A stretch of DNA of 64,000 nt from Stappia indica (GTDB lineage: Bacteria > Pseudomonadota > Alphaproteobacteria > Rhizobiales > Stappiaceae): NCBI RefSeq assembly GCF_009789575.1, contig NZ_CP046908.1, forward strand, positions 744,001-808,000, given 5' to 3'. Under the pieces are notes generated by a model. It searched no databases and was not told the DNA's origin. It was given only the letters and a program-made list of their open reading frames with translations. The translations under genes were made by a program, and so were the position numbers. Positions 1-64,000 of this stretch are shown piece after piece; position 1 is the stretch's first letter; every line of letters starts with the position of its first letter.

Positions 1-523
1 TCGGCTGGGTCTGCTGGGCTTCCTGGCGCTTGGTCAGTTCCTCGCGCACCAGGGTCACCATCTCGGTCGAGATCGCATCGCCCCACTGCTTGGCCGCACC
101 GATCGACAGAGCGCGCAGCTCCGGCTCGACGCGTGAGTATTTCTGGCCGAGCGGCGTGTTGTAGAAGGCGGCAAGCTCCTTCAGCTCCTCGACGGTGAAG
201 CGGCGGGCCCAGACCTCGTAGACGACGCGGTTCAGCTCCGGACGGCGGTCGGCCAGCTTCAGCGCGACATCGGTGACAACCTCGTCGATCATCGCCGTGT
301 TGGCCGGGTCGTTCTGGATGAACAGGCCGCGGGTGCGCTCGGCCATCAGCGGCAGCACGTCATCGAACGCGCGGATCGCCTGGGCCGACTGCACGGCCTC
401 GCGCGCTGCGGCGATATGTTCGTCGGAGAAGGTTTCCTGGGCGGTCGCCGCCTGGGCGAGCGAGAGAACCATCGCCGCCGCCGTGGCTGCGGCCATCGCG
501 GACTTCCGGCTGAAAAGAAACAT
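1..523 (-). CDS. DUF2059 domain protein, 3' end cut by window edge
   Basis: About 174 codons are visible, starting at ATG 523 and running off the left edge without a stop. Residues 1-29 look like a Sec signal peptide: a basic start, a hydrophobic Ala-rich core and an ATA-QE cleavage site. This predicts an exported, periplasmic protein. The mature part is helical and contains the conserved DUF2059 stretch with the motif ELAAFYNTPLGQKY (about residues 121-134). The family has no firmly assigned function. It is read in the same direction as rpiA, 62 bp downstream of that gene's stop, so the two may be co-transcribed. The family call is from motif recognition; the C-terminus is missing. Confidence 0.8.
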   Translation of the reverse strand, partial: MFLFSRKSAMAAATAAAMVLSLAQAATAQETFSDEHIAAAREAVQSAQAIRAFDDVLPLMAERTRGLFIQNDPANTAMIDEVVTDVALKLADRRPELNRVVYEVWARRFTVEELKELAAFYNTPLGQKYSRVEPELRALSIGAAKQWGDAISTEMVTLVREELTKRQEAQQTQP

Positions 524-585
524 CGGGTACTCCATGAGCAAGTGATCGGGCTCCCGGCCGGTTCGGCCGGGCTGTTCCTTGAAGG

Positions 586-1290
586 TCAGTTTTCCTCGCC
601 GGCTGCGGGGACAAGGCGTTCGACGCCGTTTGCCCCGGCCAGATAGGCGACATCTGCGATGCCGAGAAAGAGTCCGTGGTCCACCACCCCCGGGATATCG
701 AGCAGCGCCCGCGACAGGGCGTCCGCGTCGGTGATCTCGCGCAAATCGATGTCGAGAATATGGTGGCCGCCGTCGGTGACAAAGGGCGTATCGCCGCCGC
801 GCAGCAGGATCGGCGCATCGTAGCCAAGACCCGAGAGCGCACGGGCGATCGCATTGCGCGTCGCGCCGAGGCCGAAGGGCACCACCTCGACCGGCAGCGG
901 GAAGGCGCCGAGCCGCGCCACCTTCTTGCTGGCATCGGCGATGACGATCATGCGCAGCGAGGAGGTTGCGACGATCTTCTCGCGCAGCAAGGCACCGCCG
1001 CCGCCCTTGATCAAGCGCAGCTGCAGGTCCAGCTCGTCCGCCCCGTCGATGGTGAGATCGAGTTCGGGACAGTCGTCCAGCGTGGTCAAGGGCACGCCGA
1101 GCTCGGTGCACAGCGCCGCGGTGCGCTCCGACGTCGGCACGCCGATCACCGAGAATCCCTCGCGGACCTTCTCCGCCAGCGCGCGGACAAACTGCTCCGC
1201 CGTCGACCCGGTGCCGATGCCGAGCCGCATGCCCGACGTCACTTCTTCCAGCGCCGCCTCGGCGGCCTTTCGCTTCAGCTCTTCGCTCAT
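586..1290 (-). CDS. rpiA: Ribose-5-phosphate isomerase A
   Basis: This 234-residue cytosolic enzyme interconverts ribose-5-phosphate and ribulose-5-phosphate in the non-oxidative pentose phosphate pathway. The phosphate-binding [11 protein letters not shown] motif is near residue 24. TIDGADELD carries the catalytic-site Asp residues and [14 protein letters not shown] completes the family signature. The length is typical of RpiA. The frame continues 15 codons further upstream, but the ATG at 1290 (MSEELKRK) fits the family N-terminus and was chosen. The gene probably heads a short operon with the DUF2059 gene. Confidence 0.95.
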
Positions 1291-1588
1291 TGCGTCCCGT
1301 TCGTCGCCCTCGCGCCGCAGATGCGGCTGTCGCATCCGGCACGCACTTGTTCACGGTGCGCCCGTCCGCTGGTGTGGGGCGGGTTTAGCATGGGATCCGC
1401 GCAAGGCAAAGAACCAGCGGCACCGGAGGGCGCATGCCCGGCGGGCGGCGGCAACACGTTTCGCGGGCAATCGCCCCTTCGCACCACCTCCCGCAGCGTT
1501 AACCAACGGTTCAAGCAATCGTGACAGGCTCCGGACAAGAATTCTGCGGATAACGCATCGAGGGTGGGACCGTATCGGAGAGATTGTC

Positions 1589-3388
1589 ATGCGACTGTTT
1601 GCGGCGTCGCGCCGGAAAACCATTGAAATATCCGATATTTTGCAGACTGACGCAGGTCCAGGACACGATGCGTCCCGCACACCGGCCAGTGAGGACAAGT
1701 CTTCCGGCGAGGCGCTCTCGCTCGCCCGCGACCAGCAGACGGCGCTGACCCTCGATCTGATCGAGTCGGACCTGCGCACCGCCGCAAACGGCATCGGCAC
1801 GGGCGCGGAAGAGTTGCGCGCCCGCGTCGGCGAGCAATTGCTGCTGCTTTCGGATATCCGCGGCCACTCCCAGGCGCTGCACAGCGAGACGCGCCATGCC
1901 GACGAGACTGCCCAGCAGCTGTCCGCCTCGGTCGAGCAGCTGGTGTCGGCGAGCAACGAAATCGACGCGCAGGTGCGCAATTCCTCGCGTTTGGCCGAGG
2001 AGGCACGCGAAGTCGCCGACACCGCCAACACCGGAATCCAGGAGCTGAAGAGCGCCATCGACGACATCGCCAATGTCGTCCGCCTGATCTCCGACGTCGC
2101 CAAGCAGACCAACTTGCTCGCCCTCAATGCCACCATCGAGGCCGCCCGTGCCGGCGAGGCCGGGCGGGGATTTGCGGTCGTCGCCAACGAGGTGAAGGCG
2201 CTGTCGGTCGAAACCCAGAACGCCACCGACGAGATCGTCGCCAATATCGCCCGCCTGCAGACCTCGGCCGAGGGGAGTATCCGCGCCGTCGACCGCATCA
2301 TCGGCGTGATCGGCGAGATCCTGCCGAGCTTTTCCGCCGTCGCCGAAGCCGTCGGCCAGCAGATGGAAACCTCGCGCTCCGTCGGCGAAACGGCGCAGGA
2401 AACCGCCGATTTCGTGCGGGCCGTCACCGAAAAGGTGTCGACCATCGCCGAGGCCACGGACAGCGCCGAGCGCGCCGGCGAGGCCGCCGGCGAAGCTTCC
2501 CGTACCATGCTGGCGATGGGGAATAGTCTGAGCAGCCGGTTCACGATGATGATCCGCCAGACCGCGATCGGCGACCGGCGCCGCGACGACCGGCTGCCGG
2601 CGGAACTGACCGGCACCCTTGCCCAGGCCGGCCGCACCATCCGCATCAAGACGCTCGACCTGTCCACGGGCGGGGCGCTGCTTGTGCCCCAGGAGGGCGA
2701 GGCGCGCGCGCAGACCGGGCCGGCCAGCGCCGAGCTCACCGGCCTTGGCCGCACCGACCTGCAGGTGGTCGCCGTTTCGGACCTTGGCATGCACTGCGCG
2801 TTCGACAGGCCGGACGAGAATTTCGCCACACGTCTCGGCGAATTGCTGGCGCGGGTGCGGGGAGAACTCGCCCCCTCCATCGAGCGTGCCCAGGACGGCG
2901 CGCGCCGCGTCACCGAGGCGATGGAGGCGGCCGTATCCTCAGGCAACCTGTCGCTGGAGGCGCTGTTCGACACGGATTACCGGCCGATTGCCGACACCAA
3001 TCCCCGCCAGGTCTCCAACCGCGCGCTCACCGTGCTGGAGCGCATCCTGCCGCCGATCCAGGAGGATATCCTGTCGGGCGCCAGGGGAACCGGCCTCGTC
3101 TTCTGCGTCGCCGTCGACCGCAACGCCTATCTGCCGGTGCACAATGCGATTTATTCCCAGCCCCAGCGGCCCGGCGACCCGACGTGGAACGCCGCCAATT
3201 GCCGCAACCGGCGGATCTTCGACGACCGTGCAGGACTGAGCGCTGCGCGCAACACGCGCCCCTTCCTGGTGCAGACCTATCCCCGCGACATGGGCAACGG
3301 CACGATCATCTGGATGCGCGAGATCGACGCGCCTATCACCGTTTCCGGCCGCCACTGGGGCGGGTTCCGCACCGCCTACAAGCTGTGA
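1589..3388 (+). CDS. Soluble methyl-accepting chemoreceptor with PilZ domain
   Basis: This 599-residue chemoreceptor-like protein has no transmembrane segment, so it should be cytoplasmic. A coiled-coil signalling module comes first. The conserved hairpin tip ([20 protein letters not shown] and VVANEV, about residues 170-205) would contact CheA/CheW. It is followed at about residues 330-420 by a PilZ domain with the c-di-GMP-binding signatures RRxDR and DLSTGG. A C-terminal region (about 430-599) contains DTDYRPI and HWGGFR motifs found in other soluble alphaproteobacterial chemoreceptors. The PilZ domain suggests that c-di-GMP feeds into chemotaxis signalling, which is inference. The frame is open far upstream, but ATG 1589 begins the homologous part. 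No che genes are adjacent. Confidence 0.85.
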
Positions 3389-3421
3389 CGCGATTTTCGC
3401 GAAACTGCAGGGGCTGAGCGC

Positions 3422-3464
3422 AAAAAAGCAAGGCGCCGCAACGGGTTACCGCCGGGCGCCTTGC
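3422..3464 (-). terminator. Rho-independent terminator after gatA
   Basis: A perfect 10-bp stem (GCAAGGCGCC at 3428-3437 with its complement at 3455-3464) is followed, reading the minus strand, by TTTTTTG. It lies about 80 bp beyond the gatA stop and points the right way for gatA. The A-rich tract on the other side is weaker, so it may also help to stop transcription of the chemoreceptor gene. Confidence 0.8.
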
Positions 3465-3541
3465 CTGAAAAAATTGAGACGGATTTTGCGAAATCGCGCG
3501 TCAAAATCGCGAAATTTTGCGCAAAGCCTCTCGAAACGGCC

Positions 3542-5017
3542 TTACCACCACTTGCCCGGCTCGAAGCGGCCGGCAGCCTCCTCGATGACGTTGCCGATGG
3601 TGTAGAGCGTCTCCTCGCCGAAGGGCCGGCCGATCAGCTGCAGGCCGAGCGGCAGGCCGGCGCTGTTCAGCCCGGCGGGGACGGCCAGGCCCGGCAGGCC
3701 GGCCATGTTCACGGTCACGGTGAAGACGTCGTTGAGGTACATCTGCACCGGGTCGCCGCTGAAGGCGCCCGGCGCGAAGGCCGCGTCGGGCGTTGCCGGC
3801 GTCAGGATCGCGTCGACGCCCGCATCGAAGGCCTCGTCAAAATCACGCTTGATCAAAGTGCGGACCTTCTGGGCCCGCAGGTAGTAGGCGTCGTAATAGC
3901 CGGCCGACAGGACGTAGGTGCCGATCAGGACGCGGCGCTTCACCTCGGAGCCGAAGCCGGCGGCCCGGGTGTTCTCGTACATGTCGGCGATATCCTCGCC
4001 CGGAACGCGCAAGCCGTAGCGCACGCCGTCGTAGCGGGCGAGGTTCGACGAGGCCTCGGCCGGGGCGACGATGTAATAGGCCGGCAGCGCGTACTTGGTG
4101 TGCGGCAGGCTGATCTCGACGATCTCCGCGCCCGCCGCCTTCAGCCAGTCGATGCCCTGCTGCCAGAGCGCGGCGATCTCCGCCGGCAGGCCGTCGATGC
4201 GGTACTCGGCCGGAATGCCGATCTTCAAGCCCTTGACCGACCGGCCGATGGCCGCCTCGTAGTCCGGCACCGGCAGGTCGACCGAGGTCGTGTCCCTGGC
4301 GTCGACCGAGGCCATGGAGCGCATCATGATGGCGTTGTCGCGCAGGGTGCGGGTGATCGGGCCGGCCTGGTCGAGCGAAGAGGCGAAGGCGACGACGCCC
4401 CAGCGCGAGCAGCGGCCATAGGTCGGCTTCATGCCGACCGTGCCGGTGAGCGCGGCCGGCTGGCGGATCGAGCCGCCGGTGTCCGTCGCCGTGGCGCCGG
4501 CGCACATGAAGGCCGCGACCGCGGCGGCCGAACCGCCCGACGAGCCGCCGGGAACCAGCGCCTCGGTGGAACCCTCGCGGCGCCAGGGATTGACGACATT
4601 GCCGTAATAGGAGGTCTCGTTGGACGAGCCCATGGCGAACTCGTCCATGTTGAGCTTGCCCAGCATCACCGCGCCGTCGGCCCAAAGGTTCGACGTCACG
4701 GTCGATTCGTACGGCGGCTTGAACCCGTCGAGGATGTGGCTGCAGGCCTGGGTGTGGACGCCCTCGGTGGCGAACAGATCCTTGATGCCGAGCGGAATGC
4801 CTTCCAGCGCCCCGCCCTCGCCGCGCGCCAGCCGCTCGTCGGAGCGCCTGGCCATCTCCAGCGCCCGGTCGGCGGTGACCGCGACATAGGCGTTGATCGC
4901 CGGATTGGCCGCCTCGATGGCCGCAAGATAGGCCTGCGTCAGCTCGCTCGCGGTGATCTCGCGGGCGGCGAGCTGCGCGCGGGCCTCCGTCAGGGTCAGT
5001 TTGGTCAGCTCGGTCAT
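3542..5017 (-). CDS. gatA: Asp-tRNA(Asn)/Glu-tRNA(Gln) amidotransferase subunit A
   Basis: This 491-residue subunit is the glutaminase/amidase of the GatCAB complex, which converts Glu-tRNA(Gln) and Asp-tRNA(Asn) to the cognate amidated forms. The amidase signature is clear: Lys in GIKDLF (about residue 78), the Ser-rich loop [11 protein letters not shown] and the cis-Ser/Ser motif [10 protein letters not shown] of the Ser-cisSer-Lys triad. The length is normal. An upstream extension in frame to 5062 lacks family similarity, so ATG 5017 (MTELTKL) was taken. gatC lies upstream in the same direction and a strong terminator follows. gatB is not in the window. Confidence 0.96.
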
Positions 5018-5185
5018 CGGGGTCTCGCTCGGACTGGATCTCGCTGGTGGTCTGGTAGGCACGGCGCGTGGCGCCGTCTCTTGGGAGCCTGTCTCGCGCT
5101 CCGCGCGGCCCGCGTCAAGTGCGACGGGGCAGCGCCCGCATGTCGTGGCCGGGCGGGCTTTCGACGCCCACCCGGACGGACATGC

Positions 5186-5473
5186 CTATTCCACCACCTT
5201 GGGGACCATGAAGAAATTGTCGTCGGAGGCCGGGGCGTTGGCAACCACCTTCTCCGGATAGCCGCCATCGGTGACGACATCGGCGCGCTTCTTCATCTCC
5301 TGATGGACGACGGAGGTCATCGGCTCGACGCCGTCCACGTTCACCTCGTCGAGCTGTTCGACGAAGGCCAGGATCGTGTTGAGCTCGCCGGTCATCCGGC
5401 CGGCCTCTTCGTCCGTGACCTTGACCCGCGCCAGATGCGCGACGCGCTTCACCGTATCGACATCGACGGACAT
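5186..5473 (-). CDS. gatC: Asp/Glu-tRNA amidotransferase subunit C
   Basis: A 95-residue GatC that stabilises the GatA-GatB complex. Family features include [17 protein letters not shown] near the N-terminus and the C-terminal [14 protein letters not shown] 5473 is preceded by GGAGAATTCGC, a good ribosome-binding site; the open frame extends 41 codons further without family similarity. About 170 bp separate it from gatA, longer than usual, but no other gene is seen there and the two are probably one operon. Confidence 0.94.
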
Positions 5474-5682
5474 GCGAATTCTCCAGCAAGATCGGACCAT
5501 CAAGGGTGCGGGCCTCGCGAACGCGAGGCTCTCCTTGAGGAAAGCCCGCCGCAATGCCGCCGAGCCCGGCCGGCCCGAACGGCCGGCGGGCCGCACCCGC
5601 TCGACCGGGCTATATCATCCGCATCCTTCGCCCCGCAAGCCGCAGCCGGCGCGCAAAGCACGCAAAGCGCCGCCGCAGCCGA

Positions 5683-6201
5683 TCAGGCGGCAGCCCCCTG
5701 CCCGCAGGCGGAAGACGCGGGCGCGCAGCGGGAGGCGGCGAAGCTCGGCGAGGCCGGCAGGCCGGCCGGAAGATGGACAGGCACATGAGCGGGGGCATGG
5801 GCGAAGGCAGCCGGCCCGCGCCACTGCTCCTCCTCGATGATGCGGCCGAGATGCCAGCGCTGGCGGACGGACACCGTCTCGCGGAAGACGCGGCCATCCA
5901 CCTCGACCCCGTCGAAGCGGCAGGAGAAATGCGCCGTCTCGCCCGCCCGGTCGCAGACCAGCCCGTCGATGGTGCCGCGCAGCATGGTGAAGCGGCGGGC
6001 AACGGGGTGCAACTTGCGCAGGACCGGTTCCAGCCCCTCGGCCGCCACCGCGCCGTTGTCGAAGAGGCGAATATCGGGGGCGAAATGCGCCCGCGCCGCG
6101 CCCAGGAGATCGCCGCGCGCCAGCGACACCAGATAGTCGTCGAGCCGGCTGCGAAACGGCGAAACGCGAAGGCGGGAGCGGAGCTGAAGGGCAATCGTCA
6201 T
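5683..6201 (-). CDS. NTF2-like / SnoaL-like protein
   Basis: A 172-residue protein whose first ~130 residues have the layout of an NTF2-like cone fold: an N-terminal helix (DDYLVSLARGDLLGAARAHF), then DIRLFDNGAVAAEG and later strands ending RQRWHLGRIIEEEQW. NTF2-like proteins range from small-molecule isomerases to binding proteins, so the substrate cannot be told. The Ala/Pro-rich tail (about residues 130-172) looks low-complexity. It is transcribed like gatC but about 210 bp upstream of it; co-transcription is uncertain. Confidence 0.7.
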   Translation of the reverse strand: MTIALQLRSRLRVSPFRSRLDDYLVSLARGDLLGAARAHFAPDIRLFDNGAVAAEGLEPVLRKLHPVARRFTMLRGTIDGLVCDRAGETAHFSCRFDGVEVDGRVFRETVSVRQRWHLGRIIEEEQWRGPAAFAHAPAHVPVHLPAGLPASPSFAASRCAPASSACGQGAAA

Positions 6202-6300
6202 GGCGGCACCTGTTCTGGATCGACGAGAACATTACGAGAACATTCTTCGTCTGTCCAGTCGTCAGAATGCCTCTTCAGGATGTGGTGAGACAGAGAGCCC

Positions 6301-6480
6301 CACTACCGCTCTGGCAACCAATGGCCCCCGGCGCGCGCTTGCGCGCGGCCGGGGTGACGGCAGAGGGGAAGCCAGGGCCGGCGCCTCTCCTCCGAGGTCA
6401 TTCCGGCCGCAGGCGCAGCCGGAGAGCCGGGAACCATTGGCAACCCCGGCAGGTGTTTTTTGCTCCAACCTCCCCAGGCG
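6301..6480. repeat. Type A composite palindromic repeat, copy 1
   Basis: About 180 bp made of two palindromes in opposite orientation. The left one is a GGCCCC...GGCCGGGGTGAC hairpin preceded by CCAATGG. The right one is GTCATTCCGGCC...GAGCCGGGAA followed by CCATTGG. The outer CCAATGG/CCATTGG boxes are inverted to each other, so the whole unit is mirror-like, as in BIMEs. The same unit recurs at 6728, 7156, 7937 and 8351. No coding potential beyond translated repeat is seen. Confidence 0.85.
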
Positions 6481-6727
6481 TCATTCCGGGCCAGCGGAAG
6501 CCAAGACCCGGGAAGGCGCGCGCCCTCTCGGCTGTCATGCCTGCGAAGGCAGGCATCCAGTATCCGCCGGGGCGGGCAGGTTTGCCAAAGCAGCCCCCTC
6601 TCGGCGCAGTTCGCCAGAGGCAACGTCACGGCTCCGGTCGCACGATCCGGGGTTACTGGATCCCGGTCTTCGGCTGCGCCGAAACCGGGATGACACTCTG
6701 TGTGTGACGTTAGCGCGGGAGTGTCCC
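6481..6727. repeat. Type B composite palindromic repeat, copy 1
   Basis: About 245 bp. It holds TGTCATGCCTGCGAAGGCAG, a short hairpin ending GCATCCAGTA, and about 120 bp later the inverted partner TTACTGGATCCCGGTC ending CCGGGATGACA. The inner boxes ATCCAGTA/TACTGGAT and the outer boxes TGTCAT/ATGACA are both inverted, giving a second mirrored composite element. It is almost identical to the copy at 8104-8350 (three differences seen). Confidence 0.85.
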
Positions 6728-6905
6728 CACTACCGCTCTGGCAGCCAATAGGCCCCGGCGCGCGCTGCGCTTGGCCGGGGTGACGGCAGAGGGGAAGCCA
6801 GGGCCGGCGCCTCCCCTCGGAGGTCATCCCGGCCGCAGGCGCAGCCGAAGAGCCGGGAACCATTGGCAACCCCGGCAGGTGTTTTTGGCTCCAACCTCCC
6901 CACGC
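6728..6905. repeat. Type A composite palindromic repeat, copy 2
   Basis: Same unit as at 6301-6480, with small differences (for example CCAATAGG in the left box and CCTCGGAGGTCATCCC in the middle). It directly abuts type B copies on both sides, giving an A-B-A-B-A tandem order from 6301 to 7331. Confidence 0.85.
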
Positions 6906-7155
6906 GTCATTCCAGCCAAGCGAAGCGCGACCCGGAACCGGCGTTGCCCCCTCTCGGCTGTCATGCCTGCGAAGGCAGGCATCCAGTATCCGCCGGGGCG
7001 GATGGTCGCGCGAAAGCACCCCACAGCCTCGGCAAGGGTCGCGCGAGGCAACGTCGAAGCTCCGGCCGCACGATCCGGGGTTACTGGATCCCGGTCTTCG
7101 GCTGCGCCGAAACCGGGATGACACTCTGTGTATGAGGTTAGCGCGGGAGTGTCCC
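6906..7155. repeat. Type B composite palindromic repeat, copy 2
   Basis: Same outer and inner boxes as copy 1 (TGTCATGCCTGCGAAGGCAG and CCGGGATGACA), but the middle segment between the palindromes differs (GGATGGTCGCGCGAAAGCACC). It is therefore a diverged or recombined copy rather than a simple duplication of its neighbour. Confidence 0.85.
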
Positions 7156-7380
7156 CACTGCCGCTCTGGCAACCAATGGCCCCGGCGCGCGCTGCGCTTG
7201 GCCGGGGTGACGGCAGAGGGGAAGCCAAGGCCGCGCCTCCCCTCCGAGGTCATCCCGGCCGCAGGCGCAGCCGAAGAGCCGGGAACCATTGGCAACCCCG
7301 GCAGGTGTTTTTGACTTCGGCCTCCCCACGCGTCATTCCGGGCGAGCATCGCGAGCCGGAACCGGAGAGGCACGGCGTTT
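7156..7380. repeat. Type A repeat copy 3 plus a short palindrome fragment
   Basis: Type A unit to about 7331, followed by a CGTCATTCCGGGCGAGCATC fragment that resembles the start of the repeats in the second array at 15975. The array then gives way to unique sequence leading into the small ORF at 7487. Confidence 0.75.
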
Positions 7381-7486
7381 GCGGTGCCCGCCGGGAGCGC
7401 CCCTGCCGTACTGCGATCACAATGATGATCGACATCATCGCGAGCATATTGCGAGCCGCCAGTATTTTTCAGGCACGGAGAGGCCG

Positions 7487-7795
7487 TTGCTCAAGAACAT
7501 CGTCATAGCCCTGCTGGCCCTGGGCCTGATTTCAGGGTTCCACGTTTTTCAGAAGAAGCTCTACCGGGCCAGCGTGGAGATTGCCGAGGCCCGCTGCGGC
7601 GAGATGGTCAACGCGATGCCGGATCGCGCCGACAGGACCGCATCCGGAACCTGCAAGCTCGTTCACCACGACATCTTCATGAAGCTGGAAATCGAGAACC
7701 GCCCAGACATCGTCATGTCGTGCGGGCTCGACTACGGGTTCTGGGGACCGTCCCGGCCGTCCGACTGCGAAATCCAGAAAACCCGCGCGAATTAG
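7487..7795 (+). CDS. Small membrane-anchored hypothetical protein
   Basis: A 102-residue protein of unknown function. TTG 7487 was chosen because a GGAGAGG sequence lies just upstream and the N-terminus then becomes a single membrane segment or signal anchor (LLKNIVIALLALGLISGF). The remainder is short and soluble with four Cys residues (EARCGEM, GTCKLV, MSCGLD, DCEIQ), which would suit two disulfides if it faces the periplasm. Codon use is less GC-biased at the start than in neighbouring genes. It is isolated between two blocks of intergenic repeats. No family is recognised; that it is expressed is inference. Confidence 0.6.
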   Translation: MLKNIVIALLALGLISGFHVFQKKLYRASVEIAEARCGEMVNAMPDRADRTASGTCKLVHHDIFMKLEIENRPDIVMSCGLDYGFWGPSRPSDCEIQKTRAN

Positions 7796-7936
7796 GACGG
7801 AGAGCTGACCGACAGGCCCTCGACTCTCCGGTCCCGGCTCGGCGCTTGCGCGCCGTCCGGGAGGACGAAGGAGGGGCTTGCGCGTGGGAGGACGTGCAAA
7901 AAGAGGATGCGCCCACGCAGGCGCCCCCTCGCCCTC

Positions 7937-8103
7937 GCTCTGGCAACCAATAGGCCCCGGCGCGCGCTGCGCTTGGCCGGGGTGACGGCAGAGGGGAAGC
8001 CAGGGCCGGCGCCTCCCCTCCGAGGTCATCCCGGCCGCAGGCGCAGCCGGAGAGCCGGGAGCCATTGGCAACCCCGGCAGGTGTTTTTGGCTCCCCGCCA
8101 AAC
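7937..8103. repeat. Type A composite palindromic repeat, copy 4
   Basis: Type A unit with the CCAATAGGCCCCGGCG left box and the CCATTGGCAACCCCGGCAGG right end. Immediately left of it (about 7826-7880) is a shorter palindrome-like stretch (GGTCCCGGCTCGGCGC and GCGCCGTCCGGGAGGAC) related to one in the 16-kb array. Confidence 0.8.
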
Positions 8104-8350
8104 GTCATTCCGGGCCAGCGGAAGCCAAGACCCGGGAAGGCGCGCGCCCTCTCGGCTGTCATGCCTGCGAAGGCAGGCATCCAGTATCCGCCGGGGCGGG
8201 CAGGTTTGCCAAAGCAGCCCCCTCTCGGCGCAGTGCGCCAGAGGCAACGTCACGGCTCCGGTCGCACGATCCGGGGTTACTGGATCCCGGTCTTCGGCTG
8301 CGCCGAAACCGGGATGACACTCTGTGTATGAGGTTAGCGCGGGAGTGTCC
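8104..8350. repeat. Type B composite palindromic repeat, copy 3
   Basis: Nearly identical over about 240 bp to 6481-6727: reading the two together only CAGTTCGCC/CAGTGCGCC and two bases near GTGTGTGACG/GTGTATGAGG differ. This is far closer than either is to the copy at 6906, pointing to recent copying or gene conversion across the intervening ORF. Confidence 0.85.
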
Positions 8351-8505
8351 CCACTACCGCTCTGGCAACCAATGGCCCCCGGCTCGCGCTTCGCTTGGCC
8401 GGGGTGACGGCAGAGGGGAAGCCAGGGCCGGCGCCCTCTCTCGGAGGTCATCCCCGCCGCAGGCGAGGCTGAAGAGCCGGGAGCCATTGGCAACCTCGGC
8501 AGGTC
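8351..8505. repeat. Type A composite palindromic repeat, copy 5
   Basis: Last unit of the first array; it ends within 20 bp of the stop codon of the UPF0173 hydrolase. The right palindrome is slightly changed (GTCATCCCCGCCGCAGGCGA). Confidence 0.8.
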
Positions 8506-8532
8506 TGAGGCGGAAGCCCCCGCCTCAGACCT
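8501..8532 (-). terminator. 13-bp perfect hairpin over the stop of the UPF0173 gene
   Basis: AGGTCTGAGGCGG (8501-8513) pairs perfectly with 8520-8532, leaving a 6-nt loop. The stop codon of the minus-strand gene (8525-8527) lies inside the stem. There is no T-run after it, so a classical Rho-independent terminator is not certain; it could instead protect the mRNA 3' end. Confidence 0.5.
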
Positions 8533-9232
8533 CCAGCGAGGTGCCGGGCGCGGTGACCTTCACGCGCGAGCCCTGGTCGCCCATTTCCCGCACGAAGGCA
8601 TCCGCCGACTGGTCGAGAATCGGGAACGTGCCGTAGTGGCAGGGGATGACCGTGTCGAAGTCGAAGAAGCGGCGGCAGGCGAGCGCGGCCGTGCGCGCGC
8701 CCATGGTGAAGCGGTCGCCGATGGGCACGATGCCGACCTTCGGCGCGTAGAGCTCGTTGACCAGCGCCATGTCGCCGAAAATGTCGGTGTCGCCCATGTG
8801 GTAGAGGGTCGGCTGGTCCTTGGCCCGCACGATCAGGCCGTTCGGCTGGCCCATATAGACCGGCGGCCAGCCGCCGGCGAGCGAGGACGAGGTGTGGTGC
8901 GCCTGGGTGAGCGAGACCGCGAAGGGGCCGACATCGACCGTGCCGCCGCAGCCCATCGGGTTGATGTTCTCGTGGCCCTGCGACTGGACCCACATGGAGA
9001 CCTCGAAATTCGCCGTGACCTGCGCGCCGGTCGCCTTGGCGATGGCGATAGTGTCGCCGGTGTGGTCGTCATGGCCGTGGGTGAGCAGGATGTGGGTGAC
9101 GCCCTCGCTGGCCTTCTCGACGCTCATGTTCGAGGGGAAGGACGGATTGCCGCTGAGGAACGGGTCGATGAGGAGGATGGCGCCGGGAATTTCGACGCGG
9201 AACGCGGCATGGCCGAGATAGGTGAGCTTCAT
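8525..9232 (-). CDS. UPF0173 metal-dependent hydrolase (MBL fold)
   Basis: A 235-residue metallo-beta-lactamase-fold protein of the UPF0173/UlaG-like group. It begins MKLTYLGHAAFRVE, typical of that group, and has the dinuclear-metal motif THGHDDHTGD (about residues 51-60), a later metal-ligand region (MGDTDIFGDM) and a C-terminal IPCHYGTFP. No signal peptide is seen, so it is cytosolic. Relatives act on lactones or phosphodiesters; the substrate here is unknown. The length is typical. It is divergent from ruvX. Confidence 0.9.
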   Translation of the reverse strand: MKLTYLGHAAFRVEIPGAILLIDPFLSGNPSFPSNMSVEKASEGVTHILLTHGHDDHTGDTIAIAKATGAQVTANFEVSMWVQSQGHENINPMGCGGTVDVGPFAVSLTQAHHTSSSLAGGWPPVYMGQPNGLIVRAKDQPTLYHMGDTDIFGDMALVNELYAPKVGIVPIGDRFTMGARTAALACRRFFDFDTVIPCHYGTFPILDQSADAFVREMGDQGSRVKVTAPGTSLEV

Positions 9233-9353
9233 GATGGCTGCCTCCCTTGAAGCGGAAACGGTGGGTGAACTGTCCGGCCGGAATCTAGCCGCTTGTCGCC
9301 AAACGGCAATCCCGGAGCTGTTCGCCCCTTGCGCGCCGTGCTAAAGCCGCTGA

Positions 9354-9881
9354 ATGGCGACAGACCCTCTCCTTGCGCTGGAAGACTTTGCAGCGCGCCT
9401 CCCCCGCATCGGACGCCTGATCGGTCTCGATCTGGGCACCAAGACCATCGGGCTTGCCCTGTCCGATCTCGGCCGCGGCATCGCCTCGCCGTTGGAGACG
9501 ATCCGCCGCAAGAAATTCGGCGTCGATGCCGCCGCCCTGCTGGCCATCTGCGCCAAGCACGAGGTCCGCGGGCTGGTGCTCGGCCTGCCGCTGAACATGG
9601 ACGGCACGGAAGGCCCGCGCGTGCAGGCGACCCGCGCCTTCGCCCGCAATCTCGCGGCGCTGACCGACATGCCGATGACCGCCTGGGACGAGCGCCTGTC
9701 GACGGCCGCCGTCACCCGCACGCTGATCGACGCCGACCGCTCCCGCGCCCGCCGGGCCGAGCTGGTCGACAAGATGGCCGCCTCCTATATCCTGCAGGGC
9801 CTGCTCGACCGCCTGACCTACGGCAGCCTCGACGAGCAAGGCGACAGGCCCTACGACGACCCCGACGACGGGCGGCCATGA
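9354..9881 (+). CDS. ruvX: Putative pre-16S rRNA nuclease / Holliday junction resolvase-like RuvX
   Basis: A 175-residue YqgF/RuvX-family nuclease with an RNase H-like fold. [17 protein letters not shown] carries the first catalytic Asp, [13 protein letters not shown] follows, and [13 protein letters not shown] contains the DE(R)LST catalytic motif. In E. coli YqgF processes the 5' end of 16S rRNA; a resolvase role was proposed earlier. Its TGA overlaps the ATG of the next gene (ATGA, 9878-9881), indicating translational coupling. Confidence 0.93.
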
Positions 9882-10804
9882 ACGGCGTCTTCAATGCGCT
9901 GATTCCGGTGCTGCTGGTGATCGCCGCCGGCAATATCGTCGCGCGCATGGGCCTGATCACCGGCGAGCAGTGGCGCGGCATCGAGAAGATCGCCTATTTC
10001 CTGCTGTTCCCCGCGCTGATCATCCGCACGGTCGTGCAGACCGACTTCATGGCGATCCCGGCCCTGGGCATGAGCGCGGCGCTGGTCCTGTCGATCTTCG
10101 CCATGTCGGCGCTGGCGCTGGCGCTGCAGCCGCTGCTGAAGTCGCGATTCGGCGTCGACGGGCCGCGCTTCAGCTCGATCTTCCAGGGCGCGACGCGCTG
10201 GAACACCTTCGTCGCGCTGGCCATCGCCGACGAGCTGCTGGGCCGCGAGGGCGTCGCCCTGCTGGCGGTGGCGGTGGTGGCGATGATCCCGCTGCTCAAC
10301 ATCATCAACGTGCTGGTGCTGGCACGCTTCGCCAGCGGCTCGCCGCCGGGCGCCGGCCGCATCGCGCTGGATCTGGCGAAAAACCCGCTGATCTGGTCGA
10401 CCGCCCTCGGGCTGGTGCTCAACGTCATCGGCGTGCCGCTGCCGCGCTTTGCCGATTCGACACTGCAGATCCTCGGCAATGCGGCGCTGCCCATCGGCAT
10501 CGTCTGCGTCGGCGCCGGGCTGAACCTTGCCGCCCTGCGCCGCCCCGGCCCGGCGCTCGCCACCGCGACCGTGCTGAAGCTCGCGGTGATGCCGGTCTTC
10601 GGCTTCGTCTTCGCGCTGCTGCTCGGGCTGGACGGACCGGCGCTTTCGGCGGTGATCATCGCCATGTCCGTGCCGTCGGCCGGCAACTCCTACCTGCTTG
10701 CCCGCCAGATGGGGGGTGATGCGCCGCTGATGGCCGAGATCCTGACCATGCAGACGGTGCTGGCGGCCATTACCATGCCGCTGGCCCTGCTCCTCGCTCA
10801 TTAG
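9878..10804 (+). CDS. AEC family transporter (auxin efflux carrier-like)
   Basis: A 308-residue integral membrane protein with about ten hydrophobic segments in two halves, as in the AEC/BART superfamily. The N-terminal [20 protein letters not shown] and the later [19 protein letters not shown] are typical. Family members export or import small organic acids; the substrate cannot be told. ATG 9878 overlaps the ruvX stop by four bases, so the two form one transcript. This pairing seems to be of convenience, as no functional link to RuvX is known. Confidence 0.85.
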
Positions 10805-10822
10805 CCCCCGCACCCTCTGGCT

Positions 10823-10864
10823 CGCGGGAGCGCGTTTCGATCTGTCACGCGGGAGCGCGTTTCG
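10823..10864. repeat. 17-bp direct repeat before pyrB
   Basis: CGCGGGAGCGCGTTTCG occurs at 10823-10839 and again at 10848-10864, offset by 25 bp. It is 80-120 bp upstream of the pyrB start in a 138-bp gap. It could be a regulatory site for pyrB or a small intergenic repeat; nothing else decides between them. Confidence 0.6.
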
Positions 10865-10942
10865 GCTCAATGGCCCCTGCCGGTGGAGAACGCCTCGCCG
10901 CGCTTGAGCCGGGCCAAGGAAGCGCCTATAGGGTTGGCTTTA

Positions 10943-11899
10943 ATGAGCGCTCATCATCCCCCCCTCGCGGAGCTTTATCCGCACCGTCACCTCCTCGGCA
11001 TCGAGGGCCTGCAGCCCAACGAGATCGTCGCGCTTCTCGACCAGGCGGAAGCCGCCGTCGAGATCAGCCGGCAGGTCGAGAAGAAAAAGGCCGTGCTGCG
11101 CGGCCGGACCCAGATCAACCTGTTCTTCGAGGCCTCGACGCGGACCCAGTCCTCGTTCGAGATCGCCGGCAAACGGCTCGGCGCCGACGTCATGAACATG
11201 TCGGTCGCCTCGTCCTCGGTGAAGAAGGGCGAGACGCTGGTCGACACGGCGGCGACGCTGAACGCCATGCATCCCGACATCATCGTCGTGCGCCACCACG
11301 CCGCCGGCGCGGTGCACCTGCTGGCGCAGAAGGTCGGCTGCTCGGTGGTCAATGCCGGCGACGGCGCCCACGAGCACCCGACGCAGGCGCTGCTCGACGC
11401 GCTGACCATCCGCCGCCACAAGGGCAGCATCGCCGGACTGACCGTGGCGATCTGCGGCGACATCCTGCATTCGCGGGTCGCCCGCTCCAACATCATCCTG
11501 CTGAACGCGCTCGGTGCGCGGGTGCGCGTCGTCGCCCCCTCGACGCTGCTGCCGAACGGCATCGCCCAGATGGGCGTCGAAGTGTTCCAGGACATGCGAA
11601 AGGGACTGGCCGGCGCCGACATCGTGATGATGCTGCGCCTGCAGCGCGAGCGCATGCAGGGCGCCTTCATCCCCTCCGTGCGCGAGTATTTCCGCTATTA
11701 CGGCCTCGACCGCGACAAGCTGGCGGAGGCGGCAGAGGGCGCGCTGGTGATGCATCCCGGCCCGATGAACCGGGGCGTGGAGATCGACCCGGAAGTCGCC
11801 GACGGGCCGCAGAGCCTGATCCGCGAGCAGGTCGAGATGGGCGTTGCCGTGCGCATGGCCGTTCTCGAGGCGCTCGCCGCCCATCTGCCGAACAAGTGA
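10943..11899 (+). CDS. pyrB: Aspartate carbamoyltransferase catalytic subunit
   Basis: A 318-residue enzyme that condenses carbamoyl phosphate and aspartate, the committed step of pyrimidine synthesis. The carbamoyl-phosphate loop [13 protein letters not shown] (about residue 60), the [11 protein letters not shown] motif and [11 protein letters not shown] near the C-terminus are all present. ATG 10943 is the family start; the frame is open 20 codons further upstream. No pyrI-type regulatory subunit gene is adjacent. Instead a PyrC-like protein follows after 11 bp, as in organisms where PyrB forms a complex with a dihydroorotase homologue. Confidence 0.96.
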
Positions 11900-11910
11900 G
11901 GAGCCCGGCC

Positions 11911-13206
11911 ATGGCAAACCCGCAAAGCCCGATCCTCATCACGAATGCCCGGGTGATCGACCCGGCAAGCGGCCTCGACGCGCCCGGCAGCGTGCTGATC
12001 GAGAACGGACGCATCACCGCCGCAGGACCGGCGGCGCAGAACCAGGGCGCCCCGGAAGGAACTGAGGTGATCGACGTTGCCGGCGCGATCGTCGCCCCCG
12101 GCCTCGTCGACATGGGCGTCACCGTCGGCGAGCCCGGCGCCGAGCACCGCGAGACGCTGGCCAGCGCCAGCCAGGCGGCAGCGGCCGGCGGCGTCACCAC
12201 CATCGTCACCTCCCCCGACACCGACCCGGTGATCGACGACCCGGCGCTGGTCGACTTCGTGCTGCGCCGCGCCCGCGACACGGCCTGCGTCAACGTCCAC
12301 CCCTTCGCCGCGCTGACCAAGGGTCTTTCCGGCGAGGAGATGAGCGAGATCGGCCTGTTGCAGGAAGCCGGCGCCGTCGCCTTTTCCAACGGCCACCGCT
12401 CGGTCACCCATGCCGGAATCATGCGCCGGCTGATGACCTATGCCCGCGACTTCGGCGCGCTCGTCGTGCACCACACGGAAGATCCGGCGCTGGCCGGCGC
12501 CGGCGTCGTCAACGAGAGCCTGTCGGCGAGCTGGAAGGGCCTGCCGGCAAGCCCGCGCGAGGCCGAGATCATCATGGTCGAGCGCGACCTGCGGCTCGCC
12601 GCGCTGACGCGCGGGCGCTACCATGCGCAGTCGGTCTCCTGCACCGAGAGCACCAAGGCGATCGCCCGGTCCAAGGCGGACGGCCTCGACGTCACCTGCG
12701 GCATCACCGTCAACCACCTGACGCTGAACGAAAACGACATCGGCCCCTACCGGACCTTCTTCAAGATGTCGCCGCCACTGCGCTCGGAGGACGAGCGCCA
12801 GGCGATGATCGCCGCGCTCGCCGACGGCACCATCGACGTGATCGTCTCGGGCCACGACCCGCAGGACGTGGAGACCAAGCGCCATCCCTTCGCCGAGGCC
12901 GCCGACGGCGCCATCGGCCTGGAGACGCTGCTGGCCGCCGGCCTGCGCCTCGTCCATTCCGGCGAGATCGGCCTTGTCCCCCTGCTTGCGGCAATGACCT
13001 GCAACCCGGCCCGCCGGCTGGGCCTCGATGCCGGCCGCCTTGCCGCAGGCGCCCCGGCCGATGTTGTCGTGTTCGATCCGGACCGGCCCTGGGTGCTGGA
13101 CAAGACGCAGCTGAAATCGCGCTCCAAGAACACCCCGTTCGAGGATGCGCGCTTCACCGGCGAGGTGCTGCACACCATCGTCGCAGGAAAGATCGTGACG
13201 CCCTGA
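11911..13206 (+). CDS. pyrC: Dihydroorotase-like protein (PyrC/PyrX type), metal-ligand motif altered
   Basis: A 431-residue amidohydrolase-fold protein with a composite N/C-terminal beta-sandwich (ILITNARVIDPASG; ADVVVFDPDRPWVLD). At the site where active dihydroorotases carry DxHxHxR, this protein reads VDMGVTVGEPGAEHRET, so both metal-binding His residues are missing. Later residues (HHTEDPA, DVIVSGHDPQD) are kept in part. In Pseudomonas a similar PyrC' is catalytically inactive and is needed structurally for PyrB; the same role is likely here, with an active dihydroorotase elsewhere. It lies 11 bp downstream of pyrB with a GAGGAG ribosome site. Confidence 0.85.
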   Translation: MANPQSPILITNARVIDPASGLDAPGSVLIENGRITAAGPAAQNQGAPEGTEVIDVAGAIVAPGLVDMGVTVGEPGAEHRETLASASQAAAAGGVTTIVTSPDTDPVIDDPALVDFVLRRARDTACVNVHPFAALTKGLSGEEMSEIGLLQEAGAVAFSNGHRSVTHAGIMRRLMTYARDFGALVVHHTEDPALAGAGVVNESLSASWKGLPASPREAEIIMVERDLRLAALTRGRYHAQSVSCTESTKAIARSKADGLDVTCGITVNHLTLNENDIGPYRTFFKMSPPLRSEDERQAMIAALADGTIDVIVSGHDPQDVETKRHPFAEAADGAIGLETLLAAGLRLVHSGEIGLVPLLAAMTCNPARRLGLDAGRLAAGAPADVVVFDPDRPWVLDKTQLKSRSKNTPFEDARFTGEVLHTIVAGKIVTP

Positions 13207-13295
13207 AACCGGCGCGCGCCGCTGCGGAAAACCGGATTTCCCTTTTCGATCCGATGTTCTAGAGTTACATCATTGCTGCAACCGGAGGCTGCACG

Positions 13296-13916
13296 TTGCC
13301 CGATCCGATCAGCTGGGCCCTTGCCTGGCCCTATTACCTGACTGCGCTCGTCTTCGGCTATCTGCTGGGCTCGATTCCCTTCGGGCTGATCATCACGCGG
13401 CTGGCGGGCCAGGGCGACATCCGCAAGATCGGCTCCGGCAATATCGGCACCACCAACGTGCTGCGCACCGGCAAGAAGCACCTGGCCGCGCTCACCCTGA
13501 TCGGCGACATGCTGAAGGGCACGGCGGCGGTGCTGGTGGCGAGCCGCTACGGCGGGCCGGACCCGGCGGTGATCGCCGGCTTCGGCGCCTTCATCGGTCA
13601 TCTCTTCCCGGTCTGGCTGCGCTTTCGCGGCGGCAAGGGCGTTGCCACCTATCTCGGCGTGCTGCTCGGCCTGTTCTGGCCCGCAGCGCTCGCCTTCGCC
13701 GCGATCTGGATCGCGGTCGCCGTGGTCACGCGCTACTCCTCCGCTTCCGCCCTGGTGGCCAGCCTTGCCACCCCCTTGCTGCTGTGGTTTGTCTTCGACC
13801 GGGCGCAGATCGCCGAGCTGATGGCGCTGCTCTCGCTCATCCTGTGGGCCAAGCATCACGAGAATATCGGCCGCCTGATCAAGGGCACCGAAGGCCGGAT
13901 CGGCCAGAAGGGATGA
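13296..13916 (+). CDS. plsY: Acyl-phosphate:glycerol-3-phosphate acyltransferase
   Basis: A 206-residue inner-membrane enzyme that transfers an acyl group from acyl phosphate to glycerol-3-phosphate, the first step of phospholipid synthesis. The three PlsY motifs are seen: [27 protein letters not shown] and [13 protein letters not shown]. Five or more hydrophobic segments span the protein. The start is TTG 13296, supported by GGAGG seven bases upstream. The last codons overlap dprA by four bases. Confidence 0.94.
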
Positions 13917-15061
13917 GTGCAGGCGCGACCGGGCGCGGTCGCGCCCTCTCCGACCGCCAGCGCCTGGCCTGGCTGCGCCTGATCCGCTCCGAGAATGTCG
14001 GCCCGGTCACCTTCCGCGAACTGATCAACCACACCGGCTCGGCCGAGGCGGCGCTCGCCGCCCTGCCCGAGCTGTCGCGCCGCGGCGGCAAGCGCACCAT
14101 CCGCATCGCCTCGCAAGACGAGGCCGAGCGGGAGGTCGAGGCGCTGTCGCGGATCGGCGGGCGCCTGCGCGCGCTCGGCGAGCACGGCTACCCGCCCCTG
14201 CTGCGCCATGTCGACGGGGCGCCGCCGCTGATCTCGGTGCTGGGCTCGGACGACCGGCTGGCAGAGAGCGCCGCCATCGCCATGGTCGGCGCGCGCAACG
14301 CCTCGCTCGCCGGACAGAAGATCGCCAGCGAGATCTCCGGCTACCTGTCGGCGGCCGGCTACACCGTCGTCTCAGGGCTGGCGCGCGGCATCGACGCGGC
14401 CGCCCACCGCGCGGCGCTGGCGGGCGGCACGGCGGCGGTGCTGGGCGGCGGCGTCGACATCATCTATCCGCCGGAAAACCGCGACCTCTATCACGACATC
14501 GCCGCGCGGGGCGGCGCCGTCGTCAGCGAGATGCCCTTCGGCTGGAAGCCGCGGGCCCGCGACTTTCCCCGCCGCAACCGGCTGATTTCCGGCATGTCGC
14601 TGGCAACGGTGCTGATCGAGGCGGCGCGCGGCTCCGGCTCGCTGCACACCGCGCGCTTTGCCGCCGAGCAGAACCGCGAGGTCTTCGTGGTGCCGGGCTC
14701 GCCGCTCGACCCGCGCTCGGAAGGCGGCAACCGGCTGATCCGCGACGGGGCGACGCTGGTGGCAAGCGGCGCCGACGTGCTGGAGAGCCTGGGGCCGCGG
14801 CGCATCGCGGAGGAGATCCCCGGCATCGACATCGAGGAGCCGGGCGCGGGCAGCGGCCCGGTTCCGCCGCCGGATGTGGGCGACAGCGACCGCGGCCGCG
14901 TGCTCTCCGCCCTGGGCGCGGCGCCGGTCGAAGTGGACGAGCTGATCCGCTACACGGGCCTGCCCGCGCGCGTCGTCCACGTAATCCTGCTGGAGCTGGA
15001 ACTTGCCGGGCGGCTGGAGCGCCATCGCGGCCAGCGCATCAGCCTGATCGACGGGCGCTGA
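13913..15061 (+). CDS. dprA: DNA-processing protein DprA
   Basis: A 382-residue DprA/Smf that loads RecA onto incoming single-stranded DNA during transformation. The N-terminal SAM-like region covers about 1-90. The extended Rossmann fold has [25 protein letters not shown] and [12 protein letters not shown]. The C-terminal ~65 residues ([20 protein letters not shown]) form the DML1-like winged-helix domain. ATG 13913 overlaps the plsY stop. Competence genes are not seen nearby; DprA is kept widely in alphaproteobacteria. Confidence 0.94.
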
Positions 15062-15351
15062 GCAGGCGCGCCGGACGCTGCAGCACGAATACGGGCAGGC
15101 CGGCCGGCAGGGGCCGAGCCGTCCTCAGGCCAAGAGCCTTGCCGCCGCCACGTGCTGCGCATGTCCCCTGCCCCCGCCCTGCATGTCTCGATTGCCGCTG
15201 CCGCGTTTCGCCCGCTGCATCGGCATTCGTTCCAAGGGGTATAAAACCGCCAAAGATTGCACCCACAGAAAGCACAACCAAAATTTCAACCACAAGAGGC
15301 GTCCGGGTTGCGCGATAGATATGCAAACCGGAATGCAACCTGTGATGTGGC

Positions 15352-15546
15352 TCACCGCCTTGCGGCTTTCCCCGCCCCGGACCGCTCCATCTCCGCATGC
15401 CTGTCGAAGGCTTCGACCCGCGCCATTTCAAGCAAATATGCAAGGAATTCCATATCGTTATTGGACGCTAGGTCTCTTAGCTCACGGCAGATCTGAGCGC
15501 AGTAGCGAGCGGCCTCAGAGCGGTCATTCTGGGGATCTATCGGCAT
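15352..15546 (-). CDS. Small hypothetical protein (64 aa)
   Basis: A 64-residue, mostly helical acidic/basic protein (MPIDPQNDRSEAARYCAQIC then LRDLASNNDMEFLAYLLEMA). The amphipathic pattern and an AT-rich promoter-like island directly upstream (15589-15617) favour a real gene. The ribosome-binding site is weak. No function can be assigned. The 290 bp between its stop and dprA contain nothing else recognised. Confidence 0.5.
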   Translation of the reverse strand: MPIDPQNDRSEAARYCAQICRELRDLASNNDMEFLAYLLEMARVEAFDRHAEMERSGAGKAARR

Positions 15547-15588
15547 TGTGTGACCCGGTTGTTGGCCTGGCGAGGCGTCACGGAAGAT

Positions 15589-15617
15589 TTATACAACCAT
15601 TGATTTTATACAATCAT
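15589..15617 (-). promoter_or_regulatory. AT-rich direct repeat upstream of the 64-aa gene
   Basis: TTATACAACCAT (15589-15600) and TTATACAATCAT (15606-15617) form a 12-bp direct repeat with one mismatch, 17 bp apart, in otherwise GC-rich DNA. It lies 43-71 bp upstream of the 64-aa ORF. Read on the minus strand it gives TTGTATAA boxes that could be -10 elements or an operator. Confidence 0.4.
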
Positions 15618-15974
15618 AGTACACGTCAAAAACGATGGCTGGCAAGGACGCGGCGCGATATTCGCGTGACCTGCCCGCAACTTGCGCAGTTTTACGGATC
15701 TTTCGCACCGGTTCGCCGCCGCATGGCGGCCATCGCGGCCACAGCGCCAGGTTTCCGGCAGGTTGCAGCGAGGAGGCCGGCGTCAGGGGTGCACGCGCAG
15801 CCGGAACAGCCGACAACTTCAGGGCGAGTCGTTGTGACGACGCGGCGCCGTGACCGTTTCGCGAGCGAATGACCCCGAACGTGGCCTCAAGGGCGAAGAG
15901 CAGGAAGCGTCGCGCGGTCCGGCATGACGGGAGTGTGAGGGAACAGCCGGAGCATCGTCGCACATACCTTTCCC

Positions 15975-16480
15975 GCGTCTTCCCGGACGAGCATCGCGAG
16001 ATCCGGGACCGGGGAGGCACGGCGATTTTGACGTCGTTGGGGAGTGCCTTCGTGAGGCCCTCGGCTCGCCGATCCCGGATCTCCGGCTTCGCCTGCGTCC
16101 GGGAGGACGCAAAGAGGGGCCTGCGTCCGGGAGGGCGCAAAAAGAAACGGCGCGTCCGGGAGGCAGGCTTGAGGCGGGACGGCGTTCGCTCCACTCCGCC
16201 GCTGTCACACCCGCAAAGGTGGGTATCCAGTATCCGCCGGGGCGGGCAGATATGCGAAGGCAGCACCCCAGCCTCGGCGAGGGTCACTCGCGGCAACGCC
16301 ACGGCTCGGGCCGCGCGACCTGGGGTTACTGGGTCCCGGTCTTCGGCTTCGCCGAAACCGGGACGACAGGCTGAGCGTGGGGTTCGCGTCGGCGTGTCAT
16401 CGCCGCCGCTCTGGCAACCAATAGGCCCCGGCGCGCGCATGCGCTTGGCCGGGGTGACGGCCGAGGGTGGGGCAGCGGCG
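15975..16480. repeat. Second repeat array, unit 1
   Basis: About 505 bp built from related palindromes: CTTCCCGGACGAGCATCGCG, a GATCCCGGATCTCCGGCTTC hairpin, a type B-like unit (CACACCCGCAAAGGTGGGTA to GAAACCGGGACGACAGG, about 16205-16370) and half of a type A unit (CTCTGGCAACCAATAGGCCC, about 16408-16467). It shares the ATCCAGTA/TTACTGG inner boxes with the 6-8 kb array but is clearly diverged. The sequence from about 15620 to 15975 holds no gene or repeat I recognise. Confidence 0.8.
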
Positions 16481-16660
16481 GCGGGATGATCACCCCCCTC
16501 TGTCGGCTAACGCCGACATCTCCCCCTCAAGGGGGGAGAAGGGTGCATGAGGCGCGACTGGCGCCCCCTCTCGACGGGTCACCCCGGCCGCAGGCGAAGC
16601 CGGAGAGCCGGGGGCCATTGGTTCCCAGAGCGGCCGAAATGAAGCTCCCCCCTCTCCGCG
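16481..16660. repeat. Spacer with the right half of a type A repeat
   Basis: Contains a short CTCCCCCTCAAGGGGGGAG palindrome (about 16519-16537), then GGTCACCCCGGCCGCAGGCG ... CCATTGGTTCC (about 16576-16625), the right half of a type A unit. Together with the left half ending at 16467 it appears to be one type A element split by about 100 bp of other sequence. Confidence 0.65.
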
Positions 16661-17170
16661 TCTTCCCGGGCAAGGCGCAGCCGCGACCCGGGACCGGGGA
16701 GGCACGGCGATTTTGGCGTCGTTGGGGAGTGCCTTCGTGAGGCCCTTGGCTCGCCGATCCCGGATCTCCGGCTTCGCCTGCGTCCGGGAGGACGCAAAAG
16801 GAAGGCCGCGTCCGGGAGGCCGAACGGAGGGGGCGTGAGTGAGGCAGGCTTGAGGCGGGACCGCGTTCGCTCCACTCCACCGCTGTCATACCCGCGAAGG
16901 CGGGTATCCAGTATCCGCCGGGGCCGGTGATGGCGCAAAGGCGGCAGCTCCCCGCCGTTCGGCGGCCGTCGCCGATCCTGTGGCAGCACCACGGCTCAAC
17001 CCGCGCGACCTGGGGTTACTGGGTCCCGGTCTTCGGCTGCGCCGAAACCGGGACGACAGGCTGAGCGTGGGGTTCGCGTCGGCGTGTCATCGCCGCCGCT
17101 CTGGCAACCAATAGGCCCCGGCGCGCGCTCGCGCTTGGCCGGGGTGACCTCGGAGGGTGGAGGCGACGGC
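16661..17170. repeat. Second repeat array, unit 2
   Basis: A second copy of the 15975-16480 unit in the same order and orientation. Long stretches are the same (GGAGGCACGGCGATTTTGGC, GGGAGTGCCTTCGTGAGGCC, GGGGTTCGCGTCGGCGTGTC). The centre of the type B portion differs (GGTGATGGCGCAAAGGCGGC). It ends about 75 bp before the stop of ivd. Confidence 0.8.
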
Positions 17171-17243
17171 AGTGGGGTGGACCACCTAAGAGAAGGCATG
17201 ACAGGCGTGGCGAGCCACAGCAGCGGCCGACGCCCCCCTGCCC

Positions 17244-18419
17244 TTACGCGGTCTTGTTGAAGATCTCGCGGCCGATCAGCATGCGGCGGATTTCCGACGT
17301 GCCGGCGCCGATCTCGTAGAGCTTGGCGTCGCGCAGCAGCCGGCCGGTCGGATACTCGTTGATATAGCCGTTGCCGCCGAGCAGCTGGATCGCGTCGAGG
17401 GCCATCTTGGTGGCGTTCTCGGCCGCATAGAGGATCGCGCCGGCCGCATCCTCGCGCGTGGTCTCGCCGCGGTCGCAGGACTGCGCCACCGCATAGACAT
17501 AGGCGCGGCTGGCATTCATCGAGACATACATGTCGGCGATCTTGCCCTGGACGAGCTGGAAGGTGCCGATCGGCTGGTCGAACTGCTTGCGCTCGTGGAT
17601 GTAGGGAATGACCACGTCCATCGCCGCCTGCATGATGCCGATGCAGCCGGCCGCCAGCACCGCGCGCTCGTAGTCGAGACCGGACATCAGCACGTTGACG
17701 CCCTTGCCGACCTCGCCGAGCACGTTCTCCTCCGGCACCTCGCAATCCTCGAACACCAGCTCGCCGGTGAGCGAGCCGCGCATGCCGAGCTTGTCGAGCT
17801 TCTGGGCGACGGAGAAGCCCTTGAAGTCCTTCTCGATGAGGAAGGCGGTGATGCCCTTCGGCCCGGCGGACGGATCGGTCTTGGCATAGACGATCATCGT
17901 ATCGGCATCCGGGCCGTTGGTGATCCACATCTTGGTGCCGTTGAGGATGTAGCGGTCGCCGCGCTTGTCGGCGCGCAGCTTCATCGACACGACGTCGGAA
18001 CCGGCGCCGGGCTCGGACATAGCCAGCGCGCCGAGATGCTCGCCGCTGACCAGCTTGGCCAGATAGCGCGACTTCTGCTCCTTGGTGCCCCAGCGGCGCA
18101 GCTGGTTGACGCAGAGATTGGAATGAGCGCCGTAGGACAGGCCGATGGAGGCGGAGGCGCGGCTCACCTCCTCCATGGCGATGCAGTGCTCGAGATAGCC
18201 GAGGCCCGAGCCGCCCCACTCCTCCTCCACCGTGATGCCGTGCAGGCCGAGCTCGCCCATGGCCGGCCACAGCTCCTCGCGCGGGAACCAGTCCTCGCGG
18301 TCGATGCGGTCGGCGAGCGGGGCGATGGTGTCCTGCGAGAAGGAGCGGACGCTGTCGCGCAGCATGTCGGCGGTGTCGCCGAGGTTGAAGTTGAAGGAGG
18401 GGAAGTCGTTGCGGATCAT
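17244..18419 (-). CDS. ivd: Isovaleryl-CoA dehydrogenase
   Basis: A 391-residue FAD-dependent acyl-CoA dehydrogenase. It oxidises isovaleryl-CoA to 3-methylcrotonyl-CoA in leucine catabolism and passes electrons to ETF. The acyl-CoA dehydrogenase signatures [10 protein letters not shown] and [13 protein letters not shown]-like C-terminus ([20 protein letters not shown]) are present. The catalytic Glu is expected in [11 protein letters not shown] (about residue 247), its position in isovaleryl- rather than medium-chain enzymes. The nearby MerR regulator of LiuR type supports the leucine-pathway assignment. Mcc and hydratase genes do not follow directly. Confidence 0.88.
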
Positions 18420-18458
18420 GGGTCGGTCTCCGAAAATGGGCAGGCGGCGGGCGGCGCC

Positions 18459-18932
18459 TCAGTCCTGCGAAAACACGTGGTCGTAGCGCACGAAGGGGCT
18501 CAGCACCGCGACCTGGTCGTAAAGCCGGCGGGCGCGGGCATTGTCGTCATGGGTCTGCCAGTAGACCGAGCGGCAGCCGAGCCGGCGGGCCGCTCCGTAG
18601 ACGCCCTCGATCAGCGCGCGGCCGACGCCGCCGCCGCGCAAGGTCTCGTCGACATACAGGTCTTCCAGATAGCAGGTCGGTGCGATGGACCAGGTGGTCT
18701 CCTGCACCACGTAATGCACGAAGCCGACGAGGCGTCCGCCGCGCTCGGCGACGAGCCCGTCATGGGCGCCATCGCCGGAAATCCGCGCGAAGACCGCATC
18801 GGTGACACCTTCGGGCAGCTCCTGCCTGTAGAAGGCGAGATAGGCCTGCCAGAGCGGCTCCCAGGCGGCGCGGTCGGCAGGTTCAAGCCGGCGGATGACG
18901 GTGGCCCCGGCCCCGCCTTGCGCGTCAGTCAT
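18459..18932 (-). CDS. GNAT family N-acetyltransferase
   Basis: A 157-residue single-domain GNAT acetyltransferase. The acetyl-CoA loop is in VDETLRGGGVGRALIEGVYG, preceded by the strand TCYLEDLYV and followed by VYWQTHDDNARARRLYDQV, a layout common in small amine or amino-acid acetylators. The substrate is unknown. Its start overlaps the stop of the upstream thioesterase gene by eight bases, so the two are translationally coupled. It reads in the same direction as ivd. Confidence 0.88.
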   Translation of the reverse strand: MTDAQGGAGATVIRRLEPADRAAWEPLWQAYLAFYRQELPEGVTDAVFARISGDGAHDGLVAERGGRLVGFVHYVVQETTWSIAPTCYLEDLYVDETLRGGGVGRALIEGVYGAARRLGCRSVYWQTHDDNARARRLYDQVAVLSPFVRYDHVFSQD

Positions 18933-19410
18933 CCAGTCCCTCCAGCGCGATCATGGTGAAAAGCCCGGTGGCGATGTGGATGTCCTCCTCGCCCGGCGTC
19001 TGGCCGTAGACGTCGGAGGCGGTGACGGTGAGCGTGCGCCCCGGCTTGATCACCCGCCCGCGGGCGACGAGGCGGGCGCCACGCCCCGGATTGAGCAGGT
19101 TCATCTTGAACTCGGTCGTCAGCACGCCGAAGCCCTTCGGGTAAAGCGACAGGGCGGCATAGCCGGCGGCGGTGTCGGCAAGCGTGGTGGTGACGCCGGC
19201 ATGGAAGAAGCCGTGCTGCTGCACCAGTCCCGCCGCGAAGGCGACCGCAAGGTCGACCTCGCCCGGCTCCAGCCGGTCGATGGTGGCGCCCAGCGTCTCG
19301 GTCATGAAGGCCTGGCGGGCGAAACTCGCCGCGACCCGGTCCCGCCATGCGGGATCGCGCGGCTCGAAGCGCCGCACCTTCCCTCCCGCCTGTTCTGCTA
19401 CCTGCGTCAT
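18925..19410 (-). CDS. PaaI-like hotdog-fold thioesterase
   Basis: A 161-residue acyl-CoA thioesterase of the PaaI/YigI type. The hotdog signature QQHGFFHAGVTTTLADTAAG (about residues 77-96) and the following FKMNLLNPGRG are clear. Such enzymes hydrolyse stray acyl-CoAs and release CoA. ATG 19410 (MTQVAEQ) was chosen over an in-frame start 11 codons upstream. Position between liuR and ivd suggests a link to acyl-CoA metabolism, which is inference. Confidence 0.88.
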   Translation of the reverse strand: MTQVAEQAGGKVRRFEPRDPAWRDRVAASFARQAFMTETLGATIDRLEPGEVDLAVAFAAGLVQQHGFFHAGVTTTLADTAAGYAALSLYPKGFGVLTTEFKMNLLNPGRGARLVARGRVIKPGRTLTVTASDVYGQTPGEEDIHIATGLFTMIALEGLDD

Positions 19411-19480
19411 CCCATCCTCCCGTCGATGGCCCGCGCTGTCCAAGGAGCCAAGGCGCGGGCTCTTGTCATGCCGTTTCGAT

Positions 19481-19906
19481 CTATTCGGCCTTCGTCGCCG
19501 CGGCGGCGACAGAGAACAGGTCGCTCATCGGCCCGAGCTCGCCGAGACGGGCGCGGGCGCCGCGCTCCACCTCGTCGAGTTCGGCCAGCGTCAGGTCGAT
19601 GTCGTGACGCTTGGCCATCAGCTCCGACCGCCGCCCCTCGATGCGCTGGAGCAGCAGCTGCAGCTGGCCCGCCTCGCCCGGCGACTTGTCGTACATGGTG
19701 ATGATGTCGCGGATCTCCGCGAGGGTGAAGCCGAGCCGCTTGCCGCGCAGGATCAGCTTCAGCCGCGTCCGGTCGCCGGGCTTGTAGAGCCTCTGGCGCC
19801 CGCGCCGCGTCGGCTTGAGGAAGCCCTCCGCCTCGTAGAAGCGCAAGGTGCGTGTGGTCACGCCGAATTCCTGCGTCAGCTGGGTGATGGTGTAATAGGG
19901 CTGCAT
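19481..19906 (-). CDS. liuR: MerR family regulator, LiuR type
   Basis: A 141-residue MerR regulator. The winged HTH (YTITQLTQEFGVTTRTLRFY) is at residues 5-24, then the wing KPTRRGRQRLY and a dimerisation helix. The C-terminal effector region lacks the Cys ligands of metal sensors, as expected for LiuR, which controls branched-chain amino-acid/isovalerate catabolism in proteobacteria. It lies upstream of the thioesterase, GNAT and ivd genes on the same strand. A candidate MerR operator (19932-19952) overlaps its own promoter region. The LiuR name is inferred from sequence type and context. Confidence 0.75.
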   Translation of the reverse strand: MQPYYTITQLTQEFGVTTRTLRFYEAEGFLKPTRRGRQRLYKPGDRTRLKLILRGKRLGFTLAEIRDIITMYDKSPGEAGQLQLLLQRIEGRRSELMAKRHDIDLTLAELDEVERGARARLGELGPMSDLFSVAAAATKAE

Positions 19907-19931
19907 GGCCTCCTCCGCAGAAAACCCTGCA

Positions 19932-19952
19932 TGACGTTTACGTTCCAGTCAA
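19932..19952 (-). promoter_or_regulatory. Candidate LiuR operator/promoter
   Basis: On the plus strand TGACGTTTACGT (19932-19943) resembles the ACGTnnACGT core that I recall for LiuR sites. On the minus strand it directly follows a TTGACT -35-like box (19947-19952), and an operator at this place with a long spacer is how MerR activators work. It lies 26 bp upstream of the liuR start. The -10 box is not clear. Confidence 0.45.
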
Positions 19953-19986
19953 CAGGATATATTTCTGTCATTTAATACAAGTATTT

Positions 19987-20007
19987 ATGCTGAAATAATT
20001 TCAGCAT
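19987..20007. promoter_or_regulatory. Perfect 10-1-10 inverted repeat
   Basis: ATGCTGAAAT-A-ATTTCAGCAT is a perfect inverted repeat with one central base, about 80 bp upstream of liuR and 34 bp beyond the pccR stop. It lacks a T-run, so a dimeric regulator's operator is more likely than a terminator. Which protein would bind is unknown. Confidence 0.5.
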
Positions 20008-20040
20008 GAAACCAGTCCGCAAGGCGCGGCCGGGACAGCG

Positions 20041-21465
20041 TCAACGGATCGCGTAGGGCACCAGGCGGCGGTCGTCGCTGTCGATGGAGATCGCCCGGTT
20101 GAGCGGCGGCACCGAGCGCTGCGGGCAGGTCAGCCGCTCGCAGATGCGGCAGGAGACGCCGATCGGCTCGAACGCCGCCTCGCGGGTCAGGTCGAGATCG
20201 TCGCAATAGACGATGTCGCGGGCATGGGCGATCTCCGCGCCCAGCGCGATGGCATAGTGCAGCACCGGGCCGCTGTAGCCGCCCGACTTCTTCACCACAT
20301 GGGCGGCGAGCGAGATGTAGCGCGAGCCGTCCGGCGTCTCGGCGAGCTGGCGGATGATCGCCCCGTGGCTCTCGAAGGCACGATGCACGTTCCACAAGGG
20401 ACAGGCGGCGCCGAAGCGGGCGAACTGCAGCTTGGTCGCCGAGTGGCGCTTGGTGATGTTGCCGGCCCGGTCGACCCGGGCGAAGAAGAAGGGAATGCCC
20501 TTCAACCGCGGCCGCTGCATGGTGGAGAGGCGATGCGCCACCTGCTCCAGGCTGGCGCCGAAGCGGTCGGCGATGAGGTCGAGATCGTGGCGGGTTTCCT
20601 GCGCGGCCGACAGGAAGGCGCGATAGGGCAGCACCAGCCCGCCGGCATAGGCATTGGCAAGGCCGATGCGCGCGACCTGCGCCGCGTCCGGGGTCTGGAA
20701 CCGCGCCCGCGCCACCACCGCCTCGACGATGTCGCCGGCCTCCAGCAGCGCGATCTGGTGGGCGAGCTGGAAGACGATGGTGGCCTCGGGCAGCGCCTCG
20801 TTGAGATAGAGCCGGCGCTGCTCCCGGTCGAAGCGGCGGATGGTGCCCTCGCCCGAACTGCCACCCGTGCCGGCGCGCCGGCGCTCGACGGCGATGCCGT
20901 GCCGCTCCTCCAGATATTGCGCAAGGTCGCGGGCGAAGATGCGGCCCGAGGGCGACAGGCGCGTCGCCAGCTCCTCGGCGGCAAGGTCGAGCTCGTGGAT
21001 GTAGTTGTTCTCGAAATGGAAGAAGTCGCGCACTTCCTCGTAAGGGGTCGGCCTGGCCAGCCCCTCGTCGCGGGCGAGCCGGTCGTCGAACTGCGCGAGC
21101 TGCTCGCCCATCTGGCGATAGGCTTGGTGCAGGCGCACCAGCGCGTGGGCGAAATCCGGCGCGTTCTGGCTGACCATCTTGAAATCCTGCAGGCCGGGCG
21201 CTGCGCCCGCCAGCACCGGATCGGCGAAGACTTCCTGCAGGGCGGCGATCAGGCGGTCGTCGTCGTCGACCGACAGCGAGGCAAGGTCGAGGCCGAAGCG
21301 CTCCGACAAGGTGAGCAGAACGGGCGCGGAAACCGGGCGCTGGTTGTTCTCCAGCTGGTTGACATAGCTGGTCGACAGGCCGAGGCGTTCGGCAAAATCC
21401 CGTTGCGTCAGCTGGGCCTTCTCGCGCAGGCTGCGGATCTGACGGCCGAGGAACAGCTTCTTCAT
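20041..21465 (-). CDS. pccR: ScfR-type regulator of propionyl-CoA carboxylase (PccR)
   Basis: A 474-residue regulator of the short-chain fatty acyl-CoA family. Residues 1-65 form an XRE helix-turn-helix (LREKAQLTQRDFAERLGLST, SYVNQLENNQRPVS). The middle is an ImmA/IrrE-like region in which the protease HExxH is replaced (QLAHQIALLEAG), so it is probably a ligand-sensing rather than peptidase domain. The C-terminal DUF2083-type part ends in CRICERLTCPQR. PccR of Rhodobacter sphaeroides controls pccB in response to propionyl-CoA flux. Here the gene is divergent from bioY-pccB and TTTGCAAA boxes lie 36-67 bp from its start. Confidence 0.88.
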   Translation of the reverse strand: MKKLFLGRQIRSLREKAQLTQRDFAERLGLSTSYVNQLENNQRPVSAPVLLTLSERFGLDLASLSVDDDDRLIAALQEVFADPVLAGAAPGLQDFKMVSQNAPDFAHALVRLHQAYRQMGEQLAQFDDRLARDEGLARPTPYEEVRDFFHFENNYIHELDLAAEELATRLSPSGRIFARDLAQYLEERHGIAVERRRAGTGGSSGEGTIRRFDREQRRLYLNEALPEATIVFQLAHQIALLEAGDIVEAVVARARFQTPDAAQVARIGLANAYAGGLVLPYRAFLSAAQETRHDLDLIADRFGASLEQVAHRLSTMQRPRLKGIPFFFARVDRAGNITKRHSATKLQFARFGAACPLWNVHRAFESHGAIIRQLAETPDGSRYISLAAHVVKKSGGYSGPVLHYAIALGAEIAHARDIVYCDDLDLTREAAFEPIGVSCRICERLTCPQRSVPPLNRAISIDSDDRRLVPYAIR

Positions 21466-21500
21466 GGCACGCTCTTCATGGCGGGGGCCTTGCTGGAGAT

Positions 21501-21532
21501 GTTTGCAAATTCGCAAACTCAAGTTTGCAAAC
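21501..21532. promoter_or_regulatory. PccR operator: three TTTGCAAA-type boxes
   Basis: TTTGCAAA occurs at 21502-21509 and 21524-21531, with TTCGCAAA at 21510-21517 between them; GCAAAC-TCAA-GTTTGC is a perfect inverted repeat within this. From memory, PccR of R. sphaeroides binds paired TTTGCAAA boxes spaced by four bases between pccB and pccR. The boxes lie between the divergent pccR and bioY genes, so the site can govern both directions. Confidence 0.75.
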
Positions 21533-21693
21533 AGATTAAATTCGCTTTGCGGCTTTTTCAACTCTCCCGCAAGCTGCGGAAAAGGAGTAGCGAAAAGGCA
21601 ATGCGCCGCCTGTCCACGGGACCTTGCGGCCCGGAACAAGAAAGCCCGCGGCATCCCGGCACGGCCCGCCCGCGGCACCCAGGAGGAACCGCC

Positions 21694-22257
21694 ATGTCCG
21701 GCAACGTTACCGCCGCCACCACGACCCGCAGCCTCGTCCGCTCGCTCGCCATCGCGCTGGCCGGCTCGCTGCTGCTCACCGCCTCGGCCAAGGTCAGCGT
21801 GCCGTTCTACCCGGTGCCGATGACCATGCAGACGCTGGCGCTCTTGGTGCTGGGCTTCACGCTCGGCCCGCGCCTCGCCGCTGCCGCCGTCGCCGCCTAC
21901 CTGCTGCAGGGCGCGGCCGGCCTGCCGGTCTTCGCCGACACGCCCGCCAAGGGCATCGGCCTTGCCTACATGATGGGCCCGACCGGCGGCTTCCTCATCG
22001 GCTTCCTCGCCTCGGCATGGCTTGCCGGCATCTTCGCCGAGCGCGGCTGGACCCGCAGCCTGTGGCAGGCGATCCCGGCCTCGCTCGTCGCGCAGGCCGT
22101 CGTCTTCGTGCCCGGCCTGCTGTGGCTCGGCGCGCTCATCGGCTTCGACAAGCCGATCCTGGCGCTGGGGCTTTATCCCTTCGTCATCGGCGGTATCGTC
22201 AAGTCGCTGCTCGCCGCCGCCATCGCCGTCGCGCTGGTGCGTGCCCGCACCCGCTGA
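21694..22257 (+). CDS. bioY: Biotin transporter BioY
   Basis: A 187-residue S-component of a biotin ECF transporter with about six membrane segments. The signature VSVPFYPVPMTMQTLALL (about residues 35-52) and GPTGGFLIGFLAS are typical. An AGGAGG sequence precedes ATG 21694. BioM/BioN are not adjacent; some alphaproteobacterial BioY proteins work alone or share an energising module. It is the first gene after the PccR boxes and 75 bp before pccB. This makes sense because PccA needs biotin. No BioR-type box (TTATMKATAA) is seen in front of it. Confidence 0.92.
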   Translation: MSGNVTAATTTRSLVRSLAIALAGSLLLTASAKVSVPFYPVPMTMQTLALLVLGFTLGPRLAAAAVAAYLLQGAAGLPVFADTPAKGIGLAYMMGPTGGFLIGFLASAWLAGIFAERGWTRSLWQAIPASLVAQAVVFVPGLLWLGALIGFDKPILALGLYPFVIGGIVKSLLAAAIAVALVRARTR

Positions 22258-22332
22258 TCGTCCGCAAACGCTGATCGTCAGGCGCTGCCCGCTTAACAAA
22301 GCGCAGCGCCCCCAGAGCCCGAAAGGCCGGCC

Positions 22333-23865
<1,533 letters not shown>

Positions 23866-23905
23866 CGGCGACGCCGGCGCAAAGGAGGCACCGGGGGGAG
23901 CGGGC

Positions 23906-24142
23906 GTGCCGACGGTACTGAGATGGAAGGGATACCAGTTCCTGTTCTACTCGAAGGAGGTTGGGGAGCCGCCCCACATCCACGTCCTGAAGGACGGGAA
24001 ACAGATCAAGATCTGGCTCTCAAGTTGTTCCGTCGCCCGCAACGTCGGTTTCGCCGCGCATGAGGTGAATGATATCTTGAAGGCAACGGAGCGACACCGG
24101 TCGGCATTTCTGGAGGCCTGGAATGACCACTTTGGACATTGA
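23906..24142 (+). CDS. DUF4160 domain protein
   Basis: A 78-residue DUF4160 protein. The family pattern is clear: FLFYSKEVGEPPHIHVLKDG, then KIWLSSCSVARNVGFAAHEV and ending WNDHFGH. GTG 23906 is the first codon, with GGGGGGAGCGGGC in front. Its 3' end overlaps the DUF2442 gene by 20 bases. DUF4160 and DUF2442 genes are often paired and have been proposed to act like toxin-antitoxin partners, but function is not established. It splits pccB from pccA. Confidence 0.88.
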   Translation: MPTVLRWKGYQFLFYSKEVGEPPHIHVLKDGKQIKIWLSSCSVARNVGFAAHEVNDILKATERHRSAFLEAWNDHFGH

Positions 24143-24407
24143 CGAAAAGCAGCTTCAGGTGGCCGGAGTCGACGTCACCGAGGCGACGATCGTCTTCAAG
24201 ATGGCCGACGGCCGCCGCATCGAGGCGCCGCTGTGGTGGTATCCGCGCCTCCATGCCGCGACGCCGGAGCAGCGCGGACGCTGGACCATCCTGCCCTTCG
24301 GCGATGCCGTCGGCTGGGACGAGATCGACGAGTACATCAGCGCCAAGGCCCTGATCGTCGGCGGAGCCGCCCCCGGCGCCAAGCCTCCGGCGGAGGCAGC
24401 CGAGTGA
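24123..24407 (+). CDS. DUF2442 domain protein
   Basis: A 94-residue DUF2442 protein. The family core is VTEATIVFKMADGRRIEAPL, then WWYPRLHAATPEQRGRW and the closing GWDEIDEYIS. It starts inside the end of the DUF4160 gene (20-base overlap), so the two are translationally coupled. The tail is Ala/Pro-rich and probably disordered. A toxin-antitoxin-like or regulatory role is only a suggestion. Confidence 0.88.
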   Translation: MTTLDIDEKQLQVAGVDVTEATIVFKMADGRRIEAPLWWYPRLHAATPEQRGRWTILPFGDAVGWDEIDEYISAKALIVGGAAPGAKPPAEAAE

Positions 24408-24506
24408 GACTGGTTACAGGTCATTGAACAGGTATGAGATGAATGTAGGACAGTAGGGAAAGAGTATTGCGTGCCCAGTTTTCATTTTGAAACGGAGGTT
24501 GGGAAT

Positions 24507-24806
24507 ATGAGCGACATCCCTGCGGCACGCAGAATATTACTGTCAGTTCAAGACAGCCTGATGGCGCTAGATCGCCAAGACTTAGCCAATCAAATACAAA
24601 ATGCACTGGAACTACTCGTTAGACGCAGGCCTGTCCGCAAAATGGCAATAAAATCACGACCAATAACGGACAAGATACGCCGAGGCGTCTTGGAAATAGC
24701 CCAAAGCTCAGACCTACACGCAGCCGAGATAGCCGCGATATTTCAAGTAAACCCAGGAAGAGTTTCGGAAATATTACAAAGAAACGCGCGGCCAAATCAA
24801 AGGTAG
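24507..24806 (+). CDS. AT-rich small protein with a C-terminal HTH-like segment
   Basis: A 99-residue protein of unknown family. ATG 24507 follows GGAGGTTGGGAAT, a strong ribosome site; an in-frame ATG 12 codons earlier has none. The N-terminal half is helical (LLSVQDSLMALDRQDLANQI) and the C-terminal half (LHAAEIAAIFQVNPGRVSEI) has the pattern of a helix-turn-helix, suggesting DNA binding. Base and codon use are clearly more AT-rich than in pccB and pccA on either side (for example AAA, ATA and AGA codons), a sign of transfer. Its stop lies three bases before pccA, so it is well placed to influence pccA translation. Confidence 0.7.
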   Translation: MSDIPAARRILLSVQDSLMALDRQDLANQIQNALELLVRRRPVRKMAIKSRPITDKIRRGVLEIAQSSDLHAAEIAAIFQVNPGRVSEILQRNARPNQR

Positions 24807-24809
24807 AAT

Positions 24810-26840
<2,031 letters not shown>

Positions 26841-26849
26841 GAGCGGGTC

Positions 26850-28997
<2,148 letters not shown>

Positions 28998-29007
28998 GTC
29001 AAGGAGA

Positions 29008-29029
29008 AGGCGGGCCTTTCGGCCCGCCT
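29008..29029 (+). terminator. Hairpin after methylmalonyl-CoA mutase
   Basis: AGGCGGGCC-TTTC-GGCCCGCCT forms a perfect 9-bp stem ten bases after the stop. It has no strong T-run, so termination may be partly Rho-dependent. The further 250 bp to topA contain no gene. Confidence 0.6.
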
Positions 29030-29283
29030 CGCCCCTCGGCTCCAAGGCGGGCCGCACTGCACGAGCGGCACCGGCCGCAACGGCGCAAGACCCCTTCCCG
29101 TCTTATCCCTTCGCAGCAATAGCGCGGCGATTTCTGCGGCGACCCTTGACCCGCCCTGCCGGAAAGGTCATTTGACAGCGGCCATGCATTTGGGGGATCG
29201 TCCCGCGTCAGTCGCGCAGACCGTATCCGCTGCAAGGCGCCGTCCAGACGGGTCGGCGCACCCGTTTTCCTGTTTGGGGTCTC

Positions 29284-31992
29284 ATGAATATCGTCATCGT
29301 GGAATCGCCGGCCAAGGCCAAGACCATCAACAAGTATCTTGGCTCAGACTATCAGGTCCTCGCCTCCTACGGCCATGTCCGCGACCTGCCCGCCAAGGAC
29401 GGCTCGGTGCTGCCCGACGAAGATTTCGCAATGACCTGGGATGTCGATGCGAAGTCCCAGAAGCGCCTCAACGACATCGTCCGCGCCGTCAAGGATGCCG
29501 ACCGCCTGATCCTCGCAACTGACCCCGACCGCGAGGGAGAGGCGATTTCCTGGCACGTGCTCGAGGTGCTGCGGCAGAAGAAGGCGCTGAAGGACAAGCC
29601 GGTCCAGCGCGTCGTCTTCAACGCCATCACCAAGAAGTCCGTCCTCGACGCGATGGCCAACCCGCGCGAGCTAGACGAGCCGCTGGTCGATGCCTACCTG
29701 GCCCGCCGCGCGCTCGACTATCTCGTCGGCTTCACCCTGTCGCCGGTGCTGTGGCGCAAGCTGCCGGGCGCCCGCTCGGCCGGCCGCGTGCAGTCCGTCG
29801 CCCTGCGCCTCGTCTGCGACCGCGAGGCGGAGATCGAGCGCTTCGTGCGCCAGGAATACTGGTCGGTGCTGGCCAATCTGAAGACCGCCGAGGGTGCGGC
29901 CTTCCAGGCGCGCATCGCCGCCTTCGAGGGCAAGAAGCTCGGCCGCCTCGACATCGCCAACGAGCAGCAGGCCGAGAAGATCGCCGCCTTCCTGCGCGCC
30001 GCCTCGCTGAAGGTCGCGAGCGTGGAATCGAAGCCGCAGCGCCGTCATCCGGCCGCCCCCTTCACCACCTCGACCCTGCAGCAGGAAGCCTCGCGCAAAT
30101 ACGGCTTTGCCGCTGCCCGCACCATGCAGATCGCCCAGAAGCTGTATGAAGGCGCCGATATCGGCGGCGAGACCGTCGGCCTCATCACCTACATGCGTAC
30201 CGACGGCGTGCAGATCGCCGGCGAGGCCATTGCCTCCGCCCGCAAGGTGATCGGCAAGGACTACGGCGACAATTACGTGCCGGAGAAGCCGCGCCACTAC
30301 TCCTCCAAGGCGAAGAACGCCCAGGAGGCGCACGAGGCGATCCGTCCGACCGACCTGACCCGCCGTCCGCGGGATGTCGCCCGCTATCTCGACCCCGACG
30401 CCGCCCGGCTCTACGAGCTGGTGTGGAAGCGCACCATCGCCTCGCAGATGGAATCCGCCGTGCTGGAGCGCACCACGGTCGATATCGACGCGACTGCCAC
30501 CGGCGGCCCGGCGACCCTGCGCGCCACCGGCTCGGTCGTGCGCTTCGACGGCTTCCTCGCCCTTTACCAGGAGGGCCGCGACGACGAGGAAGACGAGGAC
30601 GCCCGCCGCCTGCCCGCCATGAGCGAGGGCGAAAAGGTGGAGCGCCAGTCCATCGAGACGGCGCGGCACTTCACCGAGCCGCCCGCCCGCTTCACCGAGG
30701 CGACGCTCGTCAAGAAGATGGAAGAGCTCGGCATCGGCCGTCCCTCGACCTATGCTTCGACGCTGCAGACCCTGCGCGACCGCGACTACGTCAAGCTCGA
30801 CGGCAAGCGCCTCGTCCCGGAAGACAAGGGCCGGCTCGTCACCGCGTTCCTGGAAAGCTTCTTCAACCGCTACGTGGAATACGATTTCACGGCGGCGCTG
30901 GAGGAAAAGCTCGACCGCATCTCGGCCGGCGAACTGTCGTGGAAGGACGTCTTGCGCGATTTCTGGAAGGACTTCTCCGGCTCGGTGCACGACACCAAGG
31001 ACCTGCGCGTGTCGGAGGTGCTGGAAGCGCTGAACGAGATGCTGGCCGCCCACGTCTTCCCCGACACGGGCAATGGCGAGGATCCGCGCAAGTGCCCGGC
31101 CTGCGGCGCCGGCCGCCTGTCGCTGAAGGTCAGCCGCTTCGGCGCCTTCGTCGGCTGCTCCAACTACGACAAGGAGAAGCTGGAGGGGAAGGTTCCCAAC
31201 GAGAACCCGCCCCATTGCGGCTATACGCGCCAGCTGTCGGCGGGCGGCGGCGAAGAGGGCGAGGCGGAAATCGCCGACGGTCCGAAGCTGCTCGGCCAGG
31301 ACCCGGAGACCGGGCTCGACGTGACGCTGCGCTCGGGCCGCTTCGGCCCCTATGTGCAGCTCGGCGAGGAAGCCAAGCCCAAGCGCGCCTCGCTGCCGCG
31401 CGGCTGGCAGGTCGCCGAGATGGATCTCGACAAGGCCTTGCAGCTGCTGTCGCTGCCGCGCGAGGTCGGTCCGCATCCCGAAGACGGCAAGACGATCTCC
31501 GCCGGCATCGGCCGCTACGGACCCTTCGTGCTGCATGACGGCACCTATGCCAACCTGGAAAGCGCCGACGAGGTGTTCTCCGTCGGCATCAACCGCGCGG
31601 TCGACGCGCTCGCCCAGAAGCGGGCCAAGACCTCGCGCGGACGCGCCGGGGCCGCCCCGCTGAAGGAGCTCGGCGCGCATCCGGACGGCGGGCCGATCAC
31701 CGTGCAGGACGGCCGCTACGGGCCTTACGTGAAGTGGGCCAAGGTCAACGCCACCCTGCCCAAGGGCAAGGACCCGATGTCGGTGACGCTGGAAGAGGCG
31801 ATCGAGATCGTCAACGCCAAGGCCGGCACGACGGGCAAGGGCGCGAAGAAGGCAGCGCCCAAGAAGGCTCCGGCCAAGAAGGCCGCTGCCAAGGAGCCGG
31901 CGGCCAAGAAGACGGCCGCGAAGAAGCCCGCCGCAAAGAAGACGGCAGCGAAGCCGAAGAAGGCGAGCGCTGCCGCGGATGGCGCTGCTTGA
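29284..31992 (+). CDS. topA: DNA topoisomerase I
   Basis: A 902-residue type IA topoisomerase that relaxes negative supercoils. The N-terminal Toprim domain begins MNIVIVESPAKAKTINKYLG. The catalytic Tyr is in LITYMRTDGVQ (about residue 303). One Cys4 zinc element is seen (CPACGAG ... GCSNYD ... HCGYTRQ), followed by repeated topo C-terminal ribbons (SGRFGPYVQLGE, GIGRYGPFVLHDG, DGRYGPYVKWAK). The last ~50 residues are a Lys/Ala tail of AAKK-type repeats, usual in this group and likely to bind DNA non-specifically. The stop overlaps the rnr start. Confidence 0.97.
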   Translation: MNIVIVESPAKAKTINKYLGSDYQVLASYGHVRDLPAKDGSVLPDEDFAMTWDVDAKSQKRLNDIVRAVKDADRLILATDPDREGEAISWHVLEVLRQKKALKDKPVQRVVFNAITKKSVLDAMANPRELDEPLVDAYLARRALDYLVGFTLSPVLWRKLPGARSAGRVQSVALRLVCDREAEIERFVRQEYWSVLANLKTAEGAAFQARIAAFEGKKLGRLDIANEQQAEKIAAFLRAASLKVASVESKPQRRHPAAPFTTSTLQQEASRKYGFAAARTMQIAQKLYEGADIGGETVGLITYMRTDGVQIAGEAIASARKVIGKDYGDNYVPEKPRHYSSKAKNAQEAHEAIRPTDLTRRPRDVARYLDPDAARLYELVWKRTIASQMESAVLERTTVDIDATATGGPATLRATGSVVRFDGFLALYQEGRDDEEDEDARRLPAMSEGEKVERQSIETARHFTEPPARFTEATLVKKMEELGIGRPSTYASTLQTLRDRDYVKLDGKRLVPEDKGRLVTAFLESFFNRYVEYDFTAALEEKLDRISAGELSWKDVLRDFWKDFSGSVHDTKDLRVSEVLEALNEMLAAHVFPDTGNGEDPRKCPACGAGRLSLKVSRFGAFVGCSNYDKEKLEGKVPNENPPHCGYTRQLSAGGGEEGEAEIADGPKLLGQDPETGLDVTLRSGRFGPYVQLGEEAKPKRASLPRGWQVAEMDLDKALQLLSLPREVGPHPEDGKTISAGIGRYGPFVLHDGTYANLESADEVFSVGINRAVDALAQKRAKTSRGRAGAAPLKELGAHPDGGPITVQDGRYGPYVKWAKVNATLPKGKDPMSVTLEEAIEIVNAKAGTTGKGAKKAAPKKAPAKKAAAKEPAAKKTAAKKPAAKKTAAKPKKASAAADGAA

Positions 31993-34316
31993 CCACCAAG
32001 GGGCCGAAACGTCCGCGCACGGCGAAAAAGGGCGAAAAGACCAAGGGCGCGGCGGAGCTGCCGAGCCGTGACGCGATCATGGCCTTCCTCGCCGACAATC
32101 CCGGCATGGCCGGCAAGCGCGAGATCGCGCGGCATTTCGGCATCACGGGCGGCGCCCGCATCTACCTGAAGCGCCTGCTGCGCGAGATGGCCGACGACGG
32201 GCTGCTGGAAAAGCGGCAGAAGCGCCTGTCGCGCCCCGGCGACCTGCCGCCGGTGCTGGTGGTGCTGGTCACCGGCCGCGACAGCGACGGCGAGCTGCTG
32301 GCCGAGCCGGCAAGCTGGGACGTGGACGAGCACGGGACCGCGCCGCGCATCCTGGTGCTGCCCGACCCGCGCAAGTCCGACATGCGCGCCCCCGGCCTCG
32401 GCGACCGGCTCCTGGTGCGCCTGACCGAAGATCCGACCGGCGAGGAAGCGACCCGCGCGGGCCGCATCATCAAGCTGCTCGACCGCCAGGCCTCGGCCGT
32501 GCTCGGCATCCTGCGCCAGGCGGGCGGACGCACCTTCCTGGAGCCGATCGACCGCAAGCAGAAGGAACTCGAGATCGACACGAGCGATCTCAAGGGCGCG
32601 GCAGACGGCGATCTCGTCGGCGCGCAGGTCACCAAGGTCGGCCGCTACGGGCTGCCGCGCGGGCGCATCGTCCGCCGCATCGGCGCCATGCATTCGGAAA
32701 TGGCGGTCTCCGAGATCGCCCTGCACACCCACGGCATCCCGCACGACTTCCCCGACCGGGTGATCGAGGCCGCGGAGAACGCCAAGCCCGCGACGCTCTC
32801 GGGCCGCGAGGACTGGCGCAAGCTGCCGCTGATCACCATCGACCCGGCCGACGCCAAGGACCACGACGACGCGGTGCATGCGGTGGCCGACGAGGACCCG
32901 GCCAACGAGGGCGGCCATGTCGCCACCGTCGCCATCGCGGACGTGGCCTATTACGTCCGCCCTGGCGAGCCGCTCGACCGCGAGGCGCATCTGCGCGGCA
33001 ACTCGGTCTATTTCCCCGACCGGGTGATCCCGATGCTGCCCGAGGCGCTGTCCAACGGCCTGTGCTCGCTGAAGGAAGGCGAGGACCGCCCGGCCATGGC
33101 CGTGCGCATGGTCTTCGACAAGGACGGGCGCAAGCTGCGCCACAGCTTCCACCGGGTGACGATGCGCTCGGCGCTGAAGATCTCCTACGACAAGGCGCAG
33201 GCCGCCATCGACGGCGAGCCCGGCATCGTCGCCGATGCGGTGCTGGAAGAGATCCTGAAGCCGCTCTGGGCCGCCTATGCGTGCCTGAAGCGCGGCCGCG
33301 AGGCGCGCGAGCCGCTTGATCTCGACCTGCCCGAGCGCAAGATCCGCCTGAAGCCGGACGGCACGGTGGACGGCGTCTACGTGCCCAACCGCCTCGACGC
33401 GCACAAGCTGATCGAGGAGTTCATGATCCAGGCCAACGTGGCGGCAGCCGAGACGCTGGAGCAGCACGGCGTGCCCCTGCTCTACCGCGTCCACGACGCC
33501 TCGAGCCCGGAGAAGCTGGAAGCGCTGAAGGAGTTCCTGGGGACGCTCAGCATCCGCCTCGCCTCCGGCGGCGGCATCCGCCCGGCGGCGTTCAACGGCA
33601 TCCTGAAGAAGGTCGTGGGCACGCCCGAGGCCGAACTGGTCAACCAGGTGATCCTGCGCAGCCAGGCCCAGGCGGAATACTCGCCGCAGAACATCGGCCA
33701 TTTCGGCCTCAACCTGCGCCGCTACGCCCATTTCACCTCGCCGATTCGCCGCTATGCGGATCTCATCGTCCATCGCGGCCTGATCCGGGCGCTGAAGCTG
33801 GGCGACGACGGGCTGCCGGACGGAATGGAGGGCAAGCTGGAGATGATCGGCGCGGACGTGTCCGCCGCCGAGCGCCGGGCGATGCTGGCGGAGCGCGACA
33901 CGGTCGACCGGCTGATCGCCCTGTGGCTGGCCGACCAGGTCGGCACCCGTTTCAACGGACGGATCTCCGGCGTCGTCAAGTCAGGCCTGTTTGTCCGCCT
34001 CGACGACACCGGTGCGGACGGTTTCGTGCCCGCTTCGACCATCGGCGACGACTACTACCATTACGACGAATCGTCGCATTCGATGAGCGGCAGAACCACA
34101 GGCGAAACCTACTCTCTCGGGGATCGGGTGGAGGTTCGGCTGGTCGAGGCGGCCCCTTATGCAGGTGCCCTGCGGTTTGAACTTTTGAGCGAAGGTCACT
34201 ATCACAAGAGACGGAGTGCGCGCGAGCGCACCATGGAGCGCAACCGCAAGCACACGAGCGGCGGCGCCGGCCGCTCCCCGTCGAAGGGTCGGCCATCGAA
34301 AGGACGGCGCAAATGA
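31989..34316 (+). CDS. rnr: Ribonuclease R
   Basis: A 775-residue 3'-5' exoribonuclease of the RNase II/RNB family. The N-terminal winged helix (DAIMAFLADNPGMAGKREIA) is followed by cold-shock folds, the RNB catalytic domain with ITIDPADAKDHDDAVHA and HFTSPIRRYADLIVHRGL, and a C-terminal S1 domain (GVVKSGLFVRLDDTGADGFV). A basic Ser/Lys/Gly-rich tail ends the protein. The start is a probable TTG at 31989 overlapping the topA TGA (TTGA); no better ATG lies before the conserved part. It is coupled to topA and to the next gene by 4-bp overlaps. Confidence 0.94.
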   Translation: MTTKGPKRPRTAKKGEKTKGAAELPSRDAIMAFLADNPGMAGKREIARHFGITGGARIYLKRLLREMADDGLLEKRQKRLSRPGDLPPVLVVLVTGRDSDGELLAEPASWDVDEHGTAPRILVLPDPRKSDMRAPGLGDRLLVRLTEDPTGEEATRAGRIIKLLDRQASAVLGILRQAGGRTFLEPIDRKQKELEIDTSDLKGAADGDLVGAQVTKVGRYGLPRGRIVRRIGAMHSEMAVSEIALHTHGIPHDFPDRVIEAAENAKPATLSGREDWRKLPLITIDPADAKDHDDAVHAVADEDPANEGGHVATVAIADVAYYVRPGEPLDREAHLRGNSVYFPDRVIPMLPEALSNGLCSLKEGEDRPAMAVRMVFDKDGRKLRHSFHRVTMRSALKISYDKAQAAIDGEPGIVADAVLEEILKPLWAAYACLKRGREAREPLDLDLPERKIRLKPDGTVDGVYVPNRLDAHKLIEEFMIQANVAAAETLEQHGVPLLYRVHDASSPEKLEALKEFLGTLSIRLASGGGIRPAAFNGILKKVVGTPEAELVNQVILRSQAQAEYSPQNIGHFGLNLRRYAHFTSPIRRYADLIVHRGLIRALKLGDDGLPDGMEGKLEMIGADVSAAERRAMLAERDTVDRLIALWLADQVGTRFNGRISGVVKSGLFVRLDDTGADGFVPASTIGDDYYHYDESSHSMSGRTTGETYSLGDRVEVRLVEAAPYAGALRFELLSEGHYHKRRSARERTMERNRKHTSGGAGRSPSKGRPSKGRRK

Positions 34317-34801
34317 CAGTCACCTATGCAGGCTCGGCCGAGCTGGCGGGCGTAATTCCCGCGGCGGGCGCTTCGGTTGCCAAGCCCAAGCGCGATGTCG
34401 GCCGCGCCATGATGTTCGGCGCCAAGGGGCGCTGCCCGGCCTGCGGAGCGGGGCGCCTCTACGGCAAGTACCTGAAGGTCGAGCCGGTCTGCGCCTCTTG
34501 CGGCGAGGAACTGCACCACCACCGCGCCGACGACGCCCCGCCCTATTTCACGATCTTCGTGGTCGGCCACGTGGTGCTGCCGATCGCGCTGGCGGTCGAG
34601 ATGGCGATGATGCCGCCGATGTGGCTGCACGCGGTGCTGTGGCTGCCGCTGATCGTCATCATGACGCTGGCCTGCCTGCCGCCGATCAAGGGCGCGCTGA
34701 TCGGCCTGCAATGGGCCAATTACATGCACGGCTTCGACCCGAACGCCATCGGCGACGACGAGCCGGCCTACGACTTCGGCGGGGACGGCTCCCGCACATG
34801 A
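34313..34801 (+). CDS. DUF983 membrane protein with Cys4 zinc-ribbon-like motif
   Basis: A 162-residue protein with CPACG (about residue 43) and CASCG (about 62), a pattern of a zinc ribbon on the cytoplasmic side. Two hydrophobic segments follow (VVGHVVLPIALAVEMAMM and LHAVLWLPLIVIMTLACLPP). DUF983 proteins are conserved in alphaproteobacteria and are often next to rnr and a Nudix gene, as here. The function is not known. It overlaps both neighbours by four bases. Confidence 0.9.
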   Translation: MTVTYAGSAELAGVIPAAGASVAKPKRDVGRAMMFGAKGRCPACGAGRLYGKYLKVEPVCASCGEELHHHRADDAPPYFTIFVVGHVVLPIALAVEMAMMPPMWLHAVLWLPLIVIMTLACLPPIKGALIGLQWANYMHGFDPNAIGDDEPAYDFGGDGSRT

Positions 34802-35541
34802 ACGAGTTCCTGGTGCGCCGGCTGTCCGAGGCCGAGCGGCAGACGAACAACCCCAACCTGCGGCCGAAGGATGCGGCGACGCTGCTCGTGCTCGACCGCA
34901 AGGAGGACGGGAATCACCGCGTTCTGATGGGGCGCCGCCACATGCGGCACCGATTCATGCCCGGCATGTTCGTGTTTCCCGGCGGCCGGGTCGACCCGGC
35001 CGACAGCCGCGTGCCGATCGCCGGCGACTATCATCCGGGCGTTGCCGAAAAGCTGCTCCACGCGATGAAGGGGCCCAAGACGCAGGCCCGCGCCCGCGCG
35101 TTCACCGTCGCCGCTGTGCGCGAGACCTACGAGGAGGCCGGCCTGCTGGTCGGCACGCCCAGCGAGCTTGCCTGGCAGGGCAGCGGCGATATGGCCGCGT
35201 TCTCCGACCGGCGCCTGCTGCCGGACCTGTCGCCGGTGCGCCTGATTGCCCGCGCGATCACCCCTCCCCGCCGGCCGCGCCGCTTCGACACGCGGTTTCT
35301 GGCGGTTTTCGCCGATGCGGTGGCCGACCGCCTGCCTTCGGGCACCGGTCCCTCGGGCGAGCTGGAGGACGTCCACTGGCTGACGCTGGAGGAGGCCAAG
35401 TCGCTGGAACTGCCGACGATCACGCTGACGATCATCGAGGAGCTGCAGGCGCGTCTTGCGGACGATCCCGAGCTCGACCCGGCCCATCCGGTGCCGTTCT
35501 ACTACTGGCGCGGCCAGGGTTTCGTGCGCGAGGAGATCTGA
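34798..35541 (+). CDS. Nudix hydrolase
   Basis: A 247-residue Nudix-fold protein. The Nudix box lies in ARAFTVAAVRETYEEAGLLV (about residues 100-119), with the REx2EExG core. The N-terminal part LLVLDRKEDGNHRVLMGRRH and FMPGMFVFPGGRVDP are typical of the long-form Nudix proteins related to CoA-pyrophosphatase-like enzymes. It probably cleaves a nucleoside-diphosphate derivative; the substrate is not known. It is the last gene of the topA-rnr-DUF983 overlapping series. Confidence 0.9.
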   Translation: MNEFLVRRLSEAERQTNNPNLRPKDAATLLVLDRKEDGNHRVLMGRRHMRHRFMPGMFVFPGGRVDPADSRVPIAGDYHPGVAEKLLHAMKGPKTQARARAFTVAAVRETYEEAGLLVGTPSELAWQGSGDMAAFSDRRLLPDLSPVRLIARAITPPRRPRRFDTRFLAVFADAVADRLPSGTGPSGELEDVHWLTLEEAKSLELPTITLTIIEELQARLADDPELDPAHPVPFYYWRGQGFVREEI

Positions 35542-35588
35542 CGCGCGGATCTGCGTGCGAAACCCAGGGACGGCCGTTGCCTTCCCGC

Positions 35589-35616
35589 TTGACTTTGGGC
35601 GCGCGGAACGTATGTT
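35589..35616 (+). promoter_or_regulatory. Sigma-70-type promoter of rpmG
   Basis: TTGACT (35589-35594), a 16-bp spacer and TATGTT (35611-35616) form a plausible housekeeping promoter about 97 bp upstream of rpmG, so rpmG can be transcribed separately from the Nudix gene. Confidence 0.6.
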
Positions 35617-35712
35617 GCGCGCACAGTTTTCCAAGATTACCCGGTGGAGCGTCTTCTCCGAAGAAACGGAGGCTCCGACGTATGGCCGGACACAAGTGCA
35701 AGGACAAGAACG

Positions 35713-35880
35713 ATGGCCAAGGCGACCACCATCAAGATCAAGCTGCTGTCGACGGCTGACACCGGCTTCTTTTACGTGACCAAGAAGAACTCCCGCACGA
35801 TGACCGACAAGATGGTCCAGCGGAAGTACGACCCGGTTGCGAAGAAGCACGTCGAGTTCCGCGAAGCCAAGATCAAGTAA
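35713..35880 (+). CDS. rpmG: 50S ribosomal protein L33
   Basis: A 55-residue bL33 of the large ribosomal subunit, with the family sequence [20 protein letters not shown] and [20 protein letters not shown]. It lacks the Cys residues of the zinc-binding form, as is common in proteobacteria, so its expression is not tied to zinc. ATG 35713 follows a short purine-rich stretch. It has its own promoter and strong terminator. Confidence 0.97.
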
Positions 35881-35908
35881 GATCTCGCGCTCGCGCGGCT
35901 CTGCCGGC

Positions 35909-35933
35909 AAAGGCCCCTTCGGGGGCCTTTTTT
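35909..35933 (+). terminator. Rho-independent terminator of rpmG
   Basis: AAAGGCCCC-TTC-GGGGGCCTTTTTT, 28 bases after the rpmG stop: a GC-rich stem followed by a T-run. Just beyond it the 14-bp TGCGTCTGCATGCC is repeated directly (35933-35946 and 35955-35968). Confidence 0.9.
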
Positions 35934-36050
35934 GCGTCTGCATGCCCTGTTCTCTGCGTCTGCATGCCGGAGACGAAGACGCATCCCGTTGCGAGAGGGT
36001 GCGCGTGGCCTGAGTCGGGTTCTGCGGAGATGTCGGGATGCTGAGCGAAA

Positions 36051-36110
36051 GGCGATCGGCGTCCCTGCGGGACACGAGGAGGCCACTCCAAACCCGGGGG
36101 GACGCCGATC
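36051..36110. other. Intergenic inverted repeat in a 630-bp gap
   Basis: GATCGGCGTCCC (36054-36065) has its exact complement GGGACGCCGATC at 36099-36110, with 33 bases between. It stands in a gap (35934-36565) with no supported gene. The gap's second half is AT-richer (about 36280-36350). The structure could be a small RNA, a mobile-element remnant or a long-loop hairpin; nothing in the sequence names it. Confidence 0.5.
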
Positions 36111-36565
36111 AGGCCCACGGTGTCAGGAGATGCGGCGGACCTGAACTTTCCGTGGGTCATCTTGCGCGGGCCCTGCCGATAACAGCAAAGCCGGCAAGAT
36201 AACGAGGCGCCGATCCGAGGACCTGTCACCATCGATTGCTTTGAGAGTACCTGAAAGGCCCGTCGAATCAACATACTCGCCGAGATCGTTAAGAGTTTCT
36301 TTTCATTTTATGTAAATAAGTTCGGTTAACAGGCCGAAGTCGCAAGATTGTTGCGCAAGGTGACGTCGACGTGATCGATTCGCCCCTTTGCGGGGCGACA
36401 CGCGCGGCCGAAACCGGGCCGATGCGCGGGCCCGCCGGCCCTCGTTCCTCCCCCCTCGCACATCCAGTTGCGCAAGGCCCGCGCCGCAGATAAGGAAAAG
36501 GCGCCGTGGGGGGCGGCAGTATCAGCCTTCCGTGCGGCATCGTTTCAGCCGAACGGAACCGCCTC

Positions 36566-37210
36566 ATGAAACAGTGCCTCGCCGCCGTCCTCCTGATCCT
36601 TGCCGCAGGCCTTCTTGCGGGCTGCGAGACGGTGTCCAAGGAACAATGCGTTGCCGGCGACTGGAGCGAGATCGGCCGCGCCCATGCAGCGCAGGGCTAC
36701 CCCTCCTCCCGCTTCGAGGATGTCGCCAAGGATTGCGGCCGGCATGGGATCACCCCGGACCCGCAGGCCTATATGAGCGGCTGGGACAAGGGCGTGCAGC
36801 TCTATTGCACCCCGCTCAACGGCTTCAACCTCGGCCGCCAGAACACCAGCCTGTCGCCGATCTGCCCGCCGAACCTTGCCGGCGAGGCCGAACGCGCCCA
36901 CCGGCTCGGCAAGCGGATCTGGACGACTCGCGACAAGGTCACCCAGCTGGAGCGGCGGATCGACGACCGCCAGCGCGAGATCGACCGCCTGCGCTCCGAA
37001 CTGGACCGGCTCGACTGCCGCGACAAGACGGGCGACGAGCGCATCGCCTGCCGCGACCGCCAGAACGACCTGCGCCAAAGGGTGCAGGATTCGCGCTTCG
37101 AGATGCAGGATGCCCGCTTCGAGCTGAACGACCGCCGGCGCGACTACGAGCTGACGCTGGCGCAGGTGGACGAGGAAGCCCGCCGCACCATTCCCGGCTA
37201 CCAGCAGTAG
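36566..37210 (+). CDS. DUF2799 lipoprotein
   Basis: A 214-residue lipoprotein. ATG 36566 gives a signal peptide of about 20 residues ending in the lipobox LLAGC (Cys at about 19), so it should be anchored to a membrane and face the periplasm. The DUF2799 core follows with CVAGDWSEIGRAHAAQGYPS and PQAYMSGWDKGVQLYC. The C-terminal third is a long coiled coil rich in Arg/Asp (about residues 110-200), with CRDKTGDERIACRDRQNDLR in the middle. The function of the family is unknown. It is a monocistronic gene next to palindromic elements. Confidence 0.85.
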   Translation: MKQCLAAVLLILAAGLLAGCETVSKEQCVAGDWSEIGRAHAAQGYPSSRFEDVAKDCGRHGITPDPQAYMSGWDKGVQLYCTPLNGFNLGRQNTSLSPICPPNLAGEAERAHRLGKRIWTTRDKVTQLERRIDDRQREIDRLRSELDRLDCRDKTGDERIACRDRQNDLRQRVQDSRFEMQDARFELNDRRRDYELTLAQVDEEARRTIPGYQQ

Positions 37211-37225
37211 GCAAGGGCCTCTAGC

Positions 37226-37302
37226 CTAGTGTGGCGAATTTGAAATACGCCTCGTTTTGGCAGCACACCCAGAGCGTATTTCGAATTCGAAAACCACACT
37301 AG
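37226..37302. repeat. CTAG-bounded palindromic element 1 (77 bp)
   Basis: Begins CTAGTGTGG and ends CCACACTAG. An inner arm CGAATTTGAAATACGC (37235-37250) pairs with 37274-37289 with one mismatch. It is 15 bp after the lipoprotein stop. The size, the near-perfect fold and the CTAG ends suggest a MITE-like or extragenic palindromic element. Confidence 0.8.
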
Positions 37303-37315
37303 AAACATAAACTTG

Positions 37316-37390
37316 CTAGTCACCTTTTTGAATCTGAAGTTCGTTCAGAGCATGCCGGGAAATGCGACGAACTTCAGATTCGGGTGACTA
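37316..37390. repeat. CTAG-bounded palindromic element 2, interrupted by the IS
   Basis: Begins CTAGTCACC and ends GGTGACTA at 37390, with the final G now at 38214 beyond the IS. The inner arm GAATCTGAAGTTCGT (37330-37344) pairs perfectly with 37367-37381. Removing the IS and one TA restores a perfect CTAGTCACC...GGTGACTAG element, whose terminal CTAG is the IS target. Confidence 0.8.
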
Positions 37391-38211
37391 AGGCCTGTGG
37401 GGATTCAGGATTCCCATTTTGCCGGAGATGTGATTCACACTCCGGATGGAACGCTTCGTACTGACCGACGCCCAATGGGCGAAGATGGAACCGCACTGTT
37501 TGGGCAAGCCGACGGACCCTGGACGCAGCGGGGGTAACAACCGACTGTTCATGGAGGCGGTGCTGTGGATTGCTCGCACGGGTAGTCCGTGGCGTGATCT
37601 GCCTGCCATGTTCGGCAACTGGAGTACGGCGTTCCGGCGGTTCAGCGACTGGCGCAAAGCCGACGTTTTCAAGCGGATTTTCGATGCTCTGTCGGATGAG
37701 CCGGACATGGAATACGCCATGATTGATGCCACCATCGTCAAGGTTCACCGGCACGGTCAGGGCGCAAAAGGGGGACTCAGAGCCAGGCCATAGGCCGCTC
37801 CAAAGGCGGCATGACGACCAAGGTTCTGGCCCTGACTGATGGGCTCGGGAACCTTGTCCGCTTCCGCCTGATGCCCGGCCACCGCTTCGACACCGTTGGC
37901 GTTGCCCCGCTCATCGACGGCGTCGAGTTCGGAGCTCTGCTCGCTGACAAGGCTTTCGATAGCAACGACATTGTCGCCAACCTCAATGAACGCGGCGCGA
38001 AGATCGTCATCTCGCAGCACCCACGCCGCGCCAAGCCCATCCCGCTCGACGTCGAGATGTACAAATGGCGCCATCTGATCGAAAACTTCTTCTGCAAACT
38101 CAAGGAGTTCAAACGCATCGCCATGCGCGCCTGCAAAACCGATCAGAGCTTCGAGGCCATGATCTACCTCACCGCCGCCGTCATCAACTCACGATGAATC
38201 CCCACAGGCCT
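37391..38211 (+). mobile_element. IS5-family insertion sequence (IS427-like), complete
   Basis: An 821-bp element with perfect 17-bp terminal inverted repeats (AGGCCTGTGGGGATTCA at 37391-37407; its complement at 38195-38211). TA is present on both sides (37389-37390 and 38212-38213), consistent with a 2-bp target duplication in a CTAG site. It carries one transposase gene in two frames. Both ends and the reading frames are intact, so it is probably active or recently so. Confidence 0.92.
37446..38197 (+). CDS. IS5-family transposase, made by -1 frameshift
   Basis: The first frame starts at ATG 37446 (MERFVLTDAQWAKMEPHCLG) and ends at 37793. The second frame (-1) carries the rest (IGRSKGGMTTKVLALTDGLG to the stop at 38197). 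A slippery A4G5 run at 37766-37774 (gcAAAAGGGGGact) joins them, and after the slip the conserved KGGTQSQAIGRSKGG reads through, giving about 250 residues. DDE residues are seen in AMIDATIVKVH, LLADKAFDS and IENFFCKLKEFKR. The programmed frameshift is normal for this IS group, so it is not scored as a broken gene. Confidence 0.9.
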
Positions 38212-39647
38212 TAGCCGATGCGCGCGGTGCGGCCGGGCGTGGTGCCGGGCAGCGGCGCGGCCGAAGCGTGCCCCTCGGCGTTGCTCTCGCCCGCATCCAG
38301 CTCGACGCGGTTGCGGCCCTCGGCCTTGGCCCGGTAGAGGGCCTGGTCGGCGCGCTTCAGCATGGCCGGACCGCTGTCGCCCCGCCCCTGGAACGCGGCA
38401 ACGCCGATGCTCACGGTCACCAGCATTTCGTCGGCGGACGGCAGGGAGAACGGCTCCGCCTCGATGATCTTGCGCAGGCGCTCGGCAATGCCGGCGGCCT
38501 TGTCCAGATCGGTCTCCGGCATCAGCATGACGAATTCCTCGCCGCCGAACCGGCAGGCGAGATCGAGGCTGCGGGTGTGCGAGCGCAGGCGCCGCGCCAC
38601 GTCGCGGATCACCCCGTCGCCGGCATCGTGCCCGTGCAGGTCGTTGATCCGCTTGAAATGGTCGATATCGACCAGCATCAAGGCCAGCGGCAGGCCGGCC
38701 TCGGCCGCCTGGCGCAGTTCGCTCGCCAGATGCGTTTCCAGGTAGCGCCGGTTGCGCAGGCCCGACAGCGGATCGGTGACCGCCATCGCCAGGGTCTGCT
38801 CCACATCGGCGGCCAGCCGGTCCGTCGCCCGCTTGCGGCTGACCTGCGTGCGCACGCGGATCGCAAGCTCGGTCTTGTCGATGGGGCGCACGACATGGTC
38901 GTTGACGCCGAGGTCGAGCGCCCGCGTCACCCGCGCCGTATCGTCCGGATCGGCGATCAGCACGACGGGCACCAGCCGCGTGCGCTCGAGCGAGCGCAGC
39001 TGCGAGACGAGGCGCAGGGCGTCGTAGCCGGCAAGACGGAGATTGATGAGGATCGTGTCGTAGGCCCCGTTGGAGGCCGACAGCAGCGCCTGCGCGGCCG
39101 ACGGCTCCACCGCCACGTCGTAGTCGCGCGAGAGCGCGGCGGCGAGCCGTTCGGCGGAGACGGGACTGTCGTCGACGATGAGGACGCTGCCGGGCGCCTC
39201 GCCGGCCGGATCGAAGTCGCTGGCAAGGCCGAATTGCGAACCGGTCTGGGCGCGCAGGCGCAGCTCGTCGGTCAGCCGCTTGAGGCCGATGAGATTGCGC
39301 ACCCGCGCCACCAGCGCGACATCGTTGACCGGCTTGCTGAGAAATTCGTCGGCCCCGGCGCGCAGGCCTCGGATCCGGTCTTCCGAGCGGTCGAGCGCGG
39401 TGATCAGGACGACGGGGATATGGGCAAGGCGGGGATCGGTCTTGATTCGCCGGCAAACCTCGAACCCGTCGAGGCCGGGCATCATCACATCGAGCAGGAC
39501 GATATCGCAGGGCCAGTCGGCGAGAATTTCCAGCGCGTCCGCGCCGCTCACGGCGGAGCGGACCTCGAAATACTCGGCACCGAGCCGGGCTTCCAGAAGC
39601 CTCACATTCGCCTTGACGTCGTCGACAACGAGAATGCGCCCGCTCAT
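38211..39647 (-). CDS. pleD: PleD-type diguanylate cyclase response regulator
   Basis: A 478-residue protein with receiver domain 1 (about 1-120, phosphoacceptor Asp in IVLLDVMMPG), a receiver-like domain 2 (about 155-275) in which the acceptor is Asn (TILINLRLAG), and a C-terminal GGDEF domain (about 300-460). The active site is GGEEF and the product-inhibition I-site RSLD lies five residues before it. It makes c-di-GMP when phosphorylated, acting in polar development in relatives. divK is 28 bp upstream in the same operon. The TAA stop is formed at the IS junction: base T of the IS end plus the TA duplication. Confidence 0.94.
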   Translation of the reverse strand: MSGRILVVDDVKANVRLLEARLGAEYFEVRSAVSGADALEILADWPCDIVLLDVMMPGLDGFEVCRRIKTDPRLAHIPVVLITALDRSEDRIRGLRAGADEFLSKPVNDVALVARVRNLIGLKRLTDELRLRAQTGSQFGLASDFDPAGEAPGSVLIVDDSPVSAERLAAALSRDYDVAVEPSAAQALLSASNGAYDTILINLRLAGYDALRLVSQLRSLERTRLVPVVLIADPDDTARVTRALDLGVNDHVVRPIDKTELAIRVRTQVSRKRATDRLAADVEQTLAMAVTDPLSGLRNRRYLETHLASELRQAAEAGLPLALMLVDIDHFKRINDLHGHDAGDGVIRDVARRLRSHTRSLDLACRFGGEEFVMLMPETDLDKAAGIAERLRKIIEAEPFSLPSADEMLVTVSIGVAAFQGRGDSGPAMLKRADQALYRAKAEGRNRVELDAGESNAEGHASAAPLPGTTPGRTARIG

Positions 39648-39675
39648 GCCCCGCCCGTTGGCCCTCGTCGGTTGA

Positions 39676-40044
39676 TCAGTCGCCCAGATAGGAACGCACG
39701 GTTTCCAGGAACTTGGCGACCGAGATCGGCTTGGAAATATAGGCCTCGCAGCCCCCCTGGCGGATTCGCTCCTCATCCCCCTTCATGGCGAAGGCGGTGA
39801 CGGCGATGACCGGGATGGTCTTGAGATCGTCGTCTTCCTTGATCCATTTCGTGACTTCGAGCCCGGAAACCTCCGGCAGCTGGATATCCATGAGAATCAG
39901 CTGCGGGCGGTGCTCACGCGCAAGCTCCAACGCCTCCATTCCCGTCCGGGTCTGGAGCGTCTGGTAGCCGTGGGCCTCCAGAAGATCATGAAACAGCTTC
40001 ATGTTGAGTTCGTTATCCTCAACAATCAGCACGGTTTTAGCCAT
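39676..40044 (-). CDS. divK: Single-domain response regulator DivK
   Basis: A 122-residue receiver-only protein ([20 protein letters not shown]; acceptor Asp in [13 protein letters not shown]; switch Thr/Lys in [11 protein letters not shown] and YISKPI). In alphaproteobacteria DivK relays DivJ/PleC phosphorylation to DivL and so controls CtrA and the cell cycle. The operon with pleD is the conserved arrangement. The upstream 155 bp hold its promoter, which I cannot define. Confidence 0.95.
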
Positions 40045-40199
40045 AGTATTCGCCTTCGTCCCCGCGCCCGGCCTACCCGCGGCTCACGTTCCGGCACCTT
40101 GCAGCGCCGGGTTGGCGAGAGCGTGACTGGCGTCGGCCCCTTACCCACGATAGGTACCATATATCGTAGAGGGAATTCGTTTCGGAAAGGCAAACGCGA

Positions 40200-40517
40200 A
40201 TGATTGGGCGGCATTCATCCCGGCTGGGGTCGCAGGAAGCGGAGGCGATCGCCACGGACGCCCTTGGCTACCTCGCCTCGGACATGGAGCATCTCGGCCG
40301 TTTCCTGGCCCTGGCGGGCATCGGCCCGGCGGATCTCAGGGACGCGGCGAGCGAGCCCGGCTTCCTGATCGGGGTGCTGGAGTTCTACATGGGCCACGAG
40401 GCCCTGCTGCTGGCCTTTTGCGAGGCGCGCGGCCTGCGCCCGACCACCATCGCCACCGCCCGCCACGCGCTCGATACCGCCCATGGCGACGGTACCTTCG
40501 GGGAGAGCGGCGAATGA
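40200..40517 (+). CDS. DUF3572 protein
   Basis: A 105-residue helical protein of the alphaproteobacterial DUF3572 family: EAEAIATDALGYLASDMEHL, GRFLALAGIGPADLRDAASE and FLIGVLEFYMGHEALLLAFC are characteristic. The function is unknown. Its TGA overlaps the ATG of the following HAD gene. It is divergent from divK, a frequent neighbour. Confidence 0.88.
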   Translation: MIGRHSSRLGSQEAEAIATDALGYLASDMEHLGRFLALAGIGPADLRDAASEPGFLIGVLEFYMGHEALLLAFCEARGLRPTTIATARHALDTAHGDGTFGESGE

Positions 40518-41194
40518 GCGCGCCGACGCCGGTGCTGCCGGCAACGCTCGACCAGATCCGCCAGCTGCACGAGACGGCCCCTGCCCGCCCCGGACGCCCG
40601 CTCGTCATCTGCGACGTCGACGAGGTGGTGCTGCTGTTCCTCGCCCATCTGGAGGAGCATATGGGCCGCTCGGGCCACCGCTTTCTCAGCCACGAGTACA
40701 AGCTCACCGGCAACATCGCCGATGCGGCCGGCACGCTGCTGGAGGCGACCGTGGTGCGGGCGCTGATCCAGGCCTTCTTCGACGAATGGGTCGAGCTGCA
40801 GAAGCCGGTGCCGGGCGCCGCCGATGCGCTGGCAAGCCTTGCCGGGGCCGCCGACGTGGTGTTCCTCACCAACCTGCCCGGCGACTGGAACCGCGAGGGG
40901 CGCATCCGCACGCTGACCAGCCACGGCATGGCCTATCCGCTGGTCACCAATTCCGGCCCCAAGGGCGGGGCCGTGGCGGCCCTTGCCGCCGGACGCAGCG
41001 CGCCGGTCGTCTTCATCGACGACAGCCCCTCCAACATCCGCTCGGTGCGCGACAGCCACGCAGGCAGCACCCTGGTGCATTTCATCGCCGACCAGCGCTT
41101 CTTCGCCGGGGCGGAGGATATCGAGGGAACCGGCCTGAAGACCCATGACTGGGGCACGGCGACCACGTATATTCGGCAGGTGATCGGCGGCTGA
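40514..41194 (+). CDS. HAD-superfamily hydrolase-like protein
   Basis: A 226-residue HAD-fold protein. Motif I is [14 protein letters not shown] (about residues 29-42), motif [13 protein letters not shown] and motif [16 protein letters not shown]. The helical cap insertion between I and II is about 60 residues. It probably acts as a phosphatase in the cytosol; the substrate is unknown. ATG 40514 overlaps the DUF3572 stop by four bases. Confidence 0.82.
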
Positions 41195-41232
41195 GAGCCT
41201 ACCCCGCCGCCGAACGACCGGAGCCGCGGGAC

Positions 41233-42585
41233 ATGTCGGGCGCAGTGCCTGTTGGGGGACGTATAGCGGGCAGCGCCGGGGCAATCCGCGCCGGCACGGT
41301 CCTGTGCCGCGACTGCCTGACCCGGGCGCCGGCGGCGATGCGCGGCACGTCTCTGCGCTGCCGCGCCTGCGGCAGCCCGCGCGTGCTCTCCCATCCCGAG
41401 CTCGACAGCCTGTCGATTGCCCATATCGACTGCGATGCCTTCTACGCCTCGGTGGAAAAGCGCGACAACCCGGAGCTGATCGACCGGCCGCTGATCATCG
41501 GCGGCGGTACGCGCGGCGTCGTCTCGACCTGCTGCTACATCGCCCGCATCAACGGCGTGCGCTCGGCCATGCCGATGTTCAAGGCGCGCGAATTGTGCCC
41601 GGACGCGGTGGTGATCAAGCCCGACATGGCGAAATATGCCCGCGTCGGCCGCGACATTCGCGAGCGCATGCGCACGCTGACGCCGCTGGTCGAGCCGCTC
41701 TCCATCGACGAGGCGTTTCTCGACCTGACCGGCACCGAGCGGCTGCATCACGCGAGCCCGGCGGAAACACTCGCCCGCTTCGCCCGCTCCATCGAGGAGG
41801 AGGTCGGCGTCACCGTTTCCGTCGGGCTGGCGCCCAACAAGTTCCTGGCCAAGATCGCCTCCGATCTCGACAAGCCGCGCGGCTTTTCGGTGATCGGCGC
41901 GGCCGAGGCGGTGAGCTTCCTGGCGGAGCAGTCCATCGGGCTGATCTGGGGTGTCGGCAAGGTGTTCCAGCAAAAGCTCGCCGCCGACGGGCTGACCACC
42001 ATCGGCCAGTTGCAGAAGATGGAGGCGGTGGACCTTGCCCGGCGCTACGGCGCGATGGGCCTGAGGCTCGCCAGCCTTGCCCATGGCCGCGACGACCGGC
42101 CGGTCTCGGCGACACGCGAGACCAAGAGCGTGTCGAGCGAGACGACCTTCGACACCGACATTTCCGACGTTGCGCGGCTGCGCGCCATCCTGCGGCGGCT
42201 TTCGGAAGAAGTCTCGACGCGGCTGAAGGCGGCGGATCTTGCCGGGCGCACGGTGACGCTGAAGCTGAAGACGCCGGACTTTCGCATCATCACCCGCTCG
42301 CGCAGCCTCTCCGATCCGACGCAGCTCGCCGACCGGATCTTCCGCACCGGCGAGGACCTGCTGAAGGGAGCGGCGGAGGGAAAGCGCTTCCGCCTGATCG
42401 GCATCGGCGTGTCGGAACTGACGGACGGAACGCGGGCAGACCCCGAGGATCTGGTCGACCCGGTCGCCGGCCAGCGCGCCCGGGCCGAGCGGGCCATCGA
42501 CGCGCTGCGCTCGAAATTCGGCAAACAGGCGGTGGAGCTGGGCCTCACCAAGGCCGGCGATCCGCGCCGGCAGCGCGACCGCTAG
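41233..42585 (+). CDS. dinB: DNA polymerase IV (DinB) with N-terminal zinc-finger extension
   Basis: A 450-residue Y-family polymerase for translesion synthesis. The catalytic part starts [20 protein letters not shown] and has [32 protein letters not shown] and the C-terminal little-finger domain. It is preceded by ~55 extra residues with CRDCLTRAP...RCRACGSPR, a Cys4 zinc-ribbon-like motif frequent in Hyphomicrobiales DinB. Only ATG 41233 includes this extension. A LexA box is not evident immediately upstream. Confidence 0.94.
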
Positions 42586-42597
42586 CGGCGAAAGGCC

Positions 42598-43326
42598 TTA
42601 CCGGGCCTCCTCGTCCGCAGCTTCCTTCTGGCGCAGCGCCTTCAGCCGGGAAATCAGCGTCCGCGCACCGAGCAGGATATGCGTCGTCAGGTGCTCGCGG
42701 GCAGCGGCAACGTCGCCCTTGCGGCACAGTTCCACCAGCATCCGGTGCTCGCGGCTCATCCGCTCGCGCCCGCCGGTCAACCGGATCGGCAGGGGAAAGT
42801 GCCGGTAGGCATTGCGGTAGAGCTTGTGCACCAGCTCCAGCGTGCGCGGCCGGTTCGCCGGCGCGTAGAGCGCCGCGTGAAAGCGCCAGTTGAGATCGGA
42901 CCAGGTCTCGTCGCGCGGATCGCTCTCCATCTCCGCCACCAGCGCTTCGGCGCGCGCATAGTCCCGCTCGCCGAGGATCGGGATGGCCTGCTCCAGCAGC
43001 CAGCCCTCCAGCTGGGCGCGGATCTCGTAGGTCTCCTCCAGATCGTCGACCGAAAGCCCCGAGACCACCGCCCCCTTGTTGGTGACCAGGGTCACCAGGC
43101 CTTCGGCCTCCAGCTGGTGCAGCGCCTCGCGCACCGGCACGCGGCTGACGCCCAGCTCGCTCGCCAGCTTCTCCTGCCGCAGCTGCGCCCCCTCCGGCAG
43201 GTCGCCGCTCAGGATGCGCTCGCGCAGCCGGTCGACCACCTGGGCGCTCGTCGTCTTGCGGCGCCCGGTCGGAGCCTCGCCCGATGCGGGCCCCGCTACG
43301 GTCCCTGATGCTGCACTCGATGTCAT
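42598..43326 (-). CDS. GntR family regulator (FCD type)
   Basis: A 242-residue FadR/VanR-like GntR regulator. The winged HTH is at about residues 25-90 (LRERILSGDLPEGAQLRQEK, SRVPVREALHQLEAEGLVTL). The helical FCD effector domain has the metal/ligand residues in LNWRFHAALY and MSREHRMLVELCRKGDVAAA. ATG 43326 (MTSSAASG) was chosen; the frame extends upstream without similarity. It is divergent from the asparaginase-like gene, and paired ATTGnATCCA boxes lie in the shared intergenic region. It likely represses that gene or its operon. Confidence 0.88.
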   Translation of the reverse strand: MTSSAASGTVAGPASGEAPTGRRKTTSAQVVDRLRERILSGDLPEGAQLRQEKLASELGVSRVPVREALHQLEAEGLVTLVTNKGAVVSGLSVDDLEETYEIRAQLEGWLLEQAIPILGERDYARAEALVAEMESDPRDETWSDLNWRFHAALYAPANRPRTLELVHKLYRNAYRHFPLPIRLTGGRERMSREHRMLVELCRKGDVAAAREHLTTHILLGARTLISRLKALRQKEAADEEAR

Positions 43327-43415
43327 CGGCAGAACGCGCCTTTGTTGCGGTGTCGGTCGGGCAAGGCATAGCCCGTTGCCCGCCGCGATGATAGCAGCCT
43401 TTACGGCTCGAAAAA

Positions 43416-43537
43416 ATTGAATCCAATTTCTAAAATTATCTGCCATAATGACGCTCTCGCATCTGACAGGAATCGGAAATTTCGTAGAAAAACCGCGGAA
43501 ATTTGCGCTGATTTCCTCGAAATAAACTGGATACAAT
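43416..43537. promoter_or_regulatory. Paired inverted boxes between gntR and asparaginase gene
   Basis: ATTGAATCCAATTT (43416-43429) and AAACTGGATACAAT (43524-43537, reverse complement ATTGTATCCAGTTT) differ at only two positions and face each other. TTGTATCCA-like sites are typical of FadR/VanR-type GntR proteins. One copy is near each of the two divergent starts, in an AT-rich intergenic region. Confidence 0.55.
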
Positions 43538-43575
43538 ATGAGAGAAGCAAACGCTAAAACACAGGCCAAGCCGGC

Positions 43576-44556
43576 ATGATCGTCGTCTCCAACAACGAAG
43601 GAGGCTGCGGAATTCCGACGACGGCGCAGCTGCTGGCCGAGGGCCGCTCCGCGCTCGACGCGCTCGAGGCGGGCCTGCGCCTGGTCGAGGCGGACGAGAG
43701 CGTGCGCACCGTCGGCCGCGGCGGCTGGCCCAACCTGCTGGGCACGGTCGAGCTGGACGCCTCGGTCATGGACGGGACGACGTTCCGCACCGGCGCGGTC
43801 GGCGCCCTCACCGGCTTCCTGCACCCGGTCTCCATCGCCCGCCAGGTGATGGAGCAGCTGCCGCACGAGTTCCTTGTCGGCGAAGGCGCCATGCGCTTTG
43901 CCCGCGAGATCGGCGCGGAGGCCGGGGAGCTCTTGATGCCGCACGCGGAAAACGCCTGGAACCGCTGGTTCGCCACCGAGGTCGGCGAGGCGGAGCGGCG
44001 GGACTGGCCGAACGTGCCCATGCGCGAGCTGTGCAAGCAGGCGATCGACCCGGAGCTCGGCCGCGACACGACGGTGTTTCTCGGCCAGGACCGCAACCGC
44101 GACATCGCCGCGGCGACCAGCACCTCAGGCTGGGGCTGGAAGTATCCGGGGCGCCTCGGCGACAGCCCGGTGATCGGCGCCGGCTCCTACGCGGACAGCC
44201 GCCATGGCGCCTGCGCCTGCACCGGCGTCGGCGAGATGACCATCCGCTGCGGCACCGCCCGCGCGGTGGTGCTCTACATGAAGATGGGCATGACCGTCGG
44301 AGAGGCGGTGGATGCCGCCGTCGACGACATGCGCGCCCTCAAGGGCGGGCTGATCGGCCGCGTCACCATCCACGCCATCGACGCGCAAGGACATCACAAG
44401 GTCGTCGCGGTCAACGGACTTCCCGAAAACCACTACTGGATCTGGCGCGAAGGCGACGCCGCCCCGCGCGCCGAACCGGCGGAAATCATCCCCATCAGCG
44501 ACGACCCCACCCCGAGGCCAACGGCGCATGGCCGCTACGAGGTCATGGACCTGTAG
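43576..44556 (+). CDS. Glycosylasparaginase-like N-terminal nucleophile hydrolase
   Basis: A 326-residue Ntn-hydrolase of the N4-(beta-N-acetylglucosaminyl)-L-asparaginase / isoaspartyl-peptidase family, made as a precursor that cleaves itself before a Thr. The conserved STSGWGWKYPGRLGDSPVIG (about residues 180-199) and GAGSYAD form the substrate pocket. The nucleophile should be the Thr in RDTTVFLGQD, where relatives have HDTVG-x-V. The long N-terminal half (SVRTVGRGGWPNLLGTVELD) is normal for the family. No signal peptide. Its place next to an amino-acid-binding protein suggests a role in scavenging asparagine-linked compounds. Confidence 0.85.
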   Translation: MIVVSNNEGGCGIPTTAQLLAEGRSALDALEAGLRLVEADESVRTVGRGGWPNLLGTVELDASVMDGTTFRTGAVGALTGFLHPVSIARQVMEQLPHEFLVGEGAMRFAREIGAEAGELLMPHAENAWNRWFATEVGEAERRDWPNVPMRELCKQAIDPELGRDTTVFLGQDRNRDIAAATSTSGWGWKYPGRLGDSPVIGAGSYADSRHGACACTGVGEMTIRCGTARAVVLYMKMGMTVGEAVDAAVDDMRALKGGLIGRVTIHAIDAQGHHKVVAVNGLPENHYWIWREGDAAPRAEPAEIIPISDDPTPRPTAHGRYEVMDL

Positions 44557-44633
44557 CGCTTGCCGCCAGCGGAAGGGCGCGGGAAAGGCCCGCTCCCTCG
44601 AACTGACAACAAGACCCAACCGGAGAACATGGA

Positions 44634-45662
44634 ATGGCATCAACAGGCATCAAGCTGGCCATGGCCGCAGTGGCGGGAACGCTGCTGCTCGGCAATGCGG
44701 CGCTGGCGAAGGGCACGCTCGACATCGTCAAGGAGCGCGGACGGCTGGTCTGCGGAACCAGCACCGGCATCGCCGGGTTCAGCATGGCCGACGACAAGGG
44801 CGAGTGGACCGGCCTCGACGTCGACGTCTGCCGGGCGCTGGCGGCGGCGATCTTCGACGATCCGCAGAAGGCGGACTTCGTGCCGCTGTCGAGCAAGGAC
44901 CGCCTCGTGGCGCTGCAGACCGGCGAGATCGACGTGCTGCCGCGCACCACGACCTGGACGCTCGGCCGGGACTCCGGCATCGGCCTCGACTTCACCGCCG
45001 TCAACTACTACGACGGCCAGGGCTTCCAGGTGCGCCGCGACCTCGGCGTGGAATCGATCCGCGAGCTGAACGGCGCCTCGATCTGCACCGTGCAGGGCAC
45101 CACCAACGAGCTGAACCTTGCCGACTATTTCCGTGTCAACAACATGGACTACCAGCTCGTCACCTTCCAGAGCATCGACGACACGGTGAAGGCCTATGAG
45201 AGCAAGCGCTGCGACGCGCTGACGACCGACATGTCGCAGCTCGTCTCCTACCGCCTGAAGATGGCCGAACCGGACGCGCACATGCTGCTGCCCGGCGTCA
45301 TCTCCAAGGAGCCGCTCGGCCCCTATGTCCGCCAGGGCGACGACGAGTGGTTCGATATCGTCCGCTGGACGGTCTTCGCGATGGTCAATGCCGAGGAGCT
45401 CGGCGTCACCAAGGCGAATGTCGAAGAGCTTGTCGCCACCAGCGACAACCCGGAGATCCGCCGCCTGCTCGGCCTCGACGGCGAGTTCGGCAAGTCCCTT
45501 GGCCTGACCAACGACTGGGTCGCACGGATCGTCCGCCATGTCGGCAATTACGGAGAGTCCTTCGACCGGAACCTGGGCACCGGCAGCCCGATGCAGCTGC
45601 CGCGCGGCGTCAACGCGCTGTGGTCGCAGGGCGGCATCCAGTTCGCGCCCCCGATCCGCTGA
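44634..45662 (+). CDS. Amino-acid ABC transporter substrate-binding protein
   Basis: A 342-residue periplasmic binding protein of the AapJ/BztA (general L-amino acid) group. A Sec signal peptide ends at about residue 25 (GNAALAKG). Conserved parts are RGRLVCGTSTGIAGFSMADD, VDVCRALAAAIF and the C-terminal VRHVGNYGESFDRNLG. No permease or ATPase gene is present, so it is an orphan that must use a transporter coded elsewhere. It follows the asparaginase-like gene by 77 bp and is likely under the same GntR control. Confidence 0.9.
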   Translation: MASTGIKLAMAAVAGTLLLGNAALAKGTLDIVKERGRLVCGTSTGIAGFSMADDKGEWTGLDVDVCRALAAAIFDDPQKADFVPLSSKDRLVALQTGEIDVLPRTTTWTLGRDSGIGLDFTAVNYYDGQGFQVRRDLGVESIRELNGASICTVQGTTNELNLADYFRVNNMDYQLVTFQSIDDTVKAYESKRCDALTTDMSQLVSYRLKMAEPDAHMLLPGVISKEPLGPYVRQGDDEWFDIVRWTVFAMVNAEELGVTKANVEELVATSDNPEIRRLLGLDGEFGKSLGLTNDWVARIVRHVGNYGESFDRNLGTGSPMQLPRGVNALWSQGGIQFAPPIR

Positions 45663-45690
45663 TCGACCGCTGATCTACCCCTGAAAACCA

Positions 45691-45718
45691 GGTGCGGGCG
45701 GGTTCGCCTGCCCGCACC
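45691..45718. terminator. Hairpin between convergent SBP and EipB-like genes
   Basis: GGTGCGGGC (45691-45699) pairs with GCCCGCACC (45710-45718). It lies between the plus-strand stop at 45662 and the minus-strand stop at 45728, so it may end both transcripts. It lacks a T-run. Confidence 0.5.
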
Positions 45719-45727
45719 CCCGAAGAC

Positions 45728-46582
45728 CTACCGGTCGCACTCGCCGGCCTGCATCCGCGTCATCTCGACGAGGTTTCCGCGCAGCTCGAAGTCGCCGTAG
45801 TCCAGCACCAGCCGCCGGCTGACGCCGTTGTCGTAGAGCAGGAAGCTGAGCTGGTAGATCGGCGTGCGCTCGCCGCCATCGCCCTTGCTCTCGTCGAAAT
45901 AGGAAATCGTCACCGGCCAGTGGGCGCTCGCGCCGATCTCGCCGACGGCGGCCGCGTCGTCGCGCCCGACATCGCCTGCGCCCTCGCGCCGCGGACCGAT
46001 CACCGCCGTGGTCTCGTAGACCTTCTCGCCGGTCTCCGAACCGTCGAAGAGATCGGCGACGAAGATCGTCTTCCCCTCCTGCGCCTGTCCCAGCATGGTG
46101 ACCAGGTGCTCGGTCGGGAACAGGACCTTGCGCTTCAGCGCGACCTGGTTGTCCTTCGGCTTCTTCACGTCGATGTCGATGCCGCCGTCCACACGCTCGG
46201 CCCGCCCCTGCGTCTCCTCGCTGAGCTGCTGGTTGACGAAGGTCTTGGAGACGAACTGGAAGCTCTTTCCGGCCGGCTCCTCGAAGGAGCTGTTCTGCAG
46301 GTCGGTGACGCGGCTGTTGCCGCCCTCGTCGGCAACCTGCGTGACGAAACGGAACGCGACGCTGTAGCCCTCGCAGGCATTGCCCGTGAACTCGTAGACC
46401 ATGCGCCCGCGCACGGCCGTCATGCCGGTCGCTTCGGCGCTGTCCGTCAGTCCGAGATCGTAGACGGCGCGATGCGGCTGCAGCTGAACGCCGGCAAGGG
46501 CCGCCCCGGGTGCGCCGGCAATCGCCAGGAGGACGCCGAGCCCGGCCATGGCGAGCGGGCGCGTCCAGTGGGTGTGACACAT
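45728..46582 (-). CDS. eipB: EipB-like periplasmic envelope protein (DUF1849)
   Basis: A 284-residue exported protein with a signal peptide to about residue 30 (PGAALAG). The DUF1849 family includes EipB of Brucella, a beta-spiral periplasmic protein needed for envelope integrity. Landmarks are HRAVYDLGLTDS near the mature N-terminus and the terminal MQAGECDR. Cys 70 and Cys 282 match the conserved disulfide pair reported for EipB. ATG 46582 was chosen because it gives the signal peptide; the frame is open further upstream. Confidence 0.88.
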   Translation of the reverse strand: MCHTHWTRPLAMAGLGVLLAIAGAPGAALAGVQLQPHRAVYDLGLTDSAEATGMTAVRGRMVYEFTGNACEGYSVAFRFVTQVADEGGNSRVTDLQNSSFEEPAGKSFQFVSKTFVNQQLSEETQGRAERVDGGIDIDVKKPKDNQVALKRKVLFPTEHLVTMLGQAQEGKTIFVADLFDGSETGEKVYETTAVIGPRREGAGDVGRDDAAAVGEIGASAHWPVTISYFDESKGDGGERTPIYQLSFLLYDNGVSRRLVLDYGDFELRGNLVEMTRMQAGECDR

Positions 46583-46777
46583 GAAGCTTGTCTCCTTGGA
46601 GCAATCCGAGGTCCTACTCTTGCCCATCCGGCGCGCGCCGACCAGACCCATTCGTCCCGCGTGCGCGACAGCCGCGCCGATCATCCACCCGTTTCTCCCG
46701 CACCGGCCCGGCAGGCGGCTTGATGCCTCCCCGGATTTGGGCCAATGTCGCCGCCGACAATCCAAAGGAGGACTGCA

Positions 46778-47242
46778 ATGCCGGGTCAGATCGAGGCGCG
46801 TATCGCCGAACTGGGCGTCACCCTTCCGCAGGCGGCGGCGCCGGCGGCCAACTACGTGCCCTTCGTGCGCACGGGCAACCAGCTGTTCATCTCCGGCCAG
46901 ATCCCGATGGGTCCGGACGGCATCCAGTTCCAGGGCAAGCTCGGCGCCGGCACCTCGATCGAGGACGGCCAGGCCGCCGCACGCCTTTGCGCCATCAACC
47001 TGCTGGCCCAGGCCAAGGCCGCGCTCGGCGACCTCGACAAGGTCGTGCGCCTCGTCAAGATCGTCGGCTTCGTCAACTCCGCTCCCGACTTCGGCGACCA
47101 GCCGAAGGTGATGAACGGCGCTTCCGACTTCCTCGTCGAGGCGCTCGGCGACCGCGGCCGCCATGCCCGTTCGGCCGTCGGCGTTGCCGGCCTGCCCTTC
47201 GGCGTCGCCGTCGAGGTCGAGGCGGTGTTCGAGGTCGAGTAA
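46778..47242 (+). CDS. RidA family protein
   Basis: A 154-residue RidA/YjgF-like protein; this group deaminates reactive enamines and imines or acts on related metabolites. Family motifs are LFISGQIPM and the later RSAVGVAGLPFGVAVEVEAV, where RidA normally keeps an Arg (here in GRHARSAVG) for carboxylate binding. It belongs to the longer alphaproteobacterial branch, not canonical RidA. ATG 46778 follows AAAGGAGGA. A GDPD gene follows after 27 bp, probably in one operon. Confidence 0.9.
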   Translation: MPGQIEARIAELGVTLPQAAAPAANYVPFVRTGNQLFISGQIPMGPDGIQFQGKLGAGTSIEDGQAAARLCAINLLAQAKAALGDLDKVVRLVKIVGFVNSAPDFGDQPKVMNGASDFLVEALGDRGRHARSAVGVAGLPFGVAVEVEAVFEVE

Positions 47243-47269
47243 GACGGCACAGGGACGGCGGACACCACG

Positions 47270-48040
47270 ATGCGTGACATTTCCTGGCTGACCAGCCGTC
47301 CCATCGCCCATCGCGGCTATCACGACAAGTCGCGCGGCTGCCTCGAGAACAGCGCGAGCGCCGTTCAGGCAGCCATCGACAAGGGCTTCGCCATCGAGGT
47401 CGACCTGCAGCAGAGCGCCGACGACGTGCCCATCGTCTTCCATGACGACACGCTGGACCGGCTGACCTTCGAAAGCGGGCCGGTGCGCCAGCGCAGCGCC
47501 GCGGAACTCACCCGCATCGCCTTGCGCGGCACGCAAGACCGGCTATGGACGCTGGACGACCTGCTCGCCCAGACGGACGGCAAGGCCGGTCTTTGCATCG
47601 AGATCAAGTCGCGCTTCGGCCGCACGCCGGAGCGCGACTTCATCGCCTCCATCGCCGCGAGCCTTGCCCGCTATACCGGCCCGGTCGCGGTGAAGTCCTT
47701 CGACCCGGAAATGCTCGCCCTCATGCGCGAGGCCGCCCCCGACATTCCGCGCGGCGCGCTCGGCGACGGCGCCCGCGACCTGAAGGAATGGGGCCGCGCC
47801 AGCCGCGTCGATCGCTTCGCCCTGCGCCACTTTCTGCACAGCGTCCGCACCCGGCCGAGCTTCGTCTCCTACTGGGTGAAGGACCTGCCGGCGCTCGCCC
47901 CGACGGTCCTTCGCAAGGCCTTCGGCCTGCCGCTGATCGCCTGGACGGTGCGCACGCCGGAGGACCTTACCCGCGCCCGCGCCTTCGCCGACCAGATCGT
48001 CTTCGAAGGCTTCGATCCGGACGCAGCCCCCTCCTCCTGA
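47270..48040 (+). CDS. Glycerophosphodiester phosphodiesterase
   Basis: A 256-residue GDPD that splits glycerophosphodiesters into glycerol-3-phosphate and an alcohol. The catalytic motifs are PIAHRGYHD (HR pair), ENSASAVQAAIDKGFAIEVD and VPIVFHDDTLDRLT. No signal peptide, so it is cytosolic, as for UgpQ-like enzymes. It is coded right behind the RidA gene. Confidence 0.93.
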   Translation: MRDISWLTSRPIAHRGYHDKSRGCLENSASAVQAAIDKGFAIEVDLQQSADDVPIVFHDDTLDRLTFESGPVRQRSAAELTRIALRGTQDRLWTLDDLLAQTDGKAGLCIEIKSRFGRTPERDFIASIAASLARYTGPVAVKSFDPEMLALMREAAPDIPRGALGDGARDLKEWGRASRVDRFALRHFLHSVRTRPSFVSYWVKDLPALAPTVLRKAFGLPLIAWTVRTPEDLTRARAFADQIVFEGFDPDAAPSS

Positions 48041-48163
48041 CGCGATGCCTGACACGCCGCCTTTGCAGCACGCGTGCGGCGCACTAGATGTGAGGAACGA
48101 GTTCCCCATCCGGCCGGCAGCGCTTCTCCTTGCGCGGGCCGCAAGCGTTGAAGGCCTGCCCGA

Positions 48164-49423
48164 GTGACCGCAAGCGACGAAGACACCCGCGCGTTCCGCC
48201 TCAAGGCGATCGGCGGGCTCTCCGACTTTCCGCGCGAGGAGTGGGACGCGCTGGCCAATCCCGGCTGGCGGCTGGATCCGGGCGGCAAGCTGTCGCCCGC
48301 TCCGTTTGAATCGAAATCTGCAGGCGTTGAATCACTTTCTCCGCCAACCGCCTTCAACCCCTTCATATCTCACGACTTCCTGTCGATCCTGGAAGAAGCG
48401 GGCTGCGTCGGACGCCGGGCCGGATGGCTGCCGCAGCATCTGATTCTGGAGGATCCGGACGGGCGCGCCGTTGCCGCCCTGCCCTGCTATCTCAAGTCCC
48501 ACTCGATGGGCGAGTACGTCTTCGACCACGCCTGGGCCGATGCCTATGAGCGCGCCGGCGGCAGCTACTATCCCAAGCTTCAATGCTCGGTGCCGTTCAC
48601 CCCGGCGACCGGGAGGCGCTTCCTGACCGGGCCGGATATCGACCGCCAGGCTGCCATCGCCGCGCTGTCGCAGGGGCTCCAGGACCTTTGCGCACTGCGC
48701 GAGGCCTCCTCCGCCCACATCACCTTCATGGAAGAGGACGAGTGGCAGGCGGCAGGCGAGCACGGCTACCTGCTGCGCACCGACCAGCAGTTCCACTGGG
48801 AGAACCACGGCTATGCCGATTTCGAGGGCTTTCTCGGCGACCTCGCCTCGCGCAAGCGCAAGCAGATCCGCAAGGAGCGGCGCGAGGCACTGGCGGCCGG
48901 CATCGAGATCGAGCGGCTGACGGGCAGCGACCTCAACGAACGCCACTGGGACGCCTTCCACGACTTCTATGAGGACACCGGCGCGCGCAAGTGGGGACGC
49001 CCCTATCTCAACCGCCGCTTCTTCTCGCTGCTCGGCGAGAGGCTGGGCGAGCGGGTGCTGCTGGTGATGGCCCGGCGCGAGGGACGCTACATCGCCGGCG
49101 CGCTGAACCTCGTCGGCTCGCATGCGCTGTTCGGGCGCAACTGGGGCTGCATCGAGGAGCACCCGTTCCTGCATTTCGAGGTCTGCTACTACCAGGCCAT
49201 CGACCATGCCATCGAGCACGGCCTGCCCCGCGTGGAGGCCGGCGCACAAGGAGCCCACAAGCTCGCGCGCGGCTATCTGCCGAGCCTGACGCGCTCTGCC
49301 CACCACATCGCCCACCCCGGACTGCGGGACGCGGTCGCCGACTATCTGGAGCGCGAGCGCCGGGCGGTGGAGCAGGAAGGCGCCTATATCCGCGACGAGC
49401 ATTCGCCCTTCAGGAAAGCCTGA
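48164..49423 (+). CDS. DUF482-type GNAT / FemAB-like acyltransferase
   Basis: A 419-residue protein of the DUF482 (peptidoglycan-biosynthesis-like, double GNAT) family. Typical segments are NPFISHDFLSILEEAGCVGR, YVFDHAWADAYERAGGSYYP, LASRKRKQIRKERREA and FEVCYYQAIDHAIEHGLPRV, the last with the EAGAQGAHKLARGY loop. The fold transfers an acyl or aminoacyl group; the substrate is unknown. GTG 48164 was taken as start; the frame is closed just upstream. Two GANTC methylation sites lie in its 5' part (48308, 48329). Confidence 0.85.
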   Translation: MTASDEDTRAFRLKAIGGLSDFPREEWDALANPGWRLDPGGKLSPAPFESKSAGVESLSPPTAFNPFISHDFLSILEEAGCVGRRAGWLPQHLILEDPDGRAVAALPCYLKSHSMGEYVFDHAWADAYERAGGSYYPKLQCSVPFTPATGRRFLTGPDIDRQAAIAALSQGLQDLCALREASSAHITFMEEDEWQAAGEHGYLLRTDQQFHWENHGYADFEGFLGDLASRKRKQIRKERREALAAGIEIERLTGSDLNERHWDAFHDFYEDTGARKWGRPYLNRRFFSLLGERLGERVLLVMARREGRYIAGALNLVGSHALFGRNWGCIEEHPFLHFEVCYYQAIDHAIEHGLPRVEAGAQGAHKLARGYLPSLTRSAHHIAHPGLRDAVADYLERERRAVEQEGAYIRDEHSPFRKA

Positions 49424-49439
49424 AGACCTCCCGCCATCC

Positions 49440-49555
49440 GATTCTTTCGACTCGTCTTTTCGCCCTCGTTGAATCGGGACGCGAGGCGGCCCGGACTGCC
49501 CCCGGGCCGCACCCCGAGCCACCGTTGAATCGTTTTCTCAGCTTGAATCTGATTC
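49440..49555. promoter_or_regulatory. Cluster of six GANTC (CcrM) sites before the HIT gene
   Basis: GANTC occurs at 49440, 49449, 49471, 49527, 49545 and 49551, six in 116 bp, in the gap between the DUF482 and HIT genes. CcrM methylates GANTC in alphaproteobacteria and many such sites tune cell-cycle-dependent promoters. The clustering is seen directly; a regulatory effect is inference. Confidence 0.6.
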
Positions 49556-49632
49556 TGAACTTGAACGCAGGCGGCGGCTGTGCTGCCAAGAAGGCAACGC
49601 GTTCGCCCGCCAGGGCCCTACCGGAGACCACC

Positions 49633-50067
49633 ATGCCGATCGAAGCTGCTGCCTATGACGACCAGAATGTCTTCGCCAAGATCCTGCGCGGCGAGCTGCC
49701 CGCCCAGAAAGTGTACGAGGACGACAAGACCCTCGTCATCATGGACATCATGCCGCGCGGCGACGGCCATGTGCTGGTGATCCCGAAGACCCCCTCGCGC
49801 AACATCCTCGACATTGCCGAGGACGATCTCAACGCGGTGATGAAGACCGTGCAGAAGATGGCGCATGCGGTGGTGCGCGCCTTCGACGCCGACGGCACCA
49901 CCATCCAGCAGTTCTCCGAAAGCGCGGGCGGACAGGTGGTGTTCCACACCCATGTCCATGTCATCCCGCGCTTTGCCGGCGTCGCGATGCGCCCGCATAC
50001 CGGCGAGATGGCCGACCAGGCGGTGCTGGCGGCCAATGCCGACAAGATCCGCGCTGCCCTCGCCTGA
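49633..50067 (+). CDS. HIT family hydrolase
   Basis: A 144-residue histidine-triad protein, which cleaves nucleoside phosphoramidates or adenylylated compounds. The fold starts NVFAKILRGELPAQKVYED; the active-site HxHxHxx is in VVFHTHVHVIPRF (about residues 98-110). ATG 49633 is preceded by CCGGAGACC. The length is typical of HinT-like proteins. Confidence 0.94.
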   Translation: MPIEAAAYDDQNVFAKILRGELPAQKVYEDDKTLVIMDIMPRGDGHVLVIPKTPSRNILDIAEDDLNAVMKTVQKMAHAVVRAFDADGTTIQQFSESAGGQVVFHTHVHVIPRFAGVAMRPHTGEMADQAVLAANADKIRAALA

Positions 50068-50083
50068 GCGAAGGCGCGGAACC

Positions 50084-50746
50084 TCAGTTGCCGCCGCTCG
50101 CCTTCGCAGCGGCGGCCTCATGCGCCGCATCCAGCCGGCCTTCGTCCTGGAAGACGCGCTGGAAGCTCGGCCGGGACGTGATGCGCTCGGCATAGTCGGT
50201 GAAGACCGGCAGGTCCGGCACCAGCTTGAACATCAGCGTCCAGCGCAGCGTCGAGCCCCAATGGATGTCGGCAACGGTGATCTCGTCGCCCAGAAGATAG
50301 GGCGCCTTGCCGAGCTGCTCGGCCAGGGTCTCCATCACCTGGTCATAGGTGCCATAGGGCGACTGCGGGCCGGGATCGTGGCCGAGCGCCTTGTCCACCA
50401 CCGCCGGTTCGAAACTGGCGGCATAGAACACCATCCAGCGCAGATAGGCGCCGCGGCGCGGATCGCCGATGGCCGGGGTCATCCCCGCCTGCGGGAAGAG
50501 ATCGCCGGCATAAAGGGCGATGGCGACGGACTCGGTCACCACCGTGTCGCCATGGGTCAGCGCCGGCACCTTGCCGAGCGGATTGATCGCCAGGTAGTCG
50601 GGCAACTTGTGCTCGCCGGCGCGCATGTTCAGCACATGAAGGTCGTAGGGCGCGCCGAGCTCGTCGAGCAGCACGCGGGTGGTGCTGGCACGGCTGCGGG
50701 GCGCGTAATGCAGCGTCAGCTTGTCGGCGGAACCTGTGTCGGACAT
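50084..50746 (-). CDS. Glutathione S-transferase family protein
   Basis: A 220-residue soluble GST. The thioredoxin-like N-domain begins KLTLHYAPRSRASTTRVLLD (residues 9-28), with Ser/Arg in place of Tyr at the site that activates glutathione, as in bacterial beta/theta-like classes. NPLGKVPALTHGDTVVTESV holds the cis-Pro and the E/S that bind the gamma-glutamyl group. The C-terminal helical domain has YLLGDEITVADIHWG. It is convergent with the HIT gene (16 bp). Confidence 0.93.
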   Translation of the reverse strand: MSDTGSADKLTLHYAPRSRASTTRVLLDELGAPYDLHVLNMRAGEHKLPDYLAINPLGKVPALTHGDTVVTESVAIALYAGDLFPQAGMTPAIGDPRRGAYLRWMVFYAASFEPAVVDKALGHDPGPQSPYGTYDQVMETLAEQLGKAPYLLGDEITVADIHWGSTLRWTLMFKLVPDLPVFTDYAERITSRPSFQRVFQDEGRLDAAHEAAAAKASGGN

Positions 50747-50862
50747 GGGATCTCTCCTTGGGGCCGGACCGGCGGCGCGCCATCGCGCCGTCGCTGGTGT
50801 GGACTACCAGCCCCCTGCTGACAGCCTCGTGTCAGCAGTCCATCCTGCCAGGCCCGTTGTCC

Positions 50863-51213
50863 TCAGCCAAGATCCAGCAGCAGCCAGCCGCCGATCAGCA
50901 CCACCTCGCCGACCGCAACGCCCACCACCACCTTCTGCCGCGAGGCGAAGAAGGCGGCAAAGCCGCAGGCGGCCGCGACAATGCGCAGCGCCACCGGCGC
51001 GCTCTGCAGGGCGCCGGCGGGAAACAGGATCAGCTTGGCGATCACACCGGCGACCAGCGCGGTCGCGATGGAGCGCACGAAGATCATCACCTCGCTGTCC
51101 TCGCGCAGCTTGCCGCTGGCGAAGACGCCGAGCCAGCGCCAGATGTCGGTGGCGAGCCAGCCCGCCACCACGATCATCACATAGGGCCACCACCAGGCAT
51201 CGGCAGCACTCAT
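50863..51213 (-). CDS. azlD: AzlD-type subunit of a branched-chain amino acid exporter
   Basis: A 116-residue membrane protein with about three to four hydrophobic segments (VMIVVAGWLATDIWRWLGVF, LVAGVIAKLILFPAGAL, VVVGVAVGEVVLIGGWLLLD). It matches the small AzlD partner. Its start overlaps the azlC stop by four bases, so the pair is coupled. Such pairs export branched-chain amino acids or analogues; the actual substrate is not known. Confidence 0.85.
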   Translation of the reverse strand: MSAADAWWWPYVMIVVAGWLATDIWRWLGVFASGKLREDSEVMIFVRSIATALVAGVIAKLILFPAGALQSAPVALRIVAAACGFAAFFASRQKVVVGVAVGEVVLIGGWLLLDLG

Positions 51214-51986
51214 CGCAGCCCCCTTCGCGCGATCCGCGTGCCGACATAGGCGAGCGTGCCGCCGACCAGCCCGGTCCACAACAGGTCGAGCCCCGGCATG
51301 TAGAGATGGAACAGCGGCCCGAGCAGCAGGCCGATGGCCATCGCCGCCTTGTCGGCGGAAATGCGTGCCGCACCCCACAGCGAGCACAGGAAATAGACCG
51401 GCGTCAGCATGAACAGCGCTGCCGAGGGCAGCAGCGGCATGTCGTCCACCAGCACATAGGCAATGCCGGTCATGCAGAAGACGAAAACGGTCAGGCTGGC
51501 GCCGAAGCCGAGGAAGAACGGCAGCCGCGCCTCGCGCGGGTGGTCCTCCAGGTAGCGCATGGCCCAGACCCAGGCGGTGACGGCGACGAAATGCGAGGCG
51601 ATCAGCAGCTGCCAGCGCCGCGTCCGGCCCTCCACCCGCAAGACCGGCATCAGGGCCATGGTCATCGGCATCAGGCGCACCGAGGCGAGCGCAACGGCAA
51701 TGGCGGCCGGCACCAACCCCATGCCGGCGGTGATCGCGCCGGTGAGCACCACGACGCTCGGCAGCGCCCAGACGAAGCCGACCATGGCCAGCGTCTCGCC
51801 GAGGGTGAAGCCGCTTTCGCGGGCAAGGCCGGCATAGCCGACAAAGGCGGCGGCAAGGATGAGCGCGGGAATGGAAACCGCCGCCCGGACCCCGCGCAGG
51901 ACCCACGCGCGCGCGGGCAGCGGGTCGCCGCCGTCCGGGTGGTGGCCGGGCAAAGGTTCGGGCGATGCGGACGGGGGCGTCGGCAT
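51210..51986 (-). CDS. azlC: AzlC family branched-chain amino acid exporter subunit
   Basis: A protein of 258 residues from ATG 51986 (a TTG five codons upstream is possible). About seven membrane segments follow a hydrophilic Pro-rich start. AzlC motifs are GLARESGFTLGETLAMVGFV, ASVRLMPMTMALMPV and FFLGFGASLTVFVFCMTGIA. It works with the AzlD subunit coded directly downstream. It is sometimes called an ABC permease although no ATPase is involved. Confidence 0.88.
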   Translation of the reverse strand: MPTPPSASPEPLPGHHPDGGDPLPARAWVLRGVRAAVSIPALILAAAFVGYAGLARESGFTLGETLAMVGFVWALPSVVVLTGAITAGMGLVPAAIAVALASVRLMPMTMALMPVLRVEGRTRRWQLLIASHFVAVTAWVWAMRYLEDHPREARLPFFLGFGASLTVFVFCMTGIAYVLVDDMPLLPSAALFMLTPVYFLCSLWGAARISADKAAMAIGLLLGPLFHLYMPGLDLLWTGLVGGTLAYVGTRIARRGLR

Positions 51987-52140
51987 GAAACGAGACCGCA
52001 AGACTTGGCGCCGGCTCCGGGAGGGGGAGCGGCAAGGAGAATATCCTACCTAGCAGGTTGGCGCAGAAATGCAAAACGGCGCCGCAGGGGCGCCGTTCCG
52101 CGAGGCCGCACGCAAGCGCGGCGATGATCGTCCGCCGCCC

Positions 52141-54567
<2,427 letters not shown>

Positions 54568-54576
54568 GGGCGACCC

Positions 54577-54906
54577 CTATTTCTTTTCCATCACGCACTG
54601 CAGAGGATGCTGGTGTTTGCGGGCAAAGTCCATGACCTGAGTGACCTTGGTCTCTGCCACCTCGTAGGTGAAAACACCGCATTCCCCGACGCCGTGGTGA
54701 TGGACGTGCAACATGATGCGCGTGGCTTCTTCGCGGTTCTTCTGGAAGAACCGCTCCACCACGTGCACGACGAATTCCATCGGCGTGTAGTCGTCGTTCA
54801 GCAACAAAACGCGATACAGGTTCGGCCGTTTGGCGACGGTCCGCGTCTTGGTGACGAGCTCGTTGCCCGTGTCGTCACCATTGCCGCGCTGAGGTCCGTT
54901 GGTCAT
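54577..54906 (-). CDS. clpS: ATP-dependent Clp protease adaptor ClpS
   Basis: A 109-residue N-end-rule adaptor. The N-terminal ~30 residues are disordered, then [20 protein letters not shown], with the N-degron pocket residues in [10 protein letters not shown] and [19 protein letters not shown]. It hands substrates with bulky N-terminal residues to ClpA. ATG 54906 is the family start. Its length is normal. Confidence 0.97.
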
Positions 54907-55451
54907 TGGCTCTCCATCGCCCTCTGCGGGCCCCTGTCTGGCGCCCTATCCGGCAACGGGTTTCCGTCCATGAGCGGCCCGGACCCCCGTGTTGTTCTTG
55001 CGGTCACGCTCTGCGCCTTTCTCGCTTCCAAACCTCGCCGCGGCGGGCCCGCGGGCTCAGCCCGCCCGGAAAGCCGAGGAAAACCGGCGCCGTCGGCGCC
55101 GACCGGACCCTCGCCTTCCGGCTGCCGGTCCTACCAGCATGGGCGGAGTCGGAGCGTGTGTCCTGTCCGCCGTTGCGGCAAGCCGGAGATGGCAGCGTTC
55201 TGCATCCCTGTTCGGGAAATCCGTGCCGCGACCGCGACGCGAACGGTCTTGCCCCAGTTAGCCGGCCCCTTGCGGCGGCCGCTTGGGCAATCGTGCCCGC
55301 GCGCTTCGTTAATGTATGGCATCCTGCGCCAAGCTCAATGGCACGCTTGCGCATTCGCAAAAGGGTCACGCGGAATTGTCGGCAGGCAGGAGATAAGACG
55401 CTGCGCAAAACGGCGCGCTTGTGCGATTGGCGCGAAGCAGCGCGCCAAAAC
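54907..55451. other. 545-bp intergenic region with no supported gene
   Basis: Between clpS (minus) and the phasin terminator. Open frames on both strands lack codon bias or family resemblance. It must contain the clpS promoter, which I cannot define. Frequent GCGC/GCGCGC runs (for example GCGCAAAACGGCGCGCTTGT near 55400) are the only notable feature. Confidence 0.6.
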
Positions 55452-55482
55452 GAAAAAGACCCGCAGGTTTTGCCTGCGGGTC
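55452..55482 (-). terminator. Rho-independent terminator of the phasin gene
   Basis: GACCCGCAGG (55458-55467) pairs with CCTGCGGGTC (55473-55482), a perfect 10-bp stem with a 5-nt loop. On the minus strand it is followed by CTTTTTCG. It is about 48 bp after the phasin stop. Confidence 0.9.
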
Positions 55483-55529
55483 AAAAGTCCGGCGGCGAAC
55501 CGCCGGGATCGTCCTGGGAGACGTAAAGC

Positions 55530-55862
55530 TTACTTGGCGACCTTCGAGAAGGCGCTCTCGTACGGCTTGTACGCGTCCTTGGCCAGGTCGCTGTACATCT
55601 CGCCGATCTTGGTGACTTCGCCGACGAAGCCCTCATAGGCGGTCTTCACGTACTCGCTCTGGGCCTCGAAGGCCTTGTCGAGCGACTTCGCGGACACCAG
55701 CTTCTCGACGGCGGCGGAGCCGGTCTCGAAGGACTTCTTCTGGTAGTCGGCAACTTCCGAGGCAATCGCCTGGAAGCCCTTGGTCATGGCGCCGAAGCTC
55801 TGCATCATGACGTCCATGTTGTCCTTGCCGAGCTTCTGCATGTCGTCGAAATTGTTCATCAT
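55530..55862 (-). CDS. Phasin family protein
   Basis: A 110-residue phasin. These small helical proteins coat polyhydroxyalkanoate granules, set their size and number and help to recruit enzymes. The sequence (FGAMTKGFQAIASEVADYQK, TGSAAVEKLVSAKSLDKAFE, YVKTAYEGFVGEVTKIGEMY) follows the phasin_2 pattern of amphipathic helices. It is monocistronic, with a strong terminator and a promoter containing a PhaR-like box 185-210 bp upstream. Codon use is highly biased, as for an abundant protein. Confidence 0.92.
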   Translation of the reverse strand: MMNNFDDMQKLGKDNMDVMMQSFGAMTKGFQAIASEVADYQKKSFETGSAAVEKLVSAKSLDKAFEAQSEYVKTAYEGFVGEVTKIGEMYSDLAKDAYKPYESAFSKVAK

Positions 55863-56046
55863 TGGTGACCTCTGAGCGTTTGTCGTGCAGGCCTAACGGC
55901 CTTGTGAATTGCCCCGGTTTTCCGGTCCGGTCCGGCCTCGCCGGTTCCGGCACGCGATGTGCCCGAATGTCCGGACGTCAGCGGAAAATCCTCTTCGGAC
56001 CTTCCCCAAGCACGCCTCAGCGTCGAGCCTTGCGATAACAGTTTCA

Positions 56047-56074
56047 GATATATGCAATGCACAAATTTTGTCAA
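56047..56074 (-). promoter_or_regulatory. Phasin promoter with PhaR-like operator in the spacer
   Basis: On the minus strand TTGACA (56074-56069), a 16-bp spacer and TATATC (56052-56047) form a promoter pointing at the phasin gene. The plus-strand sequence TGCAATGCACAA (56053-56064) lies inside the spacer. It fits the PhaR motif TGCRNYGCASMA that I recall from Bradyrhizobium at every position. PhaR binding there would block RNA polymerase until PHB appears. Confidence 0.7.
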
Positions 56075-56463
56075 GAGTTCTTTCGCACTGCAACATAGCC
56101 GGCACAGGAAGGTTTCCTTGGGGTTTTCCCCTCACCTCGCCTGCCCCTTCCCGTCCAAGTCACGGGGATCGCTGGCCTTTTCCACCGCACTTGCACAAGG
56201 GCGACGCATTGGGCACGGTTTCGCCCGTCCGGGAGAGCGTCCGGTAACGGCGCATTAACTGCCTTTTGCGAGTCTCGGCAGCATCGGAGCCGACGACAAG
56301 TCGGCCAAAAATCTCGAAAACCGGTTTCGTGCAATGGTCGTGTTTGGACATTCGTAACCGTATTTCGGGCATGATGAGGCAAGACGCGGGGCATCCGGCC
56401 GGGGCTGGCGGGGATCCGGATCGCAACGCAAACGAAACACCTGGACCCGAGTGGGGTAAAATT

Positions 56464-58095
56464 GTGCTGAGTAAAGGTGTGCGGCGCGTCGGACGCGCAT
56501 TTGCAATGGGAACCCGGGGAGCGCTTCTGGCCGCAGTGGCTCTGGCCCTCACCGCGATGCTTTCCGCTCCCGCCTTCGCCAACTCGAAATATTCGGGGAT
56601 CGTCGTCGACGTGAAGTCGGGACGGACCCTGTACAGCTACAAGGCCGACACGGCCCGCTATCCGGCCTCGCTGACCAAGATCATGACGCTCTATGTCCTG
56701 TTCGAGGAGCTTGAGGCCGGCCGCATGTCGCTGCAGACGCCGCTGAAGGTGTCCAAGCACGCCGCCAGCCGTCCGCCGTCCAAGCTGGGCCTGAAGCCGG
56801 GCAGCACCATCAAGGTCAAGGACGCGATCATGGCGCTGGTGACGAAGTCGGCCAACGACGTTGCCGTCGTCGTCGCCGAGAATGTCGGCGGTTCCGTGCC
56901 GGCCTTCGCGCAGCGCATGACCCGCACCGCCCGCCAGATCGGCATGAAGCGCACCACGTTCCACAACCCGTCGGGCCTGCCGGACAACCGGCAGAAGACC
57001 ACGGCCCGCGACATGGCCCTGCTCGGCCGCGCGATCCAGGAGCGTTTCCCGAAGTATTACAAGTACTTCAACACCCGCGTTTACACCTACAAGGGTCGTC
57101 GCTACGGCAACCACAACCGCCTGCTCGGCCGTGTGAAGGGTGTCGACGGCATCAAGACCGGCTACATCCGCGCCTCGGGCTTCAACCTGGTCACCAACGT
57201 CAACACCGGCGGCCGGCACGTCGTCGCCGTGGTGATGGGCGGACGCACCGGCGCCTCGCGCAATGCCCAGATGGAAAAGCTGATCGCGCAATACCTGCCG
57301 AAGGCGACCCGCGGCAAGCGCACCGCGCCGATGCTGGTTGCCCGCGCCGAGACCCCGGCCGACACGCCGAAGGTGACGCCGAAGCCGCTGGCCTTCGCCG
57401 AGCTGCGCAACGTGCCCGTGCCCGGCCTCAAGCCGCAGGAACAGCTGATGCGCGTCGCAGCTCTCAGCCAGCCGGCAACCGCCATTCCGGTCGCCGCGCC
57501 TGCGGTCCCTGCCGCCCCGGCAGCCCGCGCAACCGAAAGCGCCTCCGACATCGTCACCGGCTCCATCGCACCGGTGCCGCAGAAGCCGGACCTGAAGGCC
57601 ATCCTGCGCCGCAAGGCAATGCAGGTCGCCGCTGCCGACCTGGCGCCGCAGCCGGTCGCCGCGCCGCGCTCGCCGGCCGTGCGCTCCGTGCGCACCCAGA
57701 CCATCCGCGTTGCCGCGCTCGGCGACGAGGTGGTGGCCACCGCCCTGCCCGATCCGGCGCAGGCGCAGGCACACGTGACCGCCGATCTGCCGGACGCACC
57801 GGCCAACGCCTCGGTCACCGTTGCTGCCAACAACGCCGCCGACCCGATGCCGGGCTGGCAGGTGCAGATCGCCGCTGCCGAAAGCGAGGACGCGGCCGTC
57901 AGCATGCTCAAGAAGGCGCAGGGTGCGCTCGGCTCCAAGCTGCGCGGCTACGACCCCTATACCGAGCCGGTCGATTCCGGCGGCGCCACCCTCTATCGCG
58001 CCCGCTTCGTCGGGTTCGAGACCAAGACCGCGGCTTGGAACGCCTGCCGCGACCTGAAGCAGAAGCGGTTCAACTGCTACGCAGTGTATCAGTAG
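56464..58095 (+). CDS. D-alanyl-D-alanine carboxypeptidase with C-terminal SPOR domain
   Basis: A 543-residue exported penicillin-binding protein of peptidase family S11 that trims pentapeptides in peptidoglycan. The signal peptide ends about residue 39 (SAPAFANS). The active-site motifs are SLTKIM (about residue 69), SAND (about 129) and KTGYI. A low-complexity Ala/Pro linker (about 290-460) follows and the C-terminal ~75 residues (MPGWQVQIAAAESEDAAVSM) form a SPOR domain, which binds denuded septal glycan. GTG 56464 was preferred to ATG 56506 because GAGTGGGG precedes it; either gives the signal peptide. Confidence 0.92.
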   Translation: MLSKGVRRVGRAFAMGTRGALLAAVALALTAMLSAPAFANSKYSGIVVDVKSGRTLYSYKADTARYPASLTKIMTLYVLFEELEAGRMSLQTPLKVSKHAASRPPSKLGLKPGSTIKVKDAIMALVTKSANDVAVVVAENVGGSVPAFAQRMTRTARQIGMKRTTFHNPSGLPDNRQKTTARDMALLGRAIQERFPKYYKYFNTRVYTYKGRRYGNHNRLLGRVKGVDGIKTGYIRASGFNLVTNVNTGGRHVVAVVMGGRTGASRNAQMEKLIAQYLPKATRGKRTAPMLVARAETPADTPKVTPKPLAFAELRNVPVPGLKPQEQLMRVAALSQPATAIPVAAPAVPAAPAARATESASDIVTGSIAPVPQKPDLKAILRRKAMQVAAADLAPQPVAAPRSPAVRSVRTQTIRVAALGDEVVATALPDPAQAQAHVTADLPDAPANASVTVAANNAADPMPGWQVQIAAAESEDAAVSMLKKAQGALGSKLRGYDPYTEPVDSGGATLYRARFVGFETKTAAWNACRDLKQKRFNCYAVYQ

Positions 58096-58142
58096 GACGT
58101 CAGCCCATCACCCAGATCAACTTGTCACGCGTACTGGTGAGT

Positions 58143-58853
58143 TCAATGACGATCGAGAAGCAGGTCCTTCGCCTCGTTGAGTTTGGCGGCGAGAAATCCG
58201 CTCCCTCCCTGGTCGGGATGGACGCGTTTCATAAGGCGGCGGTGCGCCGCCCGGATTTCCGCCTCGCCGGCGCCGGGAGAAAGCCCCAGAACCTCGTAGG
58301 CCTCCTGCTCGGTCATGGCGCCCGTGCCCGGCGGGCTTCCATGCCCCGCTGCGGCATCCGCCTCGAAGTCTACACGCCAACCGGGCTCCCGGCGGTCGAG
58401 ATAAGCCTCAAATAGGGCGCGGCTGTCCGGATCCCCGGACAGCTCGCCATAAAGAGCCGAAAGCTCCTCGCGCGACAGGCTGTCGAGGGTTCGCCCCTCG
58501 AAGCGACCGACCAGAACCTCGCCCGCCATGGCACCGCTGTCATGGTCGAGACGCATCTCCAGGAAAGCGGAGCGCACCGTCGAGGTCGCTCCGCTTTCGC
58601 CGTTCTGGCCCTCGCCTGCCGGCCGGAACCCGCGGGCGCGCCGCAGGCCCAGCAGCGTCAGGCCGAAGCCGCCGGCCAGCATCGCCAGATCGATGCGCCG
58701 GAAGAACAGCATCGCCGCCGCCGCGACGAGAAGGACGATGCCGCCCGCCGTCTTCATCTGGCGGACGAGATCGGACGGATTGGCCCGTGTCGTGTAATGC
58801 GCAAGCGTCAGCAGCAGGGCCAGAAGCCCGATGCCGAGCAGGAAAAATCCCAT
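58143..58853 (-). CDS. Membrane-anchored DnaJ-domain protein
   Basis: A 236-residue protein. The N-terminal third holds three hydrophobic segments ([51 protein letters not shown]). The C-terminal ~55 residues are a short J-domain ([20 protein letters not shown]), with the Hsp70-contact motif HPD in RVHPDQGG, as in TIM14/Pam18-like proteins. It likely recruits DnaK to the inner membrane. ATG 58853 was chosen; the frame opens 13 codons earlier. A VWA protein gene lies upstream on the same strand. Confidence 0.88.
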
Positions 58854-58958
58854 GCCTGTCCTCGTCTTTCGGAATCTTGCAGGTGCCGGCACTATAGTGT
58901 CTGTCGCGCCCCTGCGGGAACGCCCGCTCGCGGCAGCTTGCCACAGCCGGATCGCGCC

Positions 58959-59705
58959 TCAGCCAAGATGCTGCAGCAGCCGCTTCGCCCCGCCATCGCC
59001 CCCGCGCGTCAGCCGCTCCAGCCCCTCGCGCCCGGCCGCCGCATAGACCGCCGCCGCCTTGAGCAGCTCGGCAAGCTCGCGCGCCGAAGAGCCGTCGAGG
59101 CGGAAATGCGCGCCTCGCGTCAGCCGGGCGATCTCGCGAAAGGCGGTCTCGGCATGGGCGTCCGCCCCGTCCTGGAAGATGAAGGCCGGCACGCCGAGCA
59201 GGCCGAGTTCCCCGGCCCTTGCGCACAGCGCGTCGACATCCTCCTCCACGCAGTCGCCGATATAGACGAGCGCCTGCACCTTGCGCCGGCGGGTCTCGTC
59301 GATGGTGTGGCGGAGCACCTTGCGGATCTGGGTCTGGCCGCCGCGGCAGTCGATGCGGGTCATCAGCCGGGCGAGCGCCTCGCCGTCGCCCACCCATTTG
59401 GAGGCGGCGCACTCGCCGAAGCCGCGGAAATAGACGAGCTGCATGGCAAGCCGGCCGACCTTGCCGGCGGCGGCAAACATCTCGCCCTGGATCGTGCAGG
59501 CCCGGTCCCAGGTCGGCTGGCGGCTCATCGTCGCGTCGAGCGCGATCACCAGACGCCCGGCCGTCGCGACATCGCGGGTCGCCTGGGCCGCGCCGATGAA
59601 GGCGGAAATCTCGCTTCTGGCGGAGGGCGCAGGCGCCTTGCCCCCGCTGGTCCCGGCCGGGGCGCGGCTGCGCGTCTTCTCCATCCTGCGGTCGTCGTCC
59701 ACCAT
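58959..59705 (-). CDS. VWA-domain protein
   Basis: About 248 residues (start ATG 59705; 59726 or 59684 are possible). The von Willebrand A fold begins GRLVIALDATMSRQPTWDRA, with the MIDAS DxTxS (DATMS) conserved in part. Further strands are RLAMQLVYFRGFGECAASKW and VQALVYIGDCVEEDVDALC. No signal peptide is seen. The pairing with the DnaJ-domain gene 105 bp downstream suggests a shared function, which is not known. The family is conserved in alphaproteobacteria. Confidence 0.78.
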   Translation of the reverse strand: MVDDDRRMEKTRSRAPAGTSGGKAPAPSARSEISAFIGAAQATRDVATAGRLVIALDATMSRQPTWDRACTIQGEMFAAAGKVGRLAMQLVYFRGFGECAASKWVGDGEALARLMTRIDCRGGQTQIRKVLRHTIDETRRRKVQALVYIGDCVEEDVDALCARAGELGLLGVPAFIFQDGADAHAETAFREIARLTRGAHFRLDGSSARELAELLKAAAVYAAAGREGLERLTRGGDGGAKRLLQHLG

Positions 59706-59857
59706 CCCTCCTCGCCGTTCCAACACGCTCTGCAGTCAGTCGTCTTTGATATGGCGCCCATTGCGGAAAAATCCAAACCGCGACCGCAAAAGGCGTTAAA
59801 CACCGTACCCGGCGCCGGCACGGGAGCGGCGTCGCACACTGGAGGATACCGCAAGAC

Positions 59858-60724
59858 ATGACCAGGCCGAGGGTTCACGAGACCGTTGCAGACCTGCGCC
59901 AGCACATCGCCGCCGCACGCGCTGCCGGACACCGCATCGCCTTGGTGCCGACCATGGGCGCCCTGCACGAGGGCCACCTGTCGCTGGTGCGCGCAGCCCG
60001 CGAACAGGCCGGCCACGTCATCGTCTCGATCTTCGTCAATCCCGCCCAGTTCGCCCCGACCGAGGATTTCGACGCCTATCCCCGCGACAACGAAGCCGAC
60101 ATCCGCATGCTGGAGGACCTGTCGGTCGAGGGCGTGTTCCTGCCCTCGGTCGCCGAGATGTACCCGCATGGCTTTGCCACCGGCATCACCGTCGGCGGCC
60201 CGTCGGCAGGGTTGGAGAGCATCACCCGCCCGCATTTCTTCAACGGCATGGCCATCGTCGTTGCCAAGCTGCTGCTCGCCGCCCTGCCCGATATCGCCGT
60301 GTTCGGCGAGAAGGACTACCAGCAGCTTGCCGTCGTGCGCCGCTTCGTCGCCGATCTCGGCATCCCGACGGATATCCTCGGCGCCCCGACCGTGCGCGAG
60401 GCGGACGGCCTCGCCATGTCCTCGCGCAACCGCTATCTCGACGCCGATGCCCGCCGGACGGCCGCGCTGATCCCGCAGGTGTTGAGGCAGGCGATCGCCC
60501 GCATCGAGGCCGGCGAGCCGGTGGCGACGGTGCTGGCGGACGGCACTGCGCAGCTCGCCAAGGGAGGCTTTTCGGTCGACTATCTGGAACTGTGCGATGC
60601 CGTAACGCTGGCGCCGGTCGGACCGGACAGCACGAATGCCCGCCTGCTGGTCGCGGCAAAGCTGGGCAAGACGCGGCTGATCGACAACATGGCGGTCGCG
60701 CGTCCGACCGCCGGGTGGGCCTGA
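59858..60724 (+). CDS. panC: Pantothenate synthetase
   Basis: A 288-residue enzyme that joins pantoate and beta-alanine using ATP, the last step of vitamin B5 synthesis for CoA. The nucleotide motifs are VPTMGALHEGHLSLVRAARE (about residues 29-48), VSIFVNPAQFAPTEDFDAYP, VFGEKDYQQLAVVRRF and the KMSKS-like AMSSRNRYL. The length is typical. panB is not next to it. It is convergent with DUF1489. Confidence 0.96.
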   Translation: MTRPRVHETVADLRQHIAAARAAGHRIALVPTMGALHEGHLSLVRAAREQAGHVIVSIFVNPAQFAPTEDFDAYPRDNEADIRMLEDLSVEGVFLPSVAEMYPHGFATGITVGGPSAGLESITRPHFFNGMAIVVAKLLLAALPDIAVFGEKDYQQLAVVRRFVADLGIPTDILGAPTVREADGLAMSSRNRYLDADARRTAALIPQVLRQAIARIEAGEPVATVLADGTAQLAKGGFSVDYLELCDAVTLAPVGPDSTNARLLVAAKLGKTRLIDNMAVARPTAGWA

Positions 60725-60740
60725 ACCGGGAAAGAGCGCG

Positions 60741-61175
60741 TCAGATCAGGCAGAGTTCGGCGAGTTCCCGGCGCATCGTCTCGGGGATGTCGCCGCCGCC
60801 GGACAGCTTGCGAATATCGGGCGGCGCATCGTCCGGCGTGAGATAGCGCCAGCCCTGGAACGGACGGCGCGGCTGCGGCCGCGTCGGGTGCAGCACCGGC
60901 TCCAGCACCAATTGGCAGCGCTTGACGCCGGCCGCATCGGTGAAGGGGCGGATGTCGACGAGGTGCTGGCGCGCCTGGATCGTGCCCTTGATCACCCAGT
61001 AGAGCGAGCCGCCGTCCAGCAGCTCCTCGCGCCGGGTCGGGATCATCCTGGTGGTGTGATATTGCTCGGCCGCCTCGCCGCGCGCACGCTTCTCCTCCAG
61101 GCGGAAATCGATCCAGGCCTGGAGATCCTCGATGGCGTCGACGCCGACGCAGAGTTTGAGAAGATGAAGCGGCAT
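60741..61175 (-). CDS. DUF1489 protein
   Basis: A 144-residue protein of the alphaproteobacterial DUF1489 family: LHLLKLCVGVDAIEDLQAWI, YHTTRMIPTRREELLDGGSL and YWVIKGTIQARQHLVDIRPF are the conserved parts, ending LCLI. It is cytosolic by lack of signal or membrane segments. The function is unknown, though the MxP-TRR pattern hints at nucleic-acid-related roles; that is a guess. About 240 bp separate it from the next gene. Confidence 0.88.
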   Translation of the reverse strand: MPLHLLKLCVGVDAIEDLQAWIDFRLEEKRARGEAAEQYHTTRMIPTRREELLDGGSLYWVIKGTIQARQHLVDIRPFTDAAGVKRCQLVLEPVLHPTRPQPRRPFQGWRYLTPDDAPPDIRKLSGGGDIPETMRRELAELCLI

Positions 61176-61418
61176 GATCCCCTGTTATAGGGCTCCGCGC
61201 GCGCCGGCAAACCCGCAAGTCCCCGCCCTGCCCGCTATGCACAGGCGATGCACCCGACCGGTTCGACGAACGCCCCGCACGGGAGGAGGCCAAGATGTCT
61301 GGAAAAGAAGCAGGCTCCTGTCGAGTTATCGTTGAAATGGCATATTTCCGCCTCCAACATAGATGCGTATTGCCCACCCTGACATGTATTGCCTGAAGCG
61401 CATCGAACGGCTCTCACA

Positions 61419-62408
61419 ATGCCCTATTTCAAGATAATACTGATCTTCGCAATCCTTGTTGTGGCATCTCTATTGCCAATCCCGAAATGGAATGAGCAGC
61501 CGCAGCCGCCAACTCCCAAGCAGGAAGAACAGCCGCAACCGGATTGCTCGATGAAAATCATCCTGTCGATGGTTGATGAATCCGTGCTTTACTGTGATCG
61601 GCGCCGGGCGAACTGCCGAAAGGAAAATATCCGCGCTGTTCTAACCGATCAAGGCAGCCAGGATCCCTTCAATGTCTTTGCCAGGGATGCCGAGACCGCC
61701 GTCATCGACGCCACCCAGAAAGCTTTTTGCACCCACGACACCGCAACACTTCCAGTGGTGGAACTGCATTTCATCAAACTCGGTCTCATCGGCAACGAAA
61801 GTCGGAAAGCTCAGTTCTACTCACTCATGAGCCCAATCAAAGGCTCGTATGCGGACATCCAGATCGACAACGAGCGCAATAGAATTGCGGCAACCATCAT
61901 CTGGAATCCTGTTGTTATGCTGCGAGACCAGATGAGCGTGGAACGGCACGATCTCGGGAAAAAGAACCCGTACATTCAAGCATACTTCGGAGGCCACCCC
62001 TCCCCAATAGACGAAAAAAAACTAAAATATTATACGAATGTATTCATCGAAACTGTCATCTTGGCCAAAACCCAGGAAGAAAAAGATGCGGAAAGAACGA
62101 AATTTCGAAAAGGCGCTCCTCCATTCATCTACACGCTCATAGAAAAGAGCGAGGGGAGGATACGGAACTCCACGCTCGGCTCTCCCCGGCTGGGAAGTCA
62201 CGACAGATCTCCAGAAGCGATGATCCGCCAAACCGCGGAAGAATTGATCTCCGCCTCCCGCCCCGGGTATTCCGCAATGGCAAGGGCTGCGATCGAACGA
62301 CGGCTTGAGGACGACACGACGATCCCGCTGAAGAGCATCGACGAGATCGACCGCCCAGATATTCGGGAGCTCTATCGGGCGGGCAAGTGGGGCGCACCGT
62401 CTCGGTGA
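61419..62408 (+). CDS. AT-richer membrane-anchored orphan protein
   Basis: A 329-residue protein of no recognised family. ATG 61419 begins a signal anchor (MPYFKIILIFAILVVASLLP), then a short Pro/Gln linker (QPQPPTPKQEEQPQP). The rest is predicted periplasmic, with four Cys residues in the first 60 mature residues (PDCSMK, LYCDRR, ANCRKE, AFCTHD). The last third is charged and helical. Base composition and codons (AAA, ATA, ATT) are much more AT-rich than in the flanking genes, as expected for recent transfer. No mobile-element ends are seen nearby. Confidence 0.7.
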   Translation: MPYFKIILIFAILVVASLLPIPKWNEQPQPPTPKQEEQPQPDCSMKIILSMVDESVLYCDRRRANCRKENIRAVLTDQGSQDPFNVFARDAETAVIDATQKAFCTHDTATLPVVELHFIKLGLIGNESRKAQFYSLMSPIKGSYADIQIDNERNRIAATIIWNPVVMLRDQMSVERHDLGKKNPYIQAYFGGHPSPIDEKKLKYYTNVFIETVILAKTQEEKDAERTKFRKGAPPFIYTLIEKSEGRIRNSTLGSPRLGSHDRSPEAMIRQTAEELISASRPGYSAMARAAIERRLEDDTTIPLKSIDEIDRPDIRELYRAGKWGAPSR

Positions 62409-62499
62409 AAAACCGCTCGCCATAACGGGGGTGAAGATTTGCGATCAGTCGGCCATGGCAGTGCTTGCACGCGCGCCCGGCCGGCCTATCTCCTTGCGC

Positions 62500-63387
62500 A
62501 TGAACATCTTTCTCACCGGCGGATCGGGCACGATCGGACGCGCCGTTCTCACCAGACTGATCGAACGCGGACACAAGGTCACGGCGCTGGCCCGTTCGCA
62601 GGCGAGCGCCGCGCTCCTGCAGGACGCCGGGGCGCAGCCGCTGCGGGGCGACATCGGCGACACCGCCACCTGGTGCGCGACCGCTCTGGCGGGCGATGCC
62701 CTCATCCACCTTGCCAACAGTTTCGACAGCGACGCAAAGGCGGCCGAAGAGGCCCTTGCGACGATCCTGGAGCGAACCCTGCCGGGACGCGGCTCTCCCT
62801 TCCGCTTCGTCTATACCGGCGGCATCTGGCTCTATCCGGATGCCCCACCGGCTCCGCTGCGCGAGAGCGTGCCCTTCTCGCCGATCCCCGCCTTCGACCA
62901 TGTCGCCGAGACGATAGGCAGGCTGGAACGGATCGACGCCCTGTCGCTCGCGGTTGTACATCCCGCCCTCGTCTGCGCGCCCGGTGCCGGGCCGCTGGAG
63001 GCGATGGCCGAGGCGGCGAGGACTGGCCAGCCTTTTGTCACCCGCGCCGGATCCGGCACGTTGTGGCCATTGGTCGAGGCCGGCGACCTGGCCGACCTTT
63101 ATGTGCGGGCCGTGGAATCGCAGGAGCAGTTGGCCGTCTTCGGTTGCGGGGTCGAGGCCGTTGCCGTCGGCCCCCTTGCCGCTCTCGTCGGCCGGCGCCT
63201 GGGCACGACGCTGTCGCTGGAGCGGGAGCCGGCGCCCACCGACTTGCCGCCGGACCTCGACATCTCCGCCGGCTATGCCCTGTCGCAACGGGTTTCGGGC
63301 GAAACGGCCAGGCAGCGGCTCGGTTGGCAGCCACGCTTCACCGACGCCGAAAGCCTCGTCCGCGCGCTTATCTCCGCATCGGACTGA
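62500..63387 (+). CDS. NAD-dependent epimerase/dehydratase family protein
   Basis: A 295-residue atypical short-chain dehydrogenase. The nucleotide-binding motif NIFLTGGSGTIGRAVLTRLI sits at residue 2. RFVYTGGIWLYPD holds the middle strand, but the catalytic YxxxK is not obvious there (HVAETIGRLERID), so it may be a non-catalytic or reduced member. It most likely acts on a nucleotide-linked or small carbonyl substrate. ATG 62500 (MNIFLTGG) is the family start; the open frame begins 23 codons earlier. Confidence 0.82.
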   Translation: MNIFLTGGSGTIGRAVLTRLIERGHKVTALARSQASAALLQDAGAQPLRGDIGDTATWCATALAGDALIHLANSFDSDAKAAEEALATILERTLPGRGSPFRFVYTGGIWLYPDAPPAPLRESVPFSPIPAFDHVAETIGRLERIDALSLAVVHPALVCAPGAGPLEAMAEAARTGQPFVTRAGSGTLWPLVEAGDLADLYVRAVESQEQLAVFGCGVEAVAVGPLAALVGRRLGTTLSLEREPAPTDLPPDLDISAGYALSQRVSGETARQRLGWQPRFTDAESLVRALISASD

Positions 63388-63414
63388 GCCGGCCCGCACC
63401 GGACCGCGCCGGGA

Positions 63415-64000
63415 TCAGTCCTCGTCCGCGAGCGCCACCACCGGCGCGCCCTGGTCGACCTGCGCGCCTTCCGTGACGAAGACCGTCTCGACGGTGCCGT
63501 CGCGCGGCGCGGTGATGGCGTGTTCCATCTTCATCGCCTCGACCACGGCCAGCCGCGCGCCCTTTTCCACCCGGTCGCCGGGCGCCACATCGACAGCGAT
63601 CACCTTGCCGTGCATCGGCGCCTTGACGGCGGATGCGCCTTCCGCGTCCTCTGCGACACGGGCGAGATGATCGACGAGGGCCACGCGCACGGCACGCCCC
63701 GCCTCAACCGCGTAGGTGCCGCGGTCGCTGCGCACCACGCGGCACGCGCCGGAAGCTGCCCCGCCGGCGACGGAAGCGGTACCGCCCTGCCACTCGATGG
63801 CGACCTCGCGCGGCTCGCCATCCACCTCGACGCGAACGCCGGTCTGCCGGCGGCCGGTGAGCTCGAACGCATTTGTTGCCGCGAAGGGGTCCTGCCAGCC
63901 GGAGGTCTCGGCCGCGGCTTCCGGCAGCACCAGCGCGGCGACGGCCGCGGCGATGGTCTCCTCGCCCACCTCGCCGGCCGTCAGCCGGGCAAGGTCGCGG
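63415..64000 (-). CDS. Biotin-containing acyl-CoA carboxylase subunit, C-terminal part (MccA-like)
   Basis: About 195 codons of a minus-strand gene whose start lies beyond the window. The visible part has a beta-strand linker domain (AFELTGRRQTGVRVEVDGEP) and a biotinyl domain with the acceptor Lys in VVEAMKMEHAITAP. This arrangement fits the alpha subunit of methylcrotonyl-CoA carboxylase, the step after isovaleryl-CoA dehydrogenase in leucine breakdown. A geranyl- or acetyl-CoA carboxylase cannot be excluded because the carboxylase part is outside. Confidence 0.75.
   Translation of the reverse strand, partial: RDLARLTAGEVGEETIAAAVAALVLPEAAAETSGWQDPFAATNAFELTGRRQTGVRVEVDGEPREVAIEWQGGTASVAGGAASGACRVVRSDRGTYAVEAGRAVRVALVDHLARVAEDAEGASAVKAPMHGKVIAVDVAPGDRVEKGARLAVVEAMKMEHAITAPRDGTVETVFVTEGAQVDQGAPVVALADED

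Follow-up and report, generated by a model that had tools for sequence, protein, structure and literature searches.

The window analysed here, a 64,000-nucleotide stretch of the Stappia indica genome (G000:C1:744001-808000, within a single contig of 5,116,759 bases), contains a locus of locally multiplied and reshuffled palindromes of a known kind, lying between two ordinary genes. The array resembles the BIMEs and is distinguished by a new phasing of its A and B modules and by an orphan ORF inside one of its units. Judged from its sequence, it most probably (probability of about 0.78) represents a BIME-like mosaic of CGTC/TGTC-tagged REPs, which would have grown by local duplication and recombination and for which no RAYT would be needed today. 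Sister comparisons covered 14 Stappia genomes, and the wider surveys covered 61 genomes of the family and 289 alphaproteobacteria.

Organisation of the array

Five A modules, three B modules and one C module occupy positions 6298-8505 of the window in the order A-B-A-B-A-C-A-B-A. The array is flanked by an ORF on the minus strand (5683-6201), which shows a sub-threshold SnoaL-like match and is located upstream of gatC/gatA, and by a metallo-beta-lactamase-fold hydrolase gene (8525-9232, minus strand), the 3' end of which abuts the array. A hairpin with an 8-bp stem (8502-8531), recognised in the sequence and spanning the hydrolase stop codon, forms the right border. On the basis of the hydrolase protein, the closest named relatives are Stappia sp. 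WLB 29 and Stappia indica SBBC 49 (both 98%); the contig of the former starts inside the array (L061) and the module order there is incomplete.

All modules were placed on the plus strand. The first A module (6314-6447) is composed of two CGTC-type REPs with their tags inside (TT dimer) and CCAATGG/CCATTGG at the outer ends. It is followed by E1 (6476-6514), a profile match to a single CGTC REP half with the same start as the left end of C, and by the first B module (6533-6695), an HH heterodimer. Subsequently, the second A (6741-6873), the second B (6959-7123), whose spacer is unlike those of the other two B modules, and the third A (7169-7299) are found, after which C (7331-7867), a pair of outward-tagged CGTC REPs, carries the small ORF in its spacer. 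The fourth A (7943-8075), a further E1 profile match (8103-8138), the third B (8157-8319), with a spacer 99% identical to that of the first, and the fifth A (8365-8497) complete the array. Four of the five A copies are followed by the first 27 bases of E1 (repeat family D5). Tandem Repeats Finder reports a 426-base period over 6298-7365 (2.5 copies, 89% matches), and a 300-base block at 6469-6768 is repeated at 8093-8392 with 96% identity.

A reading made from the sequence only had located the five A and three B modules at the places where they are found here, and the orientations it gave them are borne out, with CCAATGG/CCATTGG outward and GTCA inward in A, and TGTCAT/ATGACA outward and ATCCAGTA/TACTGGAT inward in B. 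Its order of A-B-A-B-A, a small ORF and A-B-A is correct for the modules, but the ORF does not interrupt the alternation, as it lies within C, which fills a B slot. The repeats also leave long open frames on the minus strand of 6303-7373, one of them of 356 aa, which are probably spurious. A second cluster of the same modules occurs at 16071-17170 of the window, with B at 16201-16372 and 16882-17062 and pieces of A at 16370-16502, 16558-16633 and 17061-17170. Beside this cluster there is a 28-base tandem repeat (2.4 copies, 16095-16163), the unit of which contains GCGTCCGGGAGGACGC and an A-rich stretch.

Structure and boundaries of the modules

Each module is a pair of palindromes of opposite orientation, as the sequence-only reading had held in likening the architecture to that of BIMEs. 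The left hairpin of B reads TGTC, ATGCCTGC-GAAG-GCAGGCAT and CCAGTA, giving a TGTC tag, a stem of 8 bp, a loop of 4 nt and a CCA tail, and the right hairpin, inverted after the spacer, reads TGTC, ATCCCGGT-16 nt-ACCGGGAT and CCAGTA, with a loop of 16 nt. The tags lie outside in B and C and inside in A, which is the reverse arrangement of B, with inner tags and outer CCAATGG/CCATTGG. The 32 full B units, which are 149-175 bp long, all carry TGTC at both ends, a left tail of CCA, a right tail of CCAG and an A-T first pair in the left stem, the second pair being T-A in 28 of them. The tags of A and C are CGTC or a variant thereof, the first pair of the A hairpins is imperfect, and most right ends of A are CCATTGG.

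The REP ends are fixed. To the left of B, agreement among copies begins approximately six bases ahead of TGTC, with CTC, CAC or the like followed by GC or one of its variants, while to the right it fades a few bases past GACA unless an A module comes next. Across 22 full copies, the conserved sequence of A starts near CCGCTCTGG and ends near CACCCTCGGC. The slot approximately 40 bp past A is occupied by the left REP of B or by a CGTC-type left REP, depending on the copy. C-like ends are also present elsewhere in the genome, with seven profile matches to the right end in the fetched sequence. A repeat of the type CCCCCTCAAGGGGGGAGA is interspersed with the modules of relatives (at L062 8896-9100 and in adjacent parts, as well as at the G010 and G016 loci) and also flanks some A copies in S. 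indica.

Genome-wide copies and phasing of A and B

The 30-mer of the left B hairpin, with up to three mismatches allowed, has three exact copies in the window and none in 100 shuffles, and at up to three mismatches it has 38 matches in the whole genome and none in the reversed control. A relaxed pattern for the same hairpin finds 39 matches in the genome, again with none in the reversed control. The genome search and alignment suggested by the sequence-only reading thus recover units which recur genome-wide with shared ends. That reading had named generic GC-rich inverted repeats as the finding that would overturn it; these control counts and the shared ends refute that explanation. The repeat is not found in phage records, plasmid records yield two 49-base matches only, both in Pannonibacter, and Rfam yields no family above chance, its four sub-threshold microRNA matches being taken as chance.

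Whole-genome totals refer to the left B pattern, and A was counted in 32 merged stretches of fetched sequence, a part of the genome amounting to 109,312 bases with overlaps free of conflict. After A matches called on both strands were dropped, this sequence holds 36 B and 39 A matches. Among 36 neighbouring pairs, 34 join an A with a B, and 32 of these 34 share one strand, although the strand call for A is weak because A is nearly symmetric. From A to B, 12 of 17 gaps measure 38-46 bp, four 79-84 bp and one 330 bp, and an extra REP may fit within the gaps of 79-84 bp. From B to A it is 33-47 bp in nine of 15 cases, 146-166 bp in five and 274 bp in one. Twelve of the 36 B and nine of the 39 A matches lie more than 400 bp from any other A or B, which indicates that A and B are separable. 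The proposal that the GTCA ends of A and B could represent a single mobile unit viewed from either side is therefore only partly sustained: these ends, in A, B and C alike, do belong to one tag class (CGTC/TGTC REP), and most neighbouring A and B modules keep a phase of 38-46 bp, but both modules also occur as solo copies.

Variation of hairpins and spacers

Among 483 between-locus pairs of the 32 full B units, the left and right REPs are 0.931 and 0.942 identical on average, while the spacers are only 0.664 identical, compared to 0.591 when spacers are shuffled. The maximum between-locus spacer identity is 0.85. By comparison, six of 13 same-locus pairs have spacers at least 0.98 identical (three of these from one trio) and the other seven fall at 0.60-0.74, so that some neighbouring copies are not recent duplicates. 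Secondary structure of the spacer was rejected as a conserved signal, as the folds of the 32 whole units are no more stable than those with shuffled spacers (z of -1.50 to 1.19).

Variation within the left B hairpin is mostly confined to the second and third stem pairs, the two sides changing together. In the 32 units, pair 2 is T-A (28), C-G (3) or C-A (1) and pair 3 is A-T (20) or G-C (12). Among 82 units from three species, 72 fit the scoring pattern and carry the alleles TA-GAAG-TA (34), TG-GAAG-CA (20), CG-GCAG-CG (14) or others (4), such that 68 of the 72 copies correspond to one of three linked stem-loop-stem combinations.

Several of 35 site pairs with orthologous outer flanks hold unrelated module strings beside B, so outer-flank orthology overstates the orthology of the units, and copies were therefore matched across species as reciprocal-best spacer pairs (36 pairs, including 81 of the 82 units). 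These matched pairs have species in common and do not count as independent events, and since the outside flanks mismatch in some of them, not all are strict orthologues. Of their 288 stem cells, 252 are unchanged, 13 are changed on both sides, four are changed on one side with pairing kept and 19 are broken, 14 of the latter deriving from one copy (G010 L217) in which a loop insertion was misread by the ungapped count. The cleanest case is that of G000:1167355 and G010 L216, with flanks 1.00 and 0.98 identical, a spacer identity of 0.93 and an exchanged A-T/G-C pair in the hairpin. In two other pairs the left flank switches at the hairpin, while the spacer and right flank agree: G000|4212033:4111 and G016 L244:1013 (left flank 0.69 against a background mean of 0.67, spacer 0.95, right flank 0.91) and G010 L218 and G016 L245 (0.56, 0.92 and 1.00, respectively). 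Many of the 107 flank-compared pairs are intermediate between the hairpin-only and left-flank-change classes.

The same site in sister species and the orphan ORF

The hydrolase is present in all 14 Stappia genomes. Six of these carry modules between the upstream gene and the hydrolase, in an order that differs in each, and the other eight have no module between the same two genes. Aside from S. indica (G000), modules are found in G004, where the site is cut by a contig end, in G010 (half A, C with ORF, B, C without ORF and part of A), in G016 (part of A, ORF unit and part of A), in G032 (C-like ends, A, B and part of A, with no ORF) and in G038 (C with ORF only). Whole-genome counts of the left B pattern amount to 39 in G000, 29 in G004, 31 in G010, 23 in G016, 30 in G032 and 11 in G050, with a single match each in G022, G029 and G044 and none in G026, G035, G038, G041 and G047. 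When the sequences flanking two solo B copies and a solo A copy were sought in five sister genomes, neither a clean empty site nor a target duplication came to light; B was common to some of the species, and elsewhere other mosaic sequence was present or only one flank matched.

The orphan ORF in the spacer of C (7487-7795, plus strand) codes for 102 aa, with a TTG start and a hydrophobic N-terminus, and has no match to any Pfam, NCBIfam or PHROGs family. Five of the 14 Stappia genomes contain this ORF, and a search of 47 further genomes of the family found it in none. The C modules with the ORF segment are those of G000, G004, G010, G016, where the left end is shortened, and G038, while C copies without it occur in S. 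indica itself (G000:C1:5046630), G010 and G032. The length and frame of the ORF are kept among the copies, and that of G038 is open over residues 1-101. In a crude count over four sequences, excluding the G038 copy, non-synonymous substitutions (5-18) are about equal to or more numerous than synonymous ones (7-9), and coding constraint is thus not shown by this count. One C dimer may have acquired the ORF in its spacer before the divergence of the six species that bear the array. The captured ORF shows that a segment of gene size can be accommodated within an HH dimer.

Origin and maintenance of the array

In the array, outward-tagged REP pairs (B and C, REPIN-like HH dimers) alternate with inward-tagged pairs (A). 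In the preferred interpretation, the array would have grown by segmental duplication and by recombination between the repeated modules, probably aided by hairpins in single-stranded DNA during replication. The likeness of the hairpins could derive from copying over one another, from template-switch repair between the arms or from selection acting on the palindrome. Against this interpretation, the fixed phasing of A and B at many loci with diverged spacers could equally reflect an old composite that was dispersed whole. Copying of the 27-nt CGTC hairpins as units, independently of a RAYT and by means of an enzyme or of template switching at replication, is possible but doubtful, its signs being the three linked alleles, the hairpin-only differences between sister species and the recent growth in copy number in one Stappia clade free of Y1_Tnp.

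The spread of such palindromes is usually attributed to an enzyme, the RAYT (TnpA-REP, a HUH Y1 transposase). The sequence-only reading had proposed looking for a RAYT/IS200-like transposase in the same genome, and none is found there: PF01797 (Y1_Tnp) has no match at E<=1 in S. indica, while the same search is positive in ten of 14 control genomes, and no match at E<=0.001 is found in any of the 14 Stappia genomes. CGTC-type REPs of Neisseria have reportedly been tied to a RAYT group in later work. That the repeats are REPINs mobilised by a RAYT in S. indica would agree with their HH dimers, the conserved ends and less conserved spacers of which resemble those of REPINs as far as these are set out in the passages of PMC3116915 considered here. 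It would also agree with the HH dimers of other genera, in which, among the matches listed, the spacing between REP starts is constant within a lineage (74-79 bp in 11 pairs of G017, 75-77 bp in six pairs of G005 and 57 bp in three pairs of G111). Of the 61 family genomes, 12 have Y1_Tnp and 30 have the REP, the latter being present in one of the 12 Y1-positive and 29 of the 49 Y1-negative genomes, a negative association (p=0.0026) that is confounded by kinship, as one REP-free genus holds many of the Y1 matches. Y1_Tnp is concentrated in genus g6, which lacks the REP pattern, and G011 is the sole family genome with both. Among the 289 alphaproteobacteria, unevenly sampled across species and uncorrected for kinship, 58 carry Y1_Tnp and 44 carry the REP. 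When any REP match is counted there is a weak positive trend, with Y1_Tnp in 13 of 44 genomes compared to 45 of the remaining 245 (odds ratio 1.86, p=0.10), but no association is observed for counts of at least five or at least ten (p=1.0), and only four of the 20 genomes with at least ten REPs have Y1_Tnp, as expected from the base rate, while 16 have none. In addition, no transposase gene is flanked by CGTC REPs in the relevant parts of PMC3733652. With no Y1_Tnp in its own or sister genomes and no link with REP-rich genomes, a RAYT was rejected as the driver, and mobilisation by such an enzyme in S. indica is highly improbable.

Selection of the hairpins for a host function, such as the formation of RNA 3' ends, mRNA stability, termination or protein binding, with the array as a by-product, is possible but doubtful. 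REPs that remain 93-94% alike while spacers drop to 66%, paired changes that preserve the stem and the position of the array against the 3' end of the hydrolase gene would all be expected of such a function, yet the paired changes would also result from arm-to-arm template switching. Furthermore, eight of the 14 Stappia genomes lack the whole array between the same neighbours, copy number varies between close species, the whole units fold no more stably than their shuffled counterparts and there is no Rfam family above chance. A MITE-like element or insertion sequence remnant, moved in trans by a DDE transposase, would account for the fixed inverted ends (TGTC...GACA) and the scattered solo copies, but every end forms a full hairpin of its own that has both tag and tail, target duplications were not seen, and phage records lack the repeat while plasmid records offer only the two short matches, making this origin highly improbable. 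The chance occurrence of inverted repeats without fixed boundaries, to which a GC-rich genome with many weak inverted repeats might lend itself, has a negligible probability in view of the window and genome counts against their controls and of the ends shared even by diverged copies. A mosaic grown by local duplication and recombination remains the preferred explanation. The close Stappia clade holds 23-39 left B matches per genome, while the same pattern has none in the sister G038, with no Y1 match in any of them; this contrast makes the upkeep of CGTC REPs, whether by a different enzyme or by plain replication errors, a testable question in an easily grown marine bacterium.

Comparison with known repeat systems

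Among the literature matches listed, none pairs Stappia with repeat terms. BIMEs of E. coli bind IHF, gyrase or Pol I. These mosaics of y and z REPs, as described in the sections of PMC8266576 consulted, resemble the Stappia array in their alternating orientation, variable linkers and intergenic tandem copies. They differ in having a GTAG rather than a CGTC/TGTC tag, with sequences that appear unrelated by eye, and in the group 2 TnpA-REP of E. coli, as opposed to the lack of a Y1_Tnp match in S. indica. The REPINs (Bertels and Rainey 2011, PMC3116915) are likewise doublets of inverted REPs in which the ends are conserved and the spacers less so, but in the relevant passages they are defined in RAYT-containing genomes with GTAG-type REPs, whereas the tag here is TGTC/CGTC and there is no RAYT.

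The closest resemblance is to the CGTC-tagged REP superfamily (Di Nocera, De Gregorio and Rocco 2013, PMC3733652). In the portions of that paper drawn upon here, its members have an unpaired CGTC, TGTC or CCTC tag, an 8-9 bp stem with A-T at the first positions, a loop of 4-5 nt, longer in some species, and a CCA tail; no transposase gene flanked by them was found, one proposal being that the families are dying out, and their mover is left open. The left hairpin of B shares with CGTC-1 the CGTC/TGTC tag, the 8-bp stem opening with A-T, the 4-nt loop and the CCA tail, and further similarities with the CGTC-1 repeats, as characterised in those portions, are the predominance of HH dimers, the variable spacers, the alphaproteobacterial host and the lack of an associated transposase. 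The last of these, the lack of a dedicated transposase beside the repeats, is judged on Y1_Tnp, which has no match in the S. indica genome. The dRS3 repeats of Neisseria, counted as CGTC-1 and described in the same portions as clustered in mosaic intergenic regions, are similar by description. TT dimers, termed rare in those portions of PMC3733652, are abundant in Stappia as the A modules and are phased with HH dimers. The passages on CGTC REPs do not describe such a phased TT-HH composite, a fixed B heterodimer or an ORF in an HH dimer. In Stappia, by contrast with CGTC-1, B takes the form of a fixed heterodimer, with a structured loop of 16 nt in its right hairpin, and one HH dimer encloses an ORF.
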